Assembly (NCBI RefSeq): GCF_040807025.1
Contig: NC_090954.1
Span: 15,703,501-15,767,500, forward strand
Direction: 5' to 3'
Source of the DNA: Struthio camelus
Lineage: Eukaryota > Chordata > Aves > Struthioniformes > Struthionidae
Length of the DNA: 64,000 nucleotides
The number at the start of each line of letters is the position of its first letter. The first letter of the stretch is position 1. Under the pieces are notes generated by a model. The model made no database searches. It was given only the letters and a program-made list of their open reading frames with translations, and was not told the DNA's origin. Positions 1 through 64,000 of the stretch are shown here, one piece after another. Both the position numbers and the translations under genes were made by a program.

Positions 1-1224
1 GAGCCTCCACTGTAGGAGTAACAATTTATGAAATATATCACCTTTGTAAATGTTCTTTGCTTGACCTGCTCCAGCTGAAACAAAGTTCTAAGACAACAGC
101 CTCAGAATGCAAAACCTGGAGCACACTGAAGGAAGTGAAGACAGCTTCGGTTTTTTGTTGGTGGTTGTTGGGTTTTTTTCTCTCCAAACACGTAAGTCCT
201 AGTCTTTATACTATCTCTGAAAAATCTGACAACTGCTTTTAGTAACACCATTGTTTTCCCAATAATAATAATTATTAAAAAATACTCTTCTACTCTGAGC
301 CTTAGGAAATAAAAAAGTTGGAATCTATAGACTGCATAAGTGAGCCACAATATTTTTCATTAACTAGTCCTTACAGTTATTGTTCCACTGCCTAGTGCAT
401 TACAAGACTTTTTAAAGTGACAGGAATAATATAAGCCAGCTAAAACAAAACCAGATGCACCTTCCTGAGAGCTGCTATGCTCAGACACGGTTTGCTAAGA
501 AGTACAACACGTTAAAAAATCTACCATGTCCATTTGTATTAAAAAGAAAAGTCTGACATGCAATTACAGAAAGTTCTGCTTTAAGTACAAATACTCTAGA
601 CAACATTACCTCGGAATAAAATACAACTCCAATGTATTTTTTCAAAGCTGCTGAAGTTTTTAACCTGCCTCAGGCAGAGATGAGAAGACCTGTTTGCACA
701 CACTTTTCCCTTCCTCAGCAGTCACACTCACTACCGAAGCCACTGTCAGCTCAGCTTTCTGATCTCTGTCAGAAAAGTCACTCTGAAGCCCCTTTGCCCT
801 TTTAATCCTGCCAAGGACCTCTGCCAAGTCCTCACAGGAGTTCAAATTCATAAAATGCATTAAGAAAGCAGGTACTGAGTGCCCCTCGAATGCTTCACTG
901 AGACAGTGCAGAACTCACTGTCACAGAAATACAGGGACGACAATGCATTGCAGCTGGCAAATATTCCCAGTCCTTTTTACAGAACCTCATGGTCTGAGCA
1001 ATTAACCACTAAGTGGAACTCCCATGAGCTTTTTCTTGCTCTGAGAAGCTACCACCATTGCAGTGAACTGTAACTGTTAAACTAAACTACAACAAGCCTT
1101 GGAACTAAAGTTCTGGCTTCTAATTCATGGAGAGGTACCTGAAATTTGGTGTTTCACTGCCTTTTGTTTGACCTGGACCTTAATTTTCCCTTGGCTTGCA
1201 TCTATGCAATTCCTTGCAGGATTG

Positions 1225-1420
1225 CAAAAGGAATAAAAAATACCACTTTGATACTGGCCCTAGGTGCATTTGGACTGCAAATGTAGAGGGGCTCTCTAGG
1301 TTAGTTTCCCCCATCTAAAATGGGGATAGTATTTCCCTCTCAGAGATGCTTGTGAAGACAGTTTAATTTATGCTTGCAAGATGTTGCAGCCCCACAATGC
1401 TAGAGAAAGCATTAGTCTAC
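1225..1420 (+). mobile_element. probable MIR-type SINE fragment
   Basis: The segment around 1304-1360 reads like the sense strand of a MIR/amniote core-SINE tail: a CAGTTTCCCC-like stretch, then CATCT(g)AAAATGGGGATA, then a TTTCCCTCTCAGAG stretch and a GTGAAGA...TTTAATT segment. This matches the usual order of the 3' half of MIR. The copy is diverged and its ends are approximate. No target-site duplication is visible. Recognition is from memory of the family consensus, without an alignment score. Confidence 0.55.
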
Positions 1421-2198
1421 ACACTACAAAAATGTGTTTCCTTGCTTATTTAACTACAAGGCAGATTTTTGTTTTTATCATTCAGAGCCAATGAACTGAC
1501 AAGATAAGGAAAAGAAGAAAGAAGTCATCCGTATGGTCTGGTGAAAGCATTTTTGTTCAGAATATCTTGTAAAGGCTCAGCAGCATTCCACGCAAAAAAT
1601 ATCCAGTATTCAGTAAAGCAAAGCTAGCAAGAAAAACTTAAGAGTTAAGAACTGCTTCAGTTTTAAGTTGCATAAATTGACCATTGTAGCACAAAATACA
1701 AGGTAGCGCCTGATATTACATGTCTCAATATTTTCTCTCACCCACATCCTAAGAGGGTAAAACCAAATTCATGCTGAGCTGATTGTGGATTGGGCTTCTA
1801 GAAAAGCAAGTTTCCTAATGAGTTGACTTGGACTGGTCTGCTGAGTCAACCACTCTTGAAGGTGGTTTATATGCCAGAGGCAGTTGTTCTGCTGTGGAAG
1901 CAACAATGAGATTAAGAACATCAAACTTTAGTAACACCTTAATGAAAAATTACATAGTTGGATTTGTTAGGTCTTTTTCCCTTCAATTGAGCTGTGCATT
2001 GGGATAATTCGTTGCTTGGCCTCCAAAAAAGCTTTCAGTCAGCAGCACTTCTGCCTGCCTTAGGGTAAAGGAAAGTCTCCTGCCTCCATCTCCCATGGAG
2101 CTTTAAAATCAGGTCAGACTTTTCTTCATATGGAGAGCTTCTGTCTAACTTTCATTAAAAGCTAGATTATGGTTAGATTTGAATCAGTGGCTAGTCAA

Positions 2199-2213
2199 GG
2201 GGGGGGGGGGGGG
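2199..2213. repeat. G15 homopolymer
   Basis: Fifteen consecutive G residues in AT-rich intergenic DNA. The length is likely polymorphic or sequencing-sensitive. Confidence 0.9.
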
Positions 2214-3145
2214 CAGAGAGGAATACAACAGGAATGAATGATGACAGCCTGAGGGAAATGCTAAATAATAATAATAGTGTATCATGCAGTTTTCCTTCCT
2301 CCTTTCTACTGAGCCAGCCTCTCCAACTCTGAGACTGCAGTACACAGTGCATTCACATCTTTGTAATTGTATCAGTTTCCTTCAAAGGGATTACTTTTTA
2401 ATCTAAAACAAAGTGACCATGGGTTACCACTTGTCCTGTTTTAAAGAATGAGAAGAAACAGTAGGTTGCATTGCCATAACAGTTCATTTAACCAGACTGC
2501 TCCCCTCTTCCTCTCTCACTGAAAGGGGTGGTTCTGTCACTGGGCCATCAGGAGTTCAGGAGCTCCGAAAACTAACCATTAATGAAGAAACTGATAGTTT
2601 TGGGTCTAGAACAACTAAGCCAGCTCGTGCATTTGAGCATGGCATAGCCAAAAAGACAGAACATTTGGCAGGGAGAGCGGTCCTGCAGCCACACAAGATT
2701 AAAACTGGCTTAAACCACTGCAGTTCCATATTATGAGGTTCCCTTTGCTTTGTCGAGTTTGACTGAAGATTAACAGTGCAAATTATGGGACTTAGGTGCT
2801 GTTTTAATTCCAGAATTGCACGTCTACTTTCTCTCAAAATGAAGTCAGCATCATACCCACTCCATCTGGATTTTGAAATTAAGTGAAATGCTGATAAGTG
2901 AGCAGGGCAGAGATTTACAGTACGATTTATATCTAAGCAGAACTACTTTTCTTAACCTGAGCGCTGAAACCCCAACATTCTCCGTTGCAGCCACATAAAT
3001 TGAATTCCTCATACTGAATTCAATGAGTTACTGTTCTGCAGATTCCAGCCACCAGTTTTCTCTCCTTCCTTCCCCGATCTATTTTTGAGTGTGCAGCTGA
3101 AGCAGGCATGTATGTTACAGAACACTATGGTAAAAGCAGGTTTTT

Positions 3146-3215
3146 GGGGGGGAAGTGTGTGTGTGTGGGGGGGGGGTTAAGGTCCATTCCCTCCCTCCCC
3201 CCCCCCCCCCCCCCC
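3146..3215. repeat. G7 / (GT)n / G10 / C19 compound tract
   Basis: A G7 run (3146-3152), a short (GT)n, a G10 run (3167-3176), a 20-base spacer and then a C19 run (3197-3215). The G10 and C19 tracts are complementary and could pair as a hairpin. Each could also take part in quadruplex or i-motif structures. Tract length should be treated as uncertain. Confidence 0.9.
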
Positions 3216-4003
3216 AAGTATTGAGGGAGACCAATTATCCACAGATAGCGAATTTTGGATTCAATGAAGCCTTTAGGTCCAAGCACAGTTGCTAGCATTT
3301 TAATACTAGTGTAACCCCTTAATATCAAAAGGGCAAATTAGTTATGTAAGTTCAGTAGTTAGAAAAGCCAGCAAAACCTGTTTTACTGTAAAATAATATA
3401 GGCAGGAAATAACCTGTGCATAAAGTGTCAAAACGTCGCTTTCATCTTGCTCCTCCCTTCACAGCTGCCCTTAAAAACTGGTCACTGAAAGCCTTCCTTT
3501 TTTTCCAGTTTTGTCCAGAAAAATCTCATTATGTTGTCCAAAATGTACTGTAAACTTCAGACCTTTGCCATTTTAAGTCCTGCTGATAAAGGTTGGAATA
3601 ATCACAAAGACAAGAACTGAGATGGCTTCCTTCCTCTGAAACCCTACTCTTACAGATCCTTTTACAAACTTGGCAGGGCTGTTTTAAATTAAGTTACTTG
3701 TATTATAGTTTCCAAACTTCTTGAACTTCAGGGCCTATGATGAACCTCCATGATGAAAAAAACGTTAATACTTCTTTATAGATCCCATTCAAGCTCAGAA
3801 AAGCTATCAGAGTGGGGATGCGTGCTCCGGCAGTAACAGAGCATCAATGCTGCAGCTTCACTTGCTTGGGCTCATTAACAAAGCAGGGGTCTAACAGCTG
3901 CACAGCTGCTGCCTTGCTACCTCACAGACTGATCACTGCGCTTAGTCCTGTGGGTTAAAAAGTTATGAAGGAATATTCTGTGGGAAGCAAGCCTTGAGAA
4001 CTG

Positions 4004-4985
4004 CAAAAAAAAAAAAAAAAAAATCTCTTTTCATCTACTGCCATCCCCTGTCCCTTCCCCCCCAGCCCACACATTCTTTCTGTAGTTTGGAAGGGTGTTA
4101 GGAATTGCTTCTCCAGTACAGCACAAGATTGCCATCTACAGGCCTCAGAAACCAAGGACTCAGACAATAGCCTAAAACTGAAGAACAAACAAGCATGAAA
4201 TAGGTTGTATTTCCCATAAAAATTCAGGTCCCTGTTTTGGGAGTGGGTTTTTTTCCCCCTTCTTCACTGTACCACAGGTACAGCAAAAGTTAAGGGCTAT
4301 ATGATGTGACACACACATGAAGCAGGCATGATAAAAAATGATTACATTTTTAGTAAGTTCTACATAGTCATGCTCCAGCTCTTATCATTTTCTTATAGCT
4401 CTAGGAGATTGCGATATGTCCTGCCTTTTAATTTTCTTATAGCCTTGATTTTCCCTGTTCATTTTTTGGTAATGAAGTAGAAGCTCAGGACATATCCACC
4501 AGGACCTCTCATATGCAGCGTACAAGATTATCATAAAATTGACTAGGTCCACACTGATTTTCAAGAGAAAAAGTTTTACTACCTTTATCTGGGACTCATG
4601 TTGAAATGATTTTTTTTTTTTTTTTAAACACAAAAACTATCAGCATGCCTGCCTCCAAAGACAAAAATCTATCCTAGTGCTCCTGCAGTAAATACCAATT
4701 CCAAATATTACTGGAAAAAGGGGGAAACAAAGCACCACAGATTTTTTCCATTTATGCTCTGTTTACCAGAAGTGGACACAAATTGGGAAAATCTTTTTAC
4801 TGTTACACTCCTCAGTAAGATGTTGCACAAAAAGTTGGCAAAGAGACTACTAGTATGCAACTTTGGAAGAGGCATGTAGGAGTAAAACTAGTCATTTTCA
4901 CACTGATCATACATAAGGAGCAGTGCAATGTTCAGAATTTCTCTGCTTCATGGACCAAGCAAGCTTTAAAAAAAAAAAAAAAAAA
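4004..4985. repeat. homopolymer cluster (A20, T16, A18)
   Basis: A20 at 4004-4023, T16 at 4610-4625 and A18 at 4968-4985 fall within one kilobase. None is preceded by a recognisable retrotransposed body. Confidence 0.85.
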
Positions 4986-5173
4986 GAAAAAGAAAAGAGC
5001 GCCCTTGCCAGAAACAGCTCAACTGTATTCCTTCAAGGAAGCTACATTTAAGAAGTTGTGGCTCTGAGCAAGTATCAGAGGCTCATGGAAAATAAACATT
5101 GCAGGCATAGTGACATTGTCTTCAAATCAAGCAGTATAAATGTCAGACTCAAAACTAATGCTACACTTAACAG

Positions 5174-5198
5174 GATCCAACCACGTGAAGGTTGGATC
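5174..5198. repeat. 9-bp inverted repeat, 7-nt loop
   Basis: GATCCAACC at 5174-5182 and its perfect complement GGTTGGATC at 5190-5198 flank a 7-base loop that itself contains ACGTG. Probably incidental. Confidence 0.8.
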
Positions 5199-8100
5199 AG
5201 AAAGAAATACATCAGTAAATCATCAAGCAACTTCAGCCTCAGACGGAACCAAAACCAAGCTAAAGGGCCAACATATCGAGACTTACAATGGTAGAGTGAG
5301 TTCCTGGAGAACTGTATTTTCTGTATTTCCCCTCTTTGTAAAGAAAGGCCAAAAAAGTCTAGCAAGTTACCTCATTAAAAACTGAGAAACCTGACAAACA
5401 AACAAATATATGATAGCATCTTCTCAAGGTACCATACACTGTACATAACAGCACACAGACGTTCCACTCTGTCTGAAAGTGTCTTAATTAGATAATAATA
5501 GGATTTTCTTTTTGTTTAAAGATGTACAAATCTTACCATCCTGAAAGGAATTTATAGTTACTATCATACAGTAACAAGTCACCAAACATATTACGCTTTT
5601 TTTCTCCTGAAGTCATGGAGCCCACAAAAGGGATATTTAATTGAGTCTGTTTCCCATTTATCTCTTCACTCTTGATTTTAAACTTCAAAACAACCCCTAG
5701 AGATTTAGGGAGCTTATCTGAAACACTGAAACCACCCTACTGGACCAGGCCAGCAGTCAGTTAAGTGCCACTGACCAGTGATCAACAGCATGTAACATGG
5801 ACAACATAATTTTAACAAAACAGTGTAAATCTAGATGCACTATTTTAGCACAGATGTTCTTAAACCAATTTAAATTAAGCCACTTTAAGCAGGGATAAAG
5901 ACCGCAAATCCTAGTGTTTTGAGGGACTGGCACCGGCTTCACTTGCTAGACTTCAGAACCTGTTTACATAACCTGGGGCAATTCTTCTGGATACCAAGCA
6001 AGATTCACTGACTCACCTGCTAGTGGCTGATAAGAACAAGAGAAAAGTAGAGTGAAGACTGCGTGAACTTCATCCTGCCTTACTAGCAGAACAGTTTGCT
6101 CATTTGCAATCAGAGAGATTAATGCTAACAAAGATGAGTGACAGGAGTTGCTGAACACACATGAAACTTCACGTGGAACATAGATGGGGATGCCGAGTCC
6201 TTCACAGGATTGCATCTTAAAACCAGTGGTTGGTCTAGAAATAAACGCAGGGAAGATCTAACTTAAAGAGGAAAGGGAAAACAGTAGCCTTTCTTAAAGC
6301 AGATAATCATTAACTCAGTAGTGACAACTTCAAGATAAATTAAAGTCAAAGTTGGTTGCATCAAGTTTCCCTAGGTGAGCTATCCATTATTACCAGCCAT
6401 TAACGTTCCTTAGGCTGTAGGAAGATTTTAACTTATTCATTTCTTTCCCCCATCATCACCTACAGCAGGAAGCAGAAAACATAGACACTAATCAAATGCA
6501 CTGAGCAGACAGTAAGCTGGAAAGAAGTATTGAGTAACTGCTGCTAGTAATTGCAAACAAGAGATCACAAAATAAATGACTGGGAGAAAAGCCAGATCAG
6601 AGCAGAGATGCACAAAGAACTGGAACAAAGTAGTCGTGGGCTGAAAAGCTATCCTACAGGATAAAAGGAGATCGACCAAACTATTGATAACACAGAGCCA
6701 TGATAAGCTAGAAAAGAGAGAAGTCATGATGCACAGAGGGACTGAGAAACCTAAGAGGCAAGAAACAAGTTGTAGGGTTTTTTATTTTGTTTTGTTTTTG
6801 ACTGAAAAAAGGAAAACAGTGCAGATTTCTGAACCACAATCCCTATGCCAAGTTCACCCTTCTTCCGGATGCTAAGATTTTTCAATGGTAAGTAAGTTAC
6901 CTTATGAAGAGAGATGAAACAATCATCAGCAATAACTTCAGTAATAAATAGGGCAAAGTACCCAAGAGTATGTGAAACAGTAATGTTATTGGAAATAGAT
7001 CAGATTGAAATACCTTTGCTTATGCTCAAACACTACCTGGTACCAGTATTTGCTTAGACTCATAATAAATACATTATTCTGTCTATTTAAATAAAAAGGG
7101 AATACAGTCTCCAATTTGCTTGGGGATTTCTAACAGGGGAACAGAAGTCCAGGATACTGCATGTAAACCATCTGTGGTCTTCCACCAGAGCCTCTAGTTA
7201 GCCGTCATCATGCACTCACACTTTATCCTATAAACTAGAGCTAACAAGTGTTCCCAGCTATTCCAGTAACTTGAACTATACTTCAGCTTCCTGGTGTTTG
7301 TCAGAAAAAGAAATTATCAAACATGCAGGAATGACATAAACGGGATGGACTTACATAAGACTACATAATGATTAATACCTTGACAAAAGCACCAACTTCA
7401 GTCAGCATTCCTTTCACGCTAGGCAGTTCCCAAGCATCCTGTAAATCTATCTTATATAATAATTTGTAAAAAGCAAATTAGTTTGCTTCTACTTTTCTTG
7501 TTTTGTCAGTAAGGAAGCAAAAACACACCCCAAAAAATCTGCAACACCCTGCATGTTCCAGTTCTGGCTTTCTTTTAAAATATCAAGAACCTTGATTCTT
7601 TTCTCAAGAACCTTTGCTGGAAATAACGGGCAGGGACAGAGGGCTACAGCACTTAGTTACAGACAGTAAAGCATTCCCATGAACGTCTGACCTGTGAAAG
7701 GCCTGTGTTGCCTTAGTCAGAAAGGGTGCATGAAACGGATTTGTGTACTTTGCAGTGCCAAAGGAAGCTCTCACTCACCTTTCCCAAAAAATTGTTTTCA
7801 TTCTCCTCTCAGGATTAGTTTGCTTTGCCTCTCTCTCTTCCTATGACCTTCTGCTCTGTACATCTTAACAGACTACGAAATACGTGATTAAAAATACAGA
7901 TCATCTTTCCTCCCAGATAGCCAACTGCCTCTTCCTTTTCACATCTAAGGCTTCAGATCACCATCATTTTTCTTGGAATGTATTGATCTTCCTGTCCAGC
8001 TTGTTTCTAGGGAATAGATACTCAGTAAAAGTACTTCCATTCAAGAATTTCACACCCACCTCCTAGTAAGCCCCAAATGAGAGACTGTAAAGGAAGTACT

Positions 8101-8731
8101 GTATCCTGTCAGCAAAACCATTGCCAAATATTAATCACTTGTTAGAGGTTTGAATGAAAAGAGGCCTATGATTTGTCATCCTCTTGGAGGCCAAATACTT
8201 AGGACAAAGCTCCACAGACATTACACCACTTAACAATACTGAGGATCATGCAAAAACCATGCATTACAGCTGCCTAGAAAGCCTATCAAGGCCTTTTTAG
8301 AAGGTTTTTAGTTAAACCCTAGGCATCCCACCAATCATTCAGAGTTCTGAAATTTATACTATCCAACAAATAACTTAGGTTAACATAAGACAACACTCTG
8401 CCTTTAAGGCCATACTCCAAGTAGCAGAGGTTTTCATTTTTTAAGGGCAGGGGGAGGGGCTGAGGAGAGAGAAAAAAACAGAACATTTAGAAATAGTGAA
8501 GCAGTGTCTAGCTACCCAAAACATGTTTCAACGTTACCTTTTGCTTGGTAGATTAGTAATGGGCTATACAAGTGATTATCCTGACACTGAATATCAGCTG
8601 ATAGATAAGGACATGTGTTGGCCCTACAATGCGGAAGACAGGCAGCAATGTTCCCACTAGATAAGAACAAATTATATGGACAGACCTCTCTTTTTCACAG
8701 TAATAAAGTATAAACCTTCAAAAAGTATAAA

Positions 8732-8755
8732 TAGTCTGCTTGATTAAGCAGACTA
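8732..8755. repeat. 10-bp perfect hairpin, 4-nt loop
   Basis: TAGTCTGCTT at 8732-8741 and AAGCAGACTA at 8746-8755 are perfect complements around a GATT loop. No precursor-miRNA-length extension of the stem is visible. Confidence 0.85.
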
Positions 8756-11700
8756 AGCTGGCAGGGTTTTCTCCTAATTAATCAGGCACAGGTAGTGACA
8801 GCTGCAGGTCAGTAGGGACTGACATTCAAATCAATGCAGAAGATATCAGATGGTATCACATGTTGACTTCATACTACAAACAATTTCCAGGGCTGGCAAA
8901 ATAAGACATGCAAATTACTATGCTATTCCATCCTTTTAATTGAGAAATCAATGTGCTACCTGAGTGTCATAGGTAAGCCCTAACAAAAACCAAATGGAAT
9001 TTGTTAATTTGAGTTGATGACAGTCACCATAGCCTTCACAGAACTGCGTGTGTGTGTCTCTAAACAGAGAAAAATGAATTAACAAGTAAGATTTTATAAG
9101 GTGTCCAATCTTCAGCATAAAGAGGAACATGGAATACCAGGTAAGTTTTCCAAGGATGTTTATAAAATAGAGATAAGTAGATATAAGTTGAAAACGACAT
9201 ATTACAGACTATTTAGCACACTTTTAAAGCAGCATCTTCTAGATGATCTCCACAATTTCTAACAAGGCTGAACAGGTGAAAAAGAGAGAAAGTTTTAAAA
9301 CAGGACTTCAATTACCTTTGCTATTTCATCATTAAAATAACTTATCAAATAGGGTGATTAACTATAATCTGAAGATTTGAACTCAAGTGCAGATGTCCTT
9401 CCAAATGATATTCCACCAAAACCACAACACGTGATGTCAGGTTTTATCATAATGAACCCTTTCTGACACTGTAGGCTGATAAATCCAAACTATATTAATG
9501 AGTTCTGAGTCAAACTAACCTCCAGAGTAACCCTAGCTACACATACAAATTATTCCAAAGTAGCCAAGATCAAACTCTGCTTTGCCTTCCAGGAAAGAAA
9601 GGGAAGTCGGTTAGTAATAAGTCATTGATTCCACAGCAGAGCACAGGTAATAGTGATGAGATCATTTGTTTTGCTGCAGTATTTTTTATTGCAACTATCT
9701 TACTTGCTTTCCTAGCTTTTTTATATTTAGGTAAATACCATGACAATCTTGTAGCCTTGCACTGACACAAAGATCCTTTCTACCACATCAGCATTTTTAC
9801 TTAATGTATTTTTAATTCAGAGCATAATAAGAAATCATTCGGGGAAGACATGCTCAGCTTTAATCTTTTCTGTGAATAATTAGCAACTCAGCAATAAAAA
9901 ACACTCACTCTCTATCTGGATTGACACTACTCCAGCGTCAAGACATATACATTTTCACCAAGGGAGCTGGCAATATTCAGTTCATTGTGTCACCGTTTTT
10001 GCAAGCAAGTGAGGAAGTGAGGTTTCAGGGAAGAATCCAGACCCATTTGCTTTCAACTCTGTCCATTTGCCAGTGCAATACAGCAACTTTTTCCCTTGCC
10101 TTCTGGAGAAGTGATATTCCTGTCTTCTCACTGTAGTGATAATCCTGACACAGAGTTGGAGCCAGAAACAGCTACCAGGTGTGAAACCAAAACTTACAGA
10201 AAGCGTTCAGAGAAAGCACAAGTCATTCTGCTAATTTCAGCTCAGCCTGCAGGCAACCGGTGTTCCATGAAAAGCACCTACTCTTAACACTCACCACCAA
10301 GCCACTGTACAAATTTCAGTATGTACCACATACTTCTGACACATTTGAGCAGCATCCATGCTGGCTGCACTGCTGCTCAGTAGTGGATTATTTAACATCC
10401 CACGTGCTTTCATCTCAGGGTATCAGAAGTAGCAGCAATTTATTGTTGGTGCACAAACGCAGTCAGCTTATCTGCTATGGGATACAACAATGAATCACCA
10501 CTTCAGGTGTACAAAGGAGAGAGGTAGTATCTGTGTCCTGAAAATCCTCTTTTTAAGCATGGTCTTCACAAACATTTGGTTGAACATGCTCCGGTTTTGA
10601 TGCATCTACTGTTACATTTTGAGTTTGAAGTTTTGAAGCGCCCAGAATTGCCACCGAAGATAACTTTGACTGTCATTTTCACCACATGAAGAGCCCTTAC
10701 TTGCATATATCCTCTTAAAGCGATGAAAATACTTGGAATCAAAGTTATTACCTGGCTAAGCTTAATCCTACGTGTTCCTCCAACAACTCTGTACACAAGA
10801 TGTACCACCGCAATGTAAATGGAATGCAGTTTACTGTTTGTTCAAGACAATAATTAATTCAATTCAATCAATTGAAGAGGAAAATTCAAGGGGAAAGAGT
10901 ATTGAAAAAAAGCAACTTAAACGTTTTTTTTTTCAGCTCAGTCACTAAGTGAAACCGAGCAACTCTTTCACTTCTCAGACAGTCACAGCCTAGGCTACCT
11001 AGTATGAAGCTGAAAAGCAAACAGTAACTGATAGCTATTAAGTCCCATGGAGCTTTACTCTCAATTTTACAATAAGGACAAAGGCAAATTAACTTGTCAT
11101 TTCTAGATCTAAATCAATGTTTGCCTACAGCAGCGTAAATTAACGAAAACAAGAAAAACATCAAGCAATCAAATTTTTCCTCTGCTGGTCCTTACAAATC
11201 AATCGGAAAGTAACTTGCATAGGCTTGTGCTTGGCAGAACAAGGGGAGAGCAGAAAGGAAAATAGAGCCTCGTAGGAAAGACCGAAGAACTCTCAGCTTT
11301 AATGAAATGTGCAAGAGTAATCACAATAAAGGAGCAACATACATTTTCCCACATTTCTCTGTAATGTTAGATTATTGCAGCTTAAGCGAATCTGTAAGCT
11401 CTTCAGGTAAGGGCTCTGATTCTCATTTACTGAGATGAAGACTGTCTTGCATAAACACAAGAAGTCATCCTCAATATCAACAGCACGCAGGCTCTATTCA
11501 GACAGCCAAGAAAAGGAAAAAAAAGGCATTAAAGGTTTCCTCGGTTGGCTATTTTTTGTTTTTTGCTTTTAAAATGATGGCTATTTGACAATTTGACAAA
11601 AAAAAATTCTAGGCAGTTCCTGTGATAAGGCTATTGAAGACAGGATAGTTTAAAGCAGTTCATGAAAGAAAAACAAACAGAGAATATCTCTCCAAGATGG

Positions 11701-14220
11701 CACAGAGATAGGAAAAAGGTTCTTATTTGTTCTTACATGCTAGCATGCAGGAATACTGAAGACGTAACTTCAGTAACATGGGAATGATTCATACAATCAA
11801 AATCTGTAAGCAATCTCTTTGCCTAACGTGCATCAGTTATAAGACTGAGCGTTTTCCCCCCACAAGGCACATACAGAACACCAGTTCAAGATTCCTAACG
11901 GTACTGATAAATTTTCAGATTGCTGTGAAAAGTAAGTTAGGAACATTTCATCCCCCACTGAAATACATTCTACAGCTAGGATGGAATACAGCAGCTGTTC
12001 AACAGACAGCAAGAAGAGACATGAAAAACACCAGTCCAGAAAATTACATGGATACCCGAGGCAAGGAGAATGAAATTATCAGGGCTGGAATTTGATCAAG
12101 GTATAAAGATGTTACTGTTGGTAAATGCTCCATGATTAACAATGCTCTGAGGGTAATTCTTTTCAACATCAGCAATATGAAAATGCAGGGCAAAAGCAGA
12201 GAAGAGAATTGCAACTGAAATTGCTGGCAGTTACCTGCACGCAAATGGGAAAAGTTAGCATTGCGCTGAGTTATCTTTATCATCAGCATTTAGTTTGTGA
12301 TTTAGAAGTTCAAAGATCATAGATTATAGGTAGACACCCTTTTTAGCGTCCTCGTGTTGCTAAGTGACAAGCAAGTAGAATCAAAGTTTCAAATATCGCT
12401 TCTGACCTATGCTGGCATATAAACTGGCTCAAAACTGTTCAAATGGGAAATATCAACATTAAATCATTTTATATGCTGCCATGGAGTTTCTGTAGACGTC
12501 TTCCACCTCATGAGAAATGACACACAAAATTAATTCAACTTAAAGACAAATAATGGTAGAGTGCATACACCTATGGAAAAGAAAGAAAGGAAAATCAATA
12601 GTGAGGTGCCTTAGCTTTGTCAATGCACTTGACCTTGCATTGGATGCAGGGGATGATACAACCTCGGTCAAGTGCTTAAACTGTTATTTATGCCTATATC
12701 CTTCTTAATTTTTTTAGGGTACCATCAATCACTGTTAGAACTGCAGAAAGGCAGTAGTGGTTTTCTCTGAACTGTTAAAAAAAAAAAAGCACCTATAACA
12801 GTGAACGTATCATGTCCTTTGTGTCTTAAACTACATCTGCCTTAATACAAGTAAAGTCCAAATGTAGCTGCTTTTCTTTCTGCCTCATCCTCCTTTCCAC
12901 TCTCCCCTAGAGTGTTTTCTTTTATTTCCACATATATTTATGCCTTCAAGAAAAAAAACATTCTCTGTCAATCTCTGTCTATGCTCTACAGCCACTTCTA
13001 AGCCTACGGAAAGTCATTACCTGATAGTATCAGCATAAAACGCTTGAAATTCAAGAGATTAAATCATAAGAAACAATTTGCATCAAAAAAATTAACTTCA
13101 AAATCTTATTTTTTCTCCCCCACAAATCAATGTCTAACATGATTGGTTTATACCTTTAAAGTGCACTTAAGGCAAATGCTTCCTGAACCTATTTGGTAAC
13201 TATAAAACTGGTTTTACCTGTAAGAGTCTAAAAGCTCAACACTTTCACTGTAATACTTCACTGCTCAGGAATTACACTTCAACCTTAGCAGAAACAAAGT
13301 ATGCAAAATCATTCATTGTTGCTGTTCTCAACTTTAAGTGTCCTAAAATTTCCAGAAGGCCCAATACTACTCTCCAGTAGTTTAATTTAACATACAGTAC
13401 CTCCTTTCAGAGCAACAGAATTCATTTAAAGTATAGATTAAAAGAATAAAACTGGACAGACAAAAACCTAATGTTATTTTTATTGCAGGTTAAGCGTAGG
13501 ACTTCAGTGAAACTACTTCAGATTTGAACTGAGATCAAAATTATGTCTACTATCTTTTACTGAGGTTAAATGAAAGTTTGTGTTTCCAAAGACAAATAAA
13601 TACTTTTACACTCTACAAATTTACTAAGATAACAACCCTCTTGCACTTCCCAATATCATAGTCACTATGATGATCTTTTCACTAAATACACATATACACA
13701 AACGGTGCATTCAGCTCCTAGCTAACCAACAAACTTTTGCTCCCTTGGCTATCTTCTGCACATCTTACAGGCACAAGTCTGAGAAAGATGTGCTTAATGA
13801 CTTAGATCAGGTACTAAGTTTTACAGAGGAATCATTTTTCCTCCTACCATACTCACCAGCAAAATTTCAGCAATGTACAACCTACCCACATTCTAATATG
13901 CAGAACCTTTTCATAGCTACTGAGAATGCATTGGTCCCAAGAGTCTTATTTCTATAAACTCCTTCCCATATCCCTTGTAATATTTTAAGTTACTTCATTT
14001 CTGAAGTTACTAGGCATAGATTCGTACACTTGTTTTACCACCCAGTCTTCAGAGCTCTAGAAAGCAAATAAAGAATTTTTATCACACATCTTACTACATC
14101 TACTGCTGAAATAATGAAACCTTTTATAAGTTATTAATTTAATTGTAAAAGTTTATTACACTGCATCTTCCAGAAAAGCCATTCAAAACAAAACTACACA
14201 GTCAATTACCCAATAGAACA

Positions 14221-14270
14221 AAGCATTAATGCTAATTAACAAGTTAATGTTCAATTAGATTTAACAAAAA
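14221..14270. other. TAAT-rich homeodomain-motif cluster
   Basis: The palindrome GCATTAATGC (14223-14232) is followed at once by TAATTA and then by GTTAAT and CAATTA. Several TAAT homeodomain cores therefore lie in about 40 bp, next to a further AT-rich stretch (14130-14160). It could be a conserved noncoding element or plain AT-rich sequence. I cannot judge conservation from one genome. Confidence 0.3.
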
Positions 14271-16117
14271 TACTGCTGGGAACTTGGAAAGAGTCATAAT
14301 ACTGATGGCTCTTTATTATTAGAATGATAGCATACAACAATGCAAGTCCTCGTACCAACAAGACCTCAGACTTTACAACAGCCCCAAGAACAGATGACTC
14401 TTCCTCAGATTTCAGCTTCCTACAATCTCTGCAGCTCCTTAGGGAGCCATGTCAATTATACCATCATCAATGCAAATGGTATTTTAAAGAGTCTCTGCAA
14501 CAGGCAGAGAATGCTAATCAGAGGTACCAGTGCGCAGCACATTTCTTCCAAAAGCTCTTTAACCTGTTGTGGGCCTATTCAGGTGACTCTAATCCTATCA
14601 TTTTTGTGACAGGCCACTGGTCCCCTTTCTGCCTTTGTCACTCAAAGTCAGTCACCAAAATAATCCATTTTCCAACGTCAGAACAGTGTGGAATACAGTA
14701 CAGGTAGCAAAAAGATGAACTCTTAAATAGAGAGTGTGATAATGAGAAGTCTGCTGGCTGTCTTCCTTGATAGGCTATTCTTATTAAGATAAAATATTTT
14801 CCCCAAAACTACTCTAAACAAAGAGTTAATTTAAAAAAAAAAAAGAAAAGGAATGATGGAATATGAAAACACGTAATACTGCTCTATGCGGTATTTCAGT
14901 AGGGAATGAAAATTTGCCTGAAATTTAACCATCAGTATTCCCCTTCCCTCTCCCACCCCCACCCAAAAAAACTACACACACACACACAGACAACTACCTT
15001 TCCAAACGTATTTAATCTATATACTCCTGAAGCCCCATTCATCATTTAATAGGGTTCCTTTGGCAATAGGTGCAGTGAATAAAAATGAAGAAGTCATATA
15101 AATCAAAAGGAAATGCCCTGTCAGGGAAGCAACAGAGGTATCGATTTGAAAAATATATGAGAACACGGTAAACCATCCCAGTGCAAATGCATTCACATAT
15201 GTAATATTTCCACTTCACGCCGGCACATCCAGGGAAGCCAAAGAAATTCTAAGTTTCCTGTGCTTATCAGAGATAAGAAAATGTGATGTCTGCTCCAAAC
15301 TTCAAAGCAATTTCTTTTGTCTTTATCAAGACTTTGCACTGACTGACAAACTAGTAACAGAGTTTTTGAATAAATGTAGCTTAGTTTGATCTAATATTAG
15401 AAGTTATTTTCTAAATTGCTTGTACGTAATACCTACAAATAATTTTTTCCAGTGGTTGTTTTTAACACTGATTCACAAATGGACAAAGGGAAAATTGGTA
15501 AACCATACAGACTTGCACAAGAGAAGCAAGAGCAAAGGTAGAGATACTGAAAGTGAAAGAAGTAGTCAAGGGCACTAGCAGAATAAGCATTTAAGCCTTC
15601 AGTCTTAAGAAAAGCAGAGAGAGGCTTTTGAACTGTGCACTGCTAAGAAGTGTTCAGGAAAACAAAATAACCAATTCTAACATCAGCTTTTTATTAAAGG
15701 CCTTTTCATCTGAAGTTTAGCCATACTTTGGGGATCTGTAGGACATTTAGGGTAGAAGTTTAGGGGAAAAAGAGGAACTTAAATCTGAATATACTCAGAA
15801 GTGACACATTCAAGAGAGGGTGTGAGATCCTCTACCCCAGCCCCAAAATCCTGCTTAGGTTTATTATCTTGCTACTAACAGTCAAAAACACTAAAAACTA
15901 GTTATTTTTAAATTTAAAGAGAGTAACATCTTTATCGTGGCAATGAAGTTCTACTAAAATAAAAGATAACAAAGGAACACGAAGTTCCCAGGGGATGTTT
16001 TACTTAACAGAAAGTCATCCTTGTGTTCAAGCTCTTAGGAATATATTTCCGCATGCACACACCTTCTCACTAGAGAAACAGAGGCACTACTGTGCTTTGT
16101 TTTCTCCCCCCTGCTTT

Positions 16118-16366
16118 CACAGAAACACAGAATGGCTGAGGTTGGAAAGGACCTCTGGAGATCAGCTCTTCCAATCCCCTTGCTGAAGCAGGGTCACCTA
16201 CAGCACCTTGCACAGGATCGTGTCCAGACAACTTTTGAATTTCTCCAAGGAGGGAGCCTGCACAATCTCTTTGGGCAACCTGTTTCAGTGCTCAGTCACC
16301 CTGACAGCAAAGAAATTTTTATTCATGTTCAGACGGACCTTCCTGTGCTGCAGTTCGCACCCACTT
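16118..16366 (-). mobile_element. CR1 LINE, 5'-truncated 3' end
   Basis: This is the well-known antisense view of a bird/reptile CR1 3' end. It opens with degenerate copies of the terminal octamer repeat (ACAGAA-like units at 16118-16132), then runs through AATGGCTGAGGTTGGAAAGG, GACCTCTGGAGATC, a GCAGGGTCACCTA segment, GCACAGGATCGTGTCCAG, and ends in GTTCAGACGGACCTTCCTGTG. The element's sense strand is therefore the minus strand, with its 3' terminus near 16118 and 5' truncation near 16366. The short open frames across it are not functional CR1 protein. Substitutions throughout suggest an old copy. Confidence 0.93.
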
Positions 16367-17199
16367 AACACAATCATAAGCATGAGTTTCCAGAATTTCC
16401 TGGAAACCAACTGTAAGTGATTTTTATTTTCTTATTTCCTAGCAAGCTAATCTAGAAGTGAATTGTTGAAATAGATTACGCTTCAAATTATCATGCCTTT
16501 TAAGAACTGAGTAGTTCTACTTTTCATAGCCCTTAGATACAGTCTCCTCCCGCAAGGAGTTCTATCCTCCCGGAAAACATCACATTTTCTAACCAGCTCT
16601 TGGACTAAGCATCATTTCTGGCTTCAGTATGAGCTCCTGTTTCAACATGCAAGTCTGATACCTCTACATGCCTGTAATGGAGATACTTCACTGATCACAG
16701 GACATAAACATCAAAATAAGTGCTGCACTTATCTTGATACTTTTGTATCTCTATTATGGCTGTGTAGAGAAGACAACTTTCAATTGAACATGAAGCTAGT
16801 GTGTGATTCCGCCCCCCAATTTTACAGAAAAGGTAATCTCTCAAATTCATCTAGCATACACATACTGCTCAACTGACTGTTCAATTTATATTTCAAATTA
16901 AGACATCAGTCACTTAAGCACTGCATGACAGCAATGGCAATTGCTGGTAGTGTTGCAAACCATCCAGCTTCCACTTTGAGGTTTACTTGGATAGGTATGA
17001 CTATTTCCATTAAAATTTAAAACATATTTCCTTATCAGTTTCAGCACACTCATCTTCCCATATCAGCCCAGACAACACGGAGAAAGAGAGATACTCCATT
17101 CTGCACTCATTCTTATTAACTTACTGTTCTTACTGGGCACATCATACACACATTAGATCATATTCCTGCAGCAATACTCCAGCAAAGGGCATGTTAAAT

Positions 17200-17720
17200 C
17201 TCCTCACGTGAGACCTGCCGCTGCCACTGAACAACAATGTGGTTCCCCGTCCTGAATTCACACAGTGCTGTGATACATCACACATGAACTCCTTTACAGC
17301 AACTACATCGCTGCAGCGAAATCACATCACAGGAACATGTGATGCAAGTCACTCCTACAGGAAAGGCTCATGCCTCTTCCCAGGCACCACGAATCCCTCC
17401 CTGTCCTCGAGGTGGGCATGCTTGAGCAGAGCAGGCAAGAGTCACACCGCCATGGAGGGCTCACCTGGCAGCTCCCCCACACTGCTCCCTACCGCCCTGC
17501 GCAGATAGAGTCAGGCGAGCTCCTCGAAGCGCCCCAACCAGAGAGACCCCAACCCCATCAACCACAGCCAAACAAAAGCTCGAGCTGCTCAGCCAGAGAG
17601 GTGGCAGCCTTCGTAGGCACCCCGGTTGGGGGCTCTCATACACTTCTAGAGCCCTCTGCAGAGCTTCTGGGCCAGCTCTGCAGGCACATGAATCCTTTCC
17701 CGGCTGTTAGGCTGGCTGGT
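17200..17720. other. GC-richer intergenic patch, identity unknown
   Basis: Base composition shifts visibly toward G+C compared with both flanks, with a 123-codon and an 89-codon open frame that have no recognisable family. It includes TCACGTGA (E-box) near 17206 and one perfect p53-type half-site, GGGCATGCTT, near 17415. CpG is not enriched enough to call an island. An old LTR or repeat fragment, or an unannotated noncoding exon, are possible explanations; I cannot choose. Confidence 0.35.
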
Positions 17721-20700
17721 TCATGGATTTCTACACCTTAAATCCAAAAATCCCTCCTCCCTCCCCCCCAGGTTTTCCGGAACATGAAGCAATTTGTTAA
17801 AGAATCAGTTTTATGTATACGCACCAGATTATCTGATGGCTACTAAATGCAAGTGAATTTGTGGAATTTATTTTTACAGTATGTAACAGATCTTTCTAAA
17901 AAGGTTTAATCTCTTCTCCTGGATTTAGCTGTAAAGAATGAAAATAAATTGCAGTTGTATCCAACTCCCCAGCCTGTATTACTGTATTTATAAATATGGA
18001 AGACCTCATCCCACAAACATTCATTTTTCAAAACCAAAAACCACACCAGAAACAGTGTGTACTGACCTTTTCAAGTCTGCTATGGAACATGAATCCTACC
18101 ATAAATAGTTTCTTTTGTCAGCTTTTAAATTAGTGAGCTAATCCTCATTTTTAATTTCATATTTCCATAAAGGTTTCCGTTCATCTCTGTCTTCCAAGTA
18201 CACTTGAAAGCTTCTAAGTAACAGCAGTAGGCTGATTTTTAATTTTGCTTTCACACCACTTGAGTGGATTCATATTCTATGAGGCAAAAATGATATTTGG
18301 CAGAAAATGACACAAGATGCCACTTGGCAACACATTCTGACTTTAAGCAAAAGCTGCTGGAAGGCCCAAAATAATTTCTTTGTCTTATCCTATGGTTTCT
18401 AAAATAGAGTTCTAACCTGTTAACTACTCCAGTACTGGAGAGAGAAAGGCAGCACATCAAAATCTTCTTTCTCTGTAGATCACACCACTACTGGAAGAAT
18501 ACTGATACCATGGACTCGGGCATCAAAATTCAAAATATTGCAATGTAATATCTCTGAACAGTAACATCTAGTAGACGGTCAAGAAAAGCCACAGGCAAAC
18601 AGAGTTACTACAGTTCAGTGAGTTATGATGGTCAGTTTAGTAACATAAGAATATTTATAGTCCACTGCAAACTCGAAGTACAATTTGATTGAGCTAGGAT
18701 TATGTCGTGAAGACAGTTTAAAAATCAGTATATTTTATTGGTTTGTCCAGAACACACGAACAGTTCCCCTAGCTCAGCTAAGCTGCAGTACCACTAAGTA
18801 CTAGGAATTATTTTCAGGCTTCTCGCACCCACACACCAGCCTTCCAATATGCTTTCGGTAGTCCCTGCTCATACTCTCACCGACTTTGTCATGTGCACGG
18901 CAATTTCTTCTAACAGTTTCAATCATGCTTCCAGACTGTGCAAAACGCTCAGCAAAGTGGAACAAGCAATTCAGGCCCATGGAATAGCTTCAGGAGGATT
19001 GTAGATGGCAATGTTTGTTTAACAAACGTTATCTAAGTTCCAGAATATATAGTTAATATTTATTTTAGAGATATGGTAATGCTAAGGTCATTCAATTCTA
19101 GAAGATCCAGAAGCAAAACCCATGCCACAAGGAAAGCTTATTTCTGTTGGGGATCCCTCACCAGTACAAAGCACACATCAAAATCAGGAAAGAGCCTAGG
19201 GGGATTTAATGCTTTAAAGAAGCACTAGCTCTTAATTACGTTTGCTTCTCATAATCAAGAAACTTACCAGGAAAGGAGAAGAGAAGAGAGGAGAATATAG
19301 CAATACTAACATGCTTCCCAAACTTCATCTGTGTCTCCAAAAGATACATCATCAAGTGCTAAAGTGCCAGGAGGTAGCACTGCCTAATACCTCTTGATAT
19401 CCGCACATGAGATACCAGTCAAACAGCAAAGCTTCTCATGTCTATATTTTGCCAACATAGACTTCACATCATGGAAGTTGAGCTACTTAAAAAACAGTAC
19501 TGGAAATTGGTTCTGAAGACCCAGAAGGAACCAGTATTAGCACCTTCTTCTGCTTCATAGTGGCAAAATCCAAATCTAAGGAAAGCCCTTTTATCAATTC
19601 CATCTTCAGTGTTTAACTTCCACAGTTTTTGTAAAATCTAAGCAGTGATGCCACCATCTAGATAGAAGATGGACAGTCCATTTCTAAAACCGAAAAGGGA
19701 AGCAATGTGTCTTGTTTACTTGGTAGAGTGTTCTTTTTTCCTTCTCCCTCACATTTATAGCAATTATATCTGGAAAATATAGTCTTAACAGAGCTGTCAG
19801 TAAAATAAGAAGTCCAAGACAGAACATGGTCCTCAGAAATACTTTTTCATAAAGATACCACTAACATCCATACAGTGCCCAAGAGAGACCACAAAAAAGA
19901 AATTACTCAATATTAATGCAAAATTCAGAAAAGCCATCTACAGAAGACTTCCACAGGCGTATGTAAAGACAACGACGTAGCTAAAGGGAGAGCAGATTAT
20001 TACCATTCCACAAGAAAGGACTACAGTTAAGTTCCATAAACATACCTATAAAACCTAAGGAAAACCGTATTTGCAAAAGAATTTACCTAGGAATTACAAA
20101 AGCAGCGCTTATCAACATGGAAAGGCCTGATCCCACAAAAACTTATGCACATCTCAAATTTCCATAACTCTAAGGAACTATCAAAATCAATGAGACTACT
20201 CATAACAGACAAGATCTAAAGCATACATTCCTCAGCAGGAATCAGGCAAGTCACCAGGAAAATTTTAGATGATTTTGCTGCTCTTCCATAGAAGTAAGTG
20301 GCTAAATTATAAATGAAAGAGCCGAAGAACAGTTTAAAAAAATAAAAACAGAACACTCACCCACCATGAGGTAAAAGACTGCATGGATTGGCACTCACTG
20401 AAGCGGCAGCCTTCAAGCTGCAAACACTTCCACAATTTTATAAGCTCGTTCCACAGTCTCCTTTGTTCAGATGTTTTCTCAACATAAGCAAAGCCTTACT
20501 TGCTGCAGTTCTAAAACCAGTAGCTGCTAAAGCCAAGGCACTGTGAAAGATCAATAACCTCTTTCCAACGCATCTAAAAGGCTGCCACTTGAACCTGAGG
20601 AGAAAGATGCATATGCAAATCTCAACATTTCCTCATCAATATCACTATTTCCAGATAGTACCCAATTGAAATATCAGCTCTGTGTGTTTGGAAGGCTGAA

Positions 20701-23594
20701 GAAACATATTGGAAAATACTAAAGGTATCAGCCACTTTAATGCATTATCTAGTAACTTAAATGATTTTGCTGCATTAACAGTTGAATACATGCACTCACA
20801 TCCACAGAATACTGTTGACAGGAACACAGAGAATTTCATGATAAATAAATATAATAATCCAAAACTCCAAATCAAAAATAGCATTGCTATTCTGTCCATA
20901 GCTTAAGAGAACTCTGTAGAAACCTTGGGAAGCTAAATTAGTTACCCCATAACTAAACAGAAATTGAACTGTGGGTCATAATTCTCACCATTGGAAGAGA
21001 CATGAAAACATCCATGGGGTAGTCAGAAAGATCCACTGCTTAAAGAAAGCACACTTGGAGTGTGTCCAAAAGCTTTAAAAGCTGTCCAAAAGTTTCAAAA
21101 AGCACTGACTGTACTAAAGTCTACGATGAATAAGCAATTAAAAAGCAATAAAGATAGATGAACAAGGCCAGAACTCAGAAATACCTATGCTTTCAATCTG
21201 AATCAAAAGCAAACCCCAAATCAGAATTAAAAACAACAACAAAATCAGAAAACCTACACACACACACAAATCACCAGGCATACACACAGACACTTTGTTT
21301 AAAAATGAGTAAAGTGTCTGTTTTTAACCCTCTCAGCTTCAGATGGAGTTGAGCTGAAATAACACCAGACAGGCTGTAATAACTCAGCAGAAGCAAGCAG
21401 TATTTTAATTTCTGTAAATGAAGCTAATTGCAGTGATCCAAAACTTGAATAAATTTGGAATTAGGGTGTCAAAACAGATTGACCGGACCACCTAATGTTT
21501 TTGCTAAGTGTTTTTTGTAACCCAAGGGATTCTATTAACTAAACAGATTGCTAAAATGTAAATGATTGTATCCAATATTTCAAAAGATTTTCAGTATTCT
21601 GTCTACCAGGAAGTGCTAGACTGGTCGCTTCTCAGAGAGGCAACCTGGAATTAAGCAATCTGTCAGTTTAACATAGCAGTGAGACAGGCAGGAATCAGGG
21701 CTAAGAACATGCGTTTCTGAGTCTCATCCTGTAACTCCCATAACAGGTGTGAACTAATTTCAGCCTGGAAGGGGATATATGTAGCTATTATAAGCCTATA
21801 CTAAAGTTGGATGGGAAAGCTTTTTCCTATGTCTCATTAATATTTGGTGGTACTTCTCTCTTTCACCTCCAACTACTTCAGAATCAGAATGAACTCAAAA
21901 TTCTGTTCAAGTTTTTAGGTATAAAAGCAATACAGATTTAGAATAACTAACATGCCACAGATGCAGAACCTCTCTCTCAATCTTTGTTCAGTACAAAACA
22001 TGCACTGGACCAGAAGAGACATACTGTAGATTGTAACAGATCATCTGGGTTGTAAAAAAGTCCCATCCAAACCTCTACTCTTGAAGCATTTAAAAAGCCC
22101 AGGCTTGGACCCAAAACCTAAGTACCAAAGCCCAGCATGTGAGCCGTTGACTGCAGGGGTCTCTCCTTTGAGTCCTTACCCAGAAACATCATTTTAGACC
22201 TTTTCAAATGAAAATTTTATTGAAATTAGCATATCTTAAGAAGTGTTATTCAGACCCTCAAAAATGAATAAAGTTTCTTAAGCAGCTCTAGCTCATCAGT
22301 TTTGCACTTAGTTTCATAACTCAACACTCTCTTAACGCTAACATGCCTTTGTACAACAGTAATTCAGTGCACACTTGAGCATAATGCTATAACATTAAAT
22401 GGAGAAAAATTAGAGTCTGACAATTCCTGTCTGTAAAGATAGAAGAGGAAATTAGATAATTTTGATAGCTCAGAAGTTGTAAAGAAGCATAGATTTAAAT
22501 ATTTAAACATCACAAAATAAGCAGAAGGAAGGGAAACTGACTGACGATCAGTTCAGACCAGCCAAACAATCCTTCATGGCTCAAAGTTGTCAACCGTTAT
22601 GGTTTGGGAAGTATCCAGATTATGAATCGGTGTATTGCTACAAAAAACAAGAAAAAAAAAAACTCACAGACACGCACACTTACAGGCTAGTGCCTGCAAA
22701 TTGCTTATCACCTCTTTCTACCCCTTTAAGTCATCTATCACAGTTACACCTCCTTTCTCAGCAATTACCTGGGTACACGGTCACCGTTGCAATTCCATGA
22801 TTCACATATTAAAATGTTTTTTCCCCATCACTGACTACACAGGAGCAGAAAAAGTTATGTTCAGCTTGAAGTATAACATGCTTAATGCAAGAACCTAGAT
22901 AAACATTAATCCTGGGCAATAATCACAGAGGAGCTGTTTTGTATTTAAATTAAAAGAACCTCAAAGTTCTACTACAATGGTTACTGCCTGCATCCAAAAC
23001 CTTTACTCAGCAGCTTTGCATTCAAAAGAGGCCTAAGAGACATCCACTCAGAGGTCTGTCCAAGGGCACCGAAGAGAAGGCTCTCGGGACCACCTCCTGT
23101 AATTACTTCTTTTGAACACTAACACGAAAGCCTGGTTCAGATGCAGACTGCTCAGTGGGACATTGAAGAGAGACCTGGATTAACTGCAGAGGGAACAAGC
23201 AACAGAACGGTGTCCCTCGGACTACATATTAATCCACTTTATAGAAATGGTCTGTCTTTTTCCCTCTCTCAGGAAAAATCCTATAAAGTTTACAAATAGT
23301 TTTTAAATCAACTGCACAGTTAAGTTTTATAATTTTTCATAGAGCAACTTATCAAAAAGACACAAACAAAACATTACCACACATGCACTTTTTATATAGC
23401 CTGTGCCGAGGGGATTCAAAAGTTGTATTTGAAAGTGCCAATATGACTGTGCAAAGAAACAAAGCAAAGCAACAGAGGAACAAAGAGGGCAGGCAGGCAC
23501 ACAGTTTAACCCTGGAAAATAGCCCATGCAGGGCTGGGCAGGAGTATAGCTGTTGTGATATTCCTACTCTTTCTGGCTTTTGCCTCAAAAGAGG

Positions 23595-23619
23595 GTTTGT
23601 TTGTTTGTTTGTTTGTTTT
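23595..23619. repeat. (GTTT)n microsatellite
   Basis: About six tandem GTTT units. Likely length-polymorphic. Confidence 0.9.
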
Positions 23620-26600
23620 GGTCCTCAGCCCAGTTCCCACTGATGCCAGCCTTCTCAATGATTTCCGAAGACTGACTGGGCCTCAGGCCTTAAGTTTCAG
23701 ACATGCTGTATGCATGTTGACTTCAGCTGCAGTTGTGAACACTTAGCAGTGCACATCTGAAAGAGCAAGTCCTTAGCATGCAAAACAATTCTGTACCAGT
23801 CACATAATTGCCTTAAAGAACTCACAGAAGCAAGACAATTTCAACATGCAAGACAGCCCCAAGAAGCAGGGTCTGTGGGGTACGAGAACTGTAACAAAAC
23901 ACTCAAAAACTAAACACAGACTATGGGCTTGTAGGAGGACAGCCTGCATTCAGTAGTTTATGTCAGAGGTTTCTGAAAATAGCTTACGCATTCAATAAAG
24001 TTTTGTTTTTTCTATAAACAAAAGAACAACATAAATGGGGAGGTGGGTAATTTTATCATATGGGCCTTAAAAGCTAATGTGGTTCTGGAGGGCCTGCTGC
24101 AAAATTTTTTTTCCCCTTCTTTCTCTCTTGGCTTATGGGGAAAATAAGTTATAGCTTACCTCTATTTCCCAACTCAAAGTTAGCTGCCTTTTGTTTAAAT
24201 TCATATTTCCATTCAAACATACAAAAAAGGCACTTAGTGCTTAAAAGTTACTTCTGCAGTATTCAGTTTGCATATATTCATAATACAGTAACCAGTGTGG
24301 CAGGTTTTTAAAATTTTATTTTTATTATATGAGTATTTACATTAAAGTACCTAGGGGACCATCCAGAATGTGGCAGGCACTGTACAGAGTATTTTGTAGT
24401 GTTAACATATCCTGAAGTCTCAAAGCACAATTTGCTTTGGTCATCTATACGTCATTGTCTCCCCCACCACCCCAGTTCTCTGGAGCTATTAGAAAAATCT
24501 CTCTAAGAAGTTTTGCAAATTTGTGATTTCTGTGACATAGGGAAAATACATCAGATGTTCTCAGCATATCAGCAGCTTCTATCTCAAAAGCAAAAGAATA
24601 CTTGCATCCACGCCTTTTTTTCTAGATCCTTTTGTTCTGTCCATCAAGAATAGCCTTTTAATTACAAACTAATGCTGCCATGAGTTACAGTCCAGGAGTT
24701 ATCTAAAATATTTTATGAAAATCTACTGGGTTTCAGTGCTGTCTTTGAGAGGTACTAGATTAAACTGTGTCTTCTGCGTTAACTACAGAAATCCATAAAC
24801 TCCAGAAAGGGTACAGGTACAAGGACTGCTGAAGAGAAATATTGGTTTTCCAAAAAAAGGCAAGGAATGCTTCTGATGAAACAGGCTGAACTAGGATTTA
24901 AGGATTTACAAAAAATATTGCCATTTTACTTTACATATAGTTTAGTTTTGACTAATTATCAGCTATTCAAGATGAAAGTTCTTGCTAGTCAACACCTAGA
25001 ACAACGAGATCTACACGTACTATTAGAATAAGGATGGAACAACAGACATTTTAAGTATCATAGTTGCTGTGTGGATCTTGGGATGTTCATAACCTTTCAT
25101 GCACAGGAAAGGATTGATTCCAAGTGTTCAAAGTGCTTTCACTTCAGTAAATTTTCCATTATCTATGGCTAACCTATGCGGTTGCAAATTACACGTGTCA
25201 CAGGTGTATTCATATGTTGCTGCTTAGCAAACAACCAGCAATACTGATTTTGAGTAAAGCTGTGGGTGAAAAGAAATAAAAAGGCAGAGCTGAAAATCTT
25301 TCGCCAAGCAGAAATCTCCATCACATTGCGATTAGCAGGGTGCGCCTGTACTATACACAAAGTGGCTCTGGATTGCAACACATGAGTCTATGCAGATTTA
25401 TCAGCGGAGCAAACACTGCAAATCACAAACGCAGGCAAGAGGTTGCAAAGAGGCCTTGAACCAGGAGAGGCAAATGTGCCAGCTAACAGCACAGCACCCC
25501 AGCTAACAAGGCCTGCCAGAAGCAGGGAAGCACAGACAGCTGGTACCGTAGGGCCTACAAAATTGCAGGTTAGGTTGTCTCTGCATCGTACTTATTTAAA
25601 TGACCCAGATTATTTCCATTAGCCAGTTTTTCCACTTCTTCCTTTCCTAGGTAAGTTTTGAGACATTAATTGCTACCAAGTTTATGAAAGTAACTACTTT
25701 GCCTTCCTTTCTATTTAAAGTTTCAGAATACTTCCTAATAAAATGCATTATTTCTTCAGCAAGACATGCTGGAAAGACATTTTTCTTGTTTATTTAATAA
25801 GATAAAAAAAAATCTGTTATTGGTAATTCACGTTTTTCTCTAAATCATTCTTTCCCAACAGGAATTGAGACAGTCAATGGCTGAACACAGGAGGGAAGAA
25901 AAGTGGAAAGAAACTTCTTTCAACATGCTGCAGGCCTTGAATCCTATCTCATGACAATGATTATGGAGACAACCTCTAAATGTCTCCTTCCTTCAGTTTG
26001 AAAAGAGATTCGTCCTATAATTATATAAAATCAGATATAAAGGTTGAGGCTAGAGATGCAGAAGCCCAGACTTTACATTACTCCGAAAGAAAATGAAAAA
26101 GTACACAAAGAGTAACTGAATAAACCATACATTCTAACATCACCAGCCTACACAAAAGGCTTCATTGACATATATTTTAATCTGACGTTAACTTGAAATA
26201 AGATTTTCAAACAATAGAGTTATTTCTTATTGATTTTGTGTGCAATCCATCACAGTAAATGCCATCACCTTTGAGCCAGCTACATGTTTTTAACCTTCCA
26301 AGATGTCTGGGGACACGAATGGGACAGTTTTCCTAAGCAGCACTGATTGCCACGTAACTTTAAGTAATTCTGAACGAGAACATTAGTAAAATAGGTTCTA
26401 GATTCATAATGTAAAAGCTAGCTTACAGGAAGCAAGGAACAAATGGGAGAGGGAGAAATGATGCAGAATGAACTGACAAATGCAATTGCAATTTTATTGA
26501 GAGATAATGCTATGGAAATTTAACCTTCAAGAAAACCCTTTCTTAGGGCAGGCATTTCGTAGCCAGCCTTATAATGAACTAGCAACTGAGATAATAGAGT

Positions 26601-29600
26601 GTCTTGCCCCCTGTTTCTGAGCCAATAGCACACAAAGCTTGCCAAAAGCTCCAAAATGCAAACTCCAGTAAATTCCCACAACACACGTACAAGGCTTACT
26701 GGTCATGAGCCATATTCATAAAATTTATGACATAATAGATGGTTTGCAAGCAAAATGCTCTCCTAATCCTGCTAATCAAGATCTATTCCAGTCTCCAGTG
26801 AACTGACCAACCACTCTCATTCCAATTTTAAGAAAAGCAACTCAGGCATGCACAGGAATTTAGCTTTCCTAGTTTCTCCATCTTTGCCACAGTTCCTAGG
26901 ACCTACATTAGTGCTAGACTCATCTGAGTTGCCAGTTTGGTGCAAGGGCCCACTAGGACCTACTTCCCAACCAAACATAAGGATTAATTGTATTTCAAAG
27001 TTTTAACCTGAAAACAAAAATATGTTATAAAACGGCAAACATCCAGTCAACAGCGGGCAAATATTTAGCTAATCAGTTTAGGTCCTCTCTGTTTCAGTTG
27101 CCTTGACAAACTATAGTTAGTGGGCTTACTAAAGCACAGATCCTTCAGCTGGCCACAACATTCAGTAAGCCAGGGGAGGAAAAATTTCAGTGTTTCCCCT
27201 CTCTACTTTCCAGGCAGAGATTCTCATATCCCACTCGCTAGCCAGTTTGTACTAACCGTGCATTCATATAATGCCGTCAAGGAACAAACTAGTTCCTCCC
27301 GGCCCCAGCGCCCACGTGACAGGCCGACTGTGTGCCTCACATACTATATCAGGCACAACAAGGGTCCCGCAAGGATGCTATACGTCACATGTTCTTTGAC
27401 AGAGAGAAGGCCCACAGAAGTCACCTGTGTCTGGAGATGGAAGGGCAAAAACGGCAGTTTCAGAACATGAGGCATGTTTGTAATAGGAATAACTTCCCAT
27501 CCGAGCGCACAAAGTGCAGTAAGAGAATTGATGCTACTTCCTCCTTTGACATCTTATGAAGAATCCTTTGCCTGGCAGCCTACATACGCATTCCTTTTTC
27601 CCCATCCAATTTACCATCGAAGGTTTGCTGCCTACATAGATTTCAAAGCATGTCATATTTAGCCAGTTTTTTTTTTATATACAAATTGAATTCAGATTCC
27701 CAACTGCAAGATCCACCCATTCCATTGCTTCCAATCTGTAAAGAGCAAGAAATAGGATGCTATGGGATGTGAAGACTTCTTTGCATATTTAAAAATGGCA
27801 GGGAAATCCTATAAGAGGAAATTTCGGAAGAAACATTTCTTAAAACCTAGTTAAAATTGTGTGCTCTAAGCACAGGGTAAATATAGCAAGCAAGGAAAAC
27901 TAATACACTTGTTTTTCTTCAGCCTAGAAGAACAGCATTGCCTACTTGTTAACACTCCAAACTGAGAATGGTGGAATTGCAAAGCCTTCAGCTTACTGCT
28001 TTCATCATCCGGGGATTAGACATATATCTTTCATGTTACTTTAGCAATACCTTCAGAAAACTTTCATAATCAGTACTGGTATTAGCAGGTGCATAAAAAG
28101 AAAGGCCCCACCACTGACAAGACTGAAGTAGTTTGGCCTGCAGGGAGTTACTCTTCCTAGCTCATTCAATAGATCTACACAGTCTTTTGCAGAAGGCAGG
28201 CTTAGGACCTAGGAATTTAGGAAGACCTACGTTCACTGACCGCAGAGCCAGAGGAAACACAGTCTCTTATTCTGCAGTGATTACTAGCTTGCAATTGCAG
28301 AGTTTCTAGACTCAGTGACACACAAACAGAACAAGTTTAAATATAACTGGGCGGATATATTCACAGTAGACAAACAAAAGCAGATACGACATCATACCAC
28401 CACTTTCATAAAACCGCAATACCCCACTATTACATAACTAATCCCATACCACCATTATTCTTTCCACCAGGCCAGCCCTCGTACCATCTCGGCAATGAGC
28501 CTGCCAGATTATGATCTCATCTTCACTGCTATGTTAACTGCCCCACAAATCAAGTAGCTAGATATTAAATCAAAAGGTCCTCAACTGGTAGAGAAGTCAT
28601 GCTTCAGAAGATGATATTCAGTAGAACACCTATATCAGCATACATTGATCTCTCACAAGTCCAATGCTACTTGGGACTGAAAGCCAATTAGGGGAACATG
28701 ATAGGTCTCATGTGAAGTCACTAAGCAAAGATAATTATTCTTCTACTGTTCTGCTGCAAGGCAGTTACATGAGGATGTAACAATTAGAAGTACATGATCT
28801 AAGCACATATAAACCGATTTGATGGGTATTAAACTAGACAGTAAAATTGGATATTATGAATGGAAAAGAATCGTTAGGTATCAAATTTAGTTTCATTGCC
28901 GTGAATCTTGACCATCTCCTGAAAGAAAGAGTGAAAACCTCAAAAACTTTAAATGCAGGTTTGCCAACTCTCTGTGTTAAGTGATAGCATTTCTTCCTTT
29001 CAGCAAATTGTCTTACTTCTCTTCAGAACTTGAAAATCATTCCAGTAGGAGGTTAAGTTGAAAGTCCTTTTCATAAAAATATCTCCCTTCACAGTCTTTT
29101 CTGGAATTTCTCAGCCCTGAATTTATATATAAAAGTAATTCTACAACACATTCGCTGAAACATCTAATATAAATATACCAAAGCTCACAGTCTTTAATGA
29201 GTGTTACATTAAACGTGAATAAGAACTATGTAAATCATGTGCCTCTACTGCCCCCATTTGGTAGAAGACTGAATCTGACTTTCTTAAGAGTATCATTTTC
29301 CACACCAAATTATATTTCTTGTTAGTTTTGCTATTACAGATCTGACCATACATACTGTCATATTTGATTTCAATTTGAAGTGTTCTCTCCAAGAAGAGGG
29401 ATTTCTATTATATCCCACAATGAGAGGGAAAGAGAAACTGGCCATCGCACTAAAACAAACAAAAAAAGCCCACAGCATTTGCTTAGGCTTAAGTGATCAC
29501 AACCAGCTGACTTCAGTGTCTAATCCATCTATGTACAAATGCAAGTATTAAATATACAGTTAAAAGCAACAGTTTCACAAAGCTGAAAACAACTTGGTCT

Positions 29601-30536
29601 CTGATCCCACGGAAAGAAGTATTAGAATAAAAATCAGTGACGACAGGAAAAGTTCAAATATGCTCTCCTATTACTCAGGCAAAGTCACACAAAGGTGAAT
29701 GAAAAATAAATCTGGCTTGTGGGGGAAATGAACATCAGCTATTAAACAGATGGGATTTTTTTCAAATCACATCAGAAAAGGCAGAGAAGATGAGGCAAAA
29801 ATGACAGCAAAAATTGGTTAACCATAGTTTTTGAGAAATAGATGTGTCACAAAAAGTAAGAAGCCAATTCAATTTAAAGGAGCAGAAGAAATCTAATAGC
29901 ATTGGCCTATTACAATATGAGGAGTAGAATCATCAACAAGAAAAGAAAGTGATCCAATATTGCTTTCCTCTTCATTTTTAAGTCAAAGCAAATCATGGCC
30001 CTATGAACATCATTTTGTGTTTTAACAGTAAGTATCAGCTATTAAAATTTGACTTTTAGAAAAACACTTGAAAAGACTTTGCTTCCCAAAACGTATGTTT
30101 ATAAAAAAACGTTCTGTGCTATTAGGCATTCTGTGCTATTATTTTAAACAGTCTTAAGAAAGCTGAAGTCATATTTTGAAGATGGTAAATAGTGGAAATA
30201 TAGGACTTTTAGCCTTGGTCAATCCCTAGTAACGTCATGAAATATTTACCACCTCTTCCTATATCAATGCATTACCAGTTCAGGCCGTTTAACTTGAAAG
30301 CTGAGTAAATCATCCCTTTCCAGATTTGTAGTCCCTCTACCCAGTCTCCAAAAAGGCAGCAGGTTCTAAGACTTACTAGCTAAATTTTAACATACTTCAT
30401 TAACAAGTGCTGTCATCTACAGAAAACACTTCCCTCTGTTTTGTTTTCAGACTCGTAAGGCTGGGGGCAGGGTGGAAGGGAGGAAAGGGGGACACACAAA
30501 TAGAAGGGTCAGTGGGATTACTTTCCCCACACATAC

Positions 30537-30557
30537 TTTTTTTTTTTTTTTTTTTTT
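30537..30557. repeat. T21 homopolymer
   Basis: Twenty-one T residues. Read on the minus strand this is a poly(A) tract, but the sequence upstream of it on that strand (30558 onward) does not resemble a processed gene copy I recognise. Confidence 0.85.
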
Positions 30558-33500
30558 GAATACAAGGAAGAATACTTTCTGCATTTTCATCAAGTACGAC
30601 ATCAGCTTTGGTCAGCTGGGAGTGATCTGCAGGGCACTTACCCACTACATAACAACTGAGTACTTTTGTGGATGTTTGAGCCTGAAGATGGTAACATTAA
30701 AGAGACCAGTGACCAGAAAACTTTGAACTCCAAATATTGTAATTTAAGAAAACTATCAAAGGATCATATATGGTTTGGAAGGCAGAGCAAGGTTGGAGCT
30801 GAGGGGACTTGAGCCATCCCTCTCAGTCACCATTTTCAGAGCGCCTCTATAACCTATTTCTTAAAAATGAAAAAAAACAGACTACCTCTGCTCTTCTCTG
30901 GGATCTGCATTCCAGTCGTGCAGCACCACAGAAACAGCACACAACAGGGCTCATGGTTACCTCAGAGACCACACTGCCATTTTCAGCTACATTTGTCTGA
31001 CATTTTACATTCACACATTAGGAAACGATAACTATTTCTGGACTGCAAAATACTAACTGAAGGACAGACAGATTATATACCATGCATTCTGAAGTGGCAG
31101 GTTGCTATGGTTTCCCTCTGCAAGAACAAGATTCTCTCCATTAGGTTACCTAAGAATCTCCTCTACTAAACCAAAACGATCCATCAGGAAAGCAGATCGT
31201 CCTTTAATCACAGTTCTGCCTTTGTGAAAAACAGTCCATTTTGCCCCTAAAACAGCTTTTGAAAAGAAGGATGCAACTCTGTGCAAGGATGAACTTAAGT
31301 GTCCTAATGCTTAATGCTGCAGTACTCTACATCTACGGTTTGGAAAAAAATATTTAACTCTTGACTTTAAACTACTACCTCAACTACTTAACCCATTCAT
31401 TTGGTAATGCACACAGGCAATTACAGGCAATTAACAGACTCTCCTATCTTGAAAATCCAACACATAACAGGAAGCAGACTATTTCCTATTAAAACCCGTA
31501 TATCATACTACTTACTGGGGCACTAGGAGAGTGAGTCCAACCTGATACAAAGGAGTCTTCTGTATACTCACATTACCTAAAGGACACTCTGCAGAATGTG
31601 AGAGCGCTCCACTTTTAAGAAAAAACACCAGCAAGAATTATTTGAGGATAGCATTCAGCCAGGTATGGACCTGAGCTGACACTCTTCATTCCCATCAAGC
31701 CAAGATGTTTACAGGATCTGACCCTTAAGGATACCATTCTACAGTCACTTTAATCCAATGATTTCAGGGAAGAAAAAAAAGAAAAAAAGGCTTCAGCTAA
31801 ACCTGTTTTCCAATCAAACTCGCCACATAAGCCCGCCTTACAGCTAGGCCAACAGAGGGCATGCCATGTGTAGCCAGGAAAAACAGCGAACACATCAGAC
31901 TAAAGTAGTATGGAAACACACCCTCAGTCGTATAATTTTAATGTGAATAGAGAGGAATTTGCATTACAATCACGAGGAAGTTATGCTTCCCAACCAAAAG
32001 GCTTAAAATAACTTCATCACAGAGTTCATTCATAACTACATCTAAGTTAATGGCTCTTAAGGTTGGATAGAAATAGAGTGAGAGGAAAAAGCTTAAGCTG
32101 TAAATTTTACTCTGTATTGAAATCAAGTCATTACTGAGAAAACACAAAATTAGCATCAGGATCAGATCCTGGGGTGTGGGGAGGAGAATCAGCTCAAAAG
32201 CTAGAAGGCAAAGGAAAGGTGAGAAATCAGGTGAGAAATTTCAGCTTTTTTCCTCCAACAGAGAGAGCACCTAATGTTTGAGGGACAAAAACCAATAGCT
32301 ATAAATTCCCTTGAACAGTGTTGCTTTTTTTTATTGGGGGAGGGGGAAGTATGTGTTCACTCTCATCCAGTTACATTTCTTAGCTTTTTTTTTTTTACTG
32401 TATATTTTTGCTTATTTCCAATTACTACCTGATCCACCAATGATCTGTAGCCCACACAGCAAGAATAAATGTCTAGCCCATCTCTTTTGTTTTCTCAACC
32501 AAGCATGGAACAAAAGATCCCCAGGTACTGCTTTTAAAAATGGTTGAAAATAATTTGCCAAGTCTTTGCGCTCTCAATTAGTTCCACTTAGCACTGATTT
32601 GGGATTTATTTAAGAGTGGAATTCTTTGTAAAAAGCTTCTGAAAGAATTACTTCACATTTTAAATTTTGTACACAACTTTTGGTCAGAAATACAACCAAG
32701 TGCTGAGGGCAGGAAAGGGAAGATAACTTTCAATGAAGTTCTACAGAGCTGTAAGGAAGAACCAGCACACGTAAAAGCACCCGTAAAACGTCACTGAAAC
32801 AAAGAGTAGAACTGTATGTGTAATGTTGGACAGGACTGAGGCTTTACGTTAAGCTGTTTAGTAATCCTGCCATTACAACAGGAAACCACTGGAGGAGATT
32901 GTCACTCAGTCCCCATCTCGTCAGTCTTCACTAAATACGGTTAAATTAGCACGCTGTCTGCCTTGCTACCATTTCACTTCTCTAAATCATCCCAGGGAAT
33001 GAGACTGCCTGCTTCTACTCACAGCGAGTATTCATATAACCTGAAGCTCCATTTCCTCTTCTTTTGCATCATTGGCCGATCACATTTGCCCTAGCAAGTC
33101 CAAAAAGCATCGTTAAATCACCTGCTTCAATCATGACAGTTTGGGACTACGGCTGCAGTTTAGATACATGCCAAGCTTACAGCAAATCTCAGTGACTGCA
33201 CATTTGATAGTGCAACTTCAGTACTAGGTAATTGACTAGATTTGGGCCTAGTTTTGAAAAGGTGGAAATGTTTCATCACCACATTGCATTTATCCTCTTA
33301 AAGAACTGTATACGAAATACAAATAGACAAAATTATCCATGTCTCTACCCTATTTGTAAGGTCTTTTCCTGCTACTAACAACAAAAGAGGTCAAGAAGTT
33401 TAAGTTGCTCATAAAGAATGCTGCGCAGTTTTTGTGCAAACTTATTTCAACCTTCTTCAAGGAAACAAGTATTTCAGATCATGTCACTCAATGTCTTTTC

Positions 33501-34099
33501 TCAACTGACAGGAATACTGAAGTTTGAACTCACTTGACAATTAATTAAAATTCCTGAATTTTACACTCCCACACAAAGGCTGCAGAAGTGATGCCATCAT
33601 TCCCTCATGCAGCCTAAGCTCAGACACACATGTGATTTGATACAGAACTTACTGGACAACAACCAAAGCAAGAGAGACTACTACCTGCCTATTCAGGAAG
33701 CTAGCAGTTATAGTCACGAATGCAGGCACAAGATACCTGCCTAAAACCGTGACGTGACAACAGAGCACAACAGCTTTAAATGAAACATTTGGGGACTTTT
33801 CACAGAAACGTATGGCACTACTTTACAGATAAAAGCTCTGAAGTCTTTTTTCATTTTTAGAAATATTTTGGGGACCTCTGTTCTGCAAGAAGTACCTCAA
33901 ATTCTCACCTTTTTGTAGAAAGGGAATAGTTGAACATTATGAATTCCTAGAAGGCAGAACTTCCACAGCTTGTTCAACACCAAAAACAAATTTGATTATT
34001 TTGGAGTCCACATAAAGAAGTCACACTAGCAAGCCCGTGGAAAAACTATTCCACAATCTCTAATCCTCACCTCAAGGCGTCAGCAAGCTCCACAGTTCA

Positions 34100-35600
34100 A
34101 ATTTTCACTATTTATAGAGTATTTCCCTTTGTCCCTCGAGAGATGTTCCTCAAGCATGTTCTTAATGTCCGTCACGTTTTTAGGGACTATTAAAACCTTG
34201 TTTGTTTCTTATCAAATCACAGCTTTCATCTAGTTAGTCTCTCCTCATCTGAAAGCTACTCCTTACTGTAACCCATTCTCTGCATCTTTTCTATTTGCAC
34301 TCTACCCTTGTCAATGTGCAGTTTGCAGCATTGAGTTCAGCATTCAAAGTCATGGGCACTCAATTAATTTATTCAGTGGTATACTAACATTTTCAGTTTA
34401 ATTTCAACTCCTCCTCAGATAATTCCCAACATTCTGTTTGCTGTGACTACTGCTCAATTTTGAACTGACCTTTCTGAAGCAAATTAGCCTAGATCTTCCT
34501 TTCCAGAAATAGCACATTTGTTAGCAATCTTAACTTATAAAATTGGGATTATCATTCACTCCCTCCCCTCTTGCTGTTCGTTGCTTCAATGCAAATTCAA
34601 CTGCTACTTTGTTAAATCATTCAGCATCCTCTCACATCTTTCCACAACAGTTTGCAGTCAACACTTGTTTTATTGTCCTAAATAACTATGAATCAGTGGC
34701 AAATTTACCAGCTCATCATTCATCTTCATTTCCAGGTCATTTATGATTATTTTGAAAATACAACCACCACTCAGCTCTGTAGGATTCCGCTTGTACATGT
34801 CCTGTAATGTGAAAAATGAACATTTTCCTATCTTTTGGCCAGTAATTACCCCAAAAAGGTCCATTCATTAAAAAAAAAAAATACACTTATTACAATACGC
34901 AAAGCCTCCAACAAGAAATCCCATCAAAAACCTTTTGAAAACTCAAGATCACTATCACCTTTGAATGAGCTCAGAAACAAAGAGCGCCAAAAAGTTCTTT
35001 CTATGAAAGCCATACAAACTTGTCCTTCACTTCCATTCTAGTGCTTACTCGTTCTACCCTTCCCAGAACCTTTTAAAAAAAGAAAAAAAAAATACATTTG
35101 CCAGTTCCAACTCCTTCGCTCCTGAAGCTGACTTAAGCAATAAATTACACAGAAGATACAGCAAATCATCAGCTTCCTGAGCTCCTTTAATCTCAGGAAG
35201 GAATACTGCGTAATGCTGGCAACTTATCATTCATTTCAATTGATTCATTCAAAGAGTCTTTTCCACTCAGACTTCAGTCTGAGACAGGTTTTCTGAGTAA
35301 AGAAGGAGCAAACATTCTTTAAAGATGGAGAGCATCAATATAAGGAATTATTTTCACTTTTCTGCTGTGATCTTCTCTTGACTTTTTCTTTTACAGTCAA
35401 GAATGCTGTCAGAGGCAGAAACTTTGCCAGTGTCTCGACATTTTTTTTTTAATGCCAGTAGCATGTTATTCCACCTTTTTTTTGGCCTGTGTATTATTAT
35501 GTCCTCATTTGGACACGCCTATTCTTTGAAAGATGTCTGTGCCTCCGATACTCTCTTACACAGTCAGGCTGGCTTTTTCTTTTTCAAACAGTTCTCTGTG
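34100..35600 (-). mobile_element. ancient, long, highly diverged CR1 LINE
   Basis: The plus strand here follows, in order, landmarks of the antisense strand of an amniote CR1 ORF2/3' region: GTCTCTCCTCAT (about 34240), CCAACATTCTGTTTGCT (about 34427), AATTGGGATTATCATT (about 34541), GGCAAATTTACCAGCTCATC and CCAGGTCATTTATGA (34700-34750), CCTATCTTTTGGCCAGTAA (about 34828), CAAAAACCTTTTGAAAACTC (about 34925), AAGCCATACAAACTT (about 35008), GAGCTCCTTTAATCTC (about 35179), and CTTCAGTCTGAGACAG (about 35270). CR1-like similarity seems to continue to about 35590. Collinearity over about 1.4 kb makes chance implausible, but divergence is heavy and the frame is destroyed. The sense strand is minus. 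Ends are approximate. Confidence 0.75.
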
Positions 35601-37138
35601 AACAAGCCAATGACACTGTCCCCAGACTGCTCCTCCCAGACTGGTTCTCTTTGCCTTTGTGAGCTTATTAGCAAAGAGAAGTCTCCAGCCTCAGGTTCCC
35701 CAACCTCTTAAGGAAATTACTTCCTGTTCTTCCAGCCGTCCCTAATCTGCCTAGAAAAGCATTCCTGAATATTCTCAAATTGGAAAGAAATATCTAGCTA
35801 AAAATTAAGGGCAGAGGAGATGTAATGATGAATAACTCAGGACTGCTGCCATTTTTCAAGTTTCCACCATGATATCTAACATTCCATCTTCCATGCCACT
35901 TCTGGAACAGCAGCTAACTACACATCAGTTCTTATGATGCTTGATGACTAGGGTCCTAAAAAAACTTTAAGTTAAATATCCTTGTGGCCAAAGAGATTAT
36001 TTTTAACTCAGTGCATCACAAAACAACTTGCAGAGATCACAATATACATAAGCAAGCATACAAATCTGATACTAGGTAGACACAAGAGACTGGAAAATAT
36101 ATTCTCTGAATAGTTAGATTACTTGCGATTACAGCACACTACTAAAAAAAGTTAATGGATTGCCATTAGGTTTTGTGCATTATTACTACAGTCAGGGCAG
36201 TGAAATGTGCAGTCTTCTAACTGGCAGCTTCACCTCAGCACACAGTAATAAGGGCCACTCTGCTTTTGGAACTTAATCCTCAGTCAGAATCTTACTACTC
36301 CTCTAGAAAACTTCTCTGAGCTTTTAAATTGAAGTTCAATCTCTGTCCTAACATCTCTTGGTAGTATAGCCTTGTCTCCCACGAACACATGCTGCTAATA
36401 GCTGCATTATCTGGTATGTAGGCAAAAGTCCTAAACTACCTTTGGCACACAGACTCACTCTTACACAGTAACTGGCCCCTGCAGCAAAGCAGGTATCATT
36501 ACTTACAAAAAGCTGTGACATGCAATTTTAACAGTACCCCAGAAGTGACAAGGAGAACATATGTGCCTAGTATCACCAGAAATATATCTGGCAATATAAA
36601 TGTCTCTAACGATATCTATTGGAAAGTTCTCAACAGTCAACAAGAAATAAAGGTGAAAGAAAAGTCTCTATAGAATAATTACAGAAAGCACTACAAGAAA
36701 AACAAAAAGAGATACCTCTCTTTTCTTAGAAATAAATGTATTAAGCTCAAATTTAAAGGAAGGTGTGCTCCTTTAACTGAAGTATTTAGCATTTATATTA
36801 AATAATAAATTATGCACTCATGAATATTAAAAAATAGATTTAAGAAATTCATCTTTAAACGATTCATATTCAAAAGAAGCAAACCAGGATAAAGAGGGGG
36901 GAAAAAAAGAAGGGGCAAAAGATGACTAGCCAAAAGTGTTCACCTGAACCACATAGCAGGTTACTCAGGAGCACCCTCATGCACAGACCTAATATCCCCT
37001 TACACCTGCACGAAACAGGGCCCTATTATCCAGGAAGCAAAAAGTTTCTTTTGCTGTTCTCTAAAAGCAGGACAACATGAAATCACTGAATGCCTCTTGC
37101 TCTTGACATTACACTCTCTCCTGCATTTGCAGTTTTGA

Positions 37139-37190
37139 GTGTTCACAGACACTGGCTGTGTTACACTGGCTGTGTTCACAGACAATGGCT
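37139..37190. repeat. compound short tandem duplication
   Basis: ACACTGGCTGTGTT occurs twice back to back (37149-37162 and 37163-37176). The flanking TGTTCACAGACA motif also occurs on both sides, so a 34-bp unit is partly nested with a 14-bp unit. Typical of replication slippage. Confidence 0.85.
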
Positions 37191-37793
37191 GGTTAGATGC
37201 CTGGCAGCATGTGTCAGATAGCACAGAACTGAGATGCTGCTTTTGCTCTGTTTCAGTTTTTGTTTCAGGAATTAATTATACGAAATGTTCAAAGAGCAGT
37301 GGACATTGCCAATGCAAAAACAGCGCTCACCTCATTGTGCCTCCTCTAGGAACTCTCTCTGTGGGATGCTTTGCTTTAAAAACTCATATGCGCTTGCTTT
37401 TCAATTTCACAGTGTATGAGCCTTTCCTTTCACACCCCTCCCTTTTTTTTCTTTTTTAAAAGCAGTATGTGGTAGAATAAGGATTAATCCTGGCTGACGC
37501 CATTATCCTGCGTTACTTCAGCACGATGTGAAATCCTTATGAAATCATGAATCCACCTGGGAATCTGTTGACAGTTACAGATTAGAGTGTTTGCAGGTAA
37601 AACAGGAAAAAACAAAATTGACTTTGGTGAGCGTGGAACCAGGGCTACCTATTATGCCTTCTAAATTTTGGCTGGCATAAAAGCATTATAATAATTCAGT
37701 AAGGCAAAAGGTTAGCTGCCATGAATAGCAATCCTTTGCCAGGTCATGGAATGTGACTTTTTATCTATCGACTCAGCTGAAATAATCAGGCTT

Positions 37794-37823
37794 AACAAAA
37801 AACAAACAAACAAACAAACAAAA
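37794..37823. repeat. (AAAC)n microsatellite
   Basis: Tandem AAAC units with slight interruption. Confidence 0.85.
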
Positions 37824-40379
37824 CCCTACAGAATACTGAAAAGAAGGAAACTTCCAGATGCCTTTGATGTTAGCAAAACAGAACAGTACATCAAAATAGA
37901 CCCCAGAGTAGAGGCCCCAAACTGTGAATAAAAGAGCTGCTTTTGCATTTCTCTGCATCAGGCACTGTACCATCATGAGAGCTTCCAATGGATTTTCCTG
38001 CCTTGCAGGAAACATACTTATCCTGCAGTTTGCAACTGTCTTGAGTGCTGCAACACCTCTTCTACGAGGTCCAACGAGCATAGAAAAGCATCTGAAAGTA
38101 ACAATCTTGCGTCTCTAACAGAAGTGGGTTCATCCAAGGAAGGTATTTGGTGCAAAACAATCTAGCAGGAAATCCAGACTAGGATAAGCATTAAAAGCAA
38201 AGTGCTAGAGACTCCAAATTCATTTGAAAATGAAAACATCCACATAAGGCATTAGACATATAACTGACCTATATCTCTTCCCACTTCTGACATTCCTACT
38301 TCACCTCAACAAGAAAAATTGCACAACAAGTAGGAAAAGCATCATTTCAGCTCAAACTGAATAAACAACTAAAGCAATGACAAAAAGGCTAGATGGCTCA
38401 CTCTTTTTTCCGGATAGCATCTTCACCATGTTCAAACTTCAACTGACTAATCCGGACACATCAAGCAAAAAAAAAAAAACAAACTCCTTTATAACAAATC
38501 TTGTTTCCCTTGCCATATAAACATGACTGATTTCTCTGTCTGAACAAAATACGGCTCTCCCCCCCCCCCATATCACACACTCAGAGATAAGATGCTCTCA
38601 TGATTCAGCCACATGCTATAACCGAATACAAAGCAGCATAGTTTTCCAGTTTGAAAAAGTAACTATCATGTTGTCATCTTTTAAATTTTCTTTCCTTTGG
38701 AAAAAAAGGACACAAGGTAGGGAGGAGAGAAGAAAGCACGGAGTGCATGTTTGACTAAGAACATCAAGAAAGAGCTACTTACAACTTTTAGAGTCATTAC
38801 TGGTTTTGACATTTATGGAAAGTGTTAAAAAAATCACCATATTCAATAATCTGACAAAGCGACCTTCTCCCAGTTGATTTATAGCAAGGAAATGCAGAGC
38901 ACATTGCCGTTCTTGTTGGCTTGTAGAGTTCTCTCAGTTAACAGGCTGAAGGACACAACATAAAGTAAAAGGCACAGGAAGCTTAAACTCATTTCACCTG
39001 TTACTAAGTTTTCAGTCATATCACTCCTTAATGCATCAATAACAGGGCTTCTCACCTCTGATCTCATGGCCCTTTCTTCTCAAAGTTTGGACATCTAAAT
39101 CCTTGACATTAAGGGTAGTAGGAGCAAGATGTATAAATACATCTGAGAACCTGGATCTTTGTAAGCTTAAGTGCAGCCTTTGAAATTAGAAACCCAGAAT
39201 TCTCCTGTTCCTATGCCAGACTTAACATCATGAACAGTCAAAATGTTTTTCACTCTGACTTATTTGAACTAGTGAGCTTCAGTAAAGGAGCCACACCAGA
39301 CAAAGCAAATGTCTCTTACAGGGCCTCACATTTTCTTCGAAGTTTCACCTCCTATCTTTCATTTCCCTTTCTTCCTCATGCGCTCTTCCTGCGGGTGATA
39401 CTAATGAATTATCAATAATTATTACAGAGAGGAAACTAGCACAGCATAATTACAGACAACTGTAGTCAAAAACCTTGATTCTCCCATGGAGACTTTATTT
39501 GAACTGTGTAAGAACCACACAAAAAGGGGGAAAAGAAATCTTTCCGGCTCCTACAGCAATCTTTTGTTTACTGGAATCCTAGCAAAAATTGTTTCAAGAA
39601 GCTTTATCAAATTTATTCCGATGCTATATTCATAAAACATTGCATGGTGAAGTGTAAAAAGACAGCATTAACTTCAGTAGTTCTCTTTAAAACATTATGA
39701 TATGCATCTTTTTTAGATACACAAGTCTATTTCCACGGGGTGGGGTGGGACGGGTGAAGGTATTTCCCACTATCAAGGTTTCAGGCTCTGCCCAAACACA
39801 TCCTCCAATTAAGGCAACGATATTGCAGTTACAGCCCTTTCTAATGCCATTCAGGTAAGTCAATAATGGTTTGTGATACATCACTAAATAATAATATTTT
39901 GACCACAAAAAGCAACAGAAACAAATCCTCAAATTGAAATAAAAGCATATCTCCAATAGACTTATAGGGTCTGTCTTTTGCCTGTTTATAATAAGCTCTT
40001 GATTTTGTCCATGAAGACTCACATAAAAGGAGGCCCTAGCATTTAGGTAAGTATCCTTAAAGAAGCATTTTTTTAAAGTGTATATAAACACAGTGTAGGG
40101 GGAACTGTGAATGTTACTTACGTAACTACAGCAGAATGATGATAAGAAAACCATATATTAAAAGAGTATTATTATACAAAGGCATCCCTATGAAAACCTG
40201 CTTCAGGACAAAGTACTGTTGTTTATAATGATGCTATTTACAATAAGATAAACTGTACAGCAACGTTAAATTCAGTATATAGAGAATTTTCTCCTTTTAA
40301 TACAAGGCATTTCTAGACAGAGTGAAGTGGAAAGCACACAGGATATTCTACAGAATCAAACAGAAATTACAAAGAGTGA

Positions 40380-40700
40380 TTCATAAAGATTCAAGTGCCA
40401 GGGAGCTGCAAGAGCAAAGCTGCTCCACGAGGGAAGCCAAGCCAGAGCTGAGGAAGACCACAGCACAGGTAGGGCAGAGACCTCACTGACAAAGGTGCAA
40501 TCTCATAGTACTGCAGCAAGGCGAGCAGAGCAGGTCTGGTGACAATAACAGATTGCACTGACAGTCCAGTGATAGCCAGATGAACAAGTTAAGTCCAAGG
40601 TCAGTCTGGGACATCCGGTCAAGTCAGGACAAGCAGGGGAGAAGGCTGGGCACAGACCTACCTATGTCACAGTGCTGAGCTTAAACGAGGGTCCTGGAGG
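40380..40700. other. GC-richer segment, possible unidentified interspersed repeat
   Basis: Composition is clearly higher in G+C than the flanks, with repeated CAGAGC / AGTCAGGACAAGCAGG / AAGTCCAAGGTCAG-like phrases that suggest repeat ancestry. There is no open frame of note and no match I can name. It could be an old LTR or tandem-derived sequence. Confidence 0.3.
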
Positions 40701-43586
40701 GTAATTAACCCTGACAATAGGGATTAAACAGACATAGATTAAATAGAAAAGAGGTGAAGATGTCACTCCCCCAACTATCCACGCTGCTTCTACAGATCAC
40801 CAGCTGCCCCTGCAGCAGTCTCAGGACTAGCATGTTCCTCAGCATGATGCCAGCATACGCTGGTATCGGCATACCCTCAGATACCAAACACATTCACAAG
40901 CATATTGGAAATTCTTGCCTCAGATATGACACGCACCAAAGAGGCAAGGTAGACATCTGGAAGGAGTAACGCCTTTAGCTACCCCATTTTAATTCTGTGT
41001 CTTTTATCTGCCAGCACTAATAGCGAGCAGCTGCAACACATCTAAGTTACTGGCAACCTCCCTGTTTGTTGCCACTCTCTGGAAGTGTCTTCCACCCACA
41101 CAGCAGACTATGCAGAGAAGATGGAATATGCGCACTCGTTTCAGCCACTTCAGTGCACAGTCTAGCAGCTTAGAGAAAGCCACTTCTCACAGCTGCTGCT
41201 AAAGCGACTACTAACAGCTTAGACTCTGCAGGAGTCTGGAAGTAATGAAGCTTCTTCGGGCTTCCACATCCTAAGTGCCTGAGCCCTTGCAATGATGCAG
41301 GTTTTGATTAAAAACATTCCATTTAATTGACATGAACCGTTTTTCCTAAGAGTTGCTCCTCTCTTCAGTGCAGAACCATTGTCCCAGGAACACAGAACAG
41401 GCTAGGTCTTTAGCCACTCTCAAAGTCTTCTAACCAGTTTTACAGCCCACTGATTTTTAGAATTCTCTGTCTATTTTTAACAGTAATTTAAAAAATAAAA
41501 GCTATTTAAAACAAGCAGCATAAAAAGAAGTATCATTTGCTTCAGATGATTATTATGTGCATAGTAATAGCAGGAAGACTACTGCAAATGTTTTCCAACT
41601 CTTAAAAAAAAAAAAAGAAGAAGAACGCTTCCGTTGCAATATATAATTTTGAATTTTAATTTAGATAACTCAAACCATTTACTGGCAACAAAAATATGCA
41701 TATTCATCAGATCTGATTTACTATAATCTTTATTTCTGATGTTCTGCATCTGTGAATACTTAAAGTACTTGAGTTTGTATTCATGGGCAATTATATAGGA
41801 ATCTCATAGAGTAGCAACAGATTGCTTTGTAGTTAAGAGTCCCACCACAGAAAAAGTCAATTCATTTTCTTCCAGAAGGCTATGGCATGAGATCTGGGAC
41901 TGGTGTTTCCACCCTCATTTTTAAATAAATACTTGCTCTTGTCTAATCGAGATACAAATCAAGGTCATTACAATGACGGTCAAAACAATGATTTATAAAT
42001 GCATTCACTTTACTAGTTAATAAAGGTCTGAGGAAGAACGTTAAATGCAAAACAAGCATAAATAGAAGTTAGATTCTAGGTGAATAAATGGCGCTTTAGA
42101 GAAGAAAGGGGGACATGTTATTTTGGTCACTCTGCCTTCACAACCGAGGGCTCCCGCCTGTTCCCTCTTGCAGATTTCCACCGAGTTTTCTAGAACTCCC
42201 AGTGCTTACTATGCAAAAATAAGTTTTTTCTTAAAAATCTCTACATCTGTAACCAAGCTTCTTTCTAAGTCTCACCTTTCTCATCCCCCATTCTGTTAGA
42301 ATTTACCCTTTTGTAGCACAAGGATTTTCTAATAAAACAAACTTTAATTAATTTCCAAAGCCATAGGGAGAGTGAATGAAACCCACAAATCAATAACAGG
42401 TACAAAGGGAGAAAACAAGATGAATACATTACACAGGTGAGAAATCTTGCCCTCCAGTGTGTCTGCAGGCAACTCCTATTACCTTCTACTGAAGCTAGGA
42501 TTGAACTGAAAGACAACTTTTGACACATACACGGTGTAAATTCTTTAAGATAATAAAATCAGTTGATGCATGAAACAGCCCTTCAGTTTTAGCACTACCA
42601 CTCCTTCAAAAGGGCACATACAGTTGCATGGGCAGCCCGGGAGAGCTGCCAGTCACCGTCTTTCCTTACATGACAATAGACCAATGAATACTGGTGATGA
42701 CAGCCGTTAACAAAGAAAAGGAAAGAATATGCTAGGTGCTTTTAAAATAGGGTTTTTGATCACTACATTTAGAGTAACTCAGGCTAACTGTTGTTCTGGT
42801 GGGTCTCACTCTAGGCCAGCTGACTACTCCAAAAGCCACAGATATTGCTGTAAGCTGTGATTTTATTCCAGGAATGTTTCCTTTGCTAATGAAACAGCAA
42901 GATCCTTTGAACGTTGATTTTTTTTTTTTTAATCACACAGTATAATCATGCTCTTCATGTCACACTAGAGAGCAAAATTGCTGGCAAGAACACTGACTGG
43001 TAGCTTAGCATGTCATCACCATGCTACGTGCGCTAAGGACCAGGAACTTTCTATGCTTGAAAAGCCTGCTGGTCCTTCAATTTTGTTTCTTATCACATTA
43101 CAATACACATAATAACTACTTATTGCTCATAGATGCCAGTACACACAACAGAACACAGGAGAAGGGGAAGGGGAAGAACAACTGGACGCAGACTGTATCT
43201 GAACATCACGACCTTGCCATAACAAGTAAACAGAACGGGCAGACATTCAAGAGCCACAGAAATTTCACACAGAAGAGCTCTGCTGCAACATTTGTTACAC
43301 TGCCTCTTCTATATAGATGTATTGATATTACAGAAGAGCTGAAAACATAAAACAGCGAAAAAGAAAAGTAGTTTAAAGGATTTAAAGCTAGGAAAAATAC
43401 ATTTTTTGAAATCGCATTCTGCGACACAGCTAGAAAGTGAACACTTCAGGCTTGCTTCCCTTTCACCTGTACGGTCACAGCAAGCAATCTCAGCGTGAGA
43501 AACAGAAAACCCCAGCTTCCAGCAGTCTCCAGGTACATACTTTACTAGGCTCACACAGCCACACCTCCAATTAGGACTTAGTATCC

Positions 43587-43609
43587 AAAAAAAAAAAAAA
43601 AAAAAAAAA
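43587..43609. repeat. A23 homopolymer
   Basis: Twenty-three A residues between AGTATCC and GCAATATCC. No retroposed body is recognised upstream. Confidence 0.85.
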
Positions 43610-44544
43610 GCAATATCCAATGTGCACTGCAGCAAGTCAGTTTGTCAAAGTTGTCATAAAGGATGTGGACAAGCAAATGTTTTTGCTCTGTGGCATCAAG
43701 TCTCAAACACATTTGAAACAACTGCAAGATTTTAGTTATACAAAAATCTTCATAGTCTTAAGTTAAGAACATCTCCATGTTGAGGCATTATGAAACACCA
43801 GGGAAGAAACGTAAGTTCCAGAGGAAAAAAAAAAAAAGATTTCTGAACCACAAAGAAATGAAACAATTAAAAGGCTTTTCCTAGATTAAAAAACAAGCAA
43901 AGAAATGTCACAATCAGAGACAACCAGATGCAGAGTTCACATAACTCGTGCCCAGTGCAGGCAAAACAATGGTGAACATCACTTGAAACACATCTCCAGA
44001 ATTTTATCCCTGTAGACAATAGAAAAATCAACTCTGTGCTTTTGCAGGTGTTCCTTACCTAATTCATATTAGATCTGTGCTGAACTCAGAGTAGCTCTTA
44101 AGGCAAACTGCCAGGCTTTTGACATAGCAACACCTTTATCATGCTGCTGGGAAGGATGTCCCTTTCCCTCGCATCCAAAAAGACATTTGTGATGAAGAGA
44201 AATAACAATGATTAGTCTGTAGTGCCTCATACAGGAATGTACTGACAGCATTTGCTATCCTCATTTGGAAATAGTTTCACTGCTGTTTGCTGAATTTAGA
44301 AAAAAACCCCACACCAATAAAGTGCCTTTTCAGGGTTGAGATACTATTTTGGTGTGCCTACACCTCCAAAATCTGACTAATTGTCCAACTGCAGCACAAA
44401 GTTGAGAAGAATTCTGCTCCCTAGGGAAAGATAAGAGCTCTTCAGAGAAGTAAATGTGGCCATATGCAAGTAGATAGCACAGTCTGGAGTACAAGGCGTA
44501 CACAAAGCTTTGTATGTTTTCCTTAATTCTCTCACTAACATAGC

Positions 44545-44630
44545 ATGCTGCCTGGGCAAGTCATCTTATTTGTGTGTAACTTCTTAACCAACAAATGGAG
44601 ACAGCAGCAATTACAGTTGCAGAAAGTAAA
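44545..44630 (+). mobile_element. possible MIR SINE core fragment
   Basis: GCCTGGGCAAGTCATCTTA, then a pyrimidine-rich stretch, then CAACAAATGGAGAC, follow the order of the MIR core (GGGCAAGTCACTTAAC...TCTGTAAAATGGGGA). The fragment is short and diverged, and the assignment is from remembered consensus only. Confidence 0.45.
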
Positions 44631-46675
44631 GGGAATGAAAAACTATCGTGGCTGTTAGTACTCTGAACTTTCAGTGTACATGGAAGAGAACTGTGTGGCA
44701 CGGGAGCGAAACCTGAGTAAAAGAGGAAGAAAATTAGTGAGAAAAAAATGAAAGAACTAAAAAACTCAGAACTGTGCCAGATTTGACTCCTCCCTATCTT
44801 TTTTAAAGGGTGTAAACACCAATACCTTCAGGTATTACTGCTGAGGCTGGAAGGTGCTGTCAAAAACTTCTGGAAAACTCTTTTGGGGCCTAGGGAGGAA
44901 GGGATAGCTCTGGTCTGCAAAACAGAAACCATACTTAGCTAACGATGGCATCATTTCAGGAAGAAGAGTGAAGAAAAGGTGTAACAAAGGCTGAAAGCAA
45001 TAGCTTTCGGGGGATTGAAGGGAAATGGGTTATCTAGACCAGATCGAACATTGAGCCAGTTTCTTACATCACATTTAACTCACCATACTGGACAAGAACA
45101 AACATGCTGTACACATGCTAATCACATATCCCACTGCACCTGGCAGACTGTGCAGAACTGTCAGGAAGGCCTGCACTGTGGAGGGGAGCACAAAATACTG
45201 GCTGGTATAGGTGTTGGCCATTTGCAATTTGTCATCCCTGAAAGAGCAACTCATCCTCCCTTTTCAAAGGGGGGCACTAAGTGCTTTGGAAAGAAGGTCT
45301 TCCTCTTAGAAGTATTTTTAACAATAGACAAGCATCTAGTCAACACTCTTCACTGAAGAACTGCAGTCTTCTAAAGATAGTTTTCATCTGGGCTGTACTG
45401 AAGGTCTAGGACTCCCTGAGAGAACTCCCCAGAAACATAAAAGAGTATCTGGAGTTGAACTCTTTCAAGCCCTTCTGAGATTCAGAAAACTTCTTCCTCC
45501 CATCTGCAAGATGTTTCTATCTTTAATATCTATATACTTAATATTAAAAAAAGGTTTAGGGTTACATATCACCTCATTTATCAGTCACATATCAATATAC
45601 ATATTCTTTGAGAAGTCAGAAGATCAGATATAGCTAAGAGATTTGTTTTCCTAAAAGCTCCTTGCATTACAGGAAATGTCAGTTCATTCCTCCAGAGAAT
45701 TGTATGCCTTTCACACAACTCACAGTAGTCATCATAAAGTAGCTTGAAAGTTTTAGACTGAAGCCAGAATAACCTCCCAATAGTTTTATAAAAGCAAGTA
45801 CTTAAGCACCTCTGACCCATTTGAAAGATGTAACATCCATTATATATCTGCAAAACGCTTCCTTTATCCTTTCCTCAGCTTTTATAAAAGATTGGTAGTC
45901 GCTTTCAAGAAAATAAGAGAGAAGGGACATTTATCCAAAAAAAAAAAAAAAAGACAACTCTTGGACCTTGAGGGTTTGAGCATGCCCTAAATAGAACTAA
46001 ATAGAAACTCTCTATATTACACAACTCCATTTACTTGTCCTAAAATAAGTTCAGAAGTGGAATATTTTCTGCACCCAGAATATTTTTAAACACTGTATCA
46101 AGTGCTTTTCAGTAATACCTTACTTTTTGCAGATCTTTTAGCATTACTACACATCTCCAGCTGGGGGGGGGGGAGGGGAAGAGGCTGTACAAGAGCCTGA
46201 CCTGATACCTACAACAAACTAGAATTATATAGAATTATAACTTCTTTAGACTTGACTAAACCTAACTCTGAGAAAGTAATTCCCAGCAGCTTTCTGAGCA
46301 GAGAGAATATTATTTATTTCACTCAACCAAACAAAAATAAATAATCAAACTGAATGCAAGTATATTTTGAAAAGGACCACCTGAATTTGAAACAAAGCTT
46401 GCCAAGCACTTTACAGGAAAAGAATAAAGCATTCCCCTCAGAGTAGACAGCATAGCTTTTCAAGGACTTTGCCACTACATCTGACCACACAGTCAACATT
46501 AGTGGGGAATAACATTTAACGGAAGAATATCTAAACAGGAAAGTCACCTCAGAACTTTGAAATTATTCATAGCGCTAAGCTAGAACTTACACCTAACAAT
46601 TCCCTTAGTATCACACCCTTTAATACCTTGACAAGGAATTCCCAAGAAAACCCATACACCCAATAAGGAAGCACA

Positions 46676-46792
46676 TAGCATGGGCCCTGCCAACCCCTCA
46701 CTCCGGCCCAACCCACCAGGGGTGGTGTCCCCCCCGGCGCTCCCCTGCTGCTGCCTGCCTTGCACCCAGAGCCAGGCCAGCCCTGCAATGAC
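46676..46792. other. short GC-rich patch
   Basis: A 115-bp island of G+C-rich sequence (CCAACCC, CCCCCCGGCGCTCCCC, CTGCTGCTGCCTGCC) in AT-rich surroundings. It has few CpGs and no gene attached. Possibly an old repeat fragment. Confidence 0.35.
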
Positions 46793-47635
46793 ACAGGTTT
46801 CTACAAACAAAACTTGATATTGTTTGATGACAGTATTATCAACCAAATATGGGTTTTGGGGTAATTTTACATTAGGAGGCATACCATAGCAGTACACTCC
46901 GAACAGCAGTTACGGGTACCAACGCAGTGTTGATTGTCAGAGGGAGGGTTTTACTCGCAACAAAAAGAGAACATAGTCAGAGTCCCACTAAATAACTTCA
47001 GTTATACCAAGCACTCCATCCAGGCTAATTGCAAACTATAAATACGTACATGCTGTACAGATAAGAAATAGCTAAATTTACTATCCAGACCAGGCTACTT
47101 GAACAGTTAGATCATTGGGCTCATTAGTTGAAAAGAATCTCTGTGCTTCAGTTAGAAGAAGGACAACTCCCCATAAGTAGTAATTATGCATAAAAGCAGT
47201 TTAGTAGAGTCTTATATATCCTTCAAGAGTAAAAAGCTTGAGATACAAATCCAGAACTTTCAGAAATAAAAGCAAATCTCATTTGAGAGCTGTATGTAAC
47301 CAAGAATGATTTGCTGCCATATCAGAATTTATTTACGTATTCTCTTTTAAAATCCTACTTAGAGGGAAATTTCATATATTTATGATAACTATTCAAAAGT
47401 ATAAAACACACTTATGACAATGTTAAGTCTCAAGAAGCCATAAGAAAAGAAAAATATGAAAAACAGTACCTCACAAAAGAAGACCTGGGGAGCAGAAACA
47501 GGAAGAAGAAATAATAACTATCAGTTGCTAGACATAAAATAGCCACTGTATAAATTAGCCACTAACATACTTAAAATAGGCTCTGTAAAATGTAGTCAGG
47601 CCTCCAAAAGACACAGGGGGGTGGGGGGGGGAGGG

Positions 47636-47673
47636 AGGTTTCTATAAGGAAAATACTCATATCCTAAAAATGA
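47636..47673 (+). repeat. 38-bp direct repeat, left copy
   Basis: Identical over 38 of 38 bases to 47865-47902. It brackets the 192-bp duplicated block on its left. The pair looks like a duplicated insertion site. Confidence 0.95.
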
Positions 47674-47864
47674 ACAATGTTGAAGCTAGACTAACCGGAA
47701 AACCTGACAGAAAGCTGTGGCAAACACTTAAAAACTCATTGCACAACGACCCAGGTGATCCACTGGCAAATTTTCAGCTTTCCAACAAGCGATAACGTTG
47801 ACAGATTACCCTCACACCTGTCCGAGTGGGCACTTCCTGATTTAGGGATGAGGCAATGCGGACA
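47673..47864 (+). repeat. distal copy of 192-bp CCNG1-upstream block
   Basis: It aligns without gaps to 50010-50201 (offset 2337) with five differences in 192 bases, all transitions, which is about 97.4% identity. The orientation is the same. It carries the same candidate sites as the proximal copy: ETS cores (CCGGAA; CACTTCCTG) and a perfect C/EBP-type palindromic site ATTGCACAAC at 47738-47747. The perfect 38-bp repeats on both sides mark this as the recipient site, with the proximal copy the probable source. Confidence 0.95.
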
Positions 47865-47902
47865 AGGTTTCTATAAGGAAAATACTCATATCCTAAAAAT
47901 GA
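47865..47902 (+). repeat. 38-bp direct repeat, right copy
   Basis: Partner of 47636-47673. It begins exactly where homology to the 192-bp proximal block stops. Confidence 0.95.
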
Positions 47903-50009
47903 GAGAATCTGTTCATGCATAAAAGCAGATATCTTAGTATTAACTACTTTATTCATTACTGTAATATAAATACTTATGTTTGTTTAACTATTGCTATAGA
48001 TTTTTGTATTTGTTAATGTGTTTTTAAGTGCAGAATAAATCCTACAATAACTAGGCACAACTTTTCTCTTGGCTGCAATTTAGAAAACAACTCCTCCCTG
48101 AAAAATACACCAGCAGTAACAGACCTGGATATGGCTAACGGTTAAACACACATTTCAACACCTGAGCAGAAAAGTACAGGTGGCATCAGAATCAATGTCT
48201 CTATTCACCACACGCTGTAATAGTTAATTTATTATCAAATTAACTAACTAGTAAAATTCTGCAATCGTGTGAAGAACTCTTTGTTCTTTTTTCACATTTC
48301 ACTTTTTCTAGCTTCTTGCAAAACTCTTTTAAGGTTCCGATGAAAAATGACTTTTGCCTTCAGCTTCATTTCACAGATAAAAGAAATTATGCTTATTTAG
48401 AAAAAGTTGAGAAGTACTTTTGGGAATGGCAACCATGCTGAAATAACTTCCATTCAAACCTACAATGTCATAACTTCCCATCCACTTTGAAAATAGGATT
48501 CTTACCTTTGAAGGTGAGACTGCAAAACAGCTGGAATAAACATAGTTTGGAAATAGATTGCTTGGCAGAATATCTTGGATTGAAATAATAAGAAAAAGCT
48601 CTTAGCTTTTTTTTTGTATTTACCTTTTTTTCCAACACTGTACACTTCCCTATTTTTCTTTCTTTCCTTCCTTCCCTCCATCTCTTCTTCCTTGCCCTTC
48701 TATTTCTTTTCCACTTTCATATCTGCTTCTTTTTCTTATCTTTTTTCCTTTGATTTTTCTCGATATCCCAGGATGCTCTGTTAAGAAAGACGCCAAATTG
48801 GTGGAATGATGGATCTTACTCCATATTCCCTTTATGCTACGGCAGAAATAACAAAATGCAAAAGAGTAGCTTCTGTATATCAGGGGTTTATAGAGAGGAA
48901 GTAAAAATACTATATGGATCAAAGCAGGAATCTTTTTAAAGCACAAACTTTCACGCTGGAGGGAGGACTAGCCACTTTGGGGAGTGCAGGGAAAGGAAAA
49001 GTGAAAAGGAAAAGAAAAGGAGATTCCACCTAGCCCTGCTTCCTCAAGCCTCTTCTTTCCTGTTTCCCTTCAAAAATTCCCCTCACGTGACACATAAAGA
49101 AGGCAGCAGTGGGAACAGAAGGGTAAAAGCCAAAAGTTTGCAGTGGGGTGGTCAGCGTGCACGCGTTGGTGGTCGGCTCTCTGGAAAGGACTTGCCTCTC
49201 GTCGTATGGAGACGACCGCACTGAGCTGAGCAGGGCAGAGGTACAGCAGCAGCATGTCCGTGCTCGGGTACAAGATGCTATGACCAGCAGCCTGACTGAA
49301 GTACTTTCTCGTCAACCTGACCCTCTGACTCACATCCAGAAAGGGATGTATAAGGGACAGGGCTTAGGATAGGAATTAATACAAATTATCCCATTTCAGG
49401 GCAGGTTGCAGAAGAAAATGTTTGACAACAATTCGGGAAAAAAAACACTGAAAGAAAATGCTGTCTTTGCTGCTTGAAGCAAGCCAATGCAAACAACATT
49501 TGAGTGGATTTTTTTTTTTTTTTGGACAGCATGAACAAGAGACTTGCAAACCACATAAATCTTCTCTTTCTGGTCAGCCCAAATAAGGAGCACACTCTTC
49601 TCGCTCCTCCGATCTCTTCATATTACAATGACTTTTTCCTCTTTCACACAGGTGGCAGCACTCAACACTGATGAGACAAAAACAGGTGCAAAAACAGATG
49701 TTTCAATCCGATTCCCTGAGCTACCAACCACCCAACTCAGGCTATCTTAAGCAACAGGTAAGCCAGATTACCAAATTGCAGTATGCATGTTTTATTTATA
49801 TTAGCCACGTTGAGCTTGTTGTCATTAACCTAGCATGAACGTAGGAGCGCTTCTGAAGGACTGGAAAACGTTACGTAACAAACGAACCAAACAAACTGCT
49901 TATTTTTCTGTCTAAAACTCTTTCATCTTTAGCTTCCACAGCCAAAGGCAGTTGCGCAGCTAAATCCCTTTGCAATTCCCAGCCTATGAGAAAAAGGCAC
50001 TTCACAGGC
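47903..50009. other. CCNG1 far-upstream sequence
   Basis: No coding exon was found. It contains a pyrimidine-rich stretch (48640-48770), T15 at 49509-49523, an E-box palindrome TCACGTGA at 49083-49090, and one perfect p53-type half-site GGACTTGCCT at 49188-49197 with no good partner beside it. The 49.1-49.35 kb part has slightly raised G+C and CpG and could be regulatory. Confidence 0.45.
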
Positions 50010-50201
50010 AACAACGTTGAAGCTAGACTAACCGGAAAACCTGACAGAAAGCTGTGGCAAACACTTAAAAACTCATTGCACAACGACCCAGGTGATCCAC
50101 TGGCAAATTTTCAGCTTTCCAACAAGCGATAATGTTGACAGATTACCCTCACACCCGTCCAAGCGGGCACTTCCTGATTTAGGGATGAGGCAATGCGGAC
50201 A
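50010..50201 (+). promoter_or_regulatory. proximal 192-bp block upstream of the CCNG1 island
   Basis: This is the probable source of the distal copy at 47673-47864. It lies immediately upstream of the CCNG1 CpG island. Visible candidate sites are CCGGAA and CACTTCCTG (ETS cores) and ATTGCACAAC at 50075-50084 (C/EBP type). No direct repeats flank this copy, which argues against two separate insertions of a mobile element. A 14-bp perfect palindrome starts four bases after its end. Confidence 0.6.
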
Positions 50202-50204
50202 CAG

Positions 50205-50218
50205 ACATGAATTCATGT
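50205..50218. repeat. 14-bp perfect palindrome
   Basis: ACATGAATTCATGT is its own reverse complement. It sits between the duplicated block and the CpG island. Each arm holds a CATG core but does not complete a p53 half-site. Confidence 0.9.
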
Positions 50219-50519
50219 GGTAAAGCAGCTCTCGAGGAGACCGAGACCTCGGCTCCCCGCTCAGGGCGCGAGGCTGCCGCGCCTCAACGGCCGCCAGCGA
50301 GCGCGAGCACGCACGCTGAGGGCCGCGAAGCCGCGCGGGGAGAGGGGCGGGGGCCCGCCCCGCCAGTCCCTAGCGCCGCCGCCAGAGGCCGCCCGCCCCT
50401 CGCGTCTCCTAGCGACGGCGCCCGGGCTCCGCGCCCCGCCATTGGCCTGGCTGCGAGTCCGTCACGCCAGAGCCGCGCCCGGGGCGGGCGGCGCTTGGCG
50501 CTCCCCCCTCCTCGCCCTG

Positions 50520-50687
50520 CGCCGCGGGGGCCGGGGGCGCGGGGCTGGCGGCGGCTGCATGGCGCTCTGCCCGTCGCCGCTGGTGTCCGGGCAGCCTGGC
50601 GGTCGTGCCGAGTGACTCCTCGGAGCTGCTGCGGTGCCCGCAGGGGGTCAGAGCGGCGCGGGGCGCTGCCCGCGAGAGGAGGGCGAG
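50520..50687 (+). other. CCNG1: CCNG1 noncoding exon 1 (5' UTR), 5' end approximate
   Basis: The 3' boundary is a strong donor, GCGAG|GTAAGAG, with the last exon base at 50687. The next exon starts at the CCNG1 ATG (51062), so this exon is entirely 5' UTR, as in mammalian CCNG1. The 5' end is inferred. If transcription begins before 50559 the exon carries a short upstream ORF. Confidence 0.7.
50559..50615 (+). other. upstream ORF in CCNG1 5' UTR (18 codons)
   Basis: ATG at 50559 opens an 18-codon frame (starting MALCPSPL) ending in TGA at 50613-50615, wholly inside exon 1. The context has G at +4 but T at -3, so initiation would be moderate. Whether it is transcribed depends on the unmapped start site. 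Confidence 0.4.
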
Positions 50688-50819
50688 GTAAGAGCGCGGC
50701 GCTGGGGCCTGCTAACGGCGGAGGGAGGTCTGCGCTGCGCCGTGCCCGCGGGCAGGGCTCGGTGTCCGGGCAGCCGCCGCCGCCCGCGGTGGCAGGTGGC
50801 TCGCGTGCGCCGCGGCGCG

Positions 50820-50839
50820 GGGCAGGTCCGGGCATGCCC
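50820..50839 (+). promoter_or_regulatory. CCNG1: p53 response element in CCNG1 intron 1
   Basis: Two adjacent decamers with no spacer: GGGCAGGTCC (50820-50829, 9/10 against RRRCWWGYYY) and GGGCATGCCC (50830-50839, 10/10). The total is 19/20, about 130 bp downstream of the exon 1 donor. Cyclin G1 is a long-established direct p53 target with p53 sites around its first exon and intron in mammals, so position and sequence agree with function. Confidence 0.8.
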
Positions 50840-51061
50840 GGCCCAGGGCGCGGCGCGTGCGCGGTGCGGCCCCGCTGCCCCCGGCCGGGCGCGGCGCTGG
50901 CGCTTTCGGGGGCCGGGGGGGGTTGGAAAACATTGCGGTGATGGCTAATTGAGAAAAGTTTCCTTTTTTTTTTTTTTTTTTGGATATAGAGACAACCGCA
51001 GTTTGGCCCCTTTTTCCCTTGTTTAGCTGCTTGGTACACTTGTATTTGTCTGTCGTTACAG

Positions 51062-51325
51062 ATGATTGAAACGCTTGTAACTACCGAAGCTCAGGAACTG
51101 CTGTACCAGCTCACAGCTCTGCTGGAGCAGGAGCTGCGATGCCAGCCGAAGGCCTCTGGCCTGAGACTGATTGAATCTGCTCATGACAATGGCCTCCGAA
51201 TGACTGCAAGGCTGAGGGACTTTGAAGTGAAAGATCTCCTCAGCTTAACTCAGTTCTTTGGCTTCCATACGGAGACATTTTCTCTAGCTGTGAATTTCTT
51301 AGACAGATTTTTGTCAAAAATGAAG
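51062..51325 (+). CDS. CCNG1: CCNG1 exon 2 (first coding), residues 1-88
   Basis: Acceptor TCGTTACAG|ATG and donor AATGAAG|GTATGG. It encodes the N-terminal region and the first helices of the cyclin box, ending LDRFLSKMK in phase 0. Confidence 0.97.
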
Positions 51326-53924
51326 GTATGGCTTTTTAAAGGATAAGTTCTCAGTCGTCAGCTCGTTACGACCTTGTTCCTATTATAAGTTACAATATCT
51401 TGGTTTTAGACAGCTAAAGGTTAAGCTTCTTCCACTCGCTGTGATTGCACAAGAGCCAAAAAACGGCCTTGTCTTTTGGGATTTTAGCAGTGTTAGGACA
51501 ACTGTCCCCTCTGGAGGGGAGGAGGAAGAGGTCATCTATTTCAACGTGGAGACAGCTGTCGGCTTGGAAATGCAAGCAGTATTAATGAGTTAAATCAAGA
51601 CAGACTGTCTGGCCCATTACATGCATACAAGAACAGTTTTCAGTTGCTTCTTGTTTTACTGCTTGTTAAATCTATCTGTGAGGCTCATATAGATCAAGGG
51701 GCTGGATGTTATTTAGCACTTACTAATCTGGCAAAATCTGCAATACAAAGGAGTGCTCAGTATACCCTCATCTGTGGCATGCAGACCAGGGATTGTTGTT
51801 AATCTTCTAACTAGCCGTGGTTATTATACTATGATCAAGAACAAATACTTGTTTTCCTCTTTGTTTTCAGTATATTTTAGTACCTTCCTAAACCAAAAAG
51901 AGAAAGCTAGATGGAGTGAATGAGCAAATGGTGATTTTGAAAGACTGAATACAAAATAAGCTATAGAAAAAGGAATCTAATGGCTATGGAATAAAATAAG
52001 GGACTATTTTTGAAAATATTTTTGGCATAAGCCAATATGTACAACTCTTGAGATCCTAAAGGCTTCTGATCAAGGTGTTCTGGAGCCTAATAAACTACTA
52101 CTTCCTCCCTTAAAAAAACTGTTCTGCCAACCTGCTCTTTAAATGAATGAGGCAGAACTTGCAGTGCATAAAGGCCTCTTCATGTAGTGAAACAAAGGTA
52201 ACAACATCAGTGAATAAAAAAGACTCAGTTTTTCAGCATTTAAAAAAAAAAACATAGTTTTTTCTTAATGTGGACTGTTACCTACATGGCTTAATTTGCC
52301 ACATGTTGAACTGACAGATTAAAATCCTTCATCTTTGACAGTAACAGTATAAACTGATTTTTTTTTTATTTTTTTTTTTTAGGTACAGCCTAAACACTTG
52401 GGCTGTGTTGGACTCAGCTGTTTCTACTTGGCTGTGAAGGCAACGGAAGAAGAGAGAAACATTCCCTTAGCCACTGACTTAATTCGAATAAGCCAGTACA
52501 GATTCACTGTTTCTGATATGATGAGAATGGAGAAAATCATACTAGAGAAGCTCTCCTGGAAAGTCAAAGCCGTAACAGCCTTCCAGTTTCTACAACTCTA
52601 CCATTCACTCATTCATGAGAATTTAAGCTGCGAAAGGTAAAATATCTAAAACTGATTTTGCTATGACTGCAGATGATGAAGAAACCCGCCTAGAAAACAA
52701 AGTGGGGAAAATGACTCAAGTAATTGGCCCTTCTGTAAATAAATAGTCAAAATGAAGGAAAATTCTGCCCCGATGGTAAACATCACAAATGTGATTCTAT
52801 CTGTGGTTTAATATTATTTTAACTTAATGTGTTGTTTGCTTAAAGTTACCCAAGAGTACTGCGCTCTGAGCATAAAACCAGACTTGCTCAATAGTGGTGG
52901 TAGAATAAATCTCTCCTTAACGCTGTAGTAAGTAGTGCCTCATTGCACAGATTGCAAAATCTTCTGGCTTGGAAACAGGTTCCTTTTGCTAGCAAGCATT
53001 TGAAGTCCTTGTTAGCCAGCCTGTTTTGACGGTGCCACTTTCCTATGTAATACAACACTTGTTTTTGGCCTTAGGACTGCCAAAACCAAACACCTGTTTG
53101 GTTGAAACCCTAGAACTACTGGGACAAATGAGGCCCTTATTTAAGTAAAGAACATCCTGGCTACTTCTCTGAGTTCCCAGGGTGGAGCTGTCTTGATCAA
53201 GCTTGCTTTCTTGTGCTGCATTCACTCATCTGCTTTTATTATAGGAGAAAGTATCTTAATTTTGAGAGACTTGAGACCCAGCTTAAGGCATGTCACTGCA
53301 GGATCATGTTTTCTAAAGCCAAGGTAAATACGTGTCTTGGAAGCACAAAGATAATGAGACTACTGAAACTTAACAAATCGGTGTTCAAATATCATCACTT
53401 TTTCTGTCTCTCCAGCCTTCTGTCCTGGCACTGTCTATTATGGCACTAGAGATAGAAGAACAAAAACTACTGGAGTTGACAGAGGCATTGGAATTTCTGC
53501 AGATGCATTCCAAGGTGCGTATGGATTAAGTTTTAGTGGGGGAAGGAAGAAAAATACATGAAAGCACGTACTCACTGGGGAAGGGGTTGGTATATTGACA
53601 GAAAGGTTTCTTCTGTTTTTTCTTCAATTTGGCTTAGGATCTTTCCTGTTTTAGGTGAAGTACCTAAAAACGCTCATGTGAAATAAGCGTTTAATGAATT
53701 AATGATGTGTGGGATTCTGTTTTGCCGTTTAGATAAACAGCAGAGACTTGACCTTCTGGAAGGAACTGGTGTTGAAGTGCCTTACAGAATATTCCTCGAG
53801 CAAGTGTTCCAAACCAAACGTCCAGAAATTGAAATGGATTGTGTCTGGACGTACAGCACGGCAGCTTAAACATAGCTATTACAGAATAACACACCTTCCT
53901 ACAATTCCAGAGACCAGCTCATAA
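51062..53924 (+). CDS. CCNG1: cyclin G1, five coding exons, 295 aa
   Basis: Coding exons are 51062-51325, 52383-52636, 53245-53323, 53416-53514 and 53733-53924, giving 888 nt including the stop and a 295-residue product, the same length as human cyclin G1. All introns are GT-AG, with phases 0, 2, 0, 0. Diagnostic stretches are LRLIESAHDNGLRMTARLRD, the cyclin-box helix around SLTQFFGF..ETFSLAVN (residues 61-78), GCVGLSCFYLAVK, and the C-terminal WIVSGRTARQLKHSYYRITH. Cyclin G1 is an atypical cyclin induced by p53. It recruits PP2A B' subunits, acts on MDM2 in negative feedback on p53, and also binds GAK and CDK5. The start at 51062 directly follows the acceptor TTACAG and matches the family N terminus (MIE.L). 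The product ends PTIPETSS, slightly different from human. The gene is intact, with no frameshift. Confidence 0.98.
52383..52636 (+). CDS. CCNG1: CCNG1 exon 3, residues 89-173 (last codon split)
   Basis: The acceptor follows an almost pure T tract (TTTTTTTTTTTTAG|GTACAGCC). It starts VQPKHLGCVGL and ends ...NLSCE plus two bases of Arg (CGAAAG|GTAAAA). It carries the second half of the cyclin box. Confidence 0.97.
53245..53323 (+). CDS. CCNG1: CCNG1 exon 4
   Basis: Acceptor TTTATTATAG|GAGAAAG and donor GCCAAG|GTAAAT. The split codon completes Arg, followed by RKYLNFERLETQLKACHC and on to FSKAK. Confidence 0.97.
53416..53514 (+). CDS. CCNG1: CCNG1 exon 5
   Basis: Acceptor TCTCTCCAG|CCTTCTG and donor TCCAAG|GTGCGT. 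Thirty-three codons running PSVLALSIMALEIEEQK to MHSK. The intron before it (53324-53415) is only 92 bp. Confidence 0.97.
53733..53924 (+). CDS. CCNG1: CCNG1 exon 6, C terminus and stop
   Basis: The acceptor is GCCGTTTAG|ATAAAC. It encodes INSRDLTFWKELV to PETSS and ends with TAA at 53922-53924, followed at once by an in-frame TAG. The run TAATAG|GTAACT after the stop resembles a splice donor, so a 3' UTR intron is possible but unproven. Confidence 0.97.
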   Translation: MNSRDLTFWKELVLKCLTEYSSSKCSKPNVQKLKWIVSGRTARQLKHSYYRITHLPTIPETSS

Positions 53925-54665
53925 TAGGTAACTGTAAAATCAACTTCTGATAACGTAGAAGCAATTAGCTGTTAACAACCTCAAAATGTCCTATGCTATA
54001 TGGATGGATAACCTGTTGAAGATTTGTGTGACATAAACCTAGTAGGCCTGTCGCAGAGACTGATCTGTTTTTGCAGTCATGCTTGAGCCAGTGCTTGTAC
54101 CTACAGAACCACCAACCTAATATGTTAACGTCTATGATCTTTTGGTGTCTTGTGAGACCAGAACTGTGTTCTACAGACATTGGGGCCTCATTCAAACTAA
54201 AGCATGGGATAAAACTAGTACAAAGGCAAAGGATAAACTTAGCTTGCACCTACCCTGAGGAGAATTGTTTAAGAAGAAGCAGTTAGCTACTAGAATGTGC
54301 ATCTTTTAAACAGTTCAAGTGAACTATTAGAAGGAAGACAGTTTTCTACAGTTCTACTTGTTTAACTGTCCATATAGTAAACTACAGAAACTGTAATTCA
54401 ATTATTTGTATTACTGTTTTTTAACTCTGTAGAAATCATGAACTACTTCCATATCTAGACTTTTAATTCCAAAGGCTATTTTCTGTAACAGCTGTTGACT
54501 TCCTGTATTAAAACCTGGTGCTTTACGTGGCTCTTTTAGAAAGCCCTTCGATTGAGTGTGGTATTTATTTTATAGGACTACAATAAAATGAAGAGATGAC
54601 CATCCTGTGGCCTAGTTTACAAACTGCTGAAGATTTGAGAAATAAAGTCTGAAACATGATCTTAA
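53925..54665 (+). other. CCNG1: CCNG1 3' UTR (minimum extent)
   Basis: AT-rich, noncoding sequence from the stop to just beyond the second polyA signal. It contains a single ATTTA element at about 54562. I found no CACTCC, the seed complement of miR-122, a described regulator of mammalian CCNG1. A longer 3' UTR is possible because another AATAAA occurs near 56152. Confidence 0.65.
54582..54646 (+). terminator. CCNG1: CCNG1 polyadenylation signals
   Basis: Canonical AATAAA hexamers at 54582-54587 and 54641-54646, about 660 and 720 bases after the stop. The second is followed by a TG-containing segment. Either may be used. Confidence 0.65.
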
Positions 54666-57600
54666 TGAAGAACTCAACTCATGAAAAGAATATACAACGC
54701 TTCAGACTAAAGATCCTTTGGGCAAATACATTCTTTTCATGATGATTACAACAATGAATATTCAGTGTCAGTTTTTAGTTTTATTTGCTAGAATGTTTAC
54801 TATTCAAACAGCGAAGCACCACACTACTGATACATAGAATGTTAACACCTTATAATTTGTAGAGCAGCTTGTGTAGTCTAACCTTGGTTGACTGTAACTG
54901 CAGGTGCTGAATTAGGTATTTAAGTTCAAAAATTTGACTGAGTTTCGTGAGAGTATACAACATTAGGAAAACATAATGTGCAGTAGCACAGTGCTGCAGT
55001 GTCTCAAGCAAACTAAAGACCATCCTGCTCAGTACTGGTGAGAGTAACAAATACATGTCAGTCCACCTGACATGCTGATCACGTGGTGTCACGTGGCTTT
55101 GTGTTCCTTCTGGGCAGGGCACTGGCCTTAAATGTAGATACCACACAGCCTCGTTGTTAGTGTGTATCTGCTGTGTATCTCAACTAATTTGAGTAGAAGA
55201 GATGAACCTTACTTCATTGCGTTGTAAAAGCAAGTAGCTGACACTGCATTAATAACTTTGATATTCTGTTAAGAAGCGTAGCTTACTGAGACTGGGAATG
55301 ATATGAGTATAGAAATTTCATGATACATAACAAAGGCCGAGGGGAAAGCACTGAGACAACTGCCTCACATGCGAAACCAGTTTTCCAAGGTTCAACTGTA
55401 CAAGAAGAGGTAAGTGCAGATGCTGAACAGGTGCATTTTTATATGCCCAGTAAGAGTGGGGCCGTCTTCCCCATACTGGCCCATAGGTAGGAGTGATTTT
55501 GTTGAGAAACACTGAAGGTTGCTTTAACTGTTCTCTTTAATGGTAAGCTTCATAAAATATAACTGCTTTTTCTGAAGACTAGGTCAGTACTCGAGGAGAA
55601 TCATAGTTCTGGTGCTAACATGAAAGGGTTGAGAACGTGTTACAGTACGTAAGAGGGATAGTTGTGTTGGGGGAATGTTGCTGATGACTTCTTGACTTCT
55701 ACGTCACTGTGAAACAGCGGCTATTAGTTGTAGCCTGTTAATAACTGATGGCCATATGAACTGACTTAGCAGAGAATGAGATCCGAATGTTCTGAATACA
55801 GCGTGTGCCTAGACGTTAGCCTACAAACCTGTCTTGTTTACAGTAATAGCTGATAGGTAAATCACGTTCCTTGCCTATCTCAAACAAACTGTAGTTAAAC
55901 ATTTCACAAAAGATTTCATACCAAAGCTCTATACTGGACAAATCATAATTTCCCTTGAACTCATGGGAAAGAATGCACTGTGTGGTAGCTGATTGGGTCA
56001 TGCATCTTGCCAGCGCTGTCTGCACGCTGTGCTGACCTATGAAAAACATACAAGCGATTCATACAAAGAGGCGGTCAGCTTACTGGGAGAAATGGATAAA
56101 GATGCAACGTGCAATTTTAATGCCTCAGTATTTAAGAGATGTACCTTTCAATAAAACATATTGAAATGTGGTTAATTGAGTCACTTTTTTCTAATTGGTT
56201 GTGAAACATCTTCGTAGGATGCCTACAGCTGAACAGTACCTGAAAGAAACTTGCATACAGGAGGTAAGAGATTACAGAGAACTTCATTTATTTAAAGAGG
56301 CTCAATAGGGAAGGCTGGAGAACCAACAGGTAAGACTCAAGTGTTTGATAAAGATTATTTCTTCTTGGCCCGCCCATCGTTGCTCCAAATTCTTTGAAAG
56401 ACAAAAGCACCTAAACTGAAAGAAGATAAGGTACCTGTAGCTCTGACTGTTCCATGTAGACTTTGGCTTTGTTAAATTATTTTTCCAGTAATAACTATCA
56501 ACTTTCTGTACCTTACAGTAGATACATGGTCGATGCTTGCTTATTAGTAGTCTGGCACCCAAATTTCTAATCCCAAGATTTTTGCTCTGATCTGAGCATC
56601 CCAGTTTGATTATAAGTTTAGCTATACGTTTCTGTGCCTCACAAAATGACTCGGAACAGGCATGGTCCTTTTGCTAAACAGATCACAGAACAGTGATATT
56701 ACTCCGTGCTGATCTTGAACCGGAGGCAAGAAAAATTGTGACTAGGCTGTCCTCCACTCATTTACATAGCACAGTAGCACTAAAATATGAGTGGACAGGG
56801 CTATTCCCTATAGAGGGGATTGCTTTCAGTTCTGTAACAGATAGCCAAATATATACATTTATCAAACTCCTGTTACTCTTTGCCTATGAAACAAGAGCTG
56901 GAATCCCACTGAGATTGTTGTGATTGGTAAAGTACATACTGAGAACTGAATAGATACTGATTAAGGAAAATGACAGCATTATTGCTATTATCCTTTCCAC
57001 CTAGATTTTTTCCACAGCTAGAGGTCTGTAACCTAGAGTGGAGAAGAGCAGTAGTTAACTAAGTGGCTTAAACTTTTCCTCTTAAAACAACTCAGAGCAG
57101 TGCTGCCTGAATACAGACTTCATACAGAATAACGTTAGCATGAAAGTTATCCTACAGCTAAGTCGGAAAATAGGGGAATAAAGTTTAGCTTTGAAAGTAC
57201 ATACAGTAAAATCGACAATTCATACAGTGAAGTGTCAGATGTCCTTCTAATACGCGTCTTCTGCTTGCAGCAGTTTAGTGTAAAACCTTTCTGTGCAAAC
57301 CAACTTGTATAATGTAGAACACTGTTTCACTGAACACTACTTAAGTATTTTAATGCTTTTCTATCTTCCTCCTGTCTTAATTTTTACTTTTGCAGCTGTC
57401 TTGTTCACTTAACCACAGCATCTACCTTCTCAACTAAGATCTTAGTGAAGATACAAAACCTCATAGCCATAAATCAGCGTTTGGTACCAGGCTATATTTT
57501 CCTTTTGATAAGAAGTTCTCTACAACTCAAACATATTTTCTGGACATACCTTACAGCCTGGAAAGATGACGTGTAGAAGGTGTACAGCTGAGTGCAGGAG

Positions 57601-58378
57601 TGCTTTGCTGATGCAATCAAAGAGTGCTGGACATGATTAAAATAGAAGCAGTCCTCCCCACCTGTTGTTTTATTTTTGTCATATGCAACTGAAATAATGA
57701 TGCAGTTTTAAAATAAGGCTCAGCGATACAATGGCAGTTTCTGGCAGTTTATCTTCATTGAAGAGACTTTTGCTCAGGGCTTAACTGTGGGCAGTAGTTT
57801 CAGTACTGTATTTTCAGAACACAATGGGATTCAGTAATAATGCTTTCTTCTTCTGTCAGTCTATTTAATAGACACGGCATTAGCCCTTCATAACGCTGTT
57901 GTTGGACTGGTTCTCAATTGCATCTTTAAGAATGAGCAGAAAATCTGAAAGCATAATTTCCCCATACAAAATACTAAATCATGCAATAGCCAAGTATAAA
58001 ATTTGGCTCTTAAATTTAAAATTATATTTACAGAAGTCTAGAACTCTATAATCTTAGATACCTAATAGGCAACTTACACTATATGTTGGTCATGAAGAGA
58101 CTTAAGATACCATTTCCTACTTTGTGACTTATCCTTCTTCAGTAGCTTCTTCAAGTATTCTGTCTCTTCAAAAATCATTAAATACTCCTCTCGCTTCCAA
58201 ATTTAAAATATCTATAGTGAAAGGACGTAACGCGTTACACACAATTATTTGTATGCAGACTTGCACCTGACCTCTGTCTTCTGGTATCATTTACCTAGTA
58301 GCTAGGATTAAACATTAGTCCTGTAATTGACAATGCAATGGATTGTAAACCCTTATTTCCTGCAACGCGCTTTAGTTT
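54666..58378. other. intergenic gap between convergent CCNG1 and NUDCD2
   Basis: No exon or RNA gene was recognised. It contains two CACGTG E-boxes 10 bp apart (55080-55085 and 55090-55095) and only short, featureless open frames. Part of it may be unrecognised 3' UTR of either gene. Confidence 0.6.
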
Positions 58379-58379
58379 C

Positions 58380-58385
58380 TTTATT
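58380..58385 (-). terminator. NUDCD2: candidate NUDCD2 polyadenylation signal
   Basis: TTTATT on the plus strand is AATAAA on the minus strand, about 505 bases after the NUDCD2 stop. It is the nearest canonical hexamer I found; an alternative lies at 57669-57674. Confidence 0.45.
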
Positions 58386-58890
58386 CAAATCACTATTTTA
58401 GAATGAAATTTACAAACTCTTACAGGACTGCTAATCAGAAGTGTAACTATAGCCTTCCTAAAATCCTTCCTGTTGCAAGAAAAATGTTAAGTATCTTGCT
58501 TCTAGGATCTGTTCGTCAAAAGTTAGTAAGGTAACGTTCTTGCATAAAGACAAACGGTATATTTGTTACTTACTAGTTTAATATGGGGTAAGAAAAGAAA
58601 GATACTCTGCTTAAAGGTGGTGGCGTGTGTTTTTTTGTGTGTGTGTGTTTTTTTTTTTTTAAGACTACACCTTTTGGGGTATTTTGTCCTCAGTATTAGA
58701 ACATTATCACAGCTTAAAATCAGCTGCTACCACTTTTTCTTGATTCTACTGGAAGAGATCTTCTTTCTCTCATAGAAATAAGTAATTGCCAACATTCTGC
58801 CAAATAGATCACGGAAGTCTTCACCAGTTACGCATTCCAGTCCTTAAGTGCGTTGTATTATCCCTCTCAAGGGACACAGGGGAAAACAGT

Positions 58891-58974
58891 TTACTTTTCA
58901 AGACTAGAGAAGTCTGGTCCTCCTTTGCTGTAATTTCCAGAAATTTCTGCCCCACTGAAGTCAAATCCAGGGTT
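58891..58974 (-). CDS. NUDCD2: NUDCD2 exon 4, C terminus and stop
   Basis: Acceptor CCATCAG|AACCCTGG. Encodes NPGFDFSGAEISGNYSKGG to SLEK and TAA. Confidence 0.97.
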   Translation of the reverse strand, partial: NPGFDFSGAEISGNYSKGGPDFSSLEK

Positions 58975-61900
58975 CTGATGGACGTAAAAGAAAAATTTAG
59001 TATACAGATTATACTTAATACAAGCGTATAAACCAACGTTTCTGTTAACTTTCTGTGATTCTAACAAGGACATATAACTATCAGCTTGCTACACAATTCA
59101 AAGCTGTCACCGCACTGAAATTCCGCTTGGAGAATGCATCAACAAATAAACCTTGAATTGTCACAGTTGCGTTGCCCACTGCCCAAGTGACTTTATAATG
59201 CCATCCTCAGTTTGTCAGATCTCCCAGTAAAGAAATATTAACAAATGTTGGAGTAAGCTTTCTGACTTTTGGTGTCCCTTTAAATTACTATCTGAAAGCA
59301 TAAGTACCTGCTGTGCTGGATAGCGATTAAAATAAAAACAGTGCTCTTTTTAGCTAAGAGTAATGTGCTGATTCAGCTGTTAACTAATTAGCTGTACTTC
59401 CACAAGTCTGCAAAAACAAACAGAGACAGCTGACTGCTAAAGGTGTATGAAAATGGTTAAAATCAATTTTAGTAAAAGGGCAAGGAAAATATTTGCCAGC
59501 TCTCCATCATCTGATATTATATGTAAATATAGTCATGAGAGCTTGATGTTAGCTGTATTTAAAACAAACTTCTAAACTATAATCTTAGAGAATAAGAGAA
59601 ATCGTACGTACCCTAACTTAAATGAAAAGTTGTTGAAAAGAATTATGCATCAAACACTAAAACATTTTTTTCCTTTTCCCCAAAACTAACCTTAACTTCT
59701 CACCAAACATTCAGACAGAACAGCAAGTTCTTAAAAGTACTCTGATAAAGCCTAATGAAAATTCTATACATTAAAGTATGAAAGTATTAATTAATACTTT
59801 AATTAATTAGTATTGCATTAAAGTATTTGTTTCCAGGATCTTGCTACTGGACAGCAAAATAATTTTGCTCAGCTTTCACAGTCCTGACCCATGTGTGCAA
59901 ATGCAAAATACAAGCAGTAATCAGTCCTCTGACTTGCCTCTCTTTGGAATCGCTCCAGCGTGAGTTTCCTTTGCATCTGGTCCTGTACCCAAGGATCAGC
60001 AGCGTATTCATTTTCTAACAGCGACGTCCAACAATTTCCAGCATCGCGGTTTGTCTTTGTTAGAACAATTCGTATCAATTTCCTGTCCTCTATTGATTGA
60101 AGAGAGCCACAGAAAACAACCATTAGACGCTGTCCCGTGTGCTACTTTTTTTTGTTGTTTTGCTGAGTTCACCATTAACATGTTGAAGCATGGAATTTTT
60201 TGCTGAAGTGATTTAAATTCTTAACACTGATGCCAACAGGGCTATTAGTAAATAATAACAACAACAAGAAATGGAAAAGCTCAAGCAGAGACAACCTTAT
60301 GCAGCCATTCCCGCGCTTCTGGCCTTTAAAATGTTGAAGCTGTTCTGGGAGGTTAAAACGCAGTTCATAAGAACTTCTGTTTCAAACATAAACTAACTTC
60401 TTCGAGGGGTTCACATGTGAGAAGAGATTTAACCTATTAATACATACAGCTCTGCTAAGGCAATAATTACAGATTTGAAGTCAGGCTGACAGCTTTACAG
60501 AATGTTATTACCAGTAAAAGTCAGAAGTAAGTTTAAGTGACTTATGGAGGTATAATCATCTTTTTTTTTTTAAAATGTAGACAGTACTCTTATGAACAAT
60601 GGCTATACTGAAAGAACATCTCGGAGTTATCACGTAGAATGTTTTAGCGCTAACTGAATAAATGCAGCATGATATGGTGCATTTTGAAGGTTATTCACGT
60701 ACTGGGAAAGAGTGGGCTTCACACTTCTAATATTCATGATTAAGACAACAAATCGTTCATCAATGTTGATACTAGCCAGAAAACAAAACCATCCTAGGAA
60801 AACATTAAGTGAGAAGCACAGTTTACATAATTTTTTTTATTAAAACTGAACACTTCACAATATTTGTGATGCAATGATCAGAGAAGTTTTTTTCTCTTTA
60901 TCTGTAGTTAGGTACCTTAGCCTGATTTTTATACCACTTGTTGATTCTTTAGGATTGTAGGTTTTGTCACCTATCCCAAAACATAAGGCTTGAGAGGAAG
61001 AGGAGAGAATACAGAAAAGTAACAATGACAGAGAGACCTGAATCACATAACTGCACCTGTTTAATTTTTAGGAGAGTTTATTAAAAACTTCTCACCATTC
61101 GCTTGCTAAAAACTTAATGTTTATTCTAAGGAAAGTTTGTAATCCCTTGAATACTGTCTTCCCAGATCTGGCATTTCTCCATTAATCTTAATCGCTAAAT
61201 TTTTTGCGCTACCTATGCTTAAAATCACATATCACATAAAAAAGATAGAAAATTAATATCTAATCCTGATTATCTCATCAACTGAATTTACATCTCCTTA
61301 GTCTGGCAGTAATTACGGCCTATTTTACACTACATATGGAGAATCAGAACCTGACCAAAATCAGAAAATAAATAATCTTTCCTGTAAAAAAAAAAAAAAA
61401 AAAACCACCTCTACTTTCCTGTATCATATTTGGAAAACAACTGCTGCCTTTCAAAATGTCACTTTGGAAACAGATCATTACCTAATGTCCACGTTCCTTC
61501 ATCAGCTATTGTGGAGTCAAAAAGTTTACCCTGCAAAAGACATTTACAATATTACATAACAGGAAAACCTGTTTAGTATCCAGTTTCTGTGAAATTGCAA
61601 AGTGTTACTCCCAGCTTGCATTCTTCCACTCTACTGAAAAGGGCAATCTGGCCCCACAAATCTACACTTGCACCTAGACTAGCAAATAATTATTTTGTTA
61701 CACAACAAAAATATTAGAAAATAAGTGTTTAATGCAATAAAAATACCTGTCACTGTTTCAGTATCTCCATTCAATGAAAGGGGCTGTGTTCTCAGGGGGG
61801 AATGCCATTTTTAATTGCCTTGCCATCAGAATTCCAGTGTCTGCTAAGGGCCATGCCCACCTATGGCGCAATGTAAATACATTATGATACAAAGAATTTA

Positions 61901-62709
61901 TTGCTCACTTCCAATGAGAAAGCAGATTTATATTTAATCCTCATCATCTCCTCAGCTGAATCTACAGCTTCTCAGTCTGGCAATAACGATGGCTCATTTT
62001 ACAGAGCTACACACGGAGAATCAGAACTGGACCAAAACCAGAAAAAAAGAAATCTTTCCGGAAAAAAAAAAAAACCTCTGTAGCACATTTTGAGAAATTA
62101 TACTACCTTTCAAGCTATCACTTCAGAAATAGCGTATTACCTAATGTCTGCTTTCAGAAAGAGACTGGTATAAATATCAGAGGACTTCAACAATATTACA
62201 AAAGGTCAGAACGCAGCTGCTTTCAGACGTCCTGACTCCCATGTTCTCTTTCATTTGCAAAGATGATTCTGGCTCTTTTAGCGGTGAACGGCAACGCACC
62301 ACGCAGCGGAACTTATTTTTCTTGAAAATATACTCCAGCAACAGAAAGTCTTTTTTGACTCACTGCAGTTTATTCACCCCACTTAAAACATTAAGTTATA
62401 CTACGTTACAAACGTGGAATCAGGAGCGTTTCTGAAGTGAAAACGAGTGTCCGCGTAACGGCCGCCGCCGCGGGGGCTGAGGGCGCAACGGCCGCCTGCC
62501 CCTCCCCCCCCCCGCGGTACCTGCAGCACCTCCTCGCCCCCCACGGCGAGCGCGACGTGGCGGCTCCGCAGGCTGCAGCGCACGTCGCGGGCCCGGGTGC
62601 CCGGCGGCACGCGCACCTCGATGAACACCTCCTCCAGCGTCTGGTACCAGCGGCCCCAGGGGGTGGCGCAGGGCACCACCCCGCTCCGCTCCTCGAACGG
62701 CGCCGACAT
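58891..62709 (-). CDS. NUDCD2: NudC domain-containing protein 2, four coding exons, 157 aa
   Basis: Coding exons on the minus strand are 62709-62521, 61530-61482, 60089-59938 and 58974-58891, totalling 474 nt with the stop, or 157 residues, the human length. The N terminus MSAPFEERSGVVPC and the run WYQTLEEVFIEVRVPPGTR mark the family. A CS (p23/NudC-like) domain covers roughly residues 14-104, and EYAADPWVQDQMQRKLTLE and GFDFSGAEISGNY form the C-terminal part. NUDCD2 is a cytosolic HSP90-associated co-chaperone that supports LIS1 stability in the dynein pathway. Intron phases are 0, 1, 0. Introns 1 and 2 are GT-AG; intron 3 is GC-AG. The start codon has G at -3. An in-frame ATG 47 codons upstream (62850) lies in the shared promoter and was not used because the family starts at MSAPFEE. 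Confidence 0.97.
59781..59800. repeat. 20-bp perfect palindrome
   Basis: AAAGTATTAATTAATACTTT equals its own reverse complement. It sits in NUDCD2 intron 3, about 140 bp beyond the GC donor, and is followed by more TTAATTA sequence. Confidence 0.9.
59938..60089 (-). CDS. NUDCD2: NUDCD2 exon 3
   Basis: Acceptor CAATCAATAG|AGGACAGG. It completes Glu and encodes DRKLIRIVLTKTNRD to LERFQRE. The donor is AGAGAG|GCAAGT, a GC donor in otherwise ideal context. No GT donor nearby keeps phase 0 with exon 4. Confidence 0.96.
61243..61566. repeat. diverged tandem duplication, copy A (contains NUDCD2 exon 2)
   Basis: It shares an ordered series of matches with 61915-62209: TTAATCCT/CTAATCCT, GTCTGGCA, GGAGAATCAGAAC, ACCAAAA, AATCTTTCC, an A-run, CCTTTCAA, ATTACCTAATGTC and CAATATTACA. 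By eye the identity is roughly three quarters, with several small indels. An A19 tract lies at 61386-61404. Confidence 0.8.
61482..61530 (-). CDS. NUDCD2: NUDCD2 exon 2 (49 nt)
   Basis: Acceptor TCTTTTGCAG|GGTAAAC and donor GACATTAG|GTAATG. It encodes GKLFDSTIADEGTWTL plus one base of Glu. It is too short to show as a long open frame. It lies inside a tandemly duplicated segment. Confidence 0.96.
61915..62209. repeat. diverged tandem duplication, copy B (vestigial exon 2)
   Basis: Partner of 61243-61566. The donor-side end of exon 2 is preserved (GACATTAG|GTAATA on the minus strand, boundary at 62141/62140). The body of the exon copy is degraded and shortened, and the acceptor AG and reading frame are not recognisable. 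The shared match runs into exon sequence, so this is a duplicated exon neighbourhood rather than only an intronic repeat. Confidence 0.75.
62141..62180 (-). pseudogene. decayed second copy of NUDCD2 exon 2
   Basis: It lies between exon 1 and the real exon 2. Only the last eight exon bases plus the GT donor match closely; upstream the match is patchy and about 14 bases shorter. The family motif FDSTIADEG is absent, so inclusion would not give a normal CS domain. Confidence 0.55.
62521..62709 (-). CDS. NUDCD2: NUDCD2 exon 1
   Basis: Sixty-three codons from MSAPFEE to GGEEVLQ, ending at donor GTGCTGCAG|GTACCG, phase 0. Very CpG-rich, as expected inside the shared island. Confidence 0.97.
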
Positions 62710-62866
62710 GACGACGCAGACGCCGCCACCCTCACGCGGCCCACCCGGAAGCCAGGGCAGGGCCCCTCCCCGCGCGCATGCGTACAAGCAAAGCCGTCCC
62801 CTTTCCCCCCCGCGGCAGCAAGGCTGCGGAGGGTGCTGCGCGTGCGTCATGTGGGGGGAGGCGGTG

Positions 62867-62942
62867 ATTGGCTGAGTGCACGCCGCGCCGCGGGAGGTGA
62901 TTGGCTGTCGGCGGCGCGTGGCGGCCGTTGGTGCCGTTCGAA
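62867..62942 (+). promoter_or_regulatory. HMMR: CCAAT-CCAAT-CHR module of the HMMR promoter
   Basis: ATTGG boxes begin at 62867 and 62900 (33 bp apart) and TTCGAA begins at 62937, 33 bp after the end of the second box and 38 bp before the HMMR ATG. Paired NF-Y boxes with this spacing upstream of a TTTGAA-like CHR are typical of G2/M genes bound by DREAM/MMB. No canonical CDE (GGCGG four bases upstream of the CHR) is present. Confidence 0.65.
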
Positions 62943-62979
62943 TGCCTAGTGGGGCTAACGGCGGTTGCTGCCTGTGGCC

Positions 62980-63025
62980 ATGGCGTTCTCCAGAGCTCCG
63001 CTCCGGCGCTTCAACGAGAGCTCCG
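62980..63025 (+). CDS. HMMR: HMMR (RHAMM) coding exon 1, partial gene
   Basis: The ATG at 62980 has a near-ideal context (GTGGCCATGG) and opens MAFSRAPLRRFNESS plus one base of Gly. It ends at donor CTCCG|GTACGT with the last exon base at 63025, phase 1. The human protein begins with the closely similar MSFPKAPLKRFND and splits the same Gly codon. HMMR encodes a long coiled-coil spindle- and centrosome-associated protein, also known as a hyaluronan receptor. Only 15 full codons are in the window; the rest of the gene lies to the right. The divergent head-to-head arrangement with NUDCD2 supports the call. Confidence 0.93.
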
Positions 63026-64000
63026 GTACGTGCGCTGCGCTGCGCCGCGCCGCGCCTGGCCCCTCGCTGGGAGCGCGGGATGGGGGCGGCGCGGGGGACC
63101 CGGCTGGAGTTTTCCGCATCAGCGGCTGTGGGAGGGGACCGGCCCGCGGCTCTGGGATGCCTCTGAGCACGGCCCGGCCCTTCTGCCTCTGCTTCTCGGG
63201 GCCTCGCCGCGCTCGGGGAGCTCTCGCTTAAGCTGGTGTGGCAGTCCGCTGTGAGGAAAGTGGCCGGCCTCAGGCTGAATCCTGGCTGTAGGCTAACAGG
63301 CTAGCTACTGAAAGCTAGAGCGGACGGATCCAAGATGTCATGGCTCTCTCATGTTATGACACAAAGCTACAAAAAACCGTACAGGCTTTCTTTCTCCTGA
63401 CTGAAGTACGGTTGCTGACAGCAATTTCCAGCATAAATGCTTTTCCTCACGAGCTTTTGGCTGTGGCCGCATACCTGCTTCATGCTGTTGCCTGTTCTCA
63501 GAGGATAAGTTACATGAAGTTGCTCTCCTCTCTCTGTAGTTACTTATGAAACTGAACAAAGTGAGTGGGCGTTTACTGGGCTTGAGACCACCTGGTTATG
63601 ATTATACAAAGAATTTGTAGCTATGTTGTTTCTGCTTTTTTTTTTTTTCTGTTTTCCTTCGAGTTTTTCTCAACTCTTTAGATTCTTTTAATAAAGGAGT
63701 AAGTAGTTTAGTTATTAGGATGAGAAGTCTGGAATCCATTAACACCTAAATATTCTGTTCTTCCAAACTGGAAGAGGACTTTAAAAAAGAATAGATGAGG
63801 GTTTGTTCTGTCCCCTTTACTTTGCTTTAGAGTGGCTCTCTCTCTAATTAGCTATAATATCTTTTAACTGCTTTCTTTCAAATTGAATTTAATGCTCCGC
63901 TACTGCTGATGAGCTGTCTTGAAACACTCTGTATGTGAAGCAGAACTCCTAACGTTTGTTGGGGTACCCAAAAGAAAGTTAAATTGAGTAGTCGACAATG
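63026..64000 (+). other. HMMR: HMMR intron 1, start
   Basis: CpG-rich to about 63240, then ordinary AT-rich sequence. I searched for an exon encoding the second HMMR segment (APSPGAYD-like) with a phase-1 acceptor and found none, so the intron runs off the window. It contains a T13 run near 63636. Confidence 0.8.

Follow-up and report, generated by a model that had tools for sequence, protein, structure and literature searches.

Short local duplications and their origins

Slips of DNA repair or of replication are known makers of small local duplications in genomes. Pace, Sen, Batzer and Feschotte (2009) described 824 human duplications in which donor and acceptor lie within 5 kb of each other, with a mean length of 162 bp and a maximum of 619 bp, and 753 of 1,136 human candidate events in the same survey had donor and acceptor less than 3 kb apart (PMC2671141). 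None of the 39 proximal cases inspected in that survey carried poly(A) and six had target duplications of some kind, these being 4–21 nt in length, and microhomology of at least 2 nt or filler was present in all 39 (PMC2671141). Transcription-factor sites were predicted in 22 of the 824 donors and, for 21 of these 22, in the acceptor as well. The survey's method saw only events inside transposons, and by this method chicken yielded only 6 events, the lowest density among the 10 species covered (PMC2671141).

The short paired duplications, or doublets, of Thomas et al. (as cited in PMC2671141) are near-identical pairs under 100 bp, some of which are suspected to result from imperfect break repair. 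Templated sequence insertion polymorphisms copy distant donors that are kept, and are described as falling into a class 1 with poly(A) and a class 2 without target duplications (PMC5110952). Mouse ES cells tandemly duplicate 3' overhangs of about 50 nt nearly whole, the reported activities being fill-in by CST-Pol alpha and Ku-dependent joining (PMC8355091, PMC5730883). Deletions at G-quadruplex (G4) motifs in dog-1-deficient C. elegans have 84% and 80% of their 3' junctions within 3 bp of the motif at the two sites reported (PMC4654259), and templated insertions are found in about 28% of the dog-1 G4 scars (PMC8654963).

Here we describe a locus in Struthio camelus that combines features of these systems. 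The analysis covered a stretch of 64 kb (contig NC_090954.1, positions 15,703,501–15,767,500; hereafter the window, within which all coordinates are numbered), which has a GC content of 0.396 and contains few repeats. Judged by title or by the opening of the abstract, none of the publications among the matches listed deals with this locus.

A promoter-side block bracketed by a 38-bp direct repeat

Two segments of the plus strand, 47673–47864 (the distal copy) and 50010–50201 (the proximal copy), align without gaps and are identical at 187 of 192 bases, the five differences (47678/50015, 47796/50133, 47819/50156, 47824/50161 and 47827/50164) all being transitions. The distal copy is bracketed by two direct repeats on the same strand, 47636–47673 and 47865–47902, which match each other at 38 of 38 positions, and no flanking repeat is reported around the proximal copy. 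This arrangement, namely an ungapped match with five transitions, identical 38-bp repeats set at the edges of the distal copy alone, and a proximal copy that is unflanked, had been proposed in a preliminary description of the DNA and was confirmed on each point, with a 1-bp overlap in that base 47673 is common to the left 38-mer and the block. Because this base is shared, the net gain consists of 191 copied bases plus the 38-bp duplication, or 229 bp. The block and the 38-mer stand out within the window. Exact direct repeats of at least 18 bp lying no more than 3 kb apart are, besides these, mainly homopolymer or microsatellite runs, and with a 16-base seed the block is the sole direct-repeat family of at least 40 bp apart from one poly(A) family. 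Since no other exact non-simple repeats of this kind are present in the window, a chance origin of the block and 38-mer repeats is excluded.

A sharp-edged block sitting between direct repeats could be a short mobile element, with the 38-mers as its target duplication. Against this, the proximal copy is unflanked, and neither the block nor the 38-mer has a third copy in the 64-kb window when shared 14-mers are sought on both strands. The ends of the block also do not form inverted repeats, the best match between them within 5-nt offsets being 5–6 of 12, and a 38-bp repeat exceeds the target duplications of ordinary transposons. A mobile element is therefore a very improbable reading, and a DNA transposon in particular was rejected on the unflanked proximal copy, the lack of terminal inverted repeats and the presence of just two copies in the window. 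A viral origin was likewise set aside, one 32-base piece of the block having 0 exact matches in viral_contigs, although this is a weak test.

The proximal copy, which we read as the donor, lies on the margin of a CpG-rich region; the 200 bp to its right have a GC content of 0.75 and a CpG observed/expected ratio of 1.00. Its end is 0.86 kb upstream of the ATG (51062) that opens the first coding exon of a downstream gene (51062–51325, plus strand), and this exon matches the Pfam family Cyclin_N with an E value of 3.6e-6. The Cyclin_N domain goes on at 52383–52637 (E 3.9e-10), a further frame at 53687–53866 matched no Pfam family, and in the PDB the first exon finds its best relatives in two cyclin-A2 chains (E 0.00099). 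The name CCNG1, given to the gene in the preliminary description, fits this predicted cyclin-domain gene. CCNG1 is a p53 target. A minus-strand frame at 62431–62850 encodes a CS domain (Pfam, E 3.3e-7), and would fit NUDCD2, a neighbor of CCNG1 in vertebrates.

Four transcription-factor consensus sequences are matched once in each copy of the block: ACCGGAAR (2 matches in the window), MAGGAAGTG (4), ATTGCRCAAY (3) and TGANGCAAT (5). We take the matches in the distal copy to be ETS-like at 47694–47701, C/EBP-like at 47738–47747, ETS-like at 47831–47839 and ATF-like at 47849–47857, with the same sites in 50010–50201. The five differences between the copies leave all four matches intact on both sides, and the ETS- and C/EBP-type sites that had been attributed to the block thus stand, as consensus matches. 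When half sites were sought by exact consensus (20 places), no two neighbors anywhere in the window had the spacing of a full p53 site. The predicted ETS-, C/EBP- and ATF-like sites of the extra copy may or may not act, and the duplication event itself is probably without function.

Direction, class and age of the duplication

Because only the distal copy is bracketed by the 38-bp repeats, we read it as the acceptor and hence as the derived copy. Base composition agrees with a proximal-to-distal direction, which we infer from the sequence: the GC content of the block is 0.46–0.47, that around the distal site is 0.34 and 0.32, and that to the left of the proximal copy is 0.42. Were the distal copy the original and the proximal copy derived from it, that the 38-mers fit the edges of the block exactly would be a coincidence, and the departure of the block from its distal surroundings in composition would also go against expectation; we give this reversed direction very little credence.

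The size and position of the two copies correspond to those of a proximal repair-mediated duplication, for which an acceptor of at least 50 bp and a donor less than 5 kb but more than 50 bp away are expected; here the insert is 191 bp and the copies lie 2,337 bp apart from start to start. As expected for that class, the insert carries no poly(A) or poly(T) tail, no run of A or T longer than 5 being present in 47600–47930, and the AAAAA found at 47666 and again at 47895 belongs to the 38-bp repeat. Because size, spacing and absence of poly(A) all agree, the locus works like such a duplication and most likely is one, and we consider it very probable that the distal block arose by an event of the class described in PMC2671141. 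The low chicken count in that survey weighs against the assignment.

Events of this class carry repair marks at their breakpoints, in the form of microhomology, filler or deletion, and the first two are absent here; the target duplication, a further mark reported for 6 of the 39 proximal cases, is present. The homology at the junctions is 1 bp on the left and 0 bp on the right, and there is no filler. In 50,000 random placements the mean summed homology was 1.44 bp, and 60% of placements had 1 bp or less, so that the junction homology is at chance level and supports no particular route. Template switching driven by microhomology was rejected on these numbers. We also considered hairpins as a cause of the breakpoints and rejected them, since the four folds calculated (the 38-mer on both strands, the donor's right edge and the donor's left edge) did not exceed their shuffles in stability (z of 0.05, 0.50, 0.69 and 0.31).

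Compared with the events described by Pace et al., the locus is alike in being a short local copy, such copies lying mostly within 3 kb, in lacking poly(A) and in leaving its donor intact; target duplications accompany some of their events, and transcription-factor sites are sometimes carried along (PMC2671141). It differs in the length of the target duplication, 38 bp here as against 4–21 nt, and in its junctions, which lack both filler and microhomology of at least 2 nt; all 39 of their inspected cases are reported to have at least one of these. Their events were moreover found through an interrupted transposon, and the present one was not. The doublets share with this locus their shortness, their local character and, for some, a suspected origin in imperfect break repair, but as described they are pairs under 100 bp (PMC2671141). 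The templated sequence insertion polymorphisms are alike in donor retention and in insert size (median 191 bp for induced events), but their reported donors are distant, and their two classes carry either poly(A) or no target duplication (PMC5110952). LINE-mediated retroposition, as in a class 1 insertion, was rejected for the present locus on the absence of a poly(A) tail.

Promoter edges are often transcribed divergently, and the patch might accordingly derive from RNA, a transcript from upstream of the promoter having been reverse transcribed and used as filler at a break. When breaks are induced in human cells, the templated insertions that result have a median length of 191 bp and are thought to be RNA-derived (PMC5110952). 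However, a poly(A) tail is absent, nothing in the sequence supports transcription of the block, a donor as near as 2.3 kb is what DNA templating would lead one to expect, and the class 2 insertions are described as lacking target duplications (PMC5110952). We regard an RNA-derived patch as improbable.

The differences between the two copies provide information on the age of the event. All five fall at CpG dinucleotides, with TG in the distal and CG in the proximal copy at three, and CG in the distal and TG or CA in the proximal copy at two. Nine CpG sites are present in one copy or the other, and 5 of 18 CpG positions have changed compared to 0 of 174 other positions (Fisher P 4e-6). This confinement of the differences to CpG suggests that the pair is young and has aged by CpG decay, CpG being the likely ancestral state at all five sites. 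If neutral sites are assumed to change at 2e-9 per site per year, a pair with no non-CpG changes should be no older than about 4.3 million years. The CpG count leads to an age of about 8.1 million years when CpG is taken to mutate 10 times as fast, and of about 4.1 million years at 20 times. With rates from 1.5e-9 to 3e-9, the non-CpG limit ranges over 2.8–5.7 million years and the CpG age over 2.7–10.8 million years. The probability that five of five differences fall at CpG is 3% for a tenfold and 14% for a twentyfold CpG rate; for the two estimates to coincide, the CpG excess would have to lie well above tenfold, unless the draw was a lucky one. On these assumed rates, we infer that the duplication most likely dates to the last few million years.

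The same pattern speaks against an error of sequencing or assembly. Long G-runs can trouble sequencing, and one adjoins the site, which is the circumstance in favor of an artefact. However, the differences are confined to CpG and are distributed 3 to 2 over the two copies, as evolution would give, and a false haplotype duplication would have brought its flanks along. We consider an artefact the least probable of all the readings. The preliminary description had noted the five transitions, but neither their position at CpG nor the G-quadruplex motif that adjoins the repeat.

A G-run at the repeat edge and the route of insertion

A run with G-quadruplex potential (consensus G3+N1-7) occupies 47616–47635 on the plus strand, beside the distal site, where it is still present. 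Its 3' end at 47635 is flush against the left edge of the 38-bp repeat at 47636, and so the junction lies within the 3 bp of the motif's 3' side that characterize a G-quadruplex stall scar. A polymerase with the G-rich strand as its template would come to a stop on this flush side. The motif occurs at 10 places in the window, both strands counted, and positions no more than 3 bp from a motif end account for 0.22% of the window, or 0.9% for four edges; the contact caught our attention post hoc and is no more than suggestive. Runs of G or C with the G4 pattern also occur at 2199–2213, 3189–3215 and 46163–46178, and no direct repeats bracketing an insert are reported beside them.

A perfect 14-bp palindrome (50205–50218) begins three bases past the right edge of the donor. 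It is one of 6 perfect palindromes of at least 14 bp in the window, and taken alone it folds no better than its shuffles. With the palindrome near the donor edge, both edges that are joined at the right junction adjoin a potential non-B DNA feature. No perfect palindrome in the window is longer than the AT-rich one of 20 bp at 59781–59800.

Within the class of repair-mediated duplication, two routes need to be weighed. In the first, two nicks would have left 38-nt overhangs; these would have been filled in and a free DNA patch of 191 bp ligated in between through end joining, with the G-run either incidental or the mark of a nick. The tandem duplication of nearly whole overhangs of about 50 nt in mouse ES cells provides a precedent for a fill-in that duplicates the overhang (PMC8355091, PMC5730883), and the near-blunt junctions suit end joining. 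Still, the flush edge at the G-run would be left unexplained, and the products described in those experiments are simple tandem duplications; a 191-bp patch is not among them, and only here does an insert of that length part the two repeats. We view a staggered break as a real possibility, held with less confidence than a switch of templates.

The second route is a switch of templates at the G-run, which we favor tentatively and to which we give somewhat less than an even chance; it is preferred over the staggered break narrowly, because of the flush G-run. In outline, an end would have formed in an ancestor's germline at 47636, against the 3' side of the G-run; repair would have left the 38 bp of 47636–47673 on both sides, and 191 bp would have been copied in the same orientation from a template 2.3 kb away (50011–50201) and joined in between. 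On the favored route, a polymerase copying the G-rich strand leftwards would have halted immediately before the G-run, gone back to the template on the promoter side and copied 191 nt there, and then come back 38 nt behind its stop, re-copied that stretch and passed through the G-run. CpGs would afterwards have been lost from both copies by deamination. The direction in which the polymerase moved, the lesion and the enzymes are reconstructed from the arrangement of the repeats and the G-run and could differ from this outline.

The preliminary description had proposed a templated insertion by replication template switching. The templated insertion stands as the best reading of the locus, and switching becomes one of two routes to it; the junctions of 1 and 0 bp do not favor its microhomology-driven form, whereas the flush G-run favors a stalled polymerase.

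The dog-1 scars of C. elegans resemble the present site in the flush junction on the 3' side of the motif and in the templated insertions that some of them contain, but those described are deletions, whereas the present locus shows no visible loss and has gained 229 bp (PMC4654259, PMC8654963). One might propose that a G-quadruplex stall in the vertebrate germline gives a gain in place of a deletion, with the polymerase stopping, switching to promoter DNA beside the palindrome and re-copying 38 nt, so that the edge of the repeat marks the stall. We consider this proposal rather unlikely as it stands.

The locus provides a young and cleanly readable case of repair moving a copy of promoter-side DNA, and its CpG-only differences illustrate how such copies age. 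The base-exact contact with the G-run suggests a link between replication stalls and templated insertion in the vertebrate germline that can be tested. If the stall reading is true and general, replication stalls would have left readable fossils in the form of long flanking repeats that start at G-runs, and promoter edges might be favored donors, moving regulatory sites about the genome.
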